Positions 1 through 45,569 of a stretch of 45,569 bases of DNA are shown here, one piece after another. The notes under the pieces were generated by a model. It had not been told where the DNA came from. It was given only the letters and a program-made list of their open reading frames with translations, and did not search any database. Position numbers and translations under genes: made by a program. This stretch comes from a virus. Each line of letters begins with the position of its first letter. Within the stretch, counting starts at the first letter, position 1. The stretch is taken from the IMG/VR virus record IMGVR_UViG_3300046810_000402, positions 1 to 45,569 of that record. One strand, given 5' to 3'.

Positions 1-148
1 CGCCGCCCAGGATCTTCATGAAAGTGGATTTGCCACAGCCGTTGGCGCCGATGAGGCCGTAGCGATTGCCGTTGTTGAATTTGACCGAAACGTTCTCGAA
101 CAGCGGCTTGGCGCCGAACTGCATCGTAATATTTGCTGTGGAAATCAA
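1..148 (-). CDS. ybiT: ABC-F ATPase YbiT, 5' fragment (host gene, runs off window)
   Basis: The complement encodes the first 49 residues of an ABC-F ATPase, starting at TTG (148-146) with [19 protein letters not shown] and reaching a Walker A motif GANGCGKST at the window edge. ABC-F proteins have two ATP-binding domains and act on ribosomes rather than in membranes; YbiT/EttA-type members tune translation. The N-terminus closely matches YbiT-type proteins. The start codon lies inside the phage attachment core, so upstream sequence is now phage DNA: an AGGT-like ribosome site about 8 bases before TTG and the integrase gene beyond it. Native upstream DNA is at the other prophage end, where a 12-codon stub of the same reading frame survives. 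Confidence 0.85.
121..148. other. attL: left attachment site
   Basis: This 28-bp stretch matches 45022-45049 with only 3 mismatches. The last 14 bases, GCTGTGGAAATCAA (135-148), are identical at both ends. The strand-exchange region should lie in that identical core, which overlaps the start codon of ybiT. The neighbouring integrase gene supports the call. Confidence 0.85.
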
Positions 149-168
149 AGGGCTTACCTATCAATAAC

Positions 169-1362
169 TTACGGAGCGCTGGTTTGAGCTGATACCGATT
201 TGATACCAATTTGGAGCTTTTCCAGCTCGCTCCAATCTGAGCTTGAGTTAATCCAGCGCGCATACGTCGACAGCAGCATCTGCACGCTATGGCCGAGCTG
301 CTGGGAAATAAATGCGGGATTCAAACCGGACATTAAGCATATTGTCGCATAGGTATGACGGCAGTTGTATGGTGGTCTGTACCTGATTCCCAGTGTTTTA
401 AGGGTCGGACCCCACTGCTTGTGCAGGTCCGATGTCTGTTTTATGTACTCGCTGTTCTTGGAAGGCGGGAAGACGAAGGGAGTTGTCAGCACCTTCCCAA
501 TCCCTTTTTTCCGACGTTCTGCATACTGTTGGGCGAGTTCGAGAGCATTCACCGCCCGGTCATTGAGCAAGACGAAGCGATCACCGCCGGTCTTCGTTCG
601 CTCCTCGATCTTGCCAAGTGCGACCGTTCGACGCACGTGAACATGTTTTTTCCTCAGATCGACTGCTTCCCATTTCAAGGCTGCGATTTCTGACAGCCTC
701 AACCCGGTGAAGAAGGCGAACTCAAAGAACGAGGCATAAATGATGCTCGGCCAGTGCTCGTTCTGGTAAAGCTTGTCGATGATCGTGTTCGCTTCCGCAA
801 GGGTGAACGGATCGATCTCTTTACGGGATCGCTTGGGCAGCTCCAGTGCCGCTGCGGGGTTTCTGATCAGCAACCCGTCGGCGACTGCAGAGCGCAAAAT
901 CGTTGAGAGCTTCACGAGGGCGTTGCGTTTGACGCCTGGTGATGACCACTCGATGGATGTGATGACGCGCCGTAGCAGAGTCGTGGTGATGAGGTCGATC
1001 CTTACCCGTGCCAGTTTGGGCACCCAATATAGGTTAAGTGCCCCTTTGTAATTGAGGCGCGTGCCGGCGGCGATTTCACGGCTATCCAGCCACAGCTGGG
1101 CGTACTCCCCAAAATGGGGAGTGCTGCCTGCCACGGTTTTCGAGCCCGGGAACAGCTCGGCGTATTTGTCGTCGTCGAGCAGGCCGTGTTTTTGAAGGCT
1201 GACTACCTGATCGCGAAGTCTGGATGCAGCTGTGATCCCTTTTTGTGTCGTGGGATAGGGGAGCGTTTCGCTCTTGCGCACGCCGTTCCAGGTGAAGCGG
1301 ATGCGGATTGAATTGCGGAAGATTTCCACTCCTGTGGGCATATCCACTGACTTTCCAGCCAT
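169..1362 (-). CDS. int: Phage tyrosine integrase
   Basis: This 397-residue tyrosine recombinase integrates and excises the prophage at the ybiT start. The N-terminal 60 residues form an arm-DNA-binding domain (GVEIFRNSIRIRFTWNG, DUF3596 type). A SAM-like core-binding domain follows (about 85-175), then the catalytic domain. Visible catalytic residues are Arg in TGLRLSEIAALKW, the YNCRHTYAT box (Tyr replaces the first His, common in this subfamily), the LGH histidine and the nucleophile Tyr in LSTYARW. The start has a good ribosome site, AAGGAG nine bases upstream. The gene ends about 20 bp from the att core and points into ybiT, so its transcripts could read through into that host gene. Confidence 0.95.
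   Translation of the reverse strand: MAGKSVDMPTGVEIFRNSIRIRFTWNGVRKSETLPYPTTQKGITAASRLRDQVVSLQKHGLLDDDKYAELFPGSKTVAGSTPHFGEYAQLWLDSREIAAGTRLNYKGALNLYWVPKLARVRIDLITTTLLRRVITSIEWSSPGVKRNALVKLSTILRSAVADGLLIRNPAAALELPKRSRKEIDPFTLAEANTIIDKLYQNEHWPSIIYASFFEFAFFTGLRLSEIAALKWEAVDLRKKHVHVRRTVALGKIEERTKTGGDRFVLLNDRAVNALELAQQYAERRKKGIGKVLTTPFVFPPSKNSEYIKQTSDLHKQWGPTLKTLGIRYRPPYNCRHTYATICLMSGLNPAFISQQLGHSVQMLLSTYARWINSSSDWSELEKLQIGIKSVSAQTSAP
190..211. other. Tandem arm-type integrase sites, attL side
   Basis: Two tandem 11-bp copies of TGATACCRATT (190-200 and 201-211) lie about 40 bp from the attL core. They overlap the last codons of the integrase gene. A near-identical pair lies at 44909-44930 near attR. 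Lambda-type integrases use such repeated arm sites flanking the core, so a role as arm-binding sites is inferred. Confidence 0.55.
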
Positions 1363-1544
1363 GCGTCGTATCTCCTTATGCTGTAAATAACCCTGCTTTC
1401 CTGCTTGTTCCAGACGCCGAGAGGGATCTGACCGCGCGCTCGCCGGGCGCGGAGTCCGTGGACGGTGGTTCCGAGAATCTCGGCCATCTGCTCCTCCGAA
1501 ACCTTGTCCAGTTCATATGTGGCGGTGTTTTCTGCTGGGGTCAT
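1203..1544 (-). CDS. xis: Excisionase-like DNA-binding protein
   Basis: This 113-residue basic protein has an excisionase/MerR-like winged-helix signature in its first 60 residues: VSEEQMAEILGTTVHGLRAR, then a basic wing and YDAWLESQW. It would bend att DNA and steer the integrase towards excision. A strong AAGGAGG ribosome site precedes ATG 1544. The last 160 bp overlap the start of int in another frame, and the int ribosome site lies inside this gene, so the two are probably translationally coupled. The region beyond about residue 65 looks less like a folded domain and may simply be run-on sequence. Confidence 0.8.
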   Translation of the reverse strand: MTPAENTATYELDKVSEEQMAEILGTTVHGLRARRARGQIPLGVWNKQESRVIYSIRRYDAWLESQWICPQEWKSSAIQSASASPGTACARAKRSPIPRHKKGSQLHPDFAIR

Positions 1545-2434
1545 GCTGCCTCCTTGTCATTCTTCCCGGTGCAGCAAGTCGAATGCTGCAGCTGCCACTC
1601 GTGGAACTTGCCCATTGCCAAGGGCTTTAAGTCGGTCCAGCCGGTGGGCCACCCCATCAGCCACTCGACCCACGTCGGGTTCAGGTGGCCATGGTCGGAA
1701 GCCATGACGGCATGGTCCAGTCGGTCCCGGGCGCGGCTCGCTCCGGATCTGCGGGTCAGTGCGTTGGGCGAGGATCCTTTCGACATGCTCGCGACCGGTG
1801 TCGGCCAAGGGTGAGCGATCGAGGAGGATCGACGGCGACGGTGGGCTGGCCGCGTTTGTGCTGTCGACCATTGCTTCGCCGCACTGCTCAGGCCCCATCC
1901 CGCGTTCTTGCTGCTGCCAGGCTGGTTGTGGTTCCCGTGGACGGTGGGTGTAGGCCACAAGCCAGATTCGGTTGCGTTTGTGTGGGGCGCCGCATTCTGC
2001 CGCTGAAAGACAACGCCAGCGTGCGTCATACCCCAGGCGGGTAAGGTCACCGATGACCACGGCAAGGCCTCTTCCCACAAGCAGCGGTGAGTTCTCCAGC
2101 AGCACCCAGCCGGGTCGTACTTCACCGATGATTCGTGCCATTTCTCGCCACAGACCGGAGCGGCTTCCGTCGATGCCGGCACCAGCTCCTGCAGCTGAGA
2201 TGTCCTGGCAAGGAAACCCGCCCGATACCAGGTCAACAAGGCCGCGCCATGGTCGGCCGTCAAAACTGCGCACGTCAGACCAAATCGGGAAAGCTGGGAG
2301 GGCTCTATCGTTTTGTCGTTGCGCGAGAACCTGTGCGGCGTAGGCATCACGCTCAACGGCGCAAACGGTCCGCCAACCGAGCAGGTGCCCTCCGAGAATT
2401 CCGCCACCAGTTCCTGCGAAAAGAGCCAGCTCAT
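1541..2434 (-). CDS. Candidate overprinted protein in the +1 frame of the methyltransferase gene
   Basis: A full-length open frame of 297 codons runs inside the methyltransferase gene, starting 4 bases later at ATG 2434. It shares the same AAGGAGG, at 8-base spacing, which is arguably better than for the GTG. Its product starts MSWLFSQELVAEFS and contains HRCLWEEALPWSSVTLP, SGLWPTPTV and WVEWLMGWPTGWTDLKPL. From memory these strings recur in proteins annotated in other phages and enterobacterial or Pseudomonas genomes, often loosely called DNA methyltransferase. It could be a true overprinted gene, or a family that exists only because the frame under conserved C5-MTase motifs is annotated repeatedly. 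No function can be assigned. Confidence 0.4.
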   Translation of the reverse strand: MSWLFSQELVAEFSEGTCSVGGPFAPLSVMPTPHRFSRNDKTIEPSQLSRFGLTCAVLTADHGAALLTWYRAGFLARTSQLQELVPASTEAAPVCGEKWHESSVKYDPAGCCWRTHRCLWEEALPWSSVTLPAWGMTHAGVVFQRQNAAPHTNATESGLWPTPTVHGNHNQPGSSKNAGWGLSSAAKQWSTAQTRPAHRRRRSSSIAHPWPTPVASMSKGSSPNALTRRSGASRARDRLDHAVMASDHGHLNPTWVEWLMGWPTGWTDLKPLAMGKFHEWQLQHSTCCTGKNDKEAA

Positions 2435-2438
2435 TCAC
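1557..2438 (-). CDS. DNA C5-cytosine methyltransferase
   Basis: This 293-residue enzyme would transfer a methyl group from S-adenosylmethionine to C5 of cytosine. C5-MTase motifs are in order: motif I LFAGTGGGILGG near the N-terminus, motif IV GGFPCQDIS with the catalytic Cys, motif VI ENSP, motif VIII ECGAPHKRNRIW, and motif X ALGNGQVP near the end. The target-recognition stretch (about 165-245) is short. The start is GTG, preceded by AAGGAGG, and it ends just before the xis ribosome site. No partner restriction enzyme is visible, so protection from host restriction is the likely use. A second complete frame overlaps almost the entire gene. Confidence 0.92.
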   Translation of the reverse strand: MNELALFAGTGGGILGGHLLGWRTVCAVERDAYAAQVLAQRQNDRALPAFPIWSDVRSFDGRPWRGLVDLVSGGFPCQDISAAGAGAGIDGSRSGLWREMARIIGEVRPGWVLLENSPLLVGRGLAVVIGDLTRLGYDARWRCLSAAECGAPHKRNRIWLVAYTHRPREPQPAWQQQERGMGPEQCGEAMVDSTNAASPPSPSILLDRSPLADTGREHVERILAQRTDPQIRSEPRPGPTGPCRHGFRPWPPEPDVGRVADGVAHRLDRLKALGNGQVPRVAAAAFDLLHREE

Positions 2439-3942
2439 TTGGCCTCCTTGCGTACGCTTGACATCGCATACCAGGCAAACCGCTTACAGCCGATAGACTT
2501 GCCCCGGAAAGCGCTGCACTCTGAGACGCAACGAACTGTACGAGGGCGCTGCTGTGAAAGTGACGAAACTTCCGCCGAGCATGGCCGTTGCCAGCATCTG
2601 GATTATCTGGGGCTTTTTGGGAACCGGAGTGGTCGGTTGGGCACTGTTTGTCGTGCTGGAGGCTTTTGATTCGAAGAGGGACGCGGCGGCTTGGGTGCAG
2701 GCCGTGGGCTCCGTACTCGCGATCATTGCTGCGATTGCAGTGGCGAACGAAAGCAACAGAAGAGCGGCACAGGTAGCTCGTCGAGCGGAGAGCCAGCTTT
2801 TGGATAAGCTGACTTCTGTGGCCGCCTACGTCGCTTCGATTCCTCAGAATGCCTACACCGAGTTGCGGCATGGCTCCAGCGATAGACGTACGGTTGAGAG
2901 ATTTGAAGTCTCCCTGAGGGACTGCGATTACCTCCTCAAAGAAATTCCTTTTAGTCAAATTCCTGGAGCCGAAGCAGCGATAGCCTGGCTTGAACTCAGA
3001 GGAGCAGTGCAGGATGTCCTGCAGGATGTCAGAACCGTGAAGAGTACCGCGCAAGGCCAGTTGGAACTTCGCGTCTTTGTTGACATGAAGCTTGCAGCGA
3101 GTCGCGCCACCAACGCTTATTATCGGTTCACAAAGGCAGTCGCTCGCTAACCGTTCGTTACCGAGACGCTCATACCCCTGAGCAGGCTGCGCGGGCGGGC
3201 AAGTCTTAGCGTTCAGCGTTACCTCATTTGTCGCTGCCCGGCGCAGCTTTTCATGGGGTATACGCGCATCGGCAGGGGCGCTTGCAGTTTCAGTAATGCC
3301 TGCTGCGTTGCAGCAGAGGCTCTCTATTTTCTGTGCGGCGACGTCGATGGCGTTGCGGAACAAAGCGGTCGGCTTGCGGCGTATTTCACGCTCGATCAGG
3401 TCGCCCGCTTTCTTCCGATGATCGCTACCGAGTTGGTCCATCAGCCGCTGGAAATAGTTATCGCGTGCTTCTTGAATGCCCCACGGCCGTATGGTGCGAC
3501 TCAGCGGCTCGACGCCTTTCAGAGGGTCCGGTGTTGCCGAAGTCGAGGGCATCAAGTCACGGTATTCCGTGGCCGTGACGATCTTGTCGATGTGGTGGAT
3601 GCAATCCGGCAAGACCGAGTCGAGCCAGAAGCGCTTGCAGACACTCAGCCAGATCCTGTGCTCGACGCTCTCGTACATGGGCATCACGTGCCCCAGGGGC
3701 CACACCATCTCGCCGAAATACGCCTTCGTCGCATGGCGAAGCAGGGCCGTGAGCTTGTGCTCATCGGGGGCCAGGTCAGCGACGATGCAGCTGTGTTGCG
3801 CGATGCTGTAGAACTTGCGGGTGTGACCGCCGTGGCGGCAGATCTGGCTGAGCGCATGGGCGATATCACGAGGGTCGATCTGGTTCTCGTCGGGGGCTAA
3901 CAAGTCAACGGTCTTGCCTAGGTAGGTCAGGATCTGCGTCAT
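2431..3942 (-). CDS. YfbR-like HD-domain protein with degenerate active site and run-on C-terminus
   Basis: The first ~190 residues match phage YfbR-like HD phosphohydrolases (dNMP 5'-nucleotidases): IDPRDIAHALSQICRHGGHTRKFYSIAQHS, then the helix that normally carries the metal-binding His-Asp. Here it reads LLRHATKAY instead of the usual LLHDATEAY, so both HD residues are changed and the enzyme is probably inactive. The frame stays open for 503 codons, but the second half lies antisense to the gene at 2554-3150 and looks non-protein-like. The true protein probably ended near residue 190-260, and its stop was lost by insertion of that gene. Its ATG overlaps the stop of the upstream gene (ATGA). 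Confidence 0.6.
   Translation of the reverse strand: MTQILTYLGKTVDLLAPDENQIDPRDIAHALSQICRHGGHTRKFYSIAQHSCIVADLAPDEHKLTALLRHATKAYFGEMVWPLGHVMPMYESVEHRIWLSVCKRFWLDSVLPDCIHHIDKIVTATEYRDLMPSTSATPDPLKGVEPLSRTIRPWGIQEARDNYFQRLMDQLGSDHRKKAGDLIEREIRRKPTALFRNAIDVAAQKIESLCCNAAGITETASAPADARIPHEKLRRAATNEVTLNAKTCPPAQPAQGYERLGNERLASDCLCEPIISVGGATRCKLHVNKDAKFQLALRGTLHGSDILQDILHCSSEFKPGYRCFGSRNLTKRNFFEEVIAVPQGDFKSLNRTSIAGAMPQLGVGILRNRSDVGGHRSQLIQKLALRSTSYLCRSSVAFVRHCNRSNDREYGAHGLHPSRRVPLRIKSLQHDKQCPTDHSGSQKAPDNPDAGNGHARRKFRHFHSSALVQFVASQSAALSGASLSAVSGLPGMRCQAYARRPSE
2435..2548 (-). pseudogene. 3' remnant of a small cysteine-containing phage protein
   Basis: A short frame without a clear start reads CVSECSAFRGKSIGCKRF then AWYAMSSVRKEAK and stops at TGA 2437-2435, overlapping the GTG start of the methyltransferase (GTGA). 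Such stop/start overlap is typical of neighbouring phage genes, and the spaced cysteines look like a small metal-binding protein. Its 5' part appears lost where the rightward gene at 2554-3150 begins, suggesting that gene was inserted here. The identification rests only on this context. Confidence 0.3.
2554..3150 (+). CDS. Small membrane protein, likely moron (rightward, against the operon)
   Basis: This 198-residue protein starts at GTG 2554 with a weak GAGGG ribosome site. Two hydrophobic segments lie near the N-terminus (about 11-35, rich in W/I/G/V, and about 45-65, AVGSVLAIIAAIAVA). A helical, charged cytoplasmic region follows. It is the only rightward gene among leftward early genes, which is typical of a self-contained moron. 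A superinfection-exclusion or host-modifying role would fit, but no family is recognised. It lies antisense to the open C-terminal extension of the HD-domain frame, and both are unlikely to be real over this stretch. Confidence 0.6.
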   Translation: MKVTKLPPSMAVASIWIIWGFLGTGVVGWALFVVLEAFDSKRDAAAWVQAVGSVLAIIAAIAVANESNRRAAQVARRAESQLLDKLTSVAAYVASIPQNAYTELRHGSSDRRTVERFEVSLRDCDYLLKEIPFSQIPGAEAAIAWLELRGAVQDVLQDVRTVKSTAQGQLELRVFVDMKLAASRATNAYYRFTKAVAR

Positions 3943-4355
3943 GCTGCACGCTCCTGAGCTTCCGGCTGGATGAGTTCGGCGAGTGCCAGCGCTTTGTCAC
4001 GAAGCTTGAGCGCTCGTTCTGCGTGAGGCTTTGCGTTGATTGCGCCAAAGGTCGCTGACGACAGTTGGAGCTTGCTGGCTATCTCCAGCAGCGTCTCGCG
4101 GGCTTCTGCACCGAGCTTGGCGTTGGCATGAGCCAGCCGCGACTGTTGCGCGAGCTGATCGTACTTGCGCCACGCTTCTTCCAACTGGTGCTCAAGATTA
4201 AACATCTTGATCTGAGCACCATCTCGGCCAAGTTTTCGGCCCTGGGCGAGTCCCTTGCTGCGACCATCCTTGCTGCCGAAATGGTAGCCAAGGTAGTAAA
4301 GCAAAGCGGCCATCAGGATCAGGCTCAAAAGGGCGAACGTCTGCATGTTTGTCAT
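3939..4355 (-). CDS. Small single-pass membrane/coiled-coil phage protein
   Basis: The 138-residue product begins MTNMQTFALLSLILMAALLYYLGYHFG, a single N-terminal membrane anchor. A basic stretch follows, then a long charged helical region likely to form a coiled coil (about 50-135). I chose ATG 4355; TTG 4370 is an in-frame alternative. The gene overlaps the HD-protein start by 4 bp, so it sits in the leftward early operon. No enzymatic motif is visible. Proteins of this shape are common in Pseudomonas prophages without assigned function. Confidence 0.7.
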   Translation of the reverse strand: MTNMQTFALLSLILMAALLYYLGYHFGSKDGRSKGLAQGRKLGRDGAQIKMFNLEHQLEEAWRKYDQLAQQSRLAHANAKLGAEARETLLEIASKLQLSSATFGAINAKPHAERALKLRDKALALAELIQPEAQERAA

Positions 4356-4398
4356 GTGGTGTGCTCTCAATATTGGCCGGTGGTGGCGGCCGTAACGG

Positions 4399-4725
4399 TT
4401 ACTGGGCGGATTCGGTGATGCTGGTTTCTTCGTCGCTCATTGCCTCGTCCGCCTTGTAAGCGCGTACGTCTATCAGTGCGGCGATGTGGCGGATGTGCAC
4501 GAATTTGGGCGCCTTGCGGCTGGTATCCAGAGTGGTGACCGGGAGTTGGATGCGGCCGCTTTCAATCTCCGCCCAGAACGAGCGCTCGTTGAGGTTGCGG
4601 AAGTACTGGGCCCGGAGCTTCTCCAGCGGGATAAGGACATCGCCGAACGTGCGGTACAGCAGTTCGACGGTGACCGCTTCGGGTGCCGGGATGAGTCGTA
4701 GTGGGGATTGACCAGGTGCGTCCAT
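4399..4725 (-). CDS. Pyocin activator PrtN-like transcription factor
   Basis: The 108-residue product has the layout of PrtN proteins: LLYRTFGDVLIPLEKLRAQYF, a short basic stretch, IQLPVTTLDTSRKAPKFVHI and a closing IAALIDVRA helix. In P. aeruginosa PrtN binds P-boxes and switches on pyocin genes after DNA damage. PrtN homologues are widespread in Pseudomonas prophage early regions, often as a repressor-like factor near int/xis. The link is suggestive here because the prophage's tail module resembles R-type pyocins. It lies in the leftward operon between small phage genes. Confidence 0.75.
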   Translation of the reverse strand: MDAPGQSPLRLIPAPEAVTVELLYRTFGDVLIPLEKLRAQYFRNLNERSFWAEIESGRIQLPVTTLDTSRKAPKFVHIRHIAALIDVRAYKADEAMSDEETSITESAQ

Positions 4726-4728
4726 GTC

Positions 4729-4896
4729 CTATGTGCTCTCCGTGCTTCTTTTGCGCTTGGGATGACCCCATGCGATCAGGCAGTGCTTTTTCGTCAACTC
4801 GCGCAGGTGCTCGGGGACCTCAAGGAGCGCGGCATTGCGCTCCTCTTTGGTCCGCATGGCGATGATCTGGCGAGCGTATTCCCTAGGCCACGTCAC
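4729..4896 (-). CDS. Small conserved phage protein (WPREYARQII)
   Basis: This 55-residue protein starts at GTG 4896 and reads VTWPREYARQIIAMRTKEE, then a helical segment ending HCLIAWGHPKRK. The start was chosen because the conserved part begins there and it overlaps the 3' end of the upstream gene. An in-frame ATG at 4944 would add 16 residues that lie inside that gene. Similar tiny proteins occur in early operons of Pseudomonas prophages. Function is unknown. Confidence 0.6.
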   Translation of the reverse strand: MTWPREYARQIIAMRTKEERNAALLEVPEHLRELTKKHCLIAWGHPKRKRSTEST

Positions 4897-5167
4897 GGCG
4901 GTCAGCCGCGATGGCGGGCAGGGCGAGGCCGAGTTGATCGGCAAGCCATGGAATGCCGGCCTGCTTGATCCGGGTCGACTGGCTGTACTGCATGCCCAGT
5001 TCGTGGTGGAACCAGTTGCTGTCTTTTACGCGTAGGTACGCGCGGTCACGACCGGGATACGTGGGCAGGTTGAGAGCGTTGAGCAGGTCTTTATCCCGCA
5101 TCAGCTTGATGAGCTTGGGCCGGGTGAGGCCGAAGTATTTCGCGGTTTTTTCCAGGCTACGTTCCAT
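4883..5167 (-). CDS. KilAC-like DNA-binding phage protein
   Basis: The 94-residue protein starts MERSLEKTAKYFGLTRPKLI, a helix-turn-helix-like N-terminus. It continues through YPGRDRAYLRVKDSNWFHHELGMQY, which resembles the C-terminal (KilAC) DNA-binding part of phage antirepressors. ATG 5167 has GGGAG six bases upstream and is preferred over a longer start at 5206. A regulatory role in the early operon is inferred from the fold only. Confidence 0.65.
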   Translation of the reverse strand: MERSLEKTAKYFGLTRPKLIKLMRDKDLLNALNLPTYPGRDRAYLRVKDSNWFHHELGMQYSQSTRIKQAGIPWLADQLGLALPAIAADRRDVA

Positions 5168-5177
5168 GTCGTCTCCC

Positions 5178-5738
5178 TCATGCCGCTTCCGTTGCGGGCG
5201 TCGCAACGGTGATGAGGTGGTTAAGGGATTCGGCCACTTTTTCGTAGATTTCGGCGTCGGATCCGCAAACCGTGAAACACTTGGTACGAGGACGTTTTAC
5301 CCCAATCGACATGATGGTGGTGATGGCGGCGCGCGTCCGATTGCGATGCACGGCGACGTTGATCGGGAGTTCAAGACCTACTTCAAGCGTCAATGCGCCG
5401 CCGCGTCCGATCACGTCGAATACCTGTTCCCGCGCCTCTACATCCAGCTTGGTGCTATTCGGCTCCGAGCGTCTTGGCTCGACGTGTCCGTTGGCGATTT
5501 CAGTGATGAAATCGACCAGCCTGCGCTGCGTGGTTTTGCCGTTTCCCAGCGTCAGCGAGTGGCGCTGCTCGCCAAGCTCGACGATGAAACCAGTGCTGTG
5601 AGCGCCTCGATCCACGATCAATCTTAAGGGCAGCGCCGGGCGGTCAGCGCAGCGCAGCGTGTGATTGAAGGTACCGCTCAGGTTCACCTGCGCGTTGAGC
5701 AACTGCAGCGACTGATCGCTTAGGGTGAGCGTCCTCAT
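5178..5738 (-). CDS. Uncharacterised phage protein, 186 aa
   Basis: The product begins MRTLTLSDQSLQLLNAQVNL and is predicted mostly beta in the first half (alternating hydrophobic residues around LRLIVDRGAHSTGFIVELG), with a helical C-terminus. No motif is recognised. The ATG overlaps the TGA of the small gene upstream (ATGA), so the two are translationally coupled in the leftward operon. Confidence 0.7.
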   Translation of the reverse strand: MRTLTLSDQSLQLLNAQVNLSGTFNHTLRCADRPALPLRLIVDRGAHSTGFIVELGEQRHSLTLGNGKTTQRRLVDFITEIANGHVEPRRSEPNSTKLDVEAREQVFDVIGRGGALTLEVGLELPINVAVHRNRTRAAITTIMSIGVKRPRTKCFTVCGSDAEIYEKVAESLNHLITVATPATEAA

Positions 5739-5911
5739 GCGGCATGCCCTCCGCCGTTTGGCGCGCCGGGGGCAGGGCGGGTGCCTGGGGAAACCTTCGG
5801 TTTGGACGGGATGAACGCGCAGCCTGATTCGCGGGCCAGGCGGCGGATTTCGAAGACGTGGAACGGGTTGGCAGCGGCCGGGTGGACGTGCAGGGATGCT
5901 GTGGTGTGCAT
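5735..5911 (-). CDS. First gene of the leftward early operon, 58 aa
   Basis: A short frame of 58 codons starts at ATG 5911 and reads MHTTASLHVHPAAANPFHVF then EIRRLARESGCAFIPSKPK. It has a Pro/Gly-rich tail and ends at TGA overlapping the next start. It follows the left promoter/operator at 5948-5976 by about 40 bp. The overlap and the protein-like N-terminus support it as real. It is too small to assign a function. Confidence 0.65.
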   Translation of the reverse strand: MHTTASLHVHPAAANPFHVFEIRRLARESGCAFIPSKPKVSPGTRPAPGAPNGGGHAA

Positions 5912-5947
5912 GTGTTGTTGCCTCGCTCTGTGGTGGAGAGTGAGATG

Positions 5948-5976
5948 ATAATTAACCTTTAAGGTTAACTTTGCAA
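5948..5976 (-). promoter_or_regulatory. Left operator and leftward early promoter (OL/PL)
   Basis: A 17-bp palindrome TTAACCTTTAAGGTTAA lies at 5952-5968. Reading leftward, a TTGCAA -35 (5976-5971) and AATTAT -10 (5953-5948) are 17 bases apart with the palindrome filling the spacer, so a bound repressor would block polymerase. The same operator half-sites occur twice between cI and cro. Confidence 0.7.
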
Positions 5977-6133
5977 TATAAATTTTCTTCCGCTCGTGCG
6001 GTCACCTCCTAACGCAAAGAGTTCTTTAACTGCAGAATTTTTACCAGCTACTTGTTTTTTTCGTGCTGGCTATCCGATAGTACGCTTTCGCGTGTAGGAA
6101 ATTTCGGAAATTCAGGGTTAGGGAGAAAGACCT

Positions 6134-7507
6134 GTGGCGATTCGGAGATCAATTCAGGGGTTCAGGGCTCAGAGTAAGAGTTTCGCAAATATTCGTTTGG
6201 AAAGAGTTGTTTTCTTCGGTTTCCAGTCAGCAAACCGTATGGCCGAGGTTGTTTTTTCGTCCGAAGCTGCTTCTGTGATCTACGGCGATAATGGTTGTGG
6301 AAAAACCACATTTTTGAAGCTTATACACGCCCTGTTAAAACATGACTCGGCAATTCTCCAAAAAGAAGGAGTGAAGCAAGCCATTGTCGAATATAGAGTA
6401 GATGACGGAGATAAAAAGACAGTAGTTGTTAACAGTTCGCGTACCGAGTACGCGTATGTTTCGGAATCTGCGGAGTCCGAGATGATAATTCATAAAGATG
6501 AATATGACTGGGGTCCTCTAAGCGACTGCGAACTGTCTTCTTCCCGATCCTTGTCGATGGGAGTCGAAAGAGGAACAACCACTTTACCAGCTCGATTGGA
6601 AGTGGATGATATTATTAGGTATATGTCCAATCCCGCTTTTCGCGATATTGCTCGAAATAGGGCTGTAGAGTTTGCCGAGGGTCTAGTCATTCATCTTAGA
6701 AACTTTCAGTCTGTAAGGGCAAGAAGTTCGAGAGAGGGCTTCGATCCTGAAGAGGCTCATCCTTACCTCCAAAACATCAAGATAAGTAATATCGAAGGAT
6801 TGTTGCTTGAGCGATATCGAGTCGCTAAAAGTATCGCAACGAGCAAAATTCAAAATGCTCTGTTTGATACCTTGGCTGTTGCTATCGAGCAAAAGGAACA
6901 GGGAGCCCCGGAGCTACGCGCTATTCCCAAAGATTTTGGGGAACTCATTCTTAGAAGTAAAGAGCGCATAATCGAAGCTTTAAAGGATGGGACTGAAAAT
7001 AAACTAAAAAGCCGTGTTATTAGCTTTTTGGTTGGATTCAAGTCGGCCGATGAAGTTGGTCGTCTTATGGAGAATGATATTCTTTGTCAGCTCATCGTGA
7101 ATATGACGACTGAGTTGCAGATAGAACGACAATTACTAAGCGCTATTAACATTTTTGTAGATACGTTTAACAGTTTTCTTGGTGAAGGGAAAGAGCTCGT
7201 TGTCACGAAGGACGAGTTGTTCATCCTCGTGGAGGGCGATCATCACTCAATCGACGTGCTTTCAAGCGGTGAGCGACATATTTTTACATTCCTTGCGCTG
7301 ATCGTAGTTTCTGGGCGCACTCGCGATTTCATCATTATTGACGAACCTGAAATATCCCTTAATGTGCTATGGCAGAGATCGCTCCTCTCACTGCTAAAGA
7401 CAATCGCTCCAGATACGCAAATTATTGTCGCTTCCCACAGCCCAGCAATTGCGCACGAGAACCCTGCAAGTCTGGTCGAATTGAAACCCAGGAAGAATGC
7501 TCAATGA
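6134..7507 (+). CDS. AriA-like AAA ATPase of a PARIS-like defence pair
   Basis: The 457-residue protein is an SMC/ABC-type AAA ATPase. Walker A GDNGCGKTTF is at about 51-60, a long helical insertion spans about 150-340, the signature LSSGERH follows at about 377, then Walker B FIIIDEPEIS and the switch histidine ASHSPAI near the end. The start is GTG 6134 with GGGAG eight bases upstream. It overlaps the next gene by ATGA. In PARIS, AriA is the sensor ATPase that holds the toxic effector AriB until a phage anti-restriction protein is detected. Gene order, sizes and partner match that system. Base composition is distinctly AT-rich compared with the phage, suggesting recent acquisition. Assignment to PARIS rather than another ATPase/TOPRIM system is inferred. 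Confidence 0.7.
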   Translation: MAIRRSIQGFRAQSKSFANIRLERVVFFGFQSANRMAEVVFSSEAASVIYGDNGCGKTTFLKLIHALLKHDSAILQKEGVKQAIVEYRVDDGDKKTVVVNSSRTEYAYVSESAESEMIIHKDEYDWGPLSDCELSSSRSLSMGVERGTTTLPARLEVDDIIRYMSNPAFRDIARNRAVEFAEGLVIHLRNFQSVRARSSREGFDPEEAHPYLQNIKISNIEGLLLERYRVAKSIATSKIQNALFDTLAVAIEQKEQGAPELRAIPKDFGELILRSKERIIEALKDGTENKLKSRVISFLVGFKSADEVGRLMENDILCQLIVNMTTELQIERQLLSAINIFVDTFNSFLGEGKELVVTKDELFILVEGDHHSIDVLSSGERHIFTFLALIVVSGRTRDFIIIDEPEISLNVLWQRSLLSLLKTIAPDTQIIVASHSPAIAHENPASLVELKPRKNAQ

Positions 7508-8439
7508 CAGGTATGTCAATGATGGTGCCCGATAGTCTTTCATTCAAAGCTATCGAATTACTTAACATGGCAATAATGACAAAGGTCCCCGTCTTAATTG
7601 TAGAAGGGAGGAATGATGTACCGATATTTCAGAGAATATCGCAAAGTATTGGCAAGAGATGTGACGTCTTTGCAAGCGAAAATATCAGTTCTCCAGAAGG
7701 TGGATGCTCTGGAGTTTTAAAGAATATTGCTACCATTAGAGAGTTTTCCACAACTGTTGACATACGCCCTTATGTTTTGGGTATTGTTGATAGGGATGCT
7801 AGGGTTTATCGCGACGAGCAAGTATTCGATGATTCTCTGCTGATGCTGAATTATTATTCGATAGAAAGTCATTTTGTCAGTCAGGAGGCGATTCGGTTCA
7901 TAGTGGAAAAAACTACCAGTGCTACTGGTGCTCTCCTTACTGACGTTAACTGTCAGACTTTATTTGACGAGATCAAGACAGATCTTGATTCGTTGTACTA
8001 CTGTTCACTCGAGGCTCTCAGAAAAGCTTGTGAGGCTGATTATGACGCGGAGCTAACTTACGGCGAAAAGATAAGGTCCATAATCAAACAAGGGAAACCA
8101 GAGAGAGTGTCATGCAAGTCGGCTGAACTCGATGAGTTTGCGAACCGTCTTGGTGTAACTAGGTCGCTTGAGGATCTGTTGCGTATTTGCAAGGGAAAAT
8201 GGATATTTCAGTATTTCGTGGATTCATTAATTACAAAGCTGAATGGTTTGAAGAGTATGTGCAAGGACAATATTCTTGCTCAATGTCAGTACTGCATACA
8301 CGAAGCGTTCCATAATTGCTTGTACTCTTTGACGGCAAATTTTACGAATTCTCAATTGGAGCAGTTATTGTTGCAAGACACGGAGCAAGAAAAGCTTGGT
8401 TATATTAAAAGTCGGATTGCCGAGCTCGCGCAGCGTTGA
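7504..8439 (+). CDS. AriB-like DUF4435/TOPRIM effector
   Basis: The 311-residue product has a TOPRIM-type core. VPVLIVEGRNDVPIF (about 29-43) supplies the E-G-x-x-D box and YVLGIVDRDARVY supplies the acidic D-x-D pair. NYYSIESHFVS matches the 'E-I-E-S/N' helix typical of DUF4435. The rest is helical with several cysteines. ATG 7504 overlaps the ATPase stop, indicating coupled expression. In PARIS the DUF4435 protein is a toxic nuclease cleaving host tRNA after release by AriA; this activity is known for family members and only inferred here. It is AT-rich like its partner. Confidence 0.7.
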   Translation: MTGMSMMVPDSLSFKAIELLNMAIMTKVPVLIVEGRNDVPIFQRISQSIGKRCDVFASENISSPEGGCSGVLKNIATIREFSTTVDIRPYVLGIVDRDARVYRDEQVFDDSLLMLNYYSIESHFVSQEAIRFIVEKTTSATGALLTDVNCQTLFDEIKTDLDSLYYCSLEALRKACEADYDAELTYGEKIRSIIKQGKPERVSCKSAELDEFANRLGVTRSLEDLLRICKGKWIFQYFVDSLITKLNGLKSMCKDNILAQCQYCIHEAFHNCLYSLTANFTNSQLEQLLLQDTEQEKLGYIKSRIAELAQR

Positions 8440-8484
8440 GCGAATCAGGAGCAGTGCTCTGATGAGTTGGTTAGATTTATTTAT

Positions 8485-9132
8485 CTACAAATCGGAAATT
8501 TTCCATCGAGCTCGGCCGCAGATATGCCACTCGCCGGTTAGGGGAGTAATTCGTTGTGGCCAGTCTGGGTTCAAGGCCAGCAAATAAAGCTGTTCGCCTT
8601 CTTGCTTTAGCTGCCTAAGCATAGCTGCATCACTTTTGTTTTGTTGTACAACCAAAAAGTGACCAGACAACACCTCCAAGGCAGGGTCGATTACGACCTT
8701 GTCTCCCTCTAAGAATTTGGGCTCCATGCTCAAACCGGCTACTCGCAGGATAAATGCGTCCGGACCGACCGGCCCAGGTGCATCAATCCACTCCTCTACG
8801 GTTCTCCGTTCGACACCCAGCTTATGGGCACACCACGCACTGGCTTTAAAGGCGTCCAACACTGGAAGTCTCCGGCCTGTATGGCTCAGTATCGTGGCGT
8901 CGTCGAACTCCCCAACGCCAAACGGCATATCTAGATACCCGTTGTGGAGACCAAGCGCGTTCTCGATTTCCCGAGCAATCTGATCCCCTATGCCTTTCGT
9001 AGGATTTTTTCCTCCAAAGGCACTTACCTGAGCAGGTGCTTTCCCTAGCTGATCTGCAATATCAGTCAGGCGGAGCTTCCTTTCAGCCAATATTCGTCGG
9101 AAATTTCGAAGCCGGGTATCGGATATTTTCAT
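8485..9132 (-). CDS. cI: CI-type phage repressor with S24-like C-terminal domain
   Basis: This 215-residue repressor has an N-terminal helix-turn-helix (FRRILAERKLRLTDIADQLG, with sequence up to about 65) and a LexA/CI-like C-terminal fold. The serine motif GLSMEPKF is present. The usual catalytic Lys position (ATFKxL in relatives) reads AMLRQL, and the cleavage-site region reads FKASAW rather than the typical A-G bond. RecA-stimulated self-cleavage therefore looks impaired. It is transcribed leftward, divergently from cro, across two operator sites. It should maintain lysogeny by binding these and the left operator. Confidence 0.9.
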   Translation of the reverse strand: MKISDTRLRNFRRILAERKLRLTDIADQLGKAPAQVSAFGGKNPTKGIGDQIAREIENALGLHNGYLDMPFGVGEFDDATILSHTGRRLPVLDAFKASAWCAHKLGVERRTVEEWIDAPGPVGPDAFILRVAGLSMEPKFLEGDKVVIDPALEVLSGHFLVVQQNKSDAAMLRQLKQEGEQLYLLALNPDWPQRITPLTGEWHICGRARWKISDL

Positions 9133-9150
9133 GTCTCAATTGTCATGGGG

Positions 9151-9167
9151 TTAACCCTTGGGGTGAA
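9151..9167. promoter_or_regulatory. Repressor operator near cI start
   Basis: TTAACCCTTGGGGTGAA is an imperfect copy of the 17-bp palindromic operator, 18 bp from the cI start. Its position suggests control of the repressor's own promoter. Confidence 0.6.
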
Positions 9168-9181
9168 TGTCCAATTTGGTA

Positions 9182-9210
9182 TTGTCAAAATTAACCTACT
9201 AGGTTAATAT
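9182..9210 (+). promoter_or_regulatory. Rightward early promoter PR with operator
   Basis: TTGTCA (-35, 9182-9187) and TAATAT (-10, 9205-9210) are separated by exactly 17 bases. The 17-bp palindrome TTAACCTACTAGGTTAA (9191-9207) fills the spacer and enters the -10. This should drive cro and the rightward operon and be shut off by CI or Cro. Confidence 0.75.
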
Positions 9211-9229
9211 TCGTGCTGGAGGGACAACC

Positions 9230-9463
9230 ATGACATTGCGCGATTACATAGAAAGCCTTGACCAGCAGGAACTGCACGCGTTTGCGGGCCGATGCGGTAT
9301 AGCTATCAGCTACATGCGGCTCCACGTCAAATACGCTAGAAAAGACCCCAGTGTTTCTCTCATAAGAGCGCTAACCAGAGAAAGCCAAGGCGAGGTATCA
9401 CTTGCAGATGTCCTTCAGCATTACAACATCGTTGAGGCAACAGCTACTGCTCAAGCGGCATAG
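9230..9463 (+). CDS. cro: Cro-like regulator
   Basis: The 77-residue protein begins MTLRDYIESLDQQELHAFAG and continues through a helix-turn-helix (ELHAFAGRCGIAISYMRLHV). It has the size and layout of YdaS/Cro-type phage regulators. A GGAGGG ribosome site precedes the ATG. It lies directly behind PR and divergent from cI, the classical cro position, so it likely opposes CI at the shared operators. Confidence 0.8.
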   Translation: MTLRDYIESLDQQELHAFAGRCGIAISYMRLHVKYARKDPSVSLIRALTRESQGEVSLADVLQHYNIVEATATAQAA

Positions 9464-9500
9464 GGAAAAAAGGCGACCCAAGGGCCGCCCAGTTCCCCCC

Positions 9501-9523
9501 GACAGCGTCACCACAACGCTGTC
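9501..9523. promoter_or_regulatory. Hairpin downstream of cro
   Basis: Perfect 8-bp arms GACAGCGT and ACGCTGTC are separated by 7 bases. No T-run follows, so this is not a standard terminator. The position after cro corresponds to where nut-type or leader hairpins occur in lambda-like phages. Confidence 0.4.
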
Positions 9524-9613
9524 AGGTCTCGGTAACAGCCGACGGGCACACCACATGCTAACCGTCAGTTACTACCGAGTTTCCAAGGCACGGATGCCTT
9601 GGTGTTGCTGCCG

Positions 9614-9792
9614 TCTCCACCACAGATAGGGCAGCTGTTGCGCCAGAGGTGAACAACGGATTGTTCGCCTCGGCACGGTGCCGGTTTTGACTTTACGGGT
9701 CTATTCGGCGTTTTGGGCCTCTCAGCCACGCGGGCAATTTACCACCATTGCGTCCCGCGCGGCACTGGCAACTTGAAGGGATTAATGCCATG
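9614..9792 (+). repeat. Imperfect leader repeat, copy A
   Basis: This gene-free leader before the gene at 9790 resembles 10267-10431. Shared blocks include TCTCCACCAC, GTGCCGGT, CTTTACGGG, TCGGCG, CCTCTCAGCC and the closing GGATTAATGCCATG with the start codon. It is either a duplication or a conserved leader. Confidence 0.65.
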
Positions 9793-10092
9793 TCCGATAC
9801 ACACGAGCACACCACCTCACCGGACGCAGGGCCGGTCAATATTTACGCAGATGACTTCGGCGTCGGTCCTGGGCTCTCCGTCTCCATCAATCATGTCGAG
9901 AAGGGTCAGGTAGTGGTGCGATGCGCCTACAACGGGCACGTCTTTGAGAGTTACGCACCTTCGTCACTGGACTGTGCTCTGGCAGCCGTTTCGATGCTCA
10001 GTCGAGGTTTACAAGCACCACCCGCCCTTTTTCGTCGAGATAGACGGCTTGGTCGAATTCAACCTGCAGCAAGCCAGGGCCGCGCTCCTTGA
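9790..10092 (+). CDS. Small phage protein of unknown function
   Basis: This 100-residue frame starts at ATG 9790 after AAGGGA at good spacing. Residues 1-75 look protein-like (NIYADDFGVGPGLSVSINHV, then VVVRCAYNGHVFESYAP). The last ~25 residues are Arg/Pro-rich and lie antisense to the well-supported leftward gene at 9998-10198, so the C-terminus is either unconstrained or shifted. It belongs to the rightward early operon after cro. Confidence 0.6.
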   Translation: MSDTHEHTTSPDAGPVNIYADDFGVGPGLSVSINHVEKGQVVVRCAYNGHVFESYAPSSLDCALAAVSMLSRGLQAPPALFRRDRRLGRIQPAASQGRAP

Positions 10093-10198
10093 CACGATGA
10101 AAATCGAGCCCGCTGAAGCTGATCTCATAGTCGTCCGGATAGCCAGCAGTTTCATTGCGCAAACGGCCGAGGGAGATGGTAGGGATGGGATGTGCCAT
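9998..10198 (-). CDS. Small phage protein, convergent with its neighbour
   Basis: The 66-residue product reads MAHPIPTISLGRLRNETAGY then a beta-rich part DDYEISFSGLDFHRVKERG, ending AVYLDEKGRVVLVNLD. ATG 10198 has an excellent AAGGAG nine bases upstream. It is leftward within a rightward operon and overlaps the 3' end of the preceding gene by 95 bp. Function is unknown. Confidence 0.7.
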   Translation of the reverse strand: MAHPIPTISLGRLRNETAGYPDDYEISFSGLDFHRVKERGPGLLQVEFDQAVYLDEKGRVVLVNLD

Positions 10199-10266
10199 GA
10201 AAAGTTGCTCCTTGAAGATTTCTCAATATGTTCTGGCCTCGGCGTGATCGCCTTGGCCTGCCGCCA

Positions 10267-10431
10267 TCTCCACCACGGATAGGCAGCGACACCGGACACT
10301 GAGCACTGGTTGCCCTAGTCCGGAAAGTGCCGGTCTCGGCTTTACGGGCCTTGATCGGCGATTGACCTCTCAGCCGGTTGGATGCACCACCACTGCGTCT
10401 GCGGCTTTGCGACACAAGGATTAATGCCATG
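10267..10431 (+). repeat. Imperfect leader repeat, copy B
   Basis: This is the second copy of the leader element at 9614-9792. It directly precedes the CII-like gene and ends with the same AAGGATTAATGCCATG start context. The region has no coding capacity of its own in the rightward direction. Confidence 0.65.
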
Positions 10432-10947
10432 AGCCGTATCGCTCTGAATTGCGTTGATCGGGCACAAAGGGAAGTCCTTACGCTCGAGCTCGCCCTCTAC
10501 CATGCCGCCCGGGATTATCCCGGCGGCGCTGCAGCCATCGCCGCCACCACCGGCCGGAATGCTTCCACGCTGCAGCACAAGCTTTCACCCACGCACCCGA
10601 GCCACACGCTGAACGTCCAGGAGTTCGGCGAGATTCTTGAGCTGACCAAGGACCGCCGGATTCTTGATGCCGTGCATGCATTGGTGGGTGACACGATCTG
10701 GCAAGAGCTGGCAGAGGCTTACACCCGTGACATGCCCGAAACCTTGACGGTCGGGATCGCTGCTTATTTTCGACAGGTCGCGGGCCTCGCTGATACCTGG
10801 GCCAAGAGCATTGGCGATGGCCAGGTGAATGACTCTGAGCTGGCCGAAATTCGCCTGCAGGTTTTTCGCGGCATTCAAGGTTTGCTGGGAATGCTGAACC
10901 GCGCGTCTTACGTGAATCAGACTTCTCGGGGGGCTGACCGTGGTTAA
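10429..10947 (+). CDS. CII-like phage regulator (CP76 family type)
   Basis: The 172-residue protein begins MSRIALNCVDRAQREVLTLE. It has a DNA-binding segment around YPGGAAAIAATTGRNASTLQHKL and HTLNVQEFGEILELTKDRRI, characteristic of phage CII/CP76-type regulators. The C-terminal half is helical and likely mediates oligomerisation. The start at 10429 follows AAGGA. In related phages CII activates establishment promoters for cI and int. Its position downstream of cro supports that role. Confidence 0.75.
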   Translation: MSRIALNCVDRAQREVLTLELALYHAARDYPGGAAAIAATTGRNASTLQHKLSPTHPSHTLNVQEFGEILELTKDRRILDAVHALVGDTIWQELAEAYTRDMPETLTVGIAAYFRQVAGLADTWAKSIGDGQVNDSELAEIRLQVFRGIQGLLGMLNRASYVNQTSRGADRG

Positions 10948-10966
10948 GCCAGCCCCCGCAGGTCTA

Positions 10967-11299
10967 TCAGTCCTTTTCTTCGACCGTTTTAAGGCACATA
11001 GCCGTCACCAGCCGCTCCAGGTAGGCCGACATGTTGGCCTCGCTTTGAGTAGGGATGGTTGCATCGCAATAGAAATAGATGGTGTCCAGATTCGGACGGC
11101 CTTTCACATCAATTTGCGCGGCCAGCTGCGCATCCATGCCTTTGAGTCTGACTGCTACCGGGTAGTCCTCGTAGGTAACGAACTCGCCTGTAAAGAACCC
11201 GACTGGCTTGTAGTTACGGTTGAGCAACACGTAGCGGCCGTCATCGGTTTTTTTCAGGCAGTAGGGGAAGTGGGTAATTCGCATTTCTCCATGAAACAT
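10967..11299 (-). CDS. Small conserved phage protein
   Basis: The 110-residue protein starts MFHGEMRITHFPYCLKKTDD and runs GRYVLLNRNYKPVGFFTGEF, a compact beta-rich sequence. It ends with a helical tail (EANMSAYLERLVTAMCLK). GGAG lies eight bases before ATG 11299. It is leftward, opposite to the surrounding replication genes. Similar proteins occur in Pseudomonas prophages. No function is known to me. Confidence 0.7.
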   Translation of the reverse strand: MFHGEMRITHFPYCLKKTDDGRYVLLNRNYKPVGFFTGEFVTYEDYPVAVRLKGMDAQLAAQIDVKGRPNLDTIYFYCDATIPTQSEANMSAYLERLVTAMCLKTVEEKD

Positions 11300-11336
11300 C
11301 AGAGCAACTCCATTCTTTTAAATGAGGGAAAAAACC

Positions 11337-11573
11337 ATGCAAGCACTTATCGTTGTGGGTCCACAGGGCTGTGGCAAAACGCAACTGGCCGGGCAGATGC
11401 TCGACTTCTTCGGCTGCACCAAGCTGCTCGATTCGTGGGAGGGCGAGCCTCTTCAAGAAGGAGCGTTGGTACTGACGAACTCGTTTCAAAACGTCCCCGT
11501 GGACGAGCGCATTTTATCGTTTACCGAGGCCAAGAGGCTGATGGGACTGGGGGATTGGACCCCCGCAGGCTGA
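11337..11573 (+). CDS. Miniature P-loop NTPase-like protein
   Basis: The 78-residue protein starts MQALIVVGPQGCGKTQLAGQ, a clear Walker A at the very N-terminus, and continues with a strand-like GALVLTNSFQNVP. It lacks room for a complete NTPase fold, so it may bind nucleotide only or act with a partner. ATG 11337 has GAGGGA at suitable spacing and is preferred over ATG 11322, which lies before that ribosome site. It directly precedes the DksA-like and primase genes. Confidence 0.65.
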   Translation: MQALIVVGPQGCGKTQLAGQMLDFFGCTKLLDSWEGEPLQEGALVLTNSFQNVPVDERILSFTEAKRLMGLGDWTPAG

Positions 11574-11651
11574 GGGATGCATCCGAAATAAACCGTCGAA
11601 TGTTCTTACAGAAACTGCCGACTGTTGATCTTTGCAAGTTGGGGGTGTGCG

Positions 11652-11870
11652 ATGTCTGACGCCGCCGATTTTGCGAATGATCTGTTATTGAAATCCATGG
11701 ATCTAGCCTTGGCAGCGCGCAAGCCTGTCGAGGCTCAGGCCGCTTCCATGTTTTGTGTGGGATGCGGAAGTTTGATTCCCTGGCAACGGCGTTTTGTGGT
11801 TGCTAATTGCGTGCGTTGCACTTCGTGCCAGGCACGCTTGGAAGTACAAGGAGTTATGGATGTTGAATGA
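11652..11870 (+). CDS. DksA/TraR-type zinc-finger protein
   Basis: The 72-residue protein has a helical N-terminus (AADFANDLLLKSMDLALAAR) and a four-cysteine finger CVGCGSLIPWQRRF...CVRCTSCQ. TraR-like mini-DksA proteins bind the RNA polymerase secondary channel and tune promoter choice. Size and finger layout fit this group. The ribosome site of the next gene lies within its last codons and the two frames overlap, so expression is coupled to the primase. Confidence 0.75.
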   Translation: MSDAADFANDLLLKSMDLALAARKPVEAQAASMFCVGCGSLIPWQRRFVVANCVRCTSCQARLEVQGVMDVE

Positions 11871-14073
11871 AGTGCTGGATCAGTTCGCCGAGTACGGTCT
11901 TGAGCCCGCGCAGCCGTTGACGTTCGGCAAGCTGACTCGTTGCAAGACGACACAGGACAAAGGCAAGGAAAAAAACGGCTGGTACGTGGTGCATGAGCAC
12001 TACACGGAAAAGAACGAGACGCTGATCTTCGGCAGTTTCGGCGACTGGCGCACCGGCGAGACGCAGAAGGTGAAGGTGAAGGCCGGGCGTATGAGTGCCG
12101 AAGAGCGCGAGGTGATGCGTGCCCGGCAGGAGGATGCGAAACGGCGGGCGGCGGAGATGGCTGCCAATGCGGCACGTCGCGCGGCGAATCGAGCCGGAAG
12201 TCTGTTTCAGCGGATGCCGGAGCGGGGCAAAAGCGCCTACCTGGATCGGAAGCAGATCGTGGGGTTTGGGGTGCGCTATGCGCCACGGACTGGGGCGATC
12301 CTTGTGCCGATGTCTAACGCGCGGGATCAGATCGTTGGCCTGCAGGTGATCTTTCCTGAGGCACAAGAGAGCACGGGCCGTGATAAGTCCTATTGGCCTT
12401 ACGGCATGTCAAAGGAGGGGGCGTTTCATCTCATTGGTCCGTACCCGGAGCCAGGTGATCCGGTGTTGGTCTGTGAGGGCTACGCCACTGGCGCAAGCTT
12501 GCACATGGCGACGTCTGCAACCGTGGCTGTGGCATTTGATGCCGGCAACCTGAGGGAAGTCGCCAAGGCGATGCGTGACCGGTTTCCGGGACGGCCTCTG
12601 ATTGTATGTCGTGATGACGACTGGAAGACCAAGCGTCCGAACGGCGAGCCATGGAATCCGGGGGAGGAGAAGGCGAGTAACGCTGCCTTGATCGTCGGCG
12701 GGCAGGTGGTGGCACCCGTCTTTTTAGGTGATCGTAAGGACAAGTGGACCGACTTCAACGACCTGCATTGCGCGGAAGGGCTGGAGGCTGTGCGGCGGCA
12801 GGTGACAGCGGTCATTAAGCCACCCGCTGTAGGCGGCTGGAAAGATGGGCTGGCTCGGACCGAGAACGGTGCTTTGATCGCTCACATGTCCAACGTCGAG
12901 ATGATCTTGGCCAATGATGAGCGTTGGAGGGGCGTCATCAGTTTCTGCGCGTTCAGCGCCAAGATCGTCAAGTCCCGAACTCCTCCGTATGGAGGGGAGG
13001 TCGGTGATTGGGCCGATATCGATGACACCCGTGTGATGAAGTGGCTGGCCCAGCAGTACAACCTTCGGGTGAAGGCGTCGAGTGTGATCGAGGCTGTAAG
13101 CGTTGTTGCGCATGACCATGCCTTCCATCCGGTGCGTAATTATTTGCATGGGTTGGACTGGGATCGGGTCCCCAGGCTTGGTAGCTGGCTCACGGATATC
13201 ATGGGGGTGGCGCCAAGCGAGTATGTGACCAAGGTTGGCAAGCGCTGGATGATCGCGGCTGTCGCGCGGGTGATGAAACCTGGGTGCAAGGCGGATTGTG
13301 TGTTGATTCTGGAAGGTCTGCAGGGTGAGGGCAAGTCGTCTGCGGTTGCTACTTTGGGCGGCGCCTGGTTCATGGACACTCCTTTTGTGCTCGGTGACAA
13401 AGAGGCCTTTATGTCGCTGCGCGGTAAATGGCTCATTGAGCTGGGTGAGCTGGATAGCTTCAACAAGGCTGAAAGCACGAAGGCCAAACAGTTCTTTTCG
13501 GCGTCCACCGACACCTACCGCGAAAGCTATGGGAGAAGAACCAACGACGTGCCACGTCAGTGCGTTTTCGTGGGTACGACTAACCAGGGTGAATACCTCA
13601 AAGATCCTACCGGTAACCGACGTTACTGGCCGGTGCTGTGCACGAAAGCAGATATAGAGCCACTGGCGGAGATGCGCGATCAGCTATGGGCTGAGGCCAT
13701 GTCCTGTTATCTGGCGGGCGAGCGCTGGTGGGTCACCAAAGATGAGGCGGCGATGTTCACCGAAGAGCAGGACGAACGCTTTGTGGTGGACGAGTGGGAA
13801 GGACCGATATTGGGCTGGCTTGAGGAATCGCAGATCGGCGAAACCACGACGGGAAGTGAAGTCCTGGCGCAAGCGTTGAAGCTGGACTTCGGACATTGGG
13901 GCAAGCCTGAGCAGATGCGGGTTGGCGCGATCATGCACCGGCTGGGATGGCGGCGTGTGCGGTTGCCTGCGCTCGCGAAAAGCAAAGTGCGGCCTTGGGC
14001 TTACAAAAAGCCTGACGGCTGGGGCGGAGCCTGCGCATTGGCTGTCGAACCAAATAAGGAGGCTTGCTTTTGA
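11860..14073 (+). CDS. Bifunctional primase-helicase (TOPRIM plus VirE/SF3-like ATPase)
   Basis: The 737-residue replication protein starts at ATG 11860, six bases after AAGGAG. The N-terminal half holds a primase region: PVLVCEGYATGASLHMAT resembles the TOPRIM glutamate motif and LIVCRDDDWKTK the acidic D-x-D motif. The C-terminal half has a VirE-type P-loop LILEGLQGEGKSSAVATLGG followed by WLIELGELDSF (Walker B) and VGTTNQGEYLKDPTGNRRYW, typical of virulence-associated E family helicases. It would prime and unwind the phage origin. No separate helicase loader is present nearby. Confidence 0.92.
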   Translation: MLNEVLDQFAEYGLEPAQPLTFGKLTRCKTTQDKGKEKNGWYVVHEHYTEKNETLIFGSFGDWRTGETQKVKVKAGRMSAEEREVMRARQEDAKRRAAEMAANAARRAANRAGSLFQRMPERGKSAYLDRKQIVGFGVRYAPRTGAILVPMSNARDQIVGLQVIFPEAQESTGRDKSYWPYGMSKEGAFHLIGPYPEPGDPVLVCEGYATGASLHMATSATVAVAFDAGNLREVAKAMRDRFPGRPLIVCRDDDWKTKRPNGEPWNPGEEKASNAALIVGGQVVAPVFLGDRKDKWTDFNDLHCAEGLEAVRRQVTAVIKPPAVGGWKDGLARTENGALIAHMSNVEMILANDERWRGVISFCAFSAKIVKSRTPPYGGEVGDWADIDDTRVMKWLAQQYNLRVKASSVIEAVSVVAHDHAFHPVRNYLHGLDWDRVPRLGSWLTDIMGVAPSEYVTKVGKRWMIAAVARVMKPGCKADCVLILEGLQGEGKSSAVATLGGAWFMDTPFVLGDKEAFMSLRGKWLIELGELDSFNKAESTKAKQFFSASTDTYRESYGRRTNDVPRQCVFVGTTNQGEYLKDPTGNRRYWPVLCTKADIEPLAEMRDQLWAEAMSCYLAGERWWVTKDEAAMFTEEQDERFVVDEWEGPILGWLEESQIGETTTGSEVLAQALKLDFGHWGKPEQMRVGAIMHRLGWRRVRLPALAKSKVRPWAYKKPDGWGGACALAVEPNKEACF

Positions 14074-14432
14074 TCAGGCACGTCGATGAGTTATTGAGGC
14101 TTTGGGCTGAGGATCTGCATTCGCCGAACCAGCCCGTTGGCATCGGCAGCGGGGGCAACATGATCGCGATGCTGATGGAGTGCAAGGGTGAGCTTATACG
14201 GGGGACTCGGGGAAGTCGGGTGCTGCTCGATGAGTCGGCCGACATTGAGTTGATCGTGAATAAGCACCTGGCTCCGGAACTGGCCTTGGTGGTGAGGGAG
14301 CATTACTGCAATCGAGAGAGTTTTTTGTCGCAGAAGATGCGGTTCTGCGGATGCAGCTCGAAAGCCTACTACCAGCGCCTGCATCGGGCGCATGAGCTTA
14401 TTGGTGGCATGTTGATGGGGAAGGCTGCTTGA
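14070..14432 (+). CDS. Antitermination protein Q-like
   Basis: The 120-residue protein starts at TTG 14070, seven bases after AAGGAGG, and overlaps the primase stop. It begins IRHVDELLRLWAEDLHSP and has a helical C-terminal region YQRLHRAHELIGGML with CGCSSKAYYQ, the layout of Q-type antiterminators of Pseudomonas phages. It would let polymerase read through the terminator into the late genes. Position, last gene before the late region, fits this role. Confidence 0.7.
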   Translation: MIRHVDELLRLWAEDLHSPNQPVGIGSGGNMIAMLMECKGELIRGTRGSRVLLDESADIELIVNKHLAPELALVVREHYCNRESFLSQKMRFCGCSSKAYYQRLHRAHELIGGMLMGKAA

Positions 14433-14904
14433 CCGTTCGCCTGTCCCCGGCAGTTACGCCTTTGGCCCGCTTTGTCCCGCTGCGACTGCGTAGCGTGGGA
14501 CGGACGCGGGCCTTGTCGTTCTTGGGCTGTCCCACTGTCCCGCGCGTTTGTGCTCTCAGGCATGTGTGCGTAGCGGGCGAGTGTGTACGCGCGTTTCACG
14601 CGCATGCGTGCTTTTTACTTACTCTCTTTATACGAGAAAGTAGAGATAGAAGTAGGACAGTGAGGTTTAGCATTGATTTGGGGTGCTCTCAGCTGACCCA
14701 CCCCATCAGAGGCCTTTGGGACAGCATCACCGCGCACCAGAAGCGACTAGCCGAGGTGATGTATTCGTCGGTATTGCCGGGGCGTTGGTGCAGTGTTGGG
14801 TACATATTCGTCGGTGGCATTAAAACAGGCTTGCTGCCAGGAAAATCGACCTGTAAAAAGTAGTCATCTTCGATAGGTGCGAGCGCAGAAGGCGCTTGAG
14901 AGAA
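14433..14904. other. Gene-free late-promoter/leader region
   Basis: No convincing gene in either direction. The segment contains repeated TGTCCC boxes between about 14450 and 14545, an Arg-codon-like GC-rich stretch with CGCGCGTTTCACGCGCATGCG, and an AT-rich patch near 14600-14660. It lies between the Q-like gene and a strong terminator, as expected for a late promoter and Q-utilisation region. A short leftward open stretch near 14690-14880 was judged non-coding. Confidence 0.45.
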
Positions 14905-14928
14905 CCGGCCCAATGGGCCGGTTTTTTT
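14905..14928 (+). terminator. Rho-independent terminator
   Basis: A perfect 7-bp stem CCGGCCC/GGGCCGG with AAT loop is followed by seven T. It ends the rightward early/replication transcript. It also lies just downstream of the leftward gene at 14936-15271. Confidence 0.85.
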
Positions 14929-14935
14929 ATGGGGG

Positions 14936-15271
14936 TCATTCACCATCGGGTTCGGCTTTCGTTTCTTTGCTTTTATCCTGTTTGGACCAAATCGCCGCCA
15001 GAGCGATGCCACAGCCGAAATATGCGACGCCATTCCAGATGTTCAGCAGAAGCCACAGGACGTCCTTTCTGGTTAACGGCTCGGAGCTGACTCCGAATTT
15101 GTAGATCTCGATGGCGGACGCTACGCCGATGACGGCACAGCCGATGTATGAGCCCCAACGGTAAGCAATAGTTTTAACCTCTGCACGCCGTTTATGAGAC
15201 AGGCGCACGTATCCGTACACCGCCGTCGCTATCGCCGCACCACCTTGTAAACCCTCTACCCAAGTAACCAT
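14936..15271 (-). CDS. Small multi-pass membrane protein
   Basis: The 111-residue product starts MVTWVEGLQGGAAIATAVYG and has three hydrophobic segments: about 8-25, 40-60 (GSYIGCAVIGVASAIEIY) and 72-98 (DVLWLLLNIWNGVAYFGCGI). A charged tail follows. ATG 15271 is preceded by AAGGGA. It is leftward, opposite to the holin. It could be a second holin-like or exclusion protein, but no family is recognised. Confidence 0.65.
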   Translation of the reverse strand: MVTWVEGLQGGAAIATAVYGYVRLSHKRRAEVKTIAYRWGSYIGCAVIGVASAIEIYKFGVSSEPLTRKDVLWLLLNIWNGVAYFGCGIALAAIWSKQDKSKETKAEPDGE

Positions 15272-15356
15272 CTGCAGTCCCTTATGCAAAAGGGCTGATC
15301 ATATGCCTGCGCTTTGAAAAACGGGAGCGCATGTCGATATACATTCAGGAGTTTCG

Positions 15357-15689
15357 ATGACAAACGAGCAACAAGCCCTGGCAGACATGCCGATCTGGAT
15401 GGTCATCGTTCTATCGCTCGTCGGAGGGATCTCTGGAGAGATGTGGCGGGCTGATAAAGCCGGGACGCGGGGTTGGTCGCTGATGCGGCGCCTGGCGCTT
15501 CGGTCCGGCGCGTGCGTTGTGTGCGGGGTGTCCACCACGATGCTTCTTTATGCGGCGGGGGTGTCGATCCTTACGGCCAGCGCGGCAGGTTGTCTGACGG
15601 CAATGGCAGGGGCAGACGTCGCTATCGTCCTGTACGAACGCTGGGTAGCGAAGCGGCTGGGGGTAGAAAATAGCCCCGAAGGCACTTGA
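15357..15689 (+). CDS. Phage holin, LydA-like family
   Basis: The 110-residue protein begins MTNEQQALADMPIWMVIVLS and has membrane segments at about 12-28, 46-68 (SGACVVCGVSTTMLLYAAG) and 70-90 (TASAAGCLTAMAGADVAIVL) with a charged C-terminus. The sequence closely resembles holins of Pseudomonas phages that sit just upstream of the terminase genes. It would form inner-membrane holes to time lysis. Endolysin and spanins are more than 21 kb downstream. Confidence 0.85.
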   Translation: MTNEQQALADMPIWMVIVLSLVGGISGEMWRADKAGTRGWSLMRRLALRSGACVVCGVSTTMLLYAAGVSILTASAAGCLTAMAGADVAIVLYERWVAKRLGVENSPEGT

Positions 15690-15729
15690 AGCACCCAGCC
15701 CAAACTGACGAACAACCAGGACTTACACG

Positions 15730-16110
15730 ATGCAAGTAAGAGTAATTAGCGACGACAGGGATGTGATTTGGGTCAAGACCGAAACCGGCGGCCTGACAAG
15801 CATGTCATTCCGCCGGGATGGAACGTTAAACAGGATCATCACGCTGCTGGAGTCAGCGCTTCACCAAGCGCGAACAGAATTGAGCTCAGAGTGCCTGATG
15901 GGAAGCATTGCTGAGCAAAACTCTGCAGCGCTTGATGAGATGCTAGAGCGTCAACTGCTTGTTGACGTTGCGCATGACCCAACTCCAGATGCCCGGAGAC
16001 TTGAAGAACGGGTGCCAAGGACTCGGGGCTCTGAAGTACACGCGATTCCCCGACTGCCAGATCAATACCACGTTCCCTGCGAGGTTTGCACTCGAGGCCG
16101 CATATCGTAG
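15730..16110 (+). CDS. Small late phage protein of unknown function
   Basis: The N-terminal ~75 residues (MQVRVISDDRDVIWVKTETG, RRDGTLNRIITLLESALHQA) look like a real small alpha/beta protein found in Pseudomonas prophages after the holin. The C-terminal 50 residues are antisense to the supported leftward gene at 15943-16227 and are rich in Arg/Pro, so they are likely unconstrained. Function is unknown. Confidence 0.6.
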   Translation: MQVRVISDDRDVIWVKTETGGLTSMSFRRDGTLNRIITLLESALHQARTELSSECLMGSIAEQNSAALDEMLERQLLVDVAHDPTPDARRLEERVPRTRGSEVHAIPRLPDQYHVPCEVCTRGRIS

Positions 16111-16227
16111 GGCCTCCATGGTCTCCTCTTGCTCGGCGTTGGATCTGCTGCCAAATGAGCCTGACAGCGGGAAGATGATCATGTCTTCGCCGCCTTGGCG
16201 CACGTGAGCGAGTTTGTATGTGGTCAT
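15943..16227 (-). CDS. Small conserved phage protein, leftward
   Basis: The 94-residue protein starts MTTYKLAHVRQGGEDMIIFP and continues through helical NAEQEETMEALRYAASSA and strand-like NVVLIWQSGNRVYFRAP. AAAGGA lies well placed before ATG 16227. It is convergent with the preceding late gene and overlaps it by 168 bp. Its function is not recognised. Confidence 0.7.
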   Translation of the reverse strand: MTTYKLAHVRQGGEDMIIFPLSGSFGSRSNAEQEETMEALRYAASSANLAGNVVLIWQSGNRVYFRAPSPWHPFFKSPGIWSWVMRNVNKQLTL

Positions 16228-16319
16228 ATCAATTCCTTTGGTTGCGTTGGACGTCCTTCTCCTGGCGTTCCTTCTGCAGGGAAGGACGCGCGAAATGATA
16301 TCACTTTGATCCAATCGGT

Positions 16320-16461
16320 CCGAGGGCTAGCCGAACCGCCGGGGACCCTGGGGTTTTCCCGAGGGTACGGGACGGGAAACCCGCGGGACTTTGTTAGCGG
16401 GAGGTTCACCAGCTTAGTGAACCGAGTGAACGGGTGAACACCCCGTATTTATTGGGTGAAC
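16320..16461 (+). other. Candidate cos/packaging region
   Basis: This non-coding stretch just before terS holds an inverted repeat GGGTTTTCCCG (16351-16361) / CGGGAAACCC (16373-16382), very GC-rich flanks, and a cluster of GTGAAC sites (16417, 16426, 16434, 16456) with one inverted copy forming GGTTCAC-N7-GTGAACC (16403-16423). Lambda-type phages place cosN and small-terminase binding repeats (cosB) exactly here. An interrupted CGTCCTTC/GAAGGACG pair lies at 16252-16288. Confidence 0.5.
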
Positions 16462-16473
16462 TGGACTTTCCAC

Positions 16474-17043
16474 ATGACCGTTATCAGCAAAACGGAATTT
16501 GCGGCACGGCGCGGATGGGCGAAGTCGTACGTTTCCAAACTCGCGAAACAGGATCGTCTGGTCCTGACCGAGGATGGAAAGGTCGAACTCGAAGCCACCG
16601 AGCTGCTCCTCGCATCGTCAGCCGATCCGAGCAAAGCAGCCGTCACCGCACGGCATGACCAAACTCGCGTTGAGCGAAACGTACACGCAGAGCTCGCCAT
16701 CGCCGCCGAAACACCTGCGGTGCCGGCGACCAGCAAGGCGCCGGACTTCCAGAAGGCCCGGGCCCATCGCGAGTACTTCCTCGCACAGCTGGCCGAGGCC
16801 GAATTCCACAAGGTGCAAGGCAACCTGGTCGAGCGCGAAGCGGTCAACAACGCAGCCTTCGCCGCTGGCAGGATGGTGCGGGACTTGATGTTCGGCTTGT
16901 CACCGCAGCTTGCACCCGAGCTGTCTGCGATGACCGATCCCTGGGAAATAGAAAAACACCTCACGGGTGCCTTCCGACGTGTCTTCACGGACGCCGGTCG
17001 CATGGGCGCCGCTGACCTTGAACAAGCCATGACAGAGACCTGA
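16474..17043 (+). CDS. Terminase small subunit
   Basis: The 189-residue protein has an N-terminal winged-helix-like DNA-recognition domain (MTVISKTEFAARRGWAKSYV, RLVLTEDGKVELEA), a linker, and a C-terminal helical region (about 95-185) for oligomerisation or binding the large subunit. This is the lambda Nu1-like arrangement. It should recognise the adjacent repeat cluster to start packaging. The large subunit follows after 4 bp. Confidence 0.85.
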   Translation: MTVISKTEFAARRGWAKSYVSKLAKQDRLVLTEDGKVELEATELLLASSADPSKAAVTARHDQTRVERNVHAELAIAAETPAVPATSKAPDFQKARAHREYFLAQLAEAEFHKVQGNLVEREAVNNAAFAAGRMVRDLMFGLSPQLAPELSAMTDPWEIEKHLTGAFRRVFTDAGRMGAADLEQAMTET

Positions 17044-17047
17044 ACCC

Positions 17048-19066
17048 ATGCCCCAAGGTTACGCAGACGGTGCTCAGGTGTACCGCGAGGCGTACATCCG
17101 AGGGCTGACACCGGACCCCGACCTATGGGTCGATGAGTGGGCCGACGAATACATGCGCATCCCGCGCGATACGGGGGCCGCTGAGCCCGGCAAATACCGC
17201 ACCGCACGCACGCCGTATGCCCGTGAGCCCATGCGCTGCCTGTCACCGGCGCACCCTTGCAAGCGCGTCGTCACCATGGTGGCCTCGCAACTGATGAAAA
17301 CCCAGATTGCGCTGAACTGGATCGGCGGGCTGATCCATATGGCGCCGTCGAACATCCTCACGCTGCTGCCTAGCCTCGGCCTCGCCAAGCGCGTCTCATC
17401 GCGGATCAGCAAGACGATCAAGGCGACCCCGGAGCTGCGCCACCGTGTCGCTGTCAGCCGCTCACGGGACGCCCGCAACACCATGGACACCAAAGAGTTC
17501 GAAGGCGGCTCGCTGTACGTCACCACAGCAGGTTCTGCAGCCAACCTCGCTGAGTTGTCGGCACGCTATGTGTACGGCGACGAAGTCGACCGTTGGGACG
17601 TCGACGTCGGCGAGGAGGGCGACCCCATCGAACTCGCGGAGACTCGAGGCAGTACCTTTGGCCGAAATGCCAAGTTCTACTTCTCAAGCTCGCCGACGAT
17701 CAAGGGCGCGTCACGCATCGCTGATCTGTTCGAGTCCAGCGACCAGCGTTTCTACTTCGTGCCGTGCCCAACGTGCGGCCACATGCAGACGCTTGAGTGG
17801 GAACGGCTGCACTACTCGGCAGACTTCAGCATCGCGCATTACCAATGCGCCGGGCCGGAATGTGACGTACTGATCGAGGAGCACCACAAGGGCGAAATGC
17901 TCGCAGGCGGTGAATGGCGCGCGACCGCCCTGGGCGACGGCGAAACCGTAGGCTTCAATCTAAACGCCCTGTATTCGCCGCTGGGCTGGATGGACTGGAA
18001 GTCCCTCGCCAAACAGTTCGAAAAGGCAAAGAAAGCCCAGAGCAAAGGCGACTTGGAACCTATGCAGGTGTTCTACAACACACGCTTGGCGAAGGTGTGG
18101 GACAGCGCGCAAGAGCAAACCAAAGCCGACGTGCTGATAGCACGGGCAAGGCAGGAACCGTACTCGCTGGGCAGCGTTCCGCCAGGCGCCTTGATGCTCA
18201 CTGCCGCTGTTGACGTTCAGGCAAATCGGCTTGAGGTGATGGTGATCGGCTGGGGCGTCGGCATGGAGCGTTGGGTTGTGGATCACCAGGTCATCGCTGG
18301 CGATCCTGCCGATGAGCGCACATGGGCGGCACTGGATGAGTTGCTCAAAGTCCGGTACCGACATCCTTCCGGGGTGGGCCTCGGGATCCTCGCTACTGGC
18401 GTGGATTCCGGTGGTCACCACACCGATGAGGTTTATCAGTTTTGCCGGGTGCGACGCTGGCGCAATGTTTTCGCGCTCAAAGGCGCGAGCAGGCCGGGCA
18501 AGCCGGTAATCGCTCAGCGGCCTTCAATGGTCGATGTGACATGGAAAGGTCAGACCGAACGAGGCGGCGCCGAGCTGTGGTTCGTGGGGACGGACACCGC
18601 CAAGGACTGGATCTACAACCGTTACCCGTTCGATTCGGGTCCCGGTGCGCTGCACTTTGCCAACGATTTGCCCGACGATTTCTTCGCCCAATGCGTGGCA
18701 GAGCGCAAGGTCGCGCGCTACGTCAGAGGGCACAAACGGATCGAATGGATCAAGGGCAAGGCCGAGCGCAACGAAGCGCTCGACCTGATGGTGTACAACC
18801 TGGCGATGGCGCATTACCTGGGCATCGCTCGGTACAAGGAACATGAGTGGGACCGGGTACGGCAGGCTCTAACGCAGTCGGAGCTGTTTGAAGAAGCTCC
18901 TGTAAACGCTTCCGAAAACAAGCAGGCTCGCGTGAGCAAGCCTGCTGGGTCTGGCATGGAAGAAACCAGTGCCGTTGTGCCAAAGGCGCCCAGTCAGCCA
19001 TTGACTACAACTGTCAAAACGTCGAGTCGTCGGGTATCAACAAGCGGTTACCTGAAGCGACGTTGA
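17048..19066 (+). CDS. Terminase large subunit, lambda gpA type
   Basis: The 672-residue packaging motor/nuclease belongs to the GpA family. The ATPase domain includes MVASQLMKTQIALNWIG (non-canonical P-loop region), ARYVYGDEVDRW (Walker B) and FYFSSSPTIKGAS. A zinc-like CPTCGHMQTLEW...CAGPECD lies near 240-280. The nuclease half includes LTAAVDVQANRLEVMVIGWG and GVDSGGHHTDEVYQF, typical acidic metal ligands. It cuts concatemers at cos and translocates DNA into proheads. Confidence 0.95.
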   Translation: MPQGYADGAQVYREAYIRGLTPDPDLWVDEWADEYMRIPRDTGAAEPGKYRTARTPYAREPMRCLSPAHPCKRVVTMVASQLMKTQIALNWIGGLIHMAPSNILTLLPSLGLAKRVSSRISKTIKATPELRHRVAVSRSRDARNTMDTKEFEGGSLYVTTAGSAANLAELSARYVYGDEVDRWDVDVGEEGDPIELAETRGSTFGRNAKFYFSSSPTIKGASRIADLFESSDQRFYFVPCPTCGHMQTLEWERLHYSADFSIAHYQCAGPECDVLIEEHHKGEMLAGGEWRATALGDGETVGFNLNALYSPLGWMDWKSLAKQFEKAKKAQSKGDLEPMQVFYNTRLAKVWDSAQEQTKADVLIARARQEPYSLGSVPPGALMLTAAVDVQANRLEVMVIGWGVGMERWVVDHQVIAGDPADERTWAALDELLKVRYRHPSGVGLGILATGVDSGGHHTDEVYQFCRVRRWRNVFALKGASRPGKPVIAQRPSMVDVTWKGQTERGGAELWFVGTDTAKDWIYNRYPFDSGPGALHFANDLPDDFFAQCVAERKVARYVRGHKRIEWIKGKAERNEALDLMVYNLAMAHYLGIARYKEHEWDRVRQALTQSELFEEAPVNASENKQARVSKPAGSGMEETSAVVPKAPSQPLTTTVKTSSRRVSTSGYLKRR

Positions 19067-19067
19067 C

Positions 19068-19508
19068 TCAGGATGTCAGCCCAACCAATGGGCTGATGAG
19101 TCGGGCACCGAGCCCAAGGGCTTCAGTCACCAACCCGCGCATTGTTTCTTTACCGCCTTCTTTGGCCGCGTCCGCCAGACGCTCACCAATGGACGCACCA
19201 CCTTTCAGGCTATCGGGAATTGCTTTGAGAACCTCAAGACCCTTGGCGGTAAGCACTGCGTTCTCGATGAACAACTTCTGGAATGGGGATCCAGAAAGAT
19301 AACCGGCGTTAATCAGCCAGGTGGCGGTCGAGATGAAGAACGTGCCGTCGTCATCGAGAACTTCCATACCTAGCGTGTCATCCCAATGCGTCCCCGAGTC
19401 CATAAAGTCCTCAGTTGACAGCACGGTCGCTACAGGGAACCTCTCATATAGCTCGGCCAGTATGCGGCCTGCGATATCGTCAAATTTTTCAATATTGGAG
19501 ACAGCCAT
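19068..19508 (-). CDS. Uncharacterised leftward protein inside head operon
   Basis: The 146-residue product starts MAVSNIEKFDDIAGRILAEL, continues through EDFMDSGTHWDDTLGMEVLDDDGTF-like acidic residues, and ends with a helical Gly/Ala-rich tail. ATG 19508 has AAGGAG nine bases upstream, which lies inside the neighbouring rightward gene. Leftward orientation within the late operon suggests a moron expressed in lysogeny. No family is recognised. Its start codon overlaps that of the divergent gene at 19507. Confidence 0.65.
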   Translation of the reverse strand: MAVSNIEKFDDIAGRILAELYERFPVATVLSTEDFMDSGTHWDDTLGMEVLDDDGTFFISTATWLINAGYLSGSPFQKLFIENAVLTAKGLEVLKAIPDSLKGGASIGERLADAAKEGGKETMRGLVTEALGLGARLISPLVGLTS

Positions 19509-19758
19509 GTCAGAAAACTCCTTGGACAAAGCGCAACGTGCGCAGAAAGTTAAAGCTGCGGCGGAACTCCAGCATGAGGTGCGCCGCGTGATAGCTGATC
19601 AGTTGACCGGCCGCATGGATTGGGTCAGAGCACGTACCTACTGGCACATGCGGTTAGGCGATGTACCAATGGACGAACTTGCCGAGGCGCTCGCGCATGT
19701 ACTCGCGGGAGGCAGCTTCCGCAACGACATCCAGTCTCGCAACCAGAACTTCAGCTGA
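19507..19758 (+). CDS. Small helical phage protein
   Basis: The 83-residue protein begins MSENSLDKAQRAQKVKAAAE and is predicted almost entirely helical, with WVRARTYWHMRLGDVPMDEL in the middle. GGAG lies six bases before ATG 19507, inside the divergent gene. It lies between terL and the gpW gene. Function is unknown; it could pair with its divergent neighbour. Confidence 0.6.
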   Translation: MSENSLDKAQRAQKVKAAAELQHEVRRVIADQLTGRMDWVRARTYWHMRLGDVPMDELAEALAHVLAGGSFRNDIQSRNQNFS

Positions 19759-19803
19759 CGGCCTTTTACACCAGCTCGTCCGCACGCCCAAGAGTACGCC
19801 CCC

Positions 19804-20010
19804 ATGTCCTTCACCCCAAAACACCTCGAAGCCGTCGAGGCGGCCATCGCTCGCGGCGAGAAAACCGTGCGCTACACCGACCGGACGGTTGAGTACCGCA
19901 CCGTCGATGAGCTGCTCAAAGCCCGCGAAGAGATTCGCACCTCGCTGGCGAGCAGCGGCAAACCGCGCTCGCGGGTTTTCAGGATGTACCACGGCGGCAA
20001 GGGGCTCTGA
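19804..20010 (+). CDS. Head-tail joining protein gpW-like
   Basis: The 68-residue protein starts MSFTPKHLEAVEAAIARGEK and has a central YTDRTVEYRTVDELLKAREE motif, then a basic tail. This is the lambda gpW pattern. gpW plugs the portal after packaging and allows tail attachment. It sits directly before the portal gene and overlaps it by one base, as in lambda. Confidence 0.85.
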   Translation: MSFTPKHLEAVEAAIARGEKTVRYTDRTVEYRTVDELLKAREEIRTSLASSGKPRSRVFRMYHGGKGL

Positions 20011-21488
20011 TGGCACGTTACCCGACGCTTACCCGTAACGGCTTCCTGTTACCGGAGCGCATCAAGGCCAGCTACGAAGGCGCCGGAGAGGGCCGGCGTT
20101 CAGCCAGCTGGAATGCTCCTGACGGCAGCGCGAATACGTTGATGATGCCGGCACTGCGCAACCTGCGCAGCCGATCCAGAGCCGCCGTCCGCAACGATCC
20201 CTACGCTTTCAACGCCATCGATAAACGCGTCAGCAACCTCATCGGTACAGGCATCAACCCTCGGCCGAAAACCGATGATCCAGGGCTTCGCGGCTTGCTG
20301 CAGAACCTTTGGGAGGACTGGGTCGAGGAGTCCGATGCCGATGGCGTGACTGACTTCTACGGCCAGCAAGCGCTCATCGCACGCACCGTCGAAACCTCAG
20401 GCGAATGCTTTGTGCGGATGAGGCCGCGAAGCCTGGATGAAGGTTTGGCCGTGCCACTTCAACTGCAGATCCTGGCGCCGGAGTTTGTTCCCCACGACAA
20501 GTTCGAAACGACCAGCAACGGCAACGCGATCCGCGCGGGCATCGAGTTCGAGCGCTCTGGCAGGCGCGTAGCGTTCTGGATGTACCGCTCCCACCCGAGG
20601 GAATGCTCAGGGCTCTCGGCGGGCTACAACCAGTTGGTGCGCGTTCCGGCCACTCAGGTGCTGCACATCTTTGAGCCGGTCGAGCCAGGCCAACTGCGAG
20701 GTTTGCCACGCTTAACGCCAGTGCTCAAACGATTGCGCAGCCTGGACAACTACGACGATGCAGTGCTGTTCCGGCAGGAAGTCGCGAACCTGTTCGCCGG
20801 TTTCATCAGTCGGCCCGCGCCCGACTCGGGGCAGGTCCCGCGTGACCCGGTTACGGGGCAGTTATTGAACGCTGATGCGGACGGCTTCACGCCAATGGTT
20901 GCGCTGGAGCCCGGCACGATGCAGGAGCTGGGTCCGGGCGAGGAAGTCGAGTTTTCCAAGCCGCCGGATGCGGGTAACCACTACCCGGATTTCATGCGTC
21001 AGCAACTCATGGCAGCGGCCGCAGGTTGCGGGACCCCGTACGAACTGCTCACCGGCGACATGCGCGATGTGAACGACCGCGCGCTGCGTGTGGTGCTCAA
21101 CGAGTTCAGACGGCGCCTTGAGCAACTGCAATTCAGTGTTTACGTCCACCAACTCTGCCGGCCAGTGCGTGCGGCATGGATGGACATGGCGATCCTGTCC
21201 GGCGCGCTGGTACTCGCGGACTACGCGCAACGTCGCCGTGAATACCTGCGCACACGCTGGGTGCCACAAGGCTGGGCTTACATCCATCCGGTGCAAGACG
21301 TGCAGTCACGCATGCTTGAGGTCAACGCAGGGTTTGCCTCACGCAGCGAAATGGTGCTGCGCACCGGCTACGACGCCGAAACCGTCGATGCGGAAAACGC
21401 CGCCGATCAAGAACGCGCTCAGTCGCTGGGCCTCAACTACAGAACCCTGAAAACGTTCGAATCTGCGGACGACAAGGAACAACCATGA
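20010..21488 (+). CDS. Portal protein, lambda gpB type
   Basis: The 492-residue protein matches lambda-type portals: LRSRSRAAVRNDPYAFNAID near 60, NLIGTGINPRPKT, a conserved core AGIEFERSGRRVAFWMYRSHP, and MRQQLMAAAAGCGTPYELLTGD with a later NEFRRRLEQLQF helix. It forms the dodecameric ring through which DNA is packaged. ATG overlaps the gpW stop, and the protease gene overlaps its 3' end by 4 bp. Confidence 0.95.
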   Translation: MARYPTLTRNGFLLPERIKASYEGAGEGRRSASWNAPDGSANTLMMPALRNLRSRSRAAVRNDPYAFNAIDKRVSNLIGTGINPRPKTDDPGLRGLLQNLWEDWVEESDADGVTDFYGQQALIARTVETSGECFVRMRPRSLDEGLAVPLQLQILAPEFVPHDKFETTSNGNAIRAGIEFERSGRRVAFWMYRSHPRECSGLSAGYNQLVRVPATQVLHIFEPVEPGQLRGLPRLTPVLKRLRSLDNYDDAVLFRQEVANLFAGFISRPAPDSGQVPRDPVTGQLLNADADGFTPMVALEPGTMQELGPGEEVEFSKPPDAGNHYPDFMRQQLMAAAAGCGTPYELLTGDMRDVNDRALRVVLNEFRRRLEQLQFSVYVHQLCRPVRAAWMDMAILSGALVLADYAQRRREYLRTRWVPQGWAYIHPVQDVQSRMLEVNAGFASRSEMVLRTGYDAETVDAENAADQERAQSLGLNYRTLKTFESADDKEQP

Positions 21489-22615
21489 GCAAAAAGACGC
21501 CCCCGCGCATCTACGACAGTGCCGGCAAGCAAGTGCCTGTCTCGGCAAAAAACTGGTACTTCCTGCAGGCGAGTACCGAGGCCGAACAACCCGTTATCGA
21601 AGTCTACGTCTACGGCGAGATAGGCGGCTGGGGGATCACCGCCAACCAGTTCGTGCGAGACCTCCGCGCGCTGGACGACGGGACATCCCCCATCGTTGTC
21701 GCGTTCAACAGCATTGGCGGCGATCTGTTCGATGGCCTGGCCATGCACAACGCGCTTTCGCGCCTCGGAGAGCGCTGTACCGCGAGGGTGGATGCCTTGG
21801 CGGCAAGCGCAGCCAGCATCGCGGTATGCGGCGCGCATCGGGTGGTGATCGCCTCGAACGCCATGCTGATGATCCACAATCCCTGGACATACTCCAGCGG
21901 TGATGCCGATGACTTCCGTCGAGTCGCGGACGTTCTCGATCAAACGCTTGAAGCAATCATCGCCGCCTATAAATCGAAGGCACCAGCTATTGATGACGGC
22001 GAGCTTCGACGCCTCGTTAACGCTGAGACCTGGCTGACCGCCGCCGAAGCGGTAGCCCTTGGGCTCGCCGATGAGATCGGCAATGGTATCGAGGTCAAGG
22101 CCTGCATAGGTGAGGGCGCGGTGCTTCATCGGTACCAGCATGCCCCCGAAGGCTTGCTGGCACAGCTCGATGAGCCATCTGAACCGCCGACTCAGGATGA
22201 TCCGCCAGCGCCTGAAAGCGACTCAACCAGACTCGCGCTGATGATCACTCAAGGTTGTACGTCGGCCGGCATCAGCAACCTGATCGAACCTCTGATAGCT
22301 CGGACCAAGCTTGCCGACGAGGCCACGGTCCAGAAGGCGCTCACGCAGGCCAAAGCCATCAAGGATCTTTGCGTCGCCGCGAGGCTGCCAGAGCTGGTTG
22401 AGGAGTACGTTCGCGCTGAGCTGGATCCCGAAGCGGTTCGTGCTCGTCTGTTCGACAAGCTCACCGGTAAAGGTGGATTTGAAATCGACAACAGCCTGCC
22501 ACTGGAACCGGATCAGATTCAGGCACAGGGCCGACAGCCCAACCCAGGTGGCATCTGGGCGGCGCGGCGCAACAACGGTAAACAGCAAACATCTGCCAAC
22601 GGAGCAACCCGATGA
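21485..22615 (+). CDS. Prohead protease with scaffold-like C-terminus (ClpP fold)
   Basis: The 376-residue protein has an N-terminal ClpP-type peptidase (about 35-200). Strand VYVYGEIGGWGI, AFNSIGGDLFDGLAMHN, the nucleophile in DALAASAASIAVCG and the His in MLMIHNPW are visible. The C-terminal ~150 residues are acidic then helical, and could act as scaffold as in the lambda gpC/Nu3 system. No internal start for a separate scaffold is obvious. It matures the capsid. Confidence 0.9.
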   Translation: MSKKTPPRIYDSAGKQVPVSAKNWYFLQASTEAEQPVIEVYVYGEIGGWGITANQFVRDLRALDDGTSPIVVAFNSIGGDLFDGLAMHNALSRLGERCTARVDALAASAASIAVCGAHRVVIASNAMLMIHNPWTYSSGDADDFRRVADVLDQTLEAIIAAYKSKAPAIDDGELRRLVNAETWLTAAEAVALGLADEIGNGIEVKACIGEGAVLHRYQHAPEGLLAQLDEPSEPPTQDDPPAPESDSTRLALMITQGCTSAGISNLIEPLIARTKLADEATVQKALTQAKAIKDLCVAARLPELVEEYVRAELDPEAVRARLFDKLTGKGGFEIDNSLPLEPDQIQAQGRQPNPGGIWAARRNNGKQQTSANGATR

Positions 22616-22956
22616 ACATCAGAACCGAATCATTTCACGCAGGCGAGTTCCTGCTTTCCGAAGGCAATGGCCAGATCTCACGCGAGGCCATCAACGTGGC
22701 TGCAGGTGTGGCGCTGCAGGCGGGCCAGATCCTGGGCTTGATCACAGACAGCGGCGAATTTGGTCCTTATAACCCGACAGCAGAGGACGGCAGCGAAAAC
22801 GCCGCCTGCATCTTGTTCGGACCACTGGGCCAGTCCGACGTCATGCGTCGTGGCCGAGCGATCGTACGGCTGGCCGAGGTCAGCGATGCGCACCTGACCG
22901 GGCTGGACTCTGACGCGGAGAAGGCCCTGGGCCTGCGCTTCATCATCGTTCGCTGA
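22612..22956 (+). CDS. Head decoration protein gpD-like
   Basis: The 114-residue protein resembles lambda gpD-type decoration proteins: VALQAGQILGLITDSGEFGP, ENAACILFGPLGQSDV and a final ALGLRFIIVR. These proteins bind as trimers on the expanded capsid and stabilise it. The gene overlaps the protease stop by 4 bp and precedes the capsid gene. Confidence 0.88.
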   Translation: MNIRTESFHAGEFLLSEGNGQISREAINVAAGVALQAGQILGLITDSGEFGPYNPTAEDGSENAACILFGPLGQSDVMRRGRAIVRLAEVSDAHLTGLDSDAEKALGLRFIIVR

Positions 22957-22976
22957 AGCAATCACAACCATCCCGA

Positions 22977-23002
22977 CCCCGCCACGTGCGGGGTTTGTTA
23001 TT
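22977..23002 (+). terminator. Hairpin with T-rich tail before the capsid gene
   Basis: CCCCGC-CACGT-GCGGGG (22977-22993) is followed by TTTGTTATTT and then CTGGAG before ATG 23017. It is one of four similar hairpin plus ribosome-site modules in the late operon. It may be a weak terminator, or a processing or stability hairpin raising capsid expression. Confidence 0.6.
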
Positions 23003-23016
23003 TCTGGAGTCCGTCC

Positions 23017-24012
23017 ATGGCCGACATCGGCGTTTTCGAAGATGACGCTTTCAGCGTCTCAAGCCTCACCACCGCAATCAACGAACAGGAATACCTGCCG
23101 GGCCGTATTTCGAGCCTCGGCATTTTCGAGGAGGAGGGCGTCACCACGCTGACCGTGCAAGTGGAAAAGGATGGCGACACTCTTGCACTCGTGCCAGCCG
23201 GTGAGCGCGGAACCTCAGGCCTCGTGGTCGGCGGCAGCAAACGGCAACTGATCCCGTTCAACACCGTCCACCTCCCCCAACGCTTCACTATCAAGGCCGA
23301 TGAGATTCAGGGAATCCGTGCGTTCGGGACCCAGAGTGAATTGCAGGCGGTTCAGGACGTGGTGAACAAGCGGCTAGCCAAGGTGAAACGCCAGTTGGAC
23401 ATCACCCATGAGTTTCAGCGCATGGGGGCGCTCAAGGGCCAGGTCCTCGACGCCGACGGCACCACCGTTCTGCTCGACATCTTCGAACGCTTTGGTGTGA
23501 GCCGGCAATCGATGTCCATGGAGTTCGCGAACGAAAAAACACTGGTCCAGGTCAAGTGCGTCGAGGCGCTCGACATGCAAGAGGATGCGCTCGGCAACGT
23601 CACTACCACCGGCTCTATAGGCTTCTGCGGCAAGACTTTCTGGTCGAAGCTGATCGGTCATCCTTCCGTAGTCGATACCTACAAAGCCACTCTGCAGGCC
23701 GCTGCGCTCCGGGGCGATGGCCGAGAGTCGTTCGATTTCGGCGGCATCACCTGGGAACGCTATCGCGGCAAGGTCGCGGGGGTCGCATTCATCGGTGACG
23801 ACGAAGCCCAGTTGGTTCCGGAAGGTGTTCCCGACTTGTTCAAATCGGCTTTTGCACCTGCTGACTACATGGAAACCGTAAACACACTCGGCATCCCGTA
23901 CTACGGCAAGATCGAGCCTATGCCATTCGGCAAGGGCGTTTCCGGTGAGGCTCAATCCAACCCCCTGCACCTGTGTACCCGGCCACGCGCGGTCATCCGA
24001 CTGACACTATGA
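23017..24012 (+). CDS. Major capsid protein, lambda gpE type
   Basis: The 331-residue protein follows the lambda/phiJNUC-type capsid pattern: IGVFEDDAFSVSSLTTAINE, LALVPAGERGTSGLVVGGSK, IPFNTVHLPQRFTIKADEIQ, and the C-terminal FFP-like PYYGKIEPMPFGKGVSGEAQ with NPLHLCTRPRAVIRL. It builds the icosahedral shell. CTGGAG lies upstream after a hairpin. Confidence 0.95.
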   Translation: MADIGVFEDDAFSVSSLTTAINEQEYLPGRISSLGIFEEEGVTTLTVQVEKDGDTLALVPAGERGTSGLVVGGSKRQLIPFNTVHLPQRFTIKADEIQGIRAFGTQSELQAVQDVVNKRLAKVKRQLDITHEFQRMGALKGQVLDADGTTVLLDIFERFGVSRQSMSMEFANEKTLVQVKCVEALDMQEDALGNVTTTGSIGFCGKTFWSKLIGHPSVVDTYKATLQAAALRGDGRESFDFGGITWERYRGKVAGVAFIGDDEAQLVPEGVPDLFKSAFAPADYMETVNTLGIPYYGKIEPMPFGKGVSGEAQSNPLHLCTRPRAVIRLTL

Positions 24013-24329
24013 TCATGGGCTTCCGCGAACTGGTGGTCGACATCGACCACGTCGTGTTTGAAACGCTGGGAGACGAGGGGTTGATCGATGGCCGGCGCGT
24101 AGTGGGCATGTTCTCCGCACCCTGGCTGCAACCCAAGCTTGGGCGGCTCAATACCGGTCTGCGCGAACCCTGTTTCGTCATGCGAGTCAGCGAGGCCGCC
24201 GGGGTCGAGCAGGGCCAAACCATCAGTATCGATCTACCCGCCCTCGACGGCGGCGGCTGCTACACCATTGTCCGTATAGAGCCTGATGGCACCGGCCAAG
24301 TCGCGTTGGTCCTGAGGATAAAACCATGA
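24009..24329 (+). CDS. Head-tail attachment protein, gpFII-like
   Basis: The 106-residue protein starts at ATG 24009, overlapping the capsid stop (ATGA). It reads MIMGFRELVVDIDHVVFETL and later GRLNTGLREPCFVMRVSEAA, ending VRIEPDGTGQVALVLR. Small size, beta content and position directly after the capsid gene fit a head-tail joining protein. Name by position and pattern rather than firm similarity. Confidence 0.65.
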   Translation: MIMGFRELVVDIDHVVFETLGDEGLIDGRRVVGMFSAPWLQPKLGRLNTGLREPCFVMRVSEAAGVEQGQTISIDLPALDGGGCYTIVRIEPDGTGQVALVLRIKP

Positions 24330-24988
24330 GTCTGGGTTCATATTCCGAAGCGCGGTCCGGTCACGGTTTGATCACCCTTCAGCCCTCCACGGCGGACCTG
24401 GAGGCGCTGACAGACTTTGCGAAGCTAGCGCCCAAAGCTGCGGCGAATGCCCAGAGGCGAGCTATCAACAAGACGCTGGGATGGTTGCGCACGCACATCG
24501 GCCGGGAGGTCGGGCGCAAGGAAGGCATTGCCATGCGGGCCGTACGGCAGCGTTTGCGTACTTACCCGGCCAAGGGCGGCGTCAAAGGGAAGTTGTGGTT
24601 CGGGCTCAATGCGTTGGAGGCCAGCCGTACCGGGCGCGCGCGGCAGACGACTGCGGGCGTATCAGTGGGGCGTCGTCGCTACCCTGGCGCGTTTTACAAG
24701 AAAGTGTATGGCGGGAAGCCGGATATCTGGATCCGTACGGCGAGCAAGCATTTCAAAGCCGGCGATTACCCAGACAGCACCGTGTCGTCCGCTTCTGGGC
24801 CCAGCTCGGGATGGATTGCCGAGAACGACAGCCGCTTCCCTTTGGCGAAGGCGAAGGTCTCGATCGAGGCGGCGCAGTCTTCGTTCGACACGTGGGTACG
24901 TCGAGCGGACGTAAGACTGCTGGAGATCCTCAAACAGGAACTGAATTTTGAGCTGCAAAAGTATTTGCGAGGAAATGCCCATGGATGA
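24326..24988 (+). CDS. Minor tail protein gpZ-like
   Basis: The 220-residue basic protein resembles prophage minor tail protein Z: ANAQRRAINKTLGWLRTHIG, a run of basic residues, YPGAFYKKVYGGKPDIWIRT and FPLAKAKVSIEAAQSSFDTW. gpZ acts at the top of the tail in connection to the head. It is the last lambda-like gene before the contractile-tail genes take over. Confidence 0.82.
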   Translation: MSLGSYSEARSGHGLITLQPSTADLEALTDFAKLAPKAAANAQRRAINKTLGWLRTHIGREVGRKEGIAMRAVRQRLRTYPAKGGVKGKLWFGLNALEASRTGRARQTTAGVSVGRRRYPGAFYKKVYGGKPDIWIRTASKHFKAGDYPDSTVSSASGPSSGWIAENDSRFPLAKAKVSIEAAQSSFDTWVRRADVRLLEILKQELNFELQKYLRGNAHG

Positions 24989-25493
24989 CCAGCGACTAAC
25001 ACTGGACCTGTTCCTGAGCACCATTGAGCGCCGACTTGGTGAACAGTTGCCGGGCTTGCAGACGGTAGCAACATGGCCGGACATTCGAGACCACGTGCGT
25101 TTGCCGGCAATGTTTCTGGAGTTGGCCGAGGTCGATCCCGGTATGGACCCCGGTACGGGGCGGGTCGGGCTAGCCTGCAGGATGGAGGCCTATCTCATCG
25201 TTGCAGCTGAGGAACTGCGCCACCACCATCAGGCGGCGCACTTGGCCACACAGTTGGCAGTGTTGCTTCGCGCCCAATATTGGGATCTGGACGACGTGGA
25301 CGCTGCTGAATTCGTGCAGGCCGGTCCGGACTGGACCAAGCCGGAGCTGGACGGCTACACCGTGTGGAAGGTCGAGTGGGCCCAGCAAATTTATCTGGGA
25401 GAAGAGCAATGGCCTTGGCCGGATGCGGAGCCTGCATTTCTTGAGCCGGAACTGAACCCTGATCAGGTCGACATCGACGTGGCGGTCTCGTGA
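24981..25493 (+). CDS. Tail completion/terminator-like protein
   Basis: The 170-residue protein starts at ATG 24981, seven bases after GAGGA in the 3' end of gpZ. It has an alpha/beta N-terminus (LFLSTIERRLGEQLPGLQTV), RLPAMFLELAEVDPG and EAYLIVAAEELRHHHQAAHL, like small tail-terminator or Mu gp37-type proteins. It marks the junction between head and tail modules. The specific family is uncertain. Confidence 0.6.
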   Translation: MDDQRLTLDLFLSTIERRLGEQLPGLQTVATWPDIRDHVRLPAMFLELAEVDPGMDPGTGRVGLACRMEAYLIVAAEELRHHHQAAHLATQLAVLLRAQYWDLDDVDAAEFVQAGPDWTKPELDGYTVWKVEWAQQIYLGEEQWPWPDAEPAFLEPELNPDQVDIDVAVS

Positions 25494-26050
25494 GCCGCGA
25501 AGCATTGGCCGAACATGACCGGATGATAGCTGCCATGTTGATGCCGGGGCACGTTGTGGCCATCGACACCGTAGAGGCCATGGTGCGGATCGATTCGCGG
25601 GGCTGGGTCAGTCCCTGGGTTCGCTGGCACAGCCTGGCTGCCGGCAAGGCGCGTCACTGGCGGGCGCCAAGCATGAATGAGAAAGGCTCACTGATCTGCC
25701 CGCACGGCCAACCGCAACTTGGCCGATTCATTCCCGGCCTTTACAGCGAAGACTTCCCTCAACCTGATAACCGCGACCATGTCGAGGTCTGGCGATTTGA
25801 GGATGGCGGTTCGCTGGTTTATGACTGGGAGGCCAGCACCTACGACATCACGCTACCCACGGGGACCGGAACCATTCGAGTGGGCGGTTCAGTCTTTACC
25901 GTGAAAGACAGCGAAGTGTCAGTGGATTCGGCGTCGATCAAGCTGAACGGCAATACCGAAATCAACGGAACACTGCTCGTGTCCAAGGATGTGACCGGCC
26001 TGGGCAAGATCATCGACACCGGTGGGAACACGCCAAATCACGCACATTGA
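25490..26050 (+). CDS. Baseplate spike protein V (P2 gpV type)
   Basis: The 186-residue protein has an N-terminal OB-like domain (VVAIDTVEAMVRIDSRGWVS, WVRWHSLAAGKARHWRAPS) and a C-terminal repetitive beta-helix (GTGTIRVGGSVFTVKDSEVS, ASIKLNGNTEINGTLLVS). It ends NTPNHAH, and the closing HxH resembles the iron-binding apex of P2-type spikes. It pierces the outer membrane when the sheath contracts. It overlaps the preceding gene by 4 bp. Confidence 0.92.
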   Translation: MSREALAEHDRMIAAMLMPGHVVAIDTVEAMVRIDSRGWVSPWVRWHSLAAGKARHWRAPSMNEKGSLICPHGQPQLGRFIPGLYSEDFPQPDNRDHVEVWRFEDGGSLVYDWEASTYDITLPTGTGTIRVGGSVFTVKDSEVSVDSASIKLNGNTEINGTLLVSKDVTGLGKIIDTGGNTPNHAH

Positions 26051-26063
26051 CCCCGTTCGTTCG

Positions 26064-26086
26064 CCCGCTTCGGCGGGTTGTTTTAT
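26064..26086 (+). terminator. UUCG hairpin with T-rich tail
   Basis: CCCGC-TTCG-GCGGG (26064-26077) is an extra-stable UUCG tetraloop stem, followed by TTGTTTTAT and TGGAGA before ATG 26100. It is the second of four similar modules. Confidence 0.65.
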
Positions 26087-26099
26087 GCCTGGAGAAATC

Positions 26100-26348
26100 A
26101 TGACGACCAAAAAGACGAACACTGCATCTGCGGACGAAACACCTGCGACCCCCATCTCTACTAACGAGCAGGCAACAGCGGGAGAGGGCGTCAGGCCAGT
26201 GTTTCGCGACAGGGTCTACACCTCGCGCACACTGGTCCTGTCGGACGGCACGGCGGTACCGGTGGCGGCGGGAAAGATCGTGGCCACCACCGATGAGCTG
26301 CTTGCCTATCTCACCGCCGAGGCCGATTTCGAACCTCTGCCAAGGTAA
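26100..26348 (+). CDS. Small uncharacterised baseplate-region protein
   Basis: The 82-residue protein starts MTTKKTNTASADETPATPIS, a low-complexity Thr/Ala/Glu stretch. A compact beta part follows (YTSRTLVLSDGTAVPVAAGK) ending DELLAYLTAEADFEPLP. TGGAGA lies four bases before ATG. Its location between V and W is shared with other Pseudomonas P2-like tails. Function is unknown. Confidence 0.65.
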   Translation: MTTKKTNTASADETPATPISTNEQATAGEGVRPVFRDRVYTSRTLVLSDGTAVPVAAGKIVATTDELLAYLTAEADFEPLPR

Positions 26349-26354
26349 CGCCAA

Positions 26355-26681
26355 ATGATTGGAATGGATCGGGTAACCGGCAAGCCGCTGTCGGGCGTGG
26401 CGCATCTACGCCAATCAATCGGTGATGTCCTTGCCACGCCGGTTGGCAGTCGCCGGATGAAACCGGAGTACGGCAGTACCCTGCGACGATACGTCGATCT
26501 CCCAGTGACCGAAGGCTGGAAAGGCGCGGTTCAGGCCGAGGCGGCCCGCGCGCTTGGGCGATGGGAGCCACGGGTAGACCTTTCGAGTATCAGGGTGATT
26601 GCGGTACTCCGAGGGAACATCACTTTTCAGCTTGCCATCGATTATTTGGGTGATCGCACAATTCTGGAGGTGTCTGCATGA
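26355..26681 (+). CDS. Baseplate wedge protein W (gp25-like)
   Basis: The 108-residue protein has the gp25/P2 W lysozyme-like fold signature: HLRQSIGDVLATPVGSRRMK, PEYGSTLRRYVDLPV, and a C-terminal strand region. It anchors sheath assembly at the baseplate. It overlaps gene J by 4 bp, as in P2. Confidence 0.9.
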   Translation: MIGMDRVTGKPLSGVAHLRQSIGDVLATPVGSRRMKPEYGSTLRRYVDLPVTEGWKGAVQAEAARALGRWEPRVDLSSIRVIAVLRGNITFQLAIDYLGDRTILEVSA

Positions 26682-27559
26682 ACCCGGTGGACCTGTCCTC
26701 TTTGCCAGCGCCGGAGGTGCTGGAAACGCTGGACTTTGAAACCCTCTACCAGGATGAGCTGGCGACCTTCGAACGAATGATGGGTGAAGGCTGGAACGCT
26801 GCACTGGAGAGTGATCCAGTGGTCAAGCTGCTGGAGGTGGGGGCGTATCGAAAGATGACCAATCGCGCCCGCGTCAACGATGCCGCAAAAGCCTTGCTGC
26901 TGGCTTATGCCAGACGCGGTGATCTGGATCACCTCGCCGCGCGGGTCAACCTGCAGCGTCTCGTGATCCAGGCCAGCGACTTGACCACCGTTCCGCCTAC
27001 GCCAGAAGTGCTGGAGGAGGACGACGCTCTTCGAGAACGCATCCAGATGCGTTGGGAGGGTCTGACCACAGCGGGCCCGCGCAGCAGCTACATCTTGCAT
27101 GCGCGAAATGCGACAGCGCTGGTCGGGGACGCAACAGCAGAAAGCCCATCGCCTGCCGTCGTCGTTGTCACCCTCCAGCATCTGATGGGTGACGGGACGG
27201 CGGACGCCGAGCTGGTAGCGAGAGTGAAGTCGTACCTAAGCGACGACGACATTCGGCCGCTCGGCGACCGGTTGACGGTGCAAAGCGCAGAAGTCCTGCC
27301 CTATACGGTTGAAGCAATTGTTCATCCGGTCGGGACCGGTTCGGAAAACGAGGCGATTCTGGCCGAATGTGAGAGCCGACTGGCTGCCTGGGTAAACCCT
27401 CGACGGCGGCTTGGCGTTGAAGTGGCGCGGTCTGCAATCGACGCCCAGCTGCATATCACCGGTGTGCGCCGCGTGGAGCTGGTGGATTGGGAGGACATCG
27501 TTCCCAGTAAATCCCAAGCGGCGTACTGCACCGGTTACAGCGTGATGTTGGGGGCTTGA
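26678..27559 (+). CDS. Baseplate assembly protein J (P2 gpJ type)
   Basis: The 293-residue protein matches P2 gpJ: VVKLLEVGAYRKMTNRARVN, ALLLAYARRGDLDHLAARVN, YILHARNATALVGDATAESP and the closing VELVDWEDIVPSKSQAAYCT. It forms the wedge of the contractile baseplate. It follows W and abuts I with adjacent stop and start codons. Confidence 0.93.
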   Translation: MNPVDLSSLPAPEVLETLDFETLYQDELATFERMMGEGWNAALESDPVVKLLEVGAYRKMTNRARVNDAAKALLLAYARRGDLDHLAARVNLQRLVIQASDLTTVPPTPEVLEEDDALRERIQMRWEGLTTAGPRSSYILHARNATALVGDATAESPSPAVVVVTLQHLMGDGTADAELVARVKSYLSDDDIRPLGDRLTVQSAEVLPYTVEAIVHPVGTGSENEAILAECESRLAAWVNPRRRLGVEVARSAIDAQLHITGVRRVELVDWEDIVPSKSQAAYCTGYSVMLGA

Positions 27560-28165
27560 ATGACCAGTCTTTTACCCAACAACAGCACGCTACTGGAAAG
27601 GGCGGTCGAGGCGGCAACGGATGACTTTACCCCGGTGCCGCTGCGCGACATTTATAAACCCGATACCTGTCCGGTTGCCCTGTTGCCATTTCTGGCGTGG
27701 GAGTGCTCGGTGGACCGCTGGGACGAATCCTGGCCGGAATTCATCAAGCGCGCGGCCATTCGCTCCTCGTTCTACATCCACGCACACAAGGGGACCATTG
27801 GTGCGTTACGGCGAGTCGTCGAACCCTTGGGCTATCTGATCGAGGTGGTGGAGTGGTGGCAGACGGTTCCCGAAGGCGTGCCAGGTACGTTCGCCCTCAA
27901 AGTCGGCGTACTCGAAACAGGTATCACAGAAGAGATGTACGAAGAACTGACATGGCTTATCGATGATGCCAAGCCGGTGTCGCGACATGTGACCGGCCTT
28001 GCCATAAGTCTGGAAACGAGCGGCCATCTCAGCATCGCAGCCTGCGCATATGACGGCGATGAAATAGACATCTACCCGCCCGCACCGCGCGACATTGAGG
28101 TCGGCGGGAGCTTTGGCATGGGCGGTCGAGAGACCACAATTGATGAACTGGATACTTACGGATGA
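27560..28165 (+). CDS. Tail protein I (P2 gpI type)
   Basis: The 201-residue protein has P2 gpI signatures: NNSTLLERAVEAATDDFTPV, LPFLAWECSVDRWDESWPEF, HKGTIGALRRVVEPLGY, and a strand-rich C-terminus. It joins the baseplate wedge to the tail fibre. Its stop overlaps the fibre gene start by 4 bp. Confidence 0.93.
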   Translation: MTSLLPNNSTLLERAVEAATDDFTPVPLRDIYKPDTCPVALLPFLAWECSVDRWDESWPEFIKRAAIRSSFYIHAHKGTIGALRRVVEPLGYLIEVVEWWQTVPEGVPGTFALKVGVLETGITEEMYEELTWLIDDAKPVSRHVTGLAISLETSGHLSIAACAYDGDEIDIYPPAPRDIEVGGSFGMGGRETTIDELDTYG

Positions 28166-29460
28166 TCGATCAAAACTCGCAGTTCTTTGCCATCCTGACG
28201 AATGTCGGTGTGGCAAAGCAGGCGAACGCCGACGCGCTCGGCGTGCCGTGGAATATCACGGAGATGGGTGTTGGGGACGCCAACGATTCAGACCCTGTGC
28301 CAGACGCTACACAAACCCGGTTGCTCAATGAGCGCCGCCGTGCACCCCTTAACCAACTGAGCGTCGACCCCAAAAATGCGGCGATCATCATCGCCGAACA
28401 GGTAATCCCCGGCGAGGTTGGAGGGTGGTGGATTCGGGAAATCGGTCTCTACGACGCGGACGGAGACCTTGTTGCCATCGCTAACTGCGCGCCGTCATTC
28501 AAGCCGCTGCTGAACCAAGGCTCTGGCCGCACGCAGGTGGTGCGTATCAACCTGTTAGTGAGTAATTCAAGCAACGTCGAGTTGAAGATCGACCCCAGCG
28601 TGGTTCTCTCCACAAGGGACTACGTTGACCGAATGCGTATCCGCATCTTGGGTGAGTTAGCCGTCAGAGTACTCCGGGTGGCCGCCTCCAAGAGGCTTAA
28701 TGGGGCAGATATGGGGCTGGTCCTCATCGACGCTCAAAAAGAGGATCTGGAAATTGTTTTGCCGTCATCCACATCTGTCGGCACGGCCGACATCCTGGTG
28801 AAGCGCGTGGACAACACCGGTAACCGTCTGAGAGTCCGGACGTCGGGTAACGATAGAGTCCTGTTCCATACTCATCTGACCCCATTCGGGTATCCCTTCT
28901 TCGTGCTCATGGGCGCGGGTGACTGGTGGCATTTGCGAAGTGACGGTGAAGGGGGCTGGTGGCCAATCGGCCGGTATGACAACAGCCCCTTGGGGCAGCC
29001 TGTGATGGAAACTACCGTCAGTTTTCCTCCAGGTGGCTATGGCGCGGCGAATGGGACCGAGCTGTCTTCATCAGAATGGCCTTGGTTGTGGGATCACGCC
29101 CAACAATCCGGAATGCTGATCGACGACGATCAATCCCGGATGAAGGAGGGCTGCTGGAGAAAGGTGGACACAGGGCTGACATTTCGTGTCCCTGAACTAC
29201 GCGGTCAATTTTTGCGCGTATTGGACGAGGGACGTGGGTTGGACGTCGGTCGCGATCCAGGCAGCAATCAAAATCAAGAACTCCAGACGCATTCACACAG
29301 CGCAACAATCAATATGGATTTCGGCGGAAACGTCGGTGGTAACGCCGTTTGTGGTGATGAAAACCGGTACGGCATGATGGAGCTTTCCACTGCACCGGCA
29401 GGTGGGGCTGAGACACGCCCCTACAACATTGCCTATCCGTGCCGAATCAAAGTGATCTGA
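28162..29460 (+). CDS. Tail fibre protein (P2 gpH / DUF3751 N-terminus)
   Basis: The 432-residue receptor-binding protein has a conserved baseplate-attachment N-terminus (FFAILTNVGVAKQANADALG, EVGGWWIREIGLYDADGDLV, about 1-160). A variable shaft follows, then a C-terminal collar-like head (GQFLRVLDEGRGLDVGRDPG, LQTHSHSA, RPYNIAYPCRIKV). It determines host range. The short shaft compared with P2 H suggests recombination in the distal part. Confidence 0.9.
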   Translation: MIDQNSQFFAILTNVGVAKQANADALGVPWNITEMGVGDANDSDPVPDATQTRLLNERRRAPLNQLSVDPKNAAIIIAEQVIPGEVGGWWIREIGLYDADGDLVAIANCAPSFKPLLNQGSGRTQVVRINLLVSNSSNVELKIDPSVVLSTRDYVDRMRIRILGELAVRVLRVAASKRLNGADMGLVLIDAQKEDLEIVLPSSTSVGTADILVKRVDNTGNRLRVRTSGNDRVLFHTHLTPFGYPFFVLMGAGDWWHLRSDGEGGWWPIGRYDNSPLGQPVMETTVSFPPGGYGAANGTELSSSEWPWLWDHAQQSGMLIDDDQSRMKEGCWRKVDTGLTFRVPELRGQFLRVLDEGRGLDVGRDPGSNQNQELQTHSHSATINMDFGGNVGGNAVCGDENRYGMMELSTAPAGGAETRPYNIAYPCRIKVI

Positions 29461-29467
29461 GGTGGCT

Positions 29468-30031
29468 ATGTTTATTTATCTTCTCAACAACGACGCCATC
29501 TGCACCGGACCTGTCGTGCTTCCCGTCATTCCTGGAATGGGTGTGCAGCTTCCCGGAAACGCTGTTGAGGTCAGTAAGTTACTGACGCCCTCCGTCGGTA
29601 AGGTCTGGGTTTGGCAAGACGGCAAGCCTCAGCAGATGAGTGATCAGCGGGGGCCGGCTTTTCGCAAGGATACTGGGGACGCCCAAGAATGGACTGAGTT
29701 AGGCGAGCTACCTGAAGAACTGACGCTAGTGCCCCCGCCGGGCCCTCACTACTTCTGGACTCAAGCAGGGTGGGAGTTGGATGAAGCGGCAGAAAATGCA
29801 TCGGTTAGATCGCGCTCCCTCGCTAACCGCGACGGTCTGCTCTATGAAGCTGGATTGCGGATCGCGCCGTTGCAGGACGCAGTAGACCTTAATAAAGCCA
29901 CCGCCCAGGAAGAAGCTGCCTTGGCAAGATGGAAGGAGTACCGCATAGCCCTCAACCGGATCGAAGATCAGGACGGTTTCCCGTCTGACATTGAGTGGCC
30001 AGTTCAGCCGGAGGTGAAGAAGGCAACGTAA
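29468..30031 (+). CDS. Tail fibre assembly chaperone
   Basis: The 187-residue protein starts MFIYLLNNDAICTGPVVLPV and ends with a motif typical of tail fibre assembly proteins: ATAQEEAALARWKEYRIALN, then FPSDIEWPVQPEVK. These chaperones fold or trim the preceding fibre. ATG 29468 follows GAGG by five bases; GTG 29462 is an alternative. Confidence 0.85.
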   Translation: MFIYLLNNDAICTGPVVLPVIPGMGVQLPGNAVEVSKLLTPSVGKVWVWQDGKPQQMSDQRGPAFRKDTGDAQEWTELGELPEELTLVPPPGPHYFWTQAGWELDEAAENASVRSRSLANRDGLLYEAGLRIAPLQDAVDLNKATAQEEAALARWKEYRIALNRIEDQDGFPSDIEWPVQPEVKKAT

Positions 30032-30107
30032 CCGCCTCCACCCGTCTCGGTGCCTCACAGGTGCAATCACCGCGTGAGCTGCAACTGTTTTCAAACAAAT
30101 GCCTATT

Positions 30108-30127
30108 CCCCGCTCTGCGGGGTTTTT
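30108..30127 (+). terminator. Terminator-like hairpin before the sheath gene
   Basis: CCCCGC-TCT-GCGGGG (30108-30122) is followed by TTTTT, then TTTCTGGAGA before ATG 30147. This is the most terminator-like of the internal modules, yet the sheath, tube and later genes must be expressed, so read-through or a promoter is implied. Confidence 0.7.
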
Positions 30128-30146
30128 CGTTTCTGGAGAATGCTCA

Positions 30147-31331
30147 ATGAGCTCCACCGATTTCTTCCACGGCGTAACGGTTACCAACCTTGATGTTGGA
30201 GCGCGCGTCATTTCGCTGCCGTCCTCATCAATCATTGGACTGTGTGACACCTTCATGCCAGGCCCCGGCGCAGATGGAACGCCGGCTGCCGCAGTCAACG
30301 AGCTGAAGCTCATCACCAGCGAGCGTGAAGCTGTAGCGGCCTGGGGGCCTGATGCGGCCATTACCAAGGCATGTCAGGCGATCTACACACGCGCTAAAGC
30401 CGTCATCATCGGATGCGGAGTAGCAGTTGAAGAGGATGAAGCGAAGCAAAATTCAGCCATCATCGGCGGGGTGCTTGTATCCGGGCAGCGTACGGGCTTG
30501 CAAGCCCTGCTGGACGGCAAGAGCAAGTTCAATGCCCAGCCACGGCTGATCGCGGCGCCCAAGCACTCCTCGATTCAGGCCGTCGCCACGGCCATGGATG
30601 CATTGGCTGACAAGCTCCGAGCCGTCGCGATCATTGATGGTCCCAACACCACTGACGAGGCCGCGCTGAACTATGCCGAGAACTTTGGCAGCAAGCGTGT
30701 ATTTCTGGTCGATCCGGGTGTGCAGTATTGGGACACCACAGCGAACGCCACGGTTGACGCCGCTGCCTCTGCCTACACCGCCGGCCTGTTCGCCTGGACC
30801 GACAATGAATATGGTTTCTGGGCCTCACCGTCCAACAAGGAATTCGTCGGTATCACGGGTACCTCGCGCCCGATCGAGTTTCTGGACGGCGACACCACCT
30901 GCAGAGCCAACCTTCTGAACGCGGCGAACATCACCACCATCATCCGGGACGACGGCTATCGCCTCTGGGGTAACCGCACGCGCTCGAGCGACCCGAAATG
31001 GGCATTCGTCACCCGCGTGCGAACCATGGATATGGTGATGGACGCGATCCTGTATGGCCATAAGTGGGCCGTCGACCGATCAATTACCAAGACCTACGTC
31101 AAGGATGTGACCGAAGGCCTGCAGAACTTCATGCGCGACCTGAGGAATCAGGGCGCGATCATCAATTTTGAAGTCTACGCGGACCCTGAACGCAACACTG
31201 CCAGCCAGCTGGAACAGGGGAAGGTGTACTGGGTGATTCGATTCACCGATGTGCCACCGGCAGAAAACCCGAACTTCATTGTCGAGGTCACCAATCAGTG
31301 GCTGACCGAAGTTCTCGATAACGCCGCATAA
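30147..31331 (+). CDS. Tail sheath protein FI
   Basis: The 394-residue contractile sheath starts MSSTDFFHGVTVTNLDVGAR. P2 FI-type features include VGVAVEEDEAKQNSAIIGG-like region, NYAENFGSKRVFLVDPGVQY, and the conserved C-terminal WVIRFTDVPPAENPNFIVEV. It polymerises around the tube and contracts at infection. TGGAGA lies seven bases before the ATG. Confidence 0.95.
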   Translation: MSSTDFFHGVTVTNLDVGARVISLPSSSIIGLCDTFMPGPGADGTPAAAVNELKLITSEREAVAAWGPDAAITKACQAIYTRAKAVIIGCGVAVEEDEAKQNSAIIGGVLVSGQRTGLQALLDGKSKFNAQPRLIAAPKHSSIQAVATAMDALADKLRAVAIIDGPNTTDEAALNYAENFGSKRVFLVDPGVQYWDTTANATVDAAASAYTAGLFAWTDNEYGFWASPSNKEFVGITGTSRPIEFLDGDTTCRANLLNAANITTIIRDDGYRLWGNRTRSSDPKWAFVTRVRTMDMVMDAILYGHKWAVDRSITKTYVKDVTEGLQNFMRDLRNQGAIINFEVYADPERNTASQLEQGKVYWVIRFTDVPPAENPNFIVEVTNQWLTEVLDNAA

Positions 31332-31342
31332 GGGGCTGCTCA

Positions 31343-31846
31343 ATGATTCCGCAAACGCTGTTCAACCAGAACCTGTTCATCGACGGCATCACCTTTCAGG
31401 GCGATGTGCCCGAGCTCTCTTTGCCCAAGGTCACCGTCAAGACCGAGGGCTACCGCGCCGGCGGCATGGATGGAGAAATAGACATGGATACCGGCCTTGA
31501 AAAACTGGAGGCCTCCTTCAGCACCAACGGTGTGCGCAAGGAAGCGATGAAGTTTCTCGGACTCGCCGACCAGACAGCCTTCAACGGTTCGTTCAGGGGC
31601 TCGTTCAAGGAGCAGAAAGGACGATTCGTGGGCACGGTCGCGACGATTCGGGGAATGCTCAAAGAGGTCGATCCCGGGAGCTGGAAGCCGGGCGACAAGG
31701 CAGAGTTCAAGTACGCCGTTAGCGTCTCGTACTACAAGTTCGAAATCGACGGCGTCGTCATGTACGAAATCGACCCCGCCAACTCGGTACGAGTCATCAA
31801 CGGCGTGGATCAGCTTCAGCAAATGCGCAACCAACTGGGTCTGTAG
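31343..31846 (+). CDS. Tail tube protein FII
   Basis: The 167-residue protein begins MIPQTLFNQNLFIDGITFQG and contains LPKVTVKTEGYRAGGMDGEI and a C-terminal YYKFEIDGVVMYEIDPANSV, matching P2 FII tube proteins. It forms the inner tube inside the sheath. It follows FI by 11 bp. Confidence 0.95.
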   Translation: MIPQTLFNQNLFIDGITFQGDVPELSLPKVTVKTEGYRAGGMDGEIDMDTGLEKLEASFSTNGVRKEAMKFLGLADQTAFNGSFRGSFKEQKGRFVGTVATIRGMLKEVDPGSWKPGDKAEFKYAVSVSYYKFEIDGVVMYEIDPANSVRVINGVDQLQQMRNQLGL

Positions 31847-31855
31847 GGAGACAAC

Positions 31856-32179
31856 ATGAAACCTCATAGCACCGATGCCAAGACCTCTGAAACGCTACCT
31901 GCCTGGCTAGCCGTGACCGATGCCGGCGTGACAATCACCCTGTCGAAACCCAAGCCCTTCAATGGCATCACGGTTGAAACGTTGCACATGCGTTCGCCAA
32001 CCGTACGCGAGGTTCGCGCTTGCCAAAAAGCACAACCCAACGATGAGCTGGCCGTGGATGCGATGCTGTTTTCAAGCCTCATGGATATCTCTGAAAAGGA
32101 ATTGATGGAGCTGACTCTCAGAGACTACGAGCGCGTGAAGCGAGGCTATTTTCGTCTGGTCGACGAAGACGAACTTTGA
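31856..32179 (+). CDS. Tail assembly chaperone E
   Basis: The 107-residue protein is of the P2 E/TAC type: ITLSKPKPFNGITVETLHMR, SPTVREVRACQKAQPNDELA and MLFSSLMDISEKELMELTLR. Such chaperones coat the tape measure during tail assembly. The frame ends GAA CTT TGA T, identical in the CTT TGA core to the +1 frameshift site of the RF2 gene. The extension frame lies just beyond. Confidence 0.9.
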   Translation: MKPHSTDAKTSETLPAWLAVTDAGVTITLSKPKPFNGITVETLHMRSPTVREVRACQKAQPNDELAVDAMLFSSLMDISEKELMELTLRDYERVKRGYFRLVDEDEL

Positions 32180-32291
32180 TCCATCGACGTTGCGGGAACT
32201 CGCGAAACGCCTGGCCCGGGAAACCGGGTTTTCTCTGTCTGAGATTGAAGCGATGCCTTTCTCCGACATGATCTGGTGGCTCACCGAGTGA
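32178..32291 (+). CDS. Chaperone extension E' (reached by frameshift)
   Basis: A 37-codon frame, +1 relative to E, reads DPSTLRELAKRLARETGFSL then SEIEAMPFSDMIWWLTE and stops at 32289-32291. The ending resembles the GpE/E' pattern (short helix, W-rich end) of P2-like phages. It has no convincing start codon or ribosome site of its own: the frame is open only from 32139 and overlaps the E stop. A shift at CTT TGA would yield E-E'. Tail chaperone pairs in contractile and siphoviral phages commonly need such recoding, though most are -1. Confidence 0.65.
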   Translation, partial: DPSTLRELAKRLARETGFSLSEIEAMPFSDMIWWLTE

Positions 32292-32330
32292 GCAGCCATC
32301 CACGGAAGGTTACAGCCCATGGGGTGAATA

Positions 32331-34925
32331 ATGGCAAAACAACTGGCGCTTGGGCTGGTGATCGGCGGCGCCGTAAGCAGGTCTGTGGGTGCGGCATTCA
32401 AGGACGTCGAGGGCCGCGTTAAGCGCCTTGAATCGACTGCGAGCAAAGCCCGCGTTCTGCAATCAGTCATCGGCGAAACAAAAAAGCTACAGGAAGAATG
32501 GCGCAAGGCGCATTTGGCCGGGGCGTCTACGGCGGACACCCTGCGCCGAAAGCTGGATACCAATCTGGACACCTTGCGCAAGCAAGGCGTCGAGGTGCGC
32601 AACCTTGGCAGGGCCTATGAGCAGATGGGTCGTAAAGCCCGCGCCGCCGAGCTGAAATCTGTCGGCCAGGCACAGATGCGGCAAGGGGGAACGGGGTTGC
32701 GCAATACCGCTGCAGTAACGGCAGCTGCAGCAGCCACAACTATGATTGCCCCAACCAGGGTAAGCGCTGCATATGGTGCGGTCATCCGTGACATCGCCAT
32801 CAAGGCGGGCATTGCAGGTACCGATGACGAAAAGCGCTTATCCAGTACGGTCATCGATACCTCGCGCAGCACAGGTATGGCGCGTAACGAAGTGGCCGAT
32901 GTAGTGAACGCCCTGGCGAGTGCCGGCATGGATCTGAAGGAGGCGCTGCTGTATGCGCCCGTTGCTGCGAAGTTCGTGGTCGGGCAGGGGGCTGACGGCA
33001 ACGACACAGCCACGATGATCAATGCGCTCAGGGAAAACGCCAAGATCACTGACCCCAAGGCAATCCAGAAGGCGCTGGAAGCCATCGCCTATCAGGGGCA
33101 GGCGGGAAGCTTTGAGGCCAGCGACATGGCGAAGTGGTTTCCGGAGCTGCTGTCCCAGATGGCGAATATGGGCGTTACCGGGAACCAGGCTGCGAACGAG
33201 CTGGGCTCGATGCTTCAGGTACAAATGAAGACGGCTGGCAGTGCGGATGCAGCAGCCAACAATTTGAAAAACTGGATCTCGAAGATTGGCTCCCAAGACG
33301 TTGTGAAAGCCTACAAGGACGCCGGCATCGATTATTCGGCATCCATTGCGACAGGTCTGGACAGAGGATTGACGACCATCGAGGCCAGCTTCGAACTCGC
33401 GCAACGCTACGTCGAAGCGACAGACCCAAAAAAAGCTGAAGCCATGGCCCAGGCCATGAAAAAACTCGATAAGGAGGTCGACCCGGTCAGGGCGCAGAAA
33501 ATGGCAACGGCTTTTGAGGCGTCCCTTCGAACGGGAGATCTGTTCGCAGACATGCAGGTAAAAGCCGCGCTGACTGGCTACATGCAAAGCAAAAAGCTGT
33601 ACCAGGACCTGAAGGCCGGCGCGGCCAATGCCTCCGGAATACTGGACAAAAACCTGGCGGAGCGCCGCGAGACTTCTGCGTACAAATGGCAGGAAACAGC
33701 GCAGGCCATGGACGACGCTTTGCGCAGCGCGGGCGACGCTATGCGGCCCGTGACGGACCAGTTGGCGTCTGGGCTTACCCGCCTCAGCAAAAGCATCGCG
33801 CAATTGAGTGACAGAGCGCCTGCGCTGGTCACCGGCCTGCTCGGTGCGGGCGCAGCGATTGCGACGATAAGCGCGGCGTACAGCAGCTTCAAAATAGCCA
33901 AGGGATTGATGAACATCGGACGTGGCACGCTGATGGGGAACCCCAACATCGTGCAGAAAGTGGCCGTGGTCAGTGGGCTGGGCGGGTTGGGTTCGGGAGG
34001 CGACAACGACACCTCCAAACGTAAGGGGCGTCGTGGGCGGGTCACATCCAGCACTTCGAAGACCGCTGCCAAACCACGCATGCGCGTCTACGCGGGCGGC
34101 CCTAATGAAGCGCCGAAATCACTGAGCAGCTGGAAACCTCCGACCACAACACCCGCTCCGGCGAGATCATTGGTCCCCGTTGGCAAGTCCTCAGGCTCTC
34201 TCCTGGGCGGTATGAAAGGACTGGGTAAAGGCAACGTGCCGGCGGCATTATTCGAGGCAGCGCTGAACGCCAAGGAGGTTTACGACACTGCCAAAACGCG
34301 TGATGAAAAAGCAGAAGGTTACGGTAGCGCCGCCGGGACCTTGGCCGGCACGTTGGCGGGAGCCGCCGCCGGGGCGGCAATCGGCTCGGCTGTCCCTGTC
34401 ATCGGCACAGCAATCGGAGGACTCATCGGCGCCTATATGGGCAGCATGGGTGGCCGTTCAATAGGCGGTGTCGTAGGCAAATCTGTGTTCGGAGGGCCGG
34501 ACACGAGCCCCGCAGCCGAATCGAAACCCAGTACTCCAATGTTGATGAAACCAAGGCCAGGCCCAGCGGTACCAAGCCTCGCAACCATGGGGGCTTCGTT
34601 CGGCCCTGGTACACCGTACATGACACGTACTGCATCATCGTCAATGCCTGGCATGAATGACGTAGTTCGTGCGTTCAGGGATGCCGACGCGAAAGCGTCG
34701 ACAACTGTCCTTGCAACGGCGGCCAAAGCCGCACCATCGAACCCCGCGGCGCCGAAGGTCGAGCAAAAAATCACCCTGTCACCTTCCTTCAGCATCCACG
34801 TCCAGGGCGATGCCAAGGACCCACAGCTGCTGCTCAACCAAATGATGCCGGAGATCGAGCGTCGCCTTGCCGAGACGGCGCAACAAGTCGCCCGGCGCAA
34901 CATGACTGACGAAACAGTCTTCTAA
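32331..34925 (+). CDS. Tail tape measure protein T
   Basis: The 864-residue protein sets tail length. It begins MAKQLALGLVIGGAVSRSVG and is largely helical. The tape-measure domain spans about 180-400 (VVNALASAGMDLKEALLYAP, NLKNWISKIGSQDVVKAYKD). Hydrophobic segments lie near 510-530 and 665-710 (AGTLAGAAAGAAIGSAVPVI, Gly-zipper type). The C-terminus is Pro/Ala rich, then a beta/helix end. It is preceded by the E/E' pair, as expected. Confidence 0.93.
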   Translation: MAKQLALGLVIGGAVSRSVGAAFKDVEGRVKRLESTASKARVLQSVIGETKKLQEEWRKAHLAGASTADTLRRKLDTNLDTLRKQGVEVRNLGRAYEQMGRKARAAELKSVGQAQMRQGGTGLRNTAAVTAAAAATTMIAPTRVSAAYGAVIRDIAIKAGIAGTDDEKRLSSTVIDTSRSTGMARNEVADVVNALASAGMDLKEALLYAPVAAKFVVGQGADGNDTATMINALRENAKITDPKAIQKALEAIAYQGQAGSFEASDMAKWFPELLSQMANMGVTGNQAANELGSMLQVQMKTAGSADAAANNLKNWISKIGSQDVVKAYKDAGIDYSASIATGLDRGLTTIEASFELAQRYVEATDPKKAEAMAQAMKKLDKEVDPVRAQKMATAFEASLRTGDLFADMQVKAALTGYMQSKKLYQDLKAGAANASGILDKNLAERRETSAYKWQETAQAMDDALRSAGDAMRPVTDQLASGLTRLSKSIAQLSDRAPALVTGLLGAGAAIATISAAYSSFKIAKGLMNIGRGTLMGNPNIVQKVAVVSGLGGLGSGGDNDTSKRKGRRGRVTSSTSKTAAKPRMRVYAGGPNEAPKSLSSWKPPTTTPAPARSLVPVGKSSGSLLGGMKGLGKGNVPAALFEAALNAKEVYDTAKTRDEKAEGYGSAAGTLAGTLAGAAAGAAIGSAVPVIGTAIGGLIGAYMGSMGGRSIGGVVGKSVFGGPDTSPAAESKPSTPMLMKPRPGPAVPSLATMGASFGPGTPYMTRTASSSMPGMNDVVRAFRDADAKASTTVLATAAKAAPSNPAAPKVEQKITLSPSFSIHVQGDAKDPQLLLNQMMPEIERRLAETAQQVARRNMTDETVF

Positions 34926-34934
34926 GGGGAACGC

Positions 34935-35780
34935 ATGGGGTACATGGAAAGCATGCAGTCGAGCCTCAAGCACCTGGTGCAGGCCGGGGAGGCCGGGCGT
35001 AAGGATCTGGATGGAATGCTCGGCCCGGTGAACGGCGCGATAGGTGACATCACCGGCGCGGCCGATGAGCTGGAAGGAATTCCGTTCGTGGGGCCTGCCA
35101 TCGGTGCAAAGCTCAAACGCATCACCGGCGCAATCAGCTCAGCCCAGTCCAAGGTTGGCCAAGTGGTAGCCGCCTACGGCAAGGCGACCCGCGCCGCCTC
35201 CGAAATACAGCGGCGGGTTGAAGTCCTGGACGAGCAAGCCGCGAGGGCAAAATCCGCCGTAAACAAACTGGCTGCCAAACTGAGCCCAGGCTCCGAACCC
35301 GTATTCTCAACGGCCAGCCTAGCGCCGAACGGGACACCCGCACCGGAGGCAGTAAAACCGTTTCCACACCTGTTGATCATGCAACCGATAGCACCCAACG
35401 CGCAGCCGTATTTCTTCAATCTCGATACCGCAGCGTTCAACGAACTGAACCGCTCCAGCGCTTTTCGCTGGGCGGCGCAAGAGCGCCTCACCCGGCGATC
35501 AGCACAGCAGGCGGTGGGTATGGGCGAAGAGAAAATAACCCTCAAGGGCGCTATTTTCCCGGGATTTAAAGGCGGCATTCAACAGCTCAATGTATTGCGC
35601 AGCATCGGCCAGCAATTGAACCCCGTGCTGCTAACCACAGGATACGGCGAAGTGCTCGGCCACTGGTGCCTGGTCAACATCAGTGAAGAACAAAGCCCCC
35701 TGCTGCAGGGCGGCATTCCCCGCAAGCAGGCTTTCACTCTGGAGTTCGTACGTTATGGCGATGACTTGCAGAACATCTGA
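34935..35780 (+). CDS. Tail protein U with N-terminal extension
   Basis: The C-terminal ~150 residues match P2 gpU (FAFNLDT-like PYFFNLDTAAFNELNRSSAF, IFPGFKGGIQQLNVLRSIGQ, VLGHWCLVNISEEQSPLLQG). The first ~130 residues (helical, GAIGDITGAADELEGIPFVG, EIQRRVEVLDEQAARAKSAV) are absent from the ~160-residue P2 protein. AAGGGGA lies four bases before the ATG. gpU caps the tube. The extension resembles sequences in other Pseudomonas tail U proteins. Confidence 0.88.
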   Translation: MGYMESMQSSLKHLVQAGEAGRKDLDGMLGPVNGAIGDITGAADELEGIPFVGPAIGAKLKRITGAISSAQSKVGQVVAAYGKATRAASEIQRRVEVLDEQAARAKSAVNKLAAKLSPGSEPVFSTASLAPNGTPAPEAVKPFPHLLIMQPIAPNAQPYFFNLDTAAFNELNRSSAFRWAAQERLTRRSAQQAVGMGEEKITLKGAIFPGFKGGIQQLNVLRSIGQQLNPVLLTTGYGEVLGHWCLVNISEEQSPLLQGGIPRKQAFTLEFVRYGDDLQNI

Positions 35781-35961
35781 AGGCGACGTGCTGGACACGA
35801 TCTGTCAGCACTACTACGGCCACCTGATCGGCACGGTGGAAGCCGTCCTCGATGCCAATCAGGGACTGTCTGATCAACAGCAGCCGTTCCGTGCCGGGCT
35901 ACTGATCAACCTGCCCGACGTGGCATCTGCGGCGGATGAGGCGGTAACGCTTTGGGATTAG
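35755..35961 (+). CDS. Tail protein X (LysM-like)
   Basis: The 68-residue protein starts at ATG 35755 inside the 3' end of gene U and reads MAMTCRTSEGDVLDTICQHY, then VLDANQGLSDQQQPFRAGLL. This is the P2 gpX/LysM-like tail protein, thought to bind peptidoglycan. GGAG lies about ten bases upstream. Confidence 0.9.
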   Translation: MAMTCRTSEGDVLDTICQHYYGHLIGTVEAVLDANQGLSDQQQPFRAGLLINLPDVASAADEAVTLWD

Positions 35962-36075
35962 CGGCATCGTCCTTGAAAGGCGCGTGCTGCCTGCAGTCGT
36001 AGGCGGTTTGAACAAAATGTCGATGATCGTCAGCTTAGGTTGCGGTCCCTAATCTCACACCCGCCTGGTGGCTTG

Positions 36076-37110
36076 ATGAAACCTATGTTCCAAATCCTTG
36101 CCAATGGCATCGACATCACCGCTGTGATCAACGACCGCATGCTGCTGATTCGAACGATCGACAAGCCGGGTGAAAGCTCGGATGACTTCGAACTGCGCAT
36201 TGATGATCGAGACGGCGCCGTGACGTTGCCGAAACGAGGCGCGAAATTGAAGGTGTACCTGGGCTACCAGGGGCAGAAGCTCACCCTGATCGGCACCTAT
36301 ACCGTGGATGAAGTCGAGGTGTCGGGGGCCCCTGATACCGTCGTCATCCGAAGCAAATCCAGTGACACCCGCAGTGGTGCCAAGACCACACGCAGTGGCA
36401 GCTGGGAGGGCGTCAGTCTGGCGAGCATTGTTTCAGACATCGCAGGACGCAATGGCTGGAAACCCGAATGCTCGGTGCAAACGCTCGTTGAGCGCGCGGA
36501 TCAGCTGAGCGAATCAGACTTGAACTTCATCACCCGGCTTGCGAGGCAGCACGACTGCACCGCCAAAGTGGCGGAGGGCAGGCTCATCGTTCTTCCGCGT
36601 CAGGGTGGCGTGAGTGCCAGCGGCAGAAAACTACCCCTGATCGTTATCCGCCGCAGTGACGTCAGCCGTTGGCAATTTCGCTTGGGCGATGACAACGTCA
36701 AGAAAACAGTGAAGGCTGCCTATGCGGACAAGAAAGGCAACCTGGTCACGGTCCAACTGGACAATGAAGACGACACGAGCGGTTTGCCACCGGTCCATAC
36801 CGACAGGCACATCCACCCAAACAAAAGTGCTGCAGAAGCGGCGGTGAAGGCGCGCCTGGCCGGTTTCAACCGCTCGACAGCGGGCGTGAGATTTGACATG
36901 CCTGGCAGAACCGATCTGTTTGCCGAGCGGGAAATCGATGCTCAAGGGTTCAAGGTTGGGCTGGACGGTAACTACCTTGTCGATTCCGTGGAGCAGGTAT
37001 TCACCCAGGCTGGCTGGTCCACAACAGTCGAATGCAACGGGGGAAGAAAAGGCAAAGCCAGCGCCAAAGGCAAGAAGCCGAAGAAACCCGTGAAAGTCAT
37101 ACAGCTTTAG
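36076..37110 (+). CDS. Late control/tail protein D (VgrG-like)
   Basis: The 344-residue protein resembles P2 gpD, the hub beneath the spike: FELRIDDRDGAVTLPKRGAK, LYLGYQGQKLTLIGTYTVDE-like region, SSDTRSGAKTTRSGSWEGVS and LNFITRLARQHDCTAKVAEG. It ends with a Lys-rich tail. ATG 36076 is preferred over upstream in-frame starts because the conserved part begins there. A 114-bp gap without features separates it from X. Confidence 0.92.
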   Translation: MKPMFQILANGIDITAVINDRMLLIRTIDKPGESSDDFELRIDDRDGAVTLPKRGAKLKVYLGYQGQKLTLIGTYTVDEVEVSGAPDTVVIRSKSSDTRSGAKTTRSGSWEGVSLASIVSDIAGRNGWKPECSVQTLVERADQLSESDLNFITRLARQHDCTAKVAEGRLIVLPRQGGVSASGRKLPLIVIRRSDVSRWQFRLGDDNVKKTVKAAYADKKGNLVTVQLDNEDDTSGLPPVHTDRHIHPNKSAAEAAVKARLAGFNRSTAGVRFDMPGRTDLFAEREIDAQGFKVGLDGNYLVDSVEQVFTQAGWSTTVECNGGRKGKASAKGKKPKKPVKVIQL

Positions 37111-37135
37111 CCAAACCAAGATCAGCTTGCGAACG

Positions 37136-37157
37136 CCGCCATCGAGCGGTTTTTTTT
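37136..37157 (+). terminator. Terminator-like hairpin before the lysozyme gene
   Basis: CCGC-CATCGA-GCGG (37136-37149) is followed by eight T and then CTGGAGA before ATG 37173. This is the fourth module of this kind. It would separate tail from lysis gene expression. Confidence 0.65.
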
Positions 37158-37172
37158 CGTCTGGAGAATTAC

Positions 37173-37682
37173 ATGTCACGAATCAATCTGGCTGCGACGG
37201 GCGGTGTCAACGTAAACGCTTACCTCGACATGCTTGCCTGGTCGGAACTTGGGAGCGACTACCTGAGCCGGTCTGATGACGGCTACAACGTCATCGTTAC
37301 TGGGATCGACGGCAGGCTGGAGCTCTTCGCCTCCTACGCAACCCATCCTTTCGAGAACGGACGCAAATCCAAAGTCATCAACACCAGAGGGCTGACGTCG
37401 AACGCGTCCGGCCGCTATCAGTTCATGCTCAAGGACTGGCCGCACTACCGTGATCTTCTGCGGCTCCCTGATCTCGGGCCAGAGAGCCAGGATCGATGGG
37501 CCGTCCAGCTCATCAAGGAGTGCAGGGCGCTTGAATACGTCATGGCCGGGCGCACTGCCGAAGCAATCGGCAAGTGTCGGAACATCTGGGCCAGCCTTCC
37601 GGGCGCTGGGTACAACCAGCGCGAGCACCTGCTTGAGGATCTGCTGGCACGCTATGTCGCGGCTGGCGGTTCGTTGGCATGA
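37173..37682 (+). CDS. Endolysin (GH104-like lytic transglycosylase)
   Basis: The 169-residue protein begins MSRINLAATGGVNVNAYLDM and has LAWSELGSDY (candidate catalytic Glu), SNASGRYQFMLKDWPHYRDL and GKCRNIWASLPGAGYNQRE, as in lambda R-type transglycosylases. No signal peptide is present, so it needs the holin to cross the inner membrane. CTGGAGA lies upstream. It overlaps Rz by 4 bp. Confidence 0.9.
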   Translation: MSRINLAATGGVNVNAYLDMLAWSELGSDYLSRSDDGYNVIVTGIDGRLELFASYATHPFENGRKSKVINTRGLTSNASGRYQFMLKDWPHYRDLLRLPDLGPESQDRWAVQLIKECRALEYVMAGRTAEAIGKCRNIWASLPGAGYNQREHLLEDLLARYVAAGGSLA

Positions 37683-38218
37683 CTCCGCTGGACCTCGTTC
37701 CAGCGCCTTACCGGTTTGCACTGGTAGCGGTACTGGTCCTCGCCGGTTCCGGCGGCGGGGCACTTCTTTCCTGGAAAATTCAGGGGTGGAGATACGGGCA
37801 CCAGCTTGAACGCCAGGCTCGCCTGCAGGCGGACACCCTCACAGAAATTGCGCTAGCCGGCGCAACACTCCAGCGCGCCGAACAAGCCAAGCGCCTCACG
37901 CTGGAGCGCACGCTCCAGGCGAGCGACCAAACTCATTACGATGAAATGACCCATGCCCAAGAAAATCAGAAACGCCTGCGTGATCGGCTTGCTACTGCCG
38001 ATCTGCGCCTGTCAGTCCTATTCGCCGCCACCGATCCCGCTGGCCGTCCAGTGCGAACCACCACCGCCACCGGCCGCGTGGTTCATGGAACCCATCGAGC
38101 CGAACTTGACCCAGCGCATGCTCAACGAATTGTCGGCATCACCAGCGATGGAGATCGAGGAATGATTGCGCTGCGGGCGTGTCAGGATTATGCCCGTGGA
38201 GTTACGACCCCACAGTAG
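37679..38218 (+). CDS. Rz: i-spanin Rz
   Basis: The 179-residue inner-membrane spanin has an N-terminal anchor (YRFALVAVLVLAGSGGGALL) and a long periplasmic coiled coil (TLQRAEQAKRLTLERTLQAS, QENQKRLRDRLATADLRLS). It pairs with the outer-membrane lipoprotein Rz1, encoded inside it in another frame, to fuse the membranes at lysis. Its 3' end overlaps the convergent membrane-protein gene by 17 bp. Confidence 0.9.
   Translation: MTPLDLVPAPYRFALVAVLVLAGSGGGALLSWKIQGWRYGHQLERQARLQADTLTEIALAGATLQRAEQAKRLTLERTLQASDQTHYDEMTHAQENQKRLRDRLATADLRLSVLFAATDPAGRPVRTTTATGRVVHGTHRAELDPAHAQRIVGITSDGDRGMIALRACQDYARGVTTPQ
37953..38165 (+). CDS. Rz1: o-spanin Rz1 lipoprotein, embedded in Rz
   Basis: In the +1 frame of Rz, 70 codons encode MPKKIRNACVIGLLLPICAC followed by a Pro-rich stretch (PPPIPLAVQCEPPPPPAAW). 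The lipobox I-C-A-C after a short hydrophobic signal and the Pro-rich mature part are diagnostic of Rz1. It is entirely contained within Rz, as in lambda. Confidence 0.9.
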   Translation: MPKKIRNACVIGLLLPICACQSYSPPPIPLAVQCEPPPPPAAWFMEPIEPNLTQRMLNELSASPAMEIEE

Positions 38219-38987
38219 CTTTTGAGGCGTCTTCTTTTGGCGTTGGCTTAGACCGAAGTACTGGGTTGATCTTGGTTACGCTGACGATATGGTTGTCACG
38301 ATTCGCGATCTTGTAGAGGTCCGGGCCTTGTAAAACATAGGTGTACAGCGTGGACGCGAAAACGGTATCCCCGGTTACTTTCGTGCCTTCCTTCGTCGTG
38401 ATCGTCATAACTGTTTTCAACCCACTGATGCGTTGGCTTGCGTCCGTGGGGTTCTGTTTTTCAAAAGTCGAGTACGCGGATTTTTGTCCACTCTGTAAGC
38501 CGACCGTAGGAATAATCGAAACCATGACAAGGCCCAAGGTCATCAACAAGCTGAAAGCGCCTTTATCTGTCCGGTTGCGGAACGCGAAAAGCTTGGCTAT
38601 CGAGCAGTAGAAGATGATCGTCGGTATGAACGTCAGGGCAAGAGCTCCCCACGGAAACCAGTCCGCTGCCTTTACATATACCGCGAGTACAACTGCCAGA
38701 TATCCTTGAAATAATAATGTCGGTAGCCCTAAATCGATTTCGTTCGTGCTAATACCCAACGTTTCCAGTTGGCCGGTGAAATCGACGTAACCCATGATCG
38801 CCAACATGCTGTTGACGATAACGGCGATTACCGCTGCAACCTTCAATGCGAACTCATAATTGAATCGCTTCGCTTCAGCCTTCACTTCGAGGGAGGGGGC
38901 GGCTACACCCGGTGGACTAAAAGGCAGCGAGTCATTCGTGATTTTGACGTGAACGATCTTGTCCTTGCCTCTACCGAAAAGCTTCAT
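38202..38987 (-). CDS. Four-segment membrane protein (candidate exclusion moron)
   Basis: The 261-residue protein starts MKLFGRGKDKIVHVKITNDS. Hydrophobic segments lie at about 47-70 (FALKVAAVIAVIVNSMLAIM), 90-110, 115-140 (ALALTFIPTIIFYCSIAKLF) and 150-172. A ~90-residue C-terminal soluble domain follows (VMTITTKEGTKVTGDTVFAS). GGAA lies upstream of ATG 38987. Leftward, alone, AT-richer than the tail genes. Superinfection exclusion is a possibility only. Confidence 0.7.
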   Translation of the reverse strand: MKLFGRGKDKIVHVKITNDSLPFSPPGVAAPSLEVKAEAKRFNYEFALKVAAVIAVIVNSMLAIMGYVDFTGQLETLGISTNEIDLGLPTLLFQGYLAVVLAVYVKAADWFPWGALALTFIPTIIFYCSIAKLFAFRNRTDKGAFSLLMTLGLVMVSIIPTVGLQSGQKSAYSTFEKQNPTDASQRISGLKTVMTITTKEGTKVTGDTVFASTLYTYVLQGPDLYKIANRDNHIVSVTKINPVLRSKPTPKEDASKATVGS

Positions 38988-39044
38988 GCACAAATTTCCG
39001 TATATCGCGCCCAACTCCGTCAGGCGTATCAGTTAAAAGAAGCT

Positions 39045-39076
39045 GCCTGACTGGATGATCCACCATCCAGTCAGGC
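39045..39076. promoter_or_regulatory. 13-bp perfect inverted repeat upstream of the membrane-protein gene
   Basis: GCCTGACTGGATG and CATCCAGTCAGGC are perfect arms with a 6-base loop. On the leftward strand it is followed by CAGCTTCTTTTAAC, so it may act as an attenuator or protein-binding site in the leader of the gene at 38202-38987. It lies within the 198-bp intergenic region before the Dam-type gene. Confidence 0.5.
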
Positions 39077-39185
39077 CGCCGACCCTGCAGCATAACCCTG
39101 CAAGCCCAGCCAAGGCTCCTGCTTCGTGCACAAAGCGAAGCGAGTCTAGCGCGCGACATTCCTCTAAATAAGGCTTGCACACACA

Positions 39186-39983
39186 ATGAATCACTCTCCC
39201 ATCATCCCCTGGATGGGCGGCAAACGCCGTCTGGCCGACCGTCTCATTCCACTGTTTCCACCTCACGAATGCTACGTCGAAGTATTCGCAGGGGGCGCTG
39301 CGCTGTTTTTCATGCGCCCTCAACCTGCACCGGTCGAGGTTCTGAACGACATCAACGGCGAACTGGTGAACCTCTACCGCGTCGTACAGAACCATCTGGA
39401 AGAGCTAGTCCGGCAGTTCAAATGGGCGCTCAGCTCCCGGCAGATCTTCGAATGGCAGAAAACCGCCCGCCCAGAGATCCTCACCGACATCCAGCGCGCT
39501 GCGCGTTTCTTTTACCTGCAGCACCACGCTTTTGGTGGCCGTGTTACCGGGCAGACTTTCGGTACCGCAACTACCGGGCCCGCCATTAACGTCCTTCGGA
39601 TCGAAGAGAAGCTTTCGAGTGCCTGGCAACGCCTGTCTGGAACCTATGTGGAAAATCTGCCATGGCTGGAATGCGCCGAGCGCTATGACCGAGCGCACAC
39701 CTTTCATTACATGGACCCACCGTACTGGCAGACGCAGGGGTATGGCGTGGATTTCGACTTCGAGAATTACGCCCGAATGGCCGAATTCATGAGGCGTTGT
39801 AAGGGCAGGGTGATGGTCAGCATCAACGATCACCCCGATATTCGTCGCGTGTTTGCCGGCTTTCACTTCGAGAGCATCGAGATTCGTTATAGCAATGCCA
39901 ATAACCGCCAAGGCTGCCTCGAAGCCTCCCGAGAACTGGTGATTTTGAACTGGAAACCCGCTGATCTGAATGGTCTTTTTTGA
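39186..39983 (+). CDS. DNA adenine methyltransferase (D12/Dam class)
   Basis: The 265-residue protein has the alpha-class N6-adenine MTase layout: PIIPWMGGKRRLADRLIPLF with AdoMet motif, VEVFAGGAALFFMRP, then YMDPPYWQTQGYG (catalytic DPPY at about 178). A central target-recognition region lies between. It would methylate adenines in the phage genome. No cognate nuclease is seen. Together with the C5-MTase it gives the phage two DNA-modification activities. Confidence 0.92.
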   Translation: MNHSPIIPWMGGKRRLADRLIPLFPPHECYVEVFAGGAALFFMRPQPAPVEVLNDINGELVNLYRVVQNHLEELVRQFKWALSSRQIFEWQKTARPEILTDIQRAARFFYLQHHAFGGRVTGQTFGTATTGPAINVLRIEEKLSSAWQRLSGTYVENLPWLECAERYDRAHTFHYMDPPYWQTQGYGVDFDFENYARMAEFMRRCKGRVMVSINDHPDIRRVFAGFHFESIEIRYSNANNRQGCLEASRELVILNWKPADLNGLF

Positions 39984-40012
39984 CGACCGAACATCAGGGG
40001 CTGGCTGCTCGT

Positions 40013-40738
40013 TCAGGTTTCCGCTTTTCGAAAACGATCCCCGATGGCCGTTAGCAGATCCGGCAAAAACGACAACACAGCACCATCCTGCTCCCTGATC
40101 CAGCTAAGCATCTTCTCGGGCGTGAAGACCCCTGCGTTGTGTGGCACCTGCTGCAGCTCCGGTATTTCGCCTTTGAACGTGAGCAGCCACCGTTTATTTC
40201 TGAGCAGCGTCAGCGCCATGCCAGACGCCACCCGCTCTTCGGTGATCGGGCTCCACCCGGGAACAACGCCGCCGGCGGCTTTGACTGCACCTCGACAGTC
40301 TGCGAGATATTCGGATGTAAACGCCGCGGCTGTCTCCGACACCGAAGCCTCGTTTAACTCGCCACACGCATCGCGTTTGTTCTGTTTGAACCAGTGCAGC
40401 CACAACGCGTCGTCGCAGCGTTGCTGGTATGCGATGACCTGGTTGCGGATGTGTTGGCAAGCATTGTGAGGCGACAGGGTCATGAGCCATCCAGGCAGCT
40501 TACGCAGTGGTAAACACGGCATCTCTCGACACTCACCAGTCCCGTCAATCAGCGTGAGGTCGACTACTGCAGCTGCAAACCGGCTGGATCTCAGCTTCGC
40601 GCGTTGGCTCTTCCAGTTGAGGCCGATGCCGTCAACCAGCGGGCGCATGGGCACAAATGGATCCCCTCCGTAATCGACCAGGAGCAGTTCGGCGGAGTGG
40701 AAAATGACAGCGCTGGAAATGATCGGTTTCGAATACAT
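40013..40738 (-). CDS. P22-type antirepressor N-terminal domain protein
   Basis: The 241-residue protein has a P22_AR_N-like N-terminus: AVIFHSAELLLVDYGGDPFV, PMRPLVDGIGLNWKSQRAKL, MPCLPLRKLPGWLMTLSPHN. The C-terminal part is helical and not the usual KilAC domain. AAGGA precedes ATG 40738. Antirepressors inactivate a phage repressor; with a CI that looks cleavage-defective, this gene could supply an alternative induction route. That link is inference. Confidence 0.8.
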   Translation of the reverse strand: MYSKPIISSAVIFHSAELLLVDYGGDPFVPMRPLVDGIGLNWKSQRAKLRSSRFAAAVVDLTLIDGTGECREMPCLPLRKLPGWLMTLSPHNACQHIRNQVIAYQQRCDDALWLHWFKQNKRDACGELNEASVSETAAAFTSEYLADCRGAVKAAGGVVPGWSPITEERVASGMALTLLRNKRWLLTFKGEIPELQQVPHNAGVFTPEKMLSWIREQDGAVLSFLPDLLTAIGDRFRKAET

Positions 40739-41309
40739 CGTGGCTTCCTTTTCGGAAATGGAATCGTGAAAGCTGTAACGCTTTCTTAATTTCAGCCTTG
40801 ATGGCGCCGGCTGTTTCGTCAACCAGCGAAGCCCTGCGGGAGTCTGAGACGTTTGCCAACGTTTGGTAGGCGAATTATGTGCAGCCTCAACCGGCAAAAC
40901 ACCGCAGAAGCCGCTCTAACCTGCGGTTGATAGAGAATCCGGGTGACCATTGGCTGAAGCAACGGATATGGGCCAACGGCGAATTGGACTATGCGAAAGT
41001 GTCCGCCGTCAGAGGAATTGTCGGAAGTTTCCGCTGCGGGTATCAGACCTAATGCAGCTATTGATTACTGGTCTTGTCAGCTACAGCCGGCTCAGTGGGT
41101 CCGGCACGCGATTTCTGGCATTGCCCACGGCTTTGCCGAACGGGAACCATTGAAAATCCTGACTAGGGCGGCAGTAGTCTTGTGCGCGCTGGGTTGCCCT
41201 TTCCTTCGACAGGTCTGGATCAAGCCTGAATTTAGCGTAGTGATCGAAAAGACAGCCCGAGCTCGGCGGCACCCCATGCCCGTAGTTTGCTGAGGCCGAT
41301 TCACCGAGG
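40739..41309. other. Gene-free stretch
   Basis: No supported gene in either direction. Open frames here have no ribosome site and no recognisable domain. The segment separates the phage antirepressor gene from the rulB remnant and may itself consist of decayed DNA. Confidence 0.4.
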
Positions 41310-41841
41310 CAAGAATCCGCTGCAGAATGTTCGGCATGCGCCTGACCGAGATCTAGCCGATCAAAGAAGCGGTGGCCACCTACACCCAGCGCGCTGCAGA
41401 AAAGCTCCGGGCACAGAACTGGCCGTGCAAGAAAATCTGCGTCAGCATCCGGACGAGGATGTTCAACCCGGAGGAGGCGAAGTATGCGAATGGGGCTTTG
41501 GTTGAGCTGGCGCATCCCACGAATGACGTGAGGTTGGTGACGGAGGCCGCGACTGGGGCGGTGAATCGGCTGTTTCGGACGGGACTCAAGTACAGCAAGG
41601 AGGATGTGTTGCTGATGGATTTACGGCAGCCTGGGGAGTTTAAAGATGATCTGTTTGCACAATCCCAGTCAGAAGCCACGGAATGGTTATGCGGATTTTA
41701 GTTGAGGACAATGGCCGGTGGGGAAATGGTATCTGCGCGCGGCGATTGTGCCCATTAGCCCAGAGGCAGATGCGACGTAGTCTAATGAGCCGAAGTTTCA
41801 CAACAAGGCTTGAGGAGCTCTGGACCGTTGCAGCGAAATAG
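41310..41841 (+). pseudogene. rulB: rulB (umuC-type DNA polymerase V) 3' remnant
   Basis: A decayed C-terminal fragment of a Y-family polymerase subunit UmuC/RulB. In frame it reads MFGMRLTEI, a TAG in place of Gln (41354-41356), PIKEAVATYTQRAAEKLR, then FNPEEAKYANGALVEL and VLLMDLRQPGEFKDDLFA. The frame then breaks near 41660-41700, and the usual C-terminus reappears in another frame as MSRSFTTRLEELWTVAAK with TAG at 41839-41841. The polymerase core is missing, so this is a relic. rulB is a known insertion target of mobile elements in Pseudomonas; here the fragment lies inside a prophage. Confidence 0.8.
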
Positions 41842-41941
41842 GGTCTTGCCGAGATCGAAGCTATCGCCTGACAAGAGATAATGACGCTTGTCAGACGGAG
41901 GATTGGGTTTAATAATTTCTTCATTGTTTTTTCTGAAGCTT

Positions 41942-42478
41942 TCAGAAGCTTTCAAAAGGGAACGCTGTTTCAATAGCTGAGGACAGCTCATAGAGATCAG
42001 CAAAACCATGTCTCCGTCCTAGTCTAGGTGTCCAGTACCTACCATGCGCGAGCCAATGCCGATAAATTTGAGCCGTTTTAAGTTGTCCGATATAAAGCGT
42101 CGAAGAAGGTGCGTGGTTTTTCCAGACATTTAGTAGATCATCGAACCGGAGCTCTGTTTTGTGCCTGCCGTACAATTTTCGAAAAGCACGACTGAGTGGG
42201 TCCTTTAATTTTTTATCAACTCTCGCGAGATAGTCTATTCTAAATCGCGCTTCCAGCGCGGAGAGCACGGTCAAACAAGTAGATGTTTCAAATTCGTCAG
42301 CTTCTTTCTTATAAGCATCCATCACATGTTGATTGGAGGAGAAGCCAAACCTTTCGAGATAAGCGTCGCTTCCACCTAAATAAAAAGTCCCTATTGAAGT
42401 TCGTACGCTTTCATAATATTCTGAGATTTCTTTATATTTTAGATTTAGTCCTGAGGGATGAAAGCCGATCCTACTCAT
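41942..42478 (-). CDS. HEPN-domain RNase-like protein
   Basis: The 178-residue helical protein has the HEPN hallmark R-x4-H in YRHWLAHGRYW near residue 150, plus a conserved central helix ETSTCLTVLSALEARFRIDY. This resembles RiboL-PSP/MAE-type HEPN proteins. HEPN toxins cut RNA, usually in defence or toxin-antitoxin systems. ATG 42478 follows GGAG by five bases and overlaps the upstream stop (ATGA), so the two genes form an operon. AT-rich. Specific RNA target unknown. Confidence 0.75.
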   Translation of the reverse strand: MSRIGFHPSGLNLKYKEISEYYESVRTSIGTFYLGGSDAYLERFGFSSNQHVMDAYKKEADEFETSTCLTVLSALEARFRIDYLARVDKKLKDPLSRAFRKLYGRHKTELRFDDLLNVWKNHAPSSTLYIGQLKTAQIYRHWLAHGRYWTPRLGRRHGFADLYELSSAIETAFPFESF

Positions 42479-43020
42479 GCCAGCTCCATAATCAAATTTT
42501 GGAAGCTTTCTTGCTCTAAGTTGGTGAATTTGTACGGTGGCTTCGCGGACAGAATTACCCACCGCCATGGAAGTTCGTCTTCAGGCGAGTGTGTAATAGC
42601 AGGTGCAGGTGTAGGTGCAGTTGCCTTGCCATCATTAATAGATACCGTTACCTTGATTCTGGGGCCGTCGCCTTTGATAAGCGCAACAGATCTAGTGCCC
42701 TTGGGCCCAATGATGTCTACACGTCCTTTGGAACCTATAAGCATAGTGCCTACCGGTGAAAATAGAAATTTAATATTTCCTATTTTTAGGGTGGCGCTAT
42801 TGACTTGGTAGGATCCTAGCGATTCCTCTTGGATTGTCACAGGGTAGTAAGTTAGTTCCGTGGACCCTTCCATGATGAACGGGTGTAGGTAAGAACGAAT
42901 TTTTGCGTAAAGATCTTCAAGAAGAGTAATCCACTCATGAATTTGTTCTTCAGGATCAAACTTTACAGAAGAAAGCGAATTCTTTTCGTTCACGAAGTCG
43001 CTAAAGCTTTTTTTAGTCAT
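42475..43020 (-). CDS. Uncharacterised partner of the HEPN protein
   Basis: The 181-residue protein starts at ATG 43020 (GGAG upstream): MTKKSFSDFVNEKNSLSSVK. It has a helical N-terminal half and a beta-rich middle TLKIGNIKFLFSPVGTMLIG then RVDIIGPKGTRSVAL, and a Pro/Ala linker before WRWVILSAKPPYKFTN. The 'GRVDIIGPKG' pattern recalls uncharacterised bacterial proteins. It is not a MNT nucleotidyltransferase, the classical HEPN antitoxin. Coupled overlap with the HEPN gene suggests an antitoxin, sensor or adaptor. Confidence 0.65.
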   Translation of the reverse strand: MTKKSFSDFVNEKNSLSSVKFDPEEQIHEWITLLEDLYAKIRSYLHPFIMEGSTELTYYPVTIQEESLGSYQVNSATLKIGNIKFLFSPVGTMLIGSKGRVDIIGPKGTRSVALIKGDGPRIKVTVSINDGKATAPTPAPAITHSPEDELPWRWVILSAKPPYKFTNLEQESFQNLIMELA

Positions 43021-43354
43021 TGAAATCTCCAAGCATGTAGTGGCAAGGTAGGCGCCAGAAGATTTTGTGTCCGGCGCGGTCAGTCCCGTTATTTTCCAGA
43101 AATGAATGGAAGCAGACGGAGTGCTGTCGTGCGAGAATTTTAGAACAATTATCATCGCCAGGCTACTTTTTCGGAAAAAAGCAATATTGCAGGATGACGA
43201 TTTCCCGCATTGGAGACAACTTTTTTAATGAGCTAAATGAGTTAGGATGTCGTGAGTGTCGCTTCGCATGAAGCGCTGCGCACCAAAGATTTTTAGTCTA
43301 CAAGGCATGAGGATCAGAGATGATCCCCGCTACCGTAGTCTAGTCAGACGATTG
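43021..43354. other. Intergenic region between HEPN operon and FRG gene
   Basis: No supported gene. It should contain the promoter of the leftward HEPN operon. A small rightward frame at 43190-43270 was considered but lacks support. AT-rich with a CGCTTCGC-ATG-AAGCG-like hairpin near 43259. Confidence 0.4.
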
Positions 43355-44263
43355 TTATGGCAAGTACCCAGATCGATCCTTCAGAGACTGAGCCACTCCG
43401 GCATAGCCGGGAAATATCCGTCCTGCTGTGTATCCTATCTTTGACAGAAATTTGCGAAGTCGCGGAGCTTGGCTTGCCGGCAATTTAAGCTTTGTTAGTA
43501 TGTTGGCATCCCCGATTGTTGAGCTTTTAGAAAAGTGAGTTTTAAGTAAATCATCCAGTGGGGTTCTGTCAATTCGAGTGTCGTTATTAAGATGTGAGTA
43601 CGAGAGAAAGTTTTTTATGTTTCTTTCCCAGTGGGTGAAAAGACCTGACTGCGCCGCAATATTCGGATTCCCGGAATAGTGAGGGTGTATAAATCTTAAG
43701 TTGGATTTATGGACGTGATCTTGTAATGTTATGTAGTCTTTATTTAGGCACCATAATGACAGGTTTCCATTGTGTAAGCCTCCTGTAGACGAAAAAAATG
43801 CAGCAATGTATGGGTTATAGCTCCAATCTAGGAGGCGAGTAGGAAGTCCATAATGCTGCGCAAGAGCGGCGACTTCAAGAAGTTCTTCAGTAATCCATCC
43901 GCCAGTGTATTCGACCATGGAGTAATCCATAGTTGACGCGAGTTGACGCCTGATCGAAGATGAAGTAGGTACCTGCATTCCTTGTGCGTCCGCAAGTCTG
44001 TAAAAGTCGCGAATGGTCCGAAATTCGGCCATCACAGAAATGCTTTCGTCATCGATCCATTCTGAATGAACAGTAGCTCCGGCTAGTGCATGTAGCTCTT
44101 CAGTCTTTTCCGCCCGCAGTGCAACAGGTAAAAGTTTGAATGTGTCATCTGAGTGACCGCGAAATATATATCCTTCAAGGTTGGTTGTGGCAGACCAAGG
44201 TGTTATTGCTTGTAAAAAATCTTCTGCGAGCTCGAACGAAAATTCTTGGTAAAACTTATCCAT
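43355..44263 (-). CDS. FRG-domain protein (candidate defence effector)
   Basis: The 302-residue protein carries the FRG domain: GYIFRGHSDDTFKLLPVALR (residues 32-51), AALAQHYGLPTRLLDWSYNP and YIAAFFSS, with NPNIAAQSGLFTHW later. The motif F-R-G names the family; FRG proteins occur widely in phages and defence islands and their biochemistry is poorly known. Start taken as ATG 44263; ATG 44299 adds 12 residues. No strong ribosome site is visible for either. AT-rich like the HEPN pair and in the same orientation. Confidence 0.75.
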   Translation of the reverse strand: MDKFYQEFSFELAEDFLQAITPWSATTNLEGYIFRGHSDDTFKLLPVALRAEKTEELHALAGATVHSEWIDDESISVMAEFRTIRDFYRLADAQGMQVPTSSSIRRQLASTMDYSMVEYTGGWITEELLEVAALAQHYGLPTRLLDWSYNPYIAAFFSSTGGLHNGNLSLWCLNKDYITLQDHVHKSNLRFIHPHYSGNPNIAAQSGLFTHWERNIKNFLSYSHLNNDTRIDRTPLDDLLKTHFSKSSTIGDANILTKLKLPASQAPRLRKFLSKIGYTAGRIFPGYAGVAQSLKDRSGYLP

Positions 44264-44908
44264 TATCAAATCCGTTGATGGTGGGAGTAGTGGTGGCATG
44301 AACGATATACGATTGCGTATAGAATGTTAATTCTTACGCAGTTAAAATCCTAGAAATTTCGATGCTGTAGCCATGCTTATAGGATCGGTTGCGCGCCGCT
44401 TTGAAACCAGCCGATAGCTGAATTTTGCTAACGCGCAGTGTTGGCCTTCCCCGCAGCGGGCTCACGGGTAAAGTATGGTACTGCAATGCGCATATGAGAC
44501 GCCGAGTCAATTAGATGGGGTGAACTACTCCAGTCCAGCCCCAGGTAGGTCAAGCATATCCGAGGTACTCGCTCAAGGCTGTGAGTCAGACGTTGAGCCC
44601 ATGCAAAAAGGGGGGATACTGCTGAAAACCGTTTCCGCGCGTGAAAACTCGCTCACTGAATCGCATGGGCTCTGTGTCAGAAGTGAAACGGTGCCTGCGA
44701 ATCCGGAAACTCTGTAACCTTTTGATCTAGCTTGATTTAGTCGTCGGATTGTACATCCGTTGAATCCAGAATGAGTCAGACTGTTCATTCGTGGGAAGCG
44801 TTGCAGCGACAAAACTTGAAGGCTTTGGAAAATCTGAAAAGCTACCGCAGGCAGCTTGCTGACGCTTTATAGGAATGGGGGGCACCAGCATATTATTCAG
44901 ACACCCGC
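44264..44908. other. Gene-free right end of prophage
   Basis: No convincing gene. It holds an inverted pair GAGCCCATGC (44595-44604) / GCATGGGCTC (44663-44672) and a 33-codon frame at 44771-44872 (MSQTVHSWEALQRQNLKALE) with helical character but no ribosome site, probably a relic. The leftward FRG promoter should lie near 44300-44340. Confidence 0.4.
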
Positions 44909-44930
44909 TGGTACCGATTCTGATACCAAT
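44909..44930. other. Tandem arm-type integrase sites, attR side
   Basis: TGGTACCGATTC followed by TGATACCAAT duplicates the tandem sites at 190-211. They lie about 105 bp from the attR core. The same spacing unit on both arms supports use as integrase or IHF/Xis-assisted arm sites. Confidence 0.55.
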
Positions 44931-45013
44931 GAGCGTTTTCGACGATGATTCCTGAGCGGTCGGACGGTTGGAACCCCTGTAATCATTGACCACCGGCCAT
45001 CAGCAGATGCGAC

Positions 45014-45049
45014 CTAAGACCGCATCGTGATGTTAGCTGTGGAAATCAA
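45014..45049 (-). pseudogene. ybiT: Displaced 12-codon start of ybiT
   Basis: Reading leftward from TTG 45049, ISTANITM then RS and TAG: the first nine codons match the ybiT start at the other prophage end. AGGATAAGCAA before the TTG is a good ribosome site and is probably the native one. The host's own upstream signals therefore now drive only this stub. Confidence 0.65.
45022..45049. other. attR: right attachment site
   Basis: Direct repeat of 121-148 with 25 of 28 identities and a perfect 14-bp core GCTGTGGAAATCAA (45036-45049). It closes the prophage at about 44.9 kb. Confidence 0.85.
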
Positions 45050-45569
45050 TTGCTTATCCTGCTTGGGTTACAAGTATGTATGAGTGAGTCGCCTTCATCC
45101 CTGAGCCGGTTTCGAGCCGATTCACCTTCGATTCGGCAGCTTCTCTACCGCCTTCCATTGAGAGGCAGAGCGGCGGCAGTTGGCAAAGGTGCAAAGCAGT
45201 ATTTCGACGCCATCTTCAAGTGGCCCGGCAGTGAACGAAGGGTTCATGCCTGCCAACCCGTGCATGGTCGCATAGGGATGGTGCGTGTCGTGTTGGCGCC
45301 GCCAATATACGTTCGGGGCGCTCAGTGCTGACGTAAAGTGCGCGATTGTAACACCGGTCGAGTTGATCTACATCCCGCGCTTGCTCGACGGTCCTATATA
45401 AGCGCTATCTCATGGAAATCATGGCGCGCTGGTGTGCCAGGTGATGGAGGTGTAGGAATCGTCTGGTTCTGCTGTCCCTGGATTGCGAAGCGGTCAATGT
45501 CGTACCAGAATTCGTGGCACTTGTCGGCACTTTGCGTGCCTCTCGATCACTTCACATGGACGGACTCGA
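45050..45569. other. Host flank, former ybiT upstream region
   Basis: No supported gene in this 520-bp stretch. Reading leftward, a TACAAT hexamer (complement of 45345-45350) could be the -10 of the original ybiT promoter, but no good -35 is seen. The rest shows no clear feature. Confidence 0.4.

Follow-up and report, generated by a model that had tools for sequence, protein, structure and literature searches.

Overprinted reading frames at a phage locus probably encode two subunits of one C5-cytosine methyltransferase

The window analysed here is an entire IMG/VR virus record of 45,569 bases. On its minus strand it carries two long reading frames, A and B, which overlap by 878 bp (2434-1557) with B offset by +1 relative to A (Table 1). 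An earlier note on this DNA had described same-strand frames with that offset and about 880 bp in common, served by one ribosome site with GGAGG 4 nt before a GTG and 8 nt before an ATG, and both descriptions were confirmed, the Shine-Dalgarno sequence lying at 2447-2443. The strings that the note quoted from the second product, LPWSSVTLP and SGLWPTPTV among them, are present in B. The region of the double start reads GGAGGCCAAGTGAATGAG. An integrase gene is found near the pair at 169-1362, and no restriction enzyme partner adjoining the pair was noticed within the window. Upstream of the methyltransferase there is a 503-aa ORF (2431-3942, minus strand) with no Pfam match. Its TGA stop overlaps the ATG of B (ATGA), an arrangement that would allow translational coupling to B.

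Table 1. Features of the A/B locus, in positions of the window
Feature	Position	Strand	Content or basis
Frame A (alpha)	1557..2438	-	Putative C5-cytosine methyltransferase subunit; GTG start, 293 aa, motifs I-VIII and X
Frame B (beta)	1541..2434	-	Putative overprinted subunit; ATG start, 297 aa, target-recognition region and motif IX
Shared Shine-Dalgarno GGAGG	2443..2447	-	Sequence; 4 nt before the GTG of A, 8 nt before the ATG of B
Double start GTGAATG	2432..2438	-	Sequence; GTG of A and ATG of B, 4 nt apart
Motif I of A (FAGTGG)	2403..2420	-	Translation
Motif IV of A, catalytic cysteine (GGFPCQ)	2205..2222	-	Translation
Motif VIII region of A (GAPHKRNRIWLVA)	1953..1991	-	Translation
Target-recognition region (TRD)	1685..1963	-	Coded by B (WPTP repeats); in A an unconserved linker predicted to be disordered
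Motif IX of B (LNPTWVEWLMGWPTGW)	1637..1684	-	Pattern in 130/148 B, 0/148 A
Motif X of A (ALGNGQVP)	1602..1625	-	Pattern in 148/148 A, 0/148 B

The product of A matches phrog_363 (4e-62) and PF00145 (E=5e-32), the latter match being limited to residues 5-176. It has motifs I, IV (PCQ), VI (EN) and VIII of a C5-methyltransferase, the catalytic fold and also motif X, but its polypeptide lacks the TRD and motif IX, both of which are found in B. The claim of an intact enzyme with all key motifs in this frame therefore did not survive, since A is without motif IX here and in every one of the 148 relatives compared, which are the loci with the same kind of N-terminus. PCQ is present in all 148 A proteins versus a single B protein. 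An AF2 model of A, built on 53 sequences, is confident over most of residues 1-175, which make up the large domain, and again in the motif X helix (block mean up to 91). The pLDDT is below 50 over residues 185-230 and patchily low to about 266, so disorder is predicted where the TRD would be expected. The model aligns with HhaI (2uyc) at Z 20.4 over 191 of 327 residues, and the part of HhaI left without a counterpart in the model is the small domain. Six relatives (L106, L129, L135, L160, L166 and L168) have an in-frame stop in A with B intact. These stops could be decay or sequencing error, or they may represent an A whose motif X is lost.

Motif IX of B has the consensus LNPxWVEWLMGWPxGWTDL, in which we take LNPxWVEWLMGWPxGW to be similar to motif IX of HhaI (LHPRECARVMGYPDSY); the strict pattern is absent from 18 of the 148 B proteins. 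The N-terminal peptide of B is MSWLFSQELVAEF, and some 150 extra residues at this end, with the conserved motifs SRFGMT, WKT and WGMM, have no counterpart in the methyltransferase frame of single-chain enzymes. The length of beta among the relatives is 228-354 aa. B matches phrog_1008 (2.2e-21), as do all 65 members of set A1. Searches with B in Pfam, NCBIfam, PDB and PADLOC gave nothing convincing, and no Pfam or NCBIfam model was matched. An AF2 model of B alone reached a pLDDT of 56, and a structure search of pdb_via with this model returned no match with a Z of at least 2. Such a poor model of the lone protein might fit a subunit that folds only with its partner.

Single-chain C5-methyltransferases of actinophages, for example that of Mycobacterium phage Geralt (L015), have the same catalytic domain, LPTP-repeat TRD and MMGxP motif IX as the A/B pair, but they are encoded in one reading frame instead of two and motif X lies further from motif IX. 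Most of the actinophage relatives (L015, L178-L205) carry motifs I, IV, VI and VIII, the LPTP repeats, MMGxP (motif IX) and motif X in one ORF. In a HMMER profile built from 16 of these enzymes (406 positions), A aligns with positions 3-227 and 370-403 and B with positions 240-365 (E-values for B down to 7e-14), so that each frame supplies a different part of the enzyme. The motif VIII region is approximately the last part of A to be aligned before the gap. The noise floor was high when B was compared with single-chain enzymes using hhalign, and the HMMER result is therefore the one relied on. The in-frame C-terminus of the Geralt enzyme is also matched by phrog_1008. In L184, L190 and L191 the motifs are split over two frames; in these three and in L175 the frames switch near motif VIII and the second frame has motifs IX and X. 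These four loci are intermediate forms. The single-chain enzymes also have a shorter +1 open frame over motifs IV-VIII (for instance L199:2318-2893 and L205:2596-3237), which in L178-L205 resembles the middle of B with E-values down to 6e-18. It is perhaps a remnant of an overprinted ancestor, or partly a product of chance at about 67% G+C.

A tblastn search with B gave 77 phage records and 5 plasmids, with hosts as diverse as Acinetobacter, Leptospira, Microcystis, Paenibacillus and Pseudomonas. Of the loci fetched, 97 were found through B. Because the tblastn search favours B, a second set of 80 viral loci was collected with A peptides only, and B is open in these as well. In total, 148 loci share the same type of N-terminus, and in each of them the open B frame covers 85% or more of A. 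When the synonymous codons of A were shuffled within each gene in 92 loci with less than 80% identity, 378 stops were expected in B and none was observed. In the N half alone the expectation was 219, again with none observed, whereas the other same-strand frame had 1488 stops against 1187 expected. Some of the tested loci have a GC3 below 0.45. The window by itself is only modestly unlikely (3.0 stops expected in B, none seen, p about 0.017), and it is thus the family and not the window that decides. Many stops among the relatives, which the earlier note had named as evidence against a second gene, are essentially absent, and its suggestion of widespread overprinting is supported. In 80 genome loci there was no B protein wholly free of the methyltransferase frame; each has frame A underneath, in some cases interrupted by a point stop or a frameshift. 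Homologues outside the overlap, whose lack the note would also have held against B, exist solely as in-frame C-termini of single-chain enzymes, in that the LPTP and motif IX domain of the actinophage proteins sits in a single methyltransferase frame.

The two frames are arranged so that position 3 of A is position 2 of B, while position 1 of A is position 3, the wobble position, of B. In 34 independent pairs of close relatives the differences in motifs I-VIII are distributed over A positions 1/2/3 as.28/.12/.60, as in a gene whose reading frame is A. The stretch from motif VIII to motif IX has.52/.23/.24, as in a gene whose reading frame is B, and the wobble position of B dominates the changes in 32 of 33 pairs (sign p=8e-9). 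Here selection acts on B, and A is the shadow frame. From IX to X (.50/.12/.38) both frames are held. The control values were.22/.17/.61 for flanking genes and.22/.20/.58 for the same TRD-IX domain of the single-chain enzymes in their own frame. Four-fold degenerate sites of A in motifs I-VIII change at a rate of 0.013 opposite conserved B residues and of 0.234 opposite variable ones (Spearman -0.43, p=4e-6). This comparison is not fully independent because the conservation of B was measured on the same family, but the pairs used are close and the profile is a deep one. Around motif IX these sites are nearly frozen (rate 0.014). Both frames are under selection, that on B being weaker in its N half than in its C half, and part of the similarity among B proteins is passive inheritance from the conservation of A.

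The double start takes the form ATGAATGAG, GTGAATGAG or TTGAATGAG in 122 of the 148 loci. The start codons of A and B are 4 nt apart in 126 loci, 112 of which have a Shine-Dalgarno-like motif at a median spacing of 4 nt from A and 8 nt from B, and B starts with ATG in 143 of the 148 relatives. Experiments in Escherichia coli have shown that closely spaced start codons in different frames can both be used, with two overlapping frames being translated (PMC9841429). Both frames are annotated in the K1ind2 record (L006:1195-1992), with ORF28 ('Mte8-like') inside ORF29, and in Paenibacillus phage Leyra (L002:1501-2205) as gp61 and gp62; in both annotations B begins inside A and not at the start of A.

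Taken together, A and B are very probably two subunits of one heterodimeric C5-methyltransferase, encoded by overprinted alpha and beta genes. Since the products appear to be two halves of one enzyme, B is, on the sequence evidence, a real and widespread gene and not an annotation mistake. Alpha would provide the large domain (motifs I-VIII), responsible for SAM binding and catalysis, together with the motif X helix, and beta would provide the small domain, that is the target-recognition region with its WPTP repeats and motif IX, the N-terminal part of beta being overprinted on motifs I-VIII of alpha. Ribosomes at one Shine-Dalgarno sequence would begin translation at two start codons that lie 4 nt apart in different frames (GTG-A-ATG), which would give both subunits from the same mRNA in related amounts, and alpha and beta would then assemble into an active enzyme. 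In the phage or prophage this enzyme would most likely modify the phage's own DNA against host restriction. The translation of B, the formation of a heterodimer, its activity, stoichiometry, target sequence and role are all part of what we infer. Somewhat speculatively, the family might go further, with one Shine-Dalgarno sequence and two starts giving both subunits and with the N-terminal part of beta invented de novo on the alpha motifs and having a function of its own. Assembly, or keeping a lone alpha inactive, are tentative candidates for that function.

The earlier note had weighed widespread overprinting against a protein family that is an annotation shadow of C5-methyltransferases. It was right about the former, but it took the methyltransferase for complete and missed that B most likely holds the missing part of the enzyme. 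A shadow, meaning an open but untranslated frame caused by codon bias on a normal C5-methyltransferase, would agree with the modest p value of the window alone, with the long spurious frames that are common at 60% G+C and with the lack of a Pfam or NCBIfam match for B. It would not account for the complete lack of stops in 92 diverse loci, some of low GC3, for the dominance of B wobble changes between motifs VIII and IX, or for the homology of the C half of B to the TRD and motif IX of single-chain enzymes when A has no motif IX. The synonymous shuffles and the codon-position changes rule it out, leaving it a barely conceivable explanation, and between motifs VIII and IX the shadow is in fact the methyltransferase frame.

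The single-chain order of motifs I-VIII, TRD, IX and X corresponds to A, then B, then A, and might instead suggest programmed frameshifting, in which the ribosome switches from A to B behind motif VIII for the TRD and motif IX and possibly goes back to A for motif X. The four loci in which the frames switch near motif VIII would agree with this. However, B keeps its own ATG at a fixed place, its N half stays open although frameshifting would not need it, two shifts would be required to reach motif X, and the characterised M.EcoHK31I consists of two polypeptides. The conserved start and the open N half in particular argue against frameshifting as the main route, and we regard it as unlikely. 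It is even less probable that A works alone and that B is an independent overprinted protein, such as a regulator or an anti-restriction factor, which merely resembles a TRD. The conserved N-terminal motifs of B that are absent from the methyltransferase frame of single-chain enzymes, and a model without a match to a known fold, would be expected of such a protein, but B contains the motif IX and TRD that A is without, and its match to the single-chain enzyme covers exactly the part that A does not have.

The heterodimer proposed for A and B has counterparts among characterised enzymes. In M.EcoHK31I the small gene reportedly overlaps the large gene in a different frame. This two-polypeptide C5-methyltransferase recognises YGGCCR (Lee, Kam and Shaw 1995, as described in PMC3404938) and, according to PMC3404938, motifs I-VIII, X and the predicted TRD are on the larger subunit, motif IX alone is on the smaller polypeptide, and both are needed for activity. 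The large polypeptide with motifs I-VIII and X and the location of motif IX on the second one only are like A and B, whereas the predicted TRD is in the larger subunit and not, as the codon-position test and the profile match place it in the A/B family, in beta. Further differences are that beta in the A/B family extends across the whole alpha gene and that its two frames share a ribosome site. A and B are, unlike M.EcoHK31I, phage or prophage genes, and the two systems are likened by their descriptions. The location of the TRD in B sets the pair apart as a variant, and not a member, of the M.EcoHK31I kind. M.AquI is likewise split near the TRD into two polypeptides that form one enzyme, but its small subunit has motifs IX and X (PMC3404938), whereas motif X stays in alpha in the A/B pair and was never found in B in the 148 loci. 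The four intermediate loci, whose second frame has motifs IX and X, appear more similar to M.AquI.

A literature search for overlapping phage C5-methyltransferase genes found no description of such a pair. The ShiLan element of actinophage methylases is not such a case but an out-of-frame HNH insertion (PMC11855218). Both phrog_363, matched by A, and phrog_1008, matched by B, are labelled 'DNA methyltransferase', and the labels are silent on the complementary parts coming from the same DNA. Because gene callers generally retain one frame, many recorded phage 'DNA cytosine methyltransferases' probably represent half of an enzyme, the other half being missing or listed as 'hypothetical protein'. 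In Pseudomonas phage phPA-G (L004) and Vibrio phage 1.236.O (L011) only B is annotated. If the proposal is true, a clone of A by itself would be expected to yield inactive protein. The family would offer a clear and testable example of one ribosome site with two out-of-frame starts giving the two subunits of an enzyme, and the natural series of single-chain, split and overprinted forms might be useful for studying the evolution of same-strand overlaps.

Other genes in the record include a low-G+C (43%) two-gene cassette at 6134-8439 on the plus strand, which matches AriA (AAA ATPase, 1.7e-25) and AriB (7.5e-11) and, from these matches, appears to be a PARIS-like anti-phage defence system carried in the phage. 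As listed, its two ORFs have about 140 nt in common. A further low-G+C stretch, close to the opposite end of the record, encodes a 314-aa protein (43355-44299, minus strand) that matches the PADLOC candidate defence family PDC-S15 (4.6e-33). A homologue of the pyocin activator PrtN (PF11112, 1e-29) is encoded at 4399-4725 on the minus strand, in the early region of the phage.

What the first reader, a model, noticed from the sequence alone, without database searches (positions are those of the whole stretch)
41942..44263. Right-end cargo: HEPN protein, unknown partner and FRG protein as a possible new defence system
Three leftward AT-rich genes sit next to attR, the usual place for phage cargo. 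Two are coupled by ATGA overlap. One has a HEPN R-x4-H RNase motif, its partner is not a known HEPN antitoxin (no MNT motif), and an FRG-domain protein follows in the same orientation. HEPN and FRG proteins both recur in defence contexts, but I know of no named system built from this pair of genes.
Basis: partly seen in the sequence, partly recalled or inferred. Interest (0 to 1): 0.8.

Follow-up and report, generated by a model that had tools for sequence, protein, structure and literature searches.

The report
Two-gene HEPN toxin and chaperone-like partner
Next to one end of this prophage sit two overlapping genes, a predicted RNA-cutting toxin and a small protein that probably holds it in check; the same pair travels together through many kinds of bacteria, belongs to no named family I could find, and may be an unrecognised toxin-antitoxin or phage-defence module.

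Summary
In detail: three leftward, AT-rich genes lie beside a putative attR; the first two overlap by ATGA. The HEPN gene and its 181-aa partner are a real, conserved two-gene module. Of 116 HEPN-family loci found by motif in genome contigs, 106 of the 108 with enough upstream sequence carry the partner just upstream; the two exceptions are HEPN fragments. Viral contigs: 9 of 9. The two proteins co-diverge (r 0.71; permutation maximum 0.17) and span nine named phyla. Four divergent partner relatives are each followed by another HEPN-type R-x4-H protein. A relative's HEPN models like HepT; the partner models (pLDDT 89) as a five-stranded meander with helices, somewhat like T3SS/YbjN chaperones, not MNT. 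The window's two proteins match no Pfam, NCBIfam, PADLOC or PHROG family. FRG is not part of it (no hit in 139 loci). Partners occur alone; intact HEPN without partner was not seen. This best fits a toxin-antitoxin pair, HEPN RNase neutralised by a chaperone-like partner, possibly antiviral. Toxicity, neutralisation and defence are untested.

The parts
41942..42478 (-). HEPN protein, 178 aa, R-x4-H (RHWLAHGRYW); predicted RNase toxin/effector
   Evidence: HEPN of family member L019 models like HepT toxins
42475..43020 (-). partner, 181 aa; predicted alpha/beta chaperone-like (TY-like) protein; proposed antitoxin/regulator
   Evidence: linkage
42475..42478 (-). ATGA overlap of partner stop and HEPN start (likely translational coupling)
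   Evidence: read
43021..43354 (-). 334-nt intergenic leader of the pair: GGAG 6 nt before the partner ATG; one terminator-like hairpin (43209-43188); such hairpins are not above chance in the region
43355..44263 (-). FRG-domain protein, 302 aa; neighbour, not part of the two-gene module
118..148 (.). putative attL copy of an imperfect 31-nt direct repeat
45019..45049 (.). putative attR copy of the same repeat (27/31)

Best explanation
A mobile two-gene toxin-antitoxin-type module. The downstream gene makes a HEPN RNase (R-x4-H) that would cut RNA as a dimer and stop translation. The upstream gene, overlapping it, makes a small chaperone-like alpha/beta protein that binds the HEPN protein and keeps it inactive until a trigger (phage infection, loss of the element, or stress) frees it. 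Shown here: the genes, their overlap, conserved linkage, co-divergence, patchy spread across phyla, R-x4-H, the HepT-like model of a relative's HEPN and the non-MNT model of the partner. Inferred: RNase activity (from the superfamily), binding and neutralisation, trigger, antiviral role.
For: Linkage: 106 of 108 genome loci with >=600 nt upstream, and 9 of 9 viral loci, have the partner upstream on the same strand; the HEPN match starts within -20..+70 nt of the partner's stop in 112 of 115 loci. Reverse test: a partner DNA motif in viral contigs gave 20 stretches, 9 true partners, 9 of 9 with HEPN downstream (8 of these 9 were already in the first set). HEPN profile in 398 Pseudomonadaceae genomes: 3 hits, 3 of 3 beside a strong partner hit (one is the centre genome, chosen because it has the pair). 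Divergent partner relatives L137, L138, L177, L178, found by partner profile: 4 of 4 followed by another HEPN-type protein with R-x4-H; the same scan gave 0 of 8 solo Pseudomonas paralogues (8 of the 17 fetched) and 0 of 2 orphans. Co-divergence r=0.71, maximum of 1,000 permutations 0.17. Asymmetry: partners without HEPN exist (L004, L172, L174, Pseudomonas solos); HEPN without partner was seen only as fragments (L048, L075). HEPN half of the L019 model: rows 1-9 are HepT-type or related HEPN proteins, Z 7.8-9.2; Cas13b 6.8 and LsoA 5.2 also appear. Mobile carriers: IMG/VR contigs and Klebsiella ColRNAI plasmids.
Against: No toxicity, binding or phage data. The read-through model gives no reliable interface (pTM 0.64). 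Partner-profile matches occur in 82 of 398 Pseudomonadaceae genomes, 79 of them weaker than 1e-30, and the visible ones lack HEPN, so the domain also works alone and could be a sensor or regulator rather than a plain antitoxin. HepT Z-scores of 8-9 are below the tool's caution level (13) for helical bundles, and Foldseek gave nothing at E<=0.001. Neighbours show no clear defence-island signature. R-x4-H invariance within the motif-found set is by selection, and L138 and L178 were recognised as HEPN partly by the motif itself. Eight motif loci cut off upstream could not be judged.
Confidence: 0.6

Rival explanations
1. A sensor-effector immune pair rather than a classical toxin-antitoxin: the partner recognises a phage product (or a misfolded or modified protein) and switches on the HEPN RNase; HEPN alone is inactive.
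For: Partner resembles, weakly, peptide-binding TY-chaperones reported in conflict systems (PMC9503650, section 3.8); strongly conserved E65, G69, Y71, P89, G91, G99, R100, D102, W154 suggest a binding site; copies on viral contigs; some neighbours match defence models (DarG, PtuA, AbiP2, Cmr).
Against: No intact HEPN without partner was seen, which fits protection from a harmful protein at least as well; no defence enrichment shown; no trigger known.
Confidence: 0.25
2. Plasmid/prophage maintenance (addiction) module with no antiviral role.
For: A Klebsiella copy sits on a 4,655-bp non-mobilizable ColRNAI plasmid with six annotated genes, two of them the pair; partner-first overlapping order; prophage location.
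Against: Copies also lie on chromosomal contigs beside ordinary metabolic genes, where plasmid addiction has little meaning.
Confidence: 0.25
3. A three-gene HEPN-partner-FRG defence system.
For: Same strand, same low GC (43-44%), adjacent; FRG matches a PADLOC phage-defence candidate family.
Against: FRG absent by tblastn from 139 loci around the pair; 334-nt gap; the six phage records with an FRG relative gave no match to HEPN or partner.
Confidence: 0.03
4. Housekeeping RNA-processing pair, not a conflict module.
For: Wide phylum spread.
Against: Rare and patchy: non-centre partner hits under 1e-30 in 2 of 398 Pseudomonadaceae and 2 of 398 Bacilli genomes; phyla intermixed in the tree (19 label changes, least possible 8); carriage on viral contigs and plasmids.
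Confidence: 0.04

Closest known systems
HEPN/MNT (HepT/MntA, type VII toxin-antitoxin)
   Same: Two small adjacent genes; HEPN toxin with R-x4-H; the HEPN half of the L019 model is closest to HepT-type chains in the PDB (Z 7.8-9.2); one of 77 members matches NCBIfam HepT_toxin at 3.8e-5.
   Different: Partner is not a nucleotidyltransferase: no such Pfam match at E<=0.01 in 77 members, a five-stranded meander model, no conserved GS...DxD; so AMPylation is not the expected mode of neutralisation.
RnlA/RnlB and LsoA/LsoB (HEPN RNase with protein antitoxin)
   Same: HEPN-type RNase with a dedicated protein partner; LsoA appears at Z 5.2.
   Different: Here HEPN is a minimal 178-aa protein; RnlA has extra domains (recalled). 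Similarity of the partner to RnlB was not tested.
TY-chaperones (T3SS chaperone / YbjN-like) of ARG-centred conflict systems (PMC9503650, section 3.8 read)
   Same: Five-stranded beta-meander flanked by helices; DR_1245 (a YbjN-family protein) among the top matches, Z 5.4, rmsd 2.6 over 82 residues.
   Different: Those systems centre on ADP-ribosylglycohydrolases; the section read names no HEPN partner. The fold match is weak.
RiboL-PSP-HEPN and other HEPN families of Anantharaman 2013 (PMC3710099, abstract and passages read)
   Same: R-x4-H HEPN proteins.
   Different: Only 1 of 77 members matches Pfam HEPN_RiboL-PSP, at 0.0069, and L178's divergent HEPN at 0.047, below the cut-off; the Table 1 passages shown name no operon with a partner of this kind.
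PDC-S15 (PADLOC FRG candidate)
   Same: The neighbouring FRG protein matches it (5e-33).
   Different: A separate gene, not found beside the HEPN pair elsewhere.

Membership tests
HEPN superfamily | R-x4-6-H active-site motif | tested here: met
   RHWLAH in the window; present in 7 of 7 members found by similarity, partner or profile rather than the motif (Klebsiella, L150, L152, L153, L173 and the weak profile matches L137, L177); L138 (motif in another frame) and L178 were recognised partly by the motif
HEPN superfamily | alpha-helical HEPN fold | tested here: met
   Family member L019, modelled in a read-through chain: rows 1-9 are HepT-type or related, Z 7.8-9.2, above other helical rows (5.8 and less) apart from HEPN-bearing Cas13b (6.8); still under the tool's caution level for helical bundles, and Foldseek's E for HepT 7ae8 is only 1.4. 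The window's own HEPN was not modelled.
HEPN superfamily | RNase activity | not testable with these tools
   -
HEPN/MNT toxin-antitoxin (type VII) | partner is an MNT nucleotidyltransferase (GS...DxD, motif recalled) | tested here: not met
   no nucleotidyltransferase match at E<=0.01 among 77 partners; consensus IGAKGRVD lacks a conserved GS and a DxD; model is a beta-meander
TY-chaperone (T3SS/YbjN) fold | five-stranded meander flanked by helices on one face | tested here: inconclusive
   order of elements fits, packing face not examined; best YbjN-type match DR_1245 Z 5.4; Nqo15 6.9 and MED17 6.2 rank higher
Type II-like toxin-antitoxin module | two small adjacent or overlapping genes, conserved as a pair | tested here: met
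Type II-like toxin-antitoxin module | toxicity of one product, neutralised by binding of the other | not testable with these tools
   read-through co-model gave no reliable interface (pTM 0.64)
Known anti-phage system (PADLOC 2023 models) | match to a catalogued component | tested here: not met
   P0001 and P0002: 0 families at E<=10; of 77 HEPN members, 1 at 5.9e-4 to PDC-M28A and 1 at 6.5e-4 to Cas1; partner members other than P0002 were not scanned in PADLOC
PDC-S15 / FRG (neighbour gene) | FRG domain | tested here: met
   Pfam FRG 2.5e-17, PDC-S15 5e-33

The most novel reading that the evidence does not exclude
A previously undescribed, phylum-crossing class of HEPN immunity modules in which a TY-chaperone-like protein, not an MNT enzyme or a nucleic-acid ligand, is the lock and phage sensor of the RNase; further HEPN lineages (L137; and L138/L177/L178, grouped by eye) have been recruited to the same kind of partner, so the partner, not the toxin, defines the class.
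Probability: 0.3. Interest if true: 0.78.

Novelty: new variant of a known kind. Interest (0 to 1): 0.6.

Why it matters
HEPN RNases are effectors of many immune and toxin-antitoxin systems, and partner types known so far lock them in different ways (AMPylation by MntA, retron complexes, RnlB). Here a partner family outside the curated libraries searched, with a likely chaperone-like fold, is tied to several HEPN lineages across many phyla. If it is the lock, it adds a new mode of HEPN control; the small size (about 1.1 kb) makes it directly testable in laboratory strains, and a profile made from these alignments would let annotation tools find it.

Tried and rejected
FRG as a third component: rejected for lack of co-occurrence. 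MNT antitoxin: rejected on sequence and model. Known families: single-sequence scans of both window proteins in Pfam, PADLOC, PHROGs, NCBIfam gave nothing; scans of 77 HEPN members in Pfam, PADLOC, NCBIfam and 77 partner members in Pfam, NCBIfam gave only stray matches. PDB sequence searches gave nothing convincing. Phage records: no tblastn match for either protein, and no megablast match for window 21001-45569. The search for related loci with single proteins and with two- or four-row alignments found nothing in viral contigs; a DNA pattern for the motif worked. E. coli complete genomes: no near match of the Klebsiella pair. BFVD fold search of the partner: no E<=0.001. The PDB searches of the partner show no family at a trustworthy level; absence there is not proof of a new fold.

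Defence-island test: 148 flanking proteins (of 169 selected; from 91 of 116 loci; genes taken as longest non-overlapping ORFs, so some may be spurious) were scanned. The commonest Pfam families were in 3 of 148, the commonest PADLOC family (DarG) in 3 of 148, and only the first 25 families are listed. No matched control was run, so this neither shows nor excludes enrichment.

Rows dropped before counts: linkage counts exclude 4 of 120 genome stretches without HEPN (L032, L042, L120, L131), 1 of 10 viral stretches (L011), and 8 genome loci with under 100 nt upstream. Alignments A3/A4 use 76 of 88 well-covered loci, redundancy-filtered, plus the window. 14 of 77 tree rows had no phylum. Six loci have HEPN split over two frames (L017, L018, L038, L055, L065, L071) and were counted as HEPN. 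Two weak partner-profile hits were set aside: L139 (3.8e-4, looks to me like an unrelated signalling protein) and L175 (a partner fragment with a stop inside, no HEPN). One search's output was cut, so neighbours of L161-L166 were not seen.

Literature: search listings only; abstract and passages of PMC3710099, passages of PMC13092281, PMC9503650 with its section 3.8 (100), PMC7159879 (101, reference list only), PMC13405049 (126, a preprint). 'No such system in print' rests on these ten searches of open-access papers only. The meaning of 'PDC' (phage-defence candidate) and of the PARIS/Ari names is recalled.
Full report
WHAT IS THERE. The window is an IMG/VR virus record with an integrase at its left end (169-1362). 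An imperfect 31-nt direct repeat (27/31) lies at 118-148 and 45019-45049, so the right-hand genes sit just inside a putative attR. Three leftward genes are there: FRG (43355-44263), partner (42475-43020) and HEPN (41942-42478). Partner and HEPN overlap by ATGA; 334 nt separate FRG from the partner. The pair is 43.3% GC and FRG 44.2%, against 56.5% for the window. The HEPN protein carries RHWLAHGRYW near its C-terminus. P0001 (HEPN) and P0002 (partner) match nothing in Pfam, PADLOC, PHROGs or NCBIfam at E<=10.

FIRST RELATIVES. tblastn against plasmids found HEPN in 18 records and the partner in 20; Klebsiella (17) and Raoultella (1) account for 18 records in each. In the two records opened the genes are side by side in the same order. 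On NZ_CP092518 (4,655 bp, ColRNAI) the pair is two of six annotated genes. HEPN identity is 36.7% over residues 62-176, and the motif is identical. Two further partner relatives, in Rhizobium (L004) and Aneurinibacillus (L005), have no HEPN beside them.

LINKAGE TEST, HEPN TO PARTNER. A back-translated R[HN]WxAHGRY pattern was scanned without reference to the partner. Viral contigs: 10 stretches, 9 of the HEPN family, 9 of 9 with the partner upstream. In 112 of 115 loci the HEPN match starts within -20 to +70 nt of the partner's stop. Six HEPN genes are split over two frames.

LINKAGE TEST, PARTNER TO HEPN. A partner DNA motif in viral contigs gave 20 stretches, 9 true partners, all 9 with HEPN downstream; 8 of these were already known and one (L150) is new. 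The partner profile was then run on whole genomes: 4 of 369 Gammaproteobacteria, 82 of 398 Pseudomonadaceae, 5 of 398 Bacilli, 3 of 385 Alphaproteobacteria; each count includes the centre genome, chosen because it has the pair. Non-centre hits under 1e-30 are L152, L153 and L173, with HEPN, and L172, without. Of the 82 Pseudomonadaceae genomes 79 have only weaker hits; the loci whose output was visible are solo genes with no HEPN match (L161-L166 were cut from view, and hits beyond the 20 fetched loci were not read). Four weaker hits, L137, L138, L177 and L178, are each followed directly by a different HEPN-type protein with R-x4-H (YRDWMAH, TRNSIAH, LRNELAH, VRNQVAH). In L138 the motif lies in another frame, and L138 and L178 were recognised as HEPN partly by the motif. 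The same scan gave 0 of 8 Pseudomonas solos (of 17 fetched) and nothing for L172 and L174; in L004 it hit only a frame full of stops. L175, a Bacilli partner fragment with a stop inside, has no HEPN, and L139 looks like a chance match. The HEPN profile on 398 Pseudomonadaceae genomes gave 3 hits, all beside a strong partner hit.

So the partner can live without HEPN, while intact HEPN was not seen without partner. This is what an antitoxin and a toxin would do; it is an inference, since the searches were not exhaustive.

CO-EVOLUTION AND SPREAD. Distances among 77 HEPN and 77 partner proteins from the same loci correlate at r=0.71; the maximum of 1,000 permutations is 0.17. Shared organism history alone also raises such a value. 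The HEPN tree mixes phyla: 19 label changes against a minimum of 8 (shuffled mean 24.4; 14 rows without a phylum left out); 31 of 74 inner branches are weak. Phyla named there: Pseudomonadota, Thermodesulfobacteriota, Bacillota, Acidobacteriota, Planctomycetota, Bacteroidota, Cyanobacteriota, Myxococcota and Latescibacterota. The nearest relatives of the window pair among those compared are L152 (HEPN 51%, partner 47%) and L150 (49%, 47%). This rare, scattered distribution fits a mobile conflict module.

STRUCTURE. The partner was modelled from the window sequence with 76 aligned rows: pLDDT 89.1, pTM 0.77; two helices, five strands in a row (54-116), further strands and a C-terminal helix. 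Foldseek against PDB: nothing at E<=0.001. Second look: Nqo15 Z 6.9, MED17 C-terminal region 6.2, DR_1245 (YbjN family) 5.4 with rmsd 2.6 over 82 residues, all under the level at which a match can be trusted. The arrangement resembles the T3SS/YbjN 'TY-chaperones' described in conflict systems (PMC9503650 section 3.8). Conserved residues are Y71, P89, R100 and W154 (77 of 77) and E65, G69, G91, G99 and D102 (76 of 77). A read-through chain of L019 (partner, stop read as Gly, HEPN) gave pLDDT 92.0 but pTM 0.64, so the domains are good and their mutual position is not. Its HEPN half matches HepT-type or related HEPN structures in the first nine rows (Z 7.8-9.2), then Cas13b 6.8 and LsoA 5.2. These Z values are modest for helical bundles, but the best matches are specific to HEPN proteins. 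Over 77 members each, best stray matches are HepT-like 0.0077 (2 members) and HEPN_RiboL-PSP 0.0069 (1 member) in Pfam, HepT_toxin 3.8e-5 (1 member) in NCBIfam, and none for the partner in NCBIfam.

CONTEXT. 148 flanking proteins from 91 loci show no shared third gene among the families listed: the commonest Pfam families are in 3 of 148. PADLOC matches at E<=1e-10 include DarG (3) and single PtuA, AbiP2 and Cmr proteins. This is mixed and without a control, so it does not prove a defence role.

FRG. It matches Pfam FRG (2.5e-17) and PADLOC PDC-S15 (5e-33). It has about 26% identical relatives in Salmonella phage SEN8 and Acinetobacter phages. No FRG was found by tblastn or by signature in 139 loci (997,572 bases) around the pair. 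It is best seen as a second, independent cargo gene; FRG domains are placed in the ART superfamily and said to be possible NADases in PMC9503650 (passages).

MECHANISM. Most likely the HEPN dimer is an endoRNase (superfamily knowledge, PMC3710099, abstract and passages) and the partner, encoded first and overlapping, binds it. The MNT route (AMPylation of HepT, PMC7641770, abstract start in the listing only) is unlikely, because the partner lacks the nucleotidyltransferase signature and its model has another topology. Whether release is triggered by phage, by loss of the element or by stress is open. Sensor-effector immunity is the main rival.

NOVELTY. HEPN effectors with protein partners are known, so this is a new variant of a known kind. 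The partner family, its link to several HEPN lineages and its phylum-wide spread did not show up in ten searches of open-access papers, nor in the curated libraries. DefensePredictor (PMC13092281, passages) reports four validated systems with HEPN domains; the passages describe one (DS-11, a one-protein CBS-HEPN) and I could not compare the others, so one of them might be related.

Noticed in passing
window 6134-7507 (+) and 7369-8439 (+): AAA ATPase with best PADLOC match AriA (1.7e-25) followed by a gene matching AriB (7.5e-11): a PARIS-like defence pair in an AT-rich stretch of the left arm.
   Followed up: no
window 43355-44263 (-): FRG / PDC-S15 protein as an independent cargo gene; relatives in Salmonella phage SEN8 and Acinetobacter phages.
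   Followed up: partly
L154-L170 (Pseudomonadaceae genomes): Solo chromosomal genes related to the partner, without HEPN in the loci seen; partner-profile matches in 82 of 398 genomes. Their function is unknown and could reveal what the partner domain binds.
   Followed up: partly
L137:978-1556, L138:1881-2273, L177:1906-2361, L178 about 929-1378: Further HEPN-type proteins downstream of divergent partners, with no Pfam match above cut-off for the three tested, L137, L177 and L178.
   Followed up: partly
L002 (NZ_CP092518.1), 1800-2910; L003: The pair makes up two of six annotated genes of a small Klebsiella ColRNAI plasmid and also lies on a 173-kb IncFIB plasmid; further Klebsiella records match.
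   Followed up: partly
L008, L012 (umuC-like), L009, L010, L012 (SRAP/yedK-like): Several viral-contig copies sit beside SOS-response genes (read by eye; IMS_C and SRAP each in 2 of 148 neighbours); may hint at SOS control.
   Followed up: no
window 40013-40846 (-): P22_AR_N antirepressor-like protein just left of the cargo (1.5e-32).
   Followed up: no
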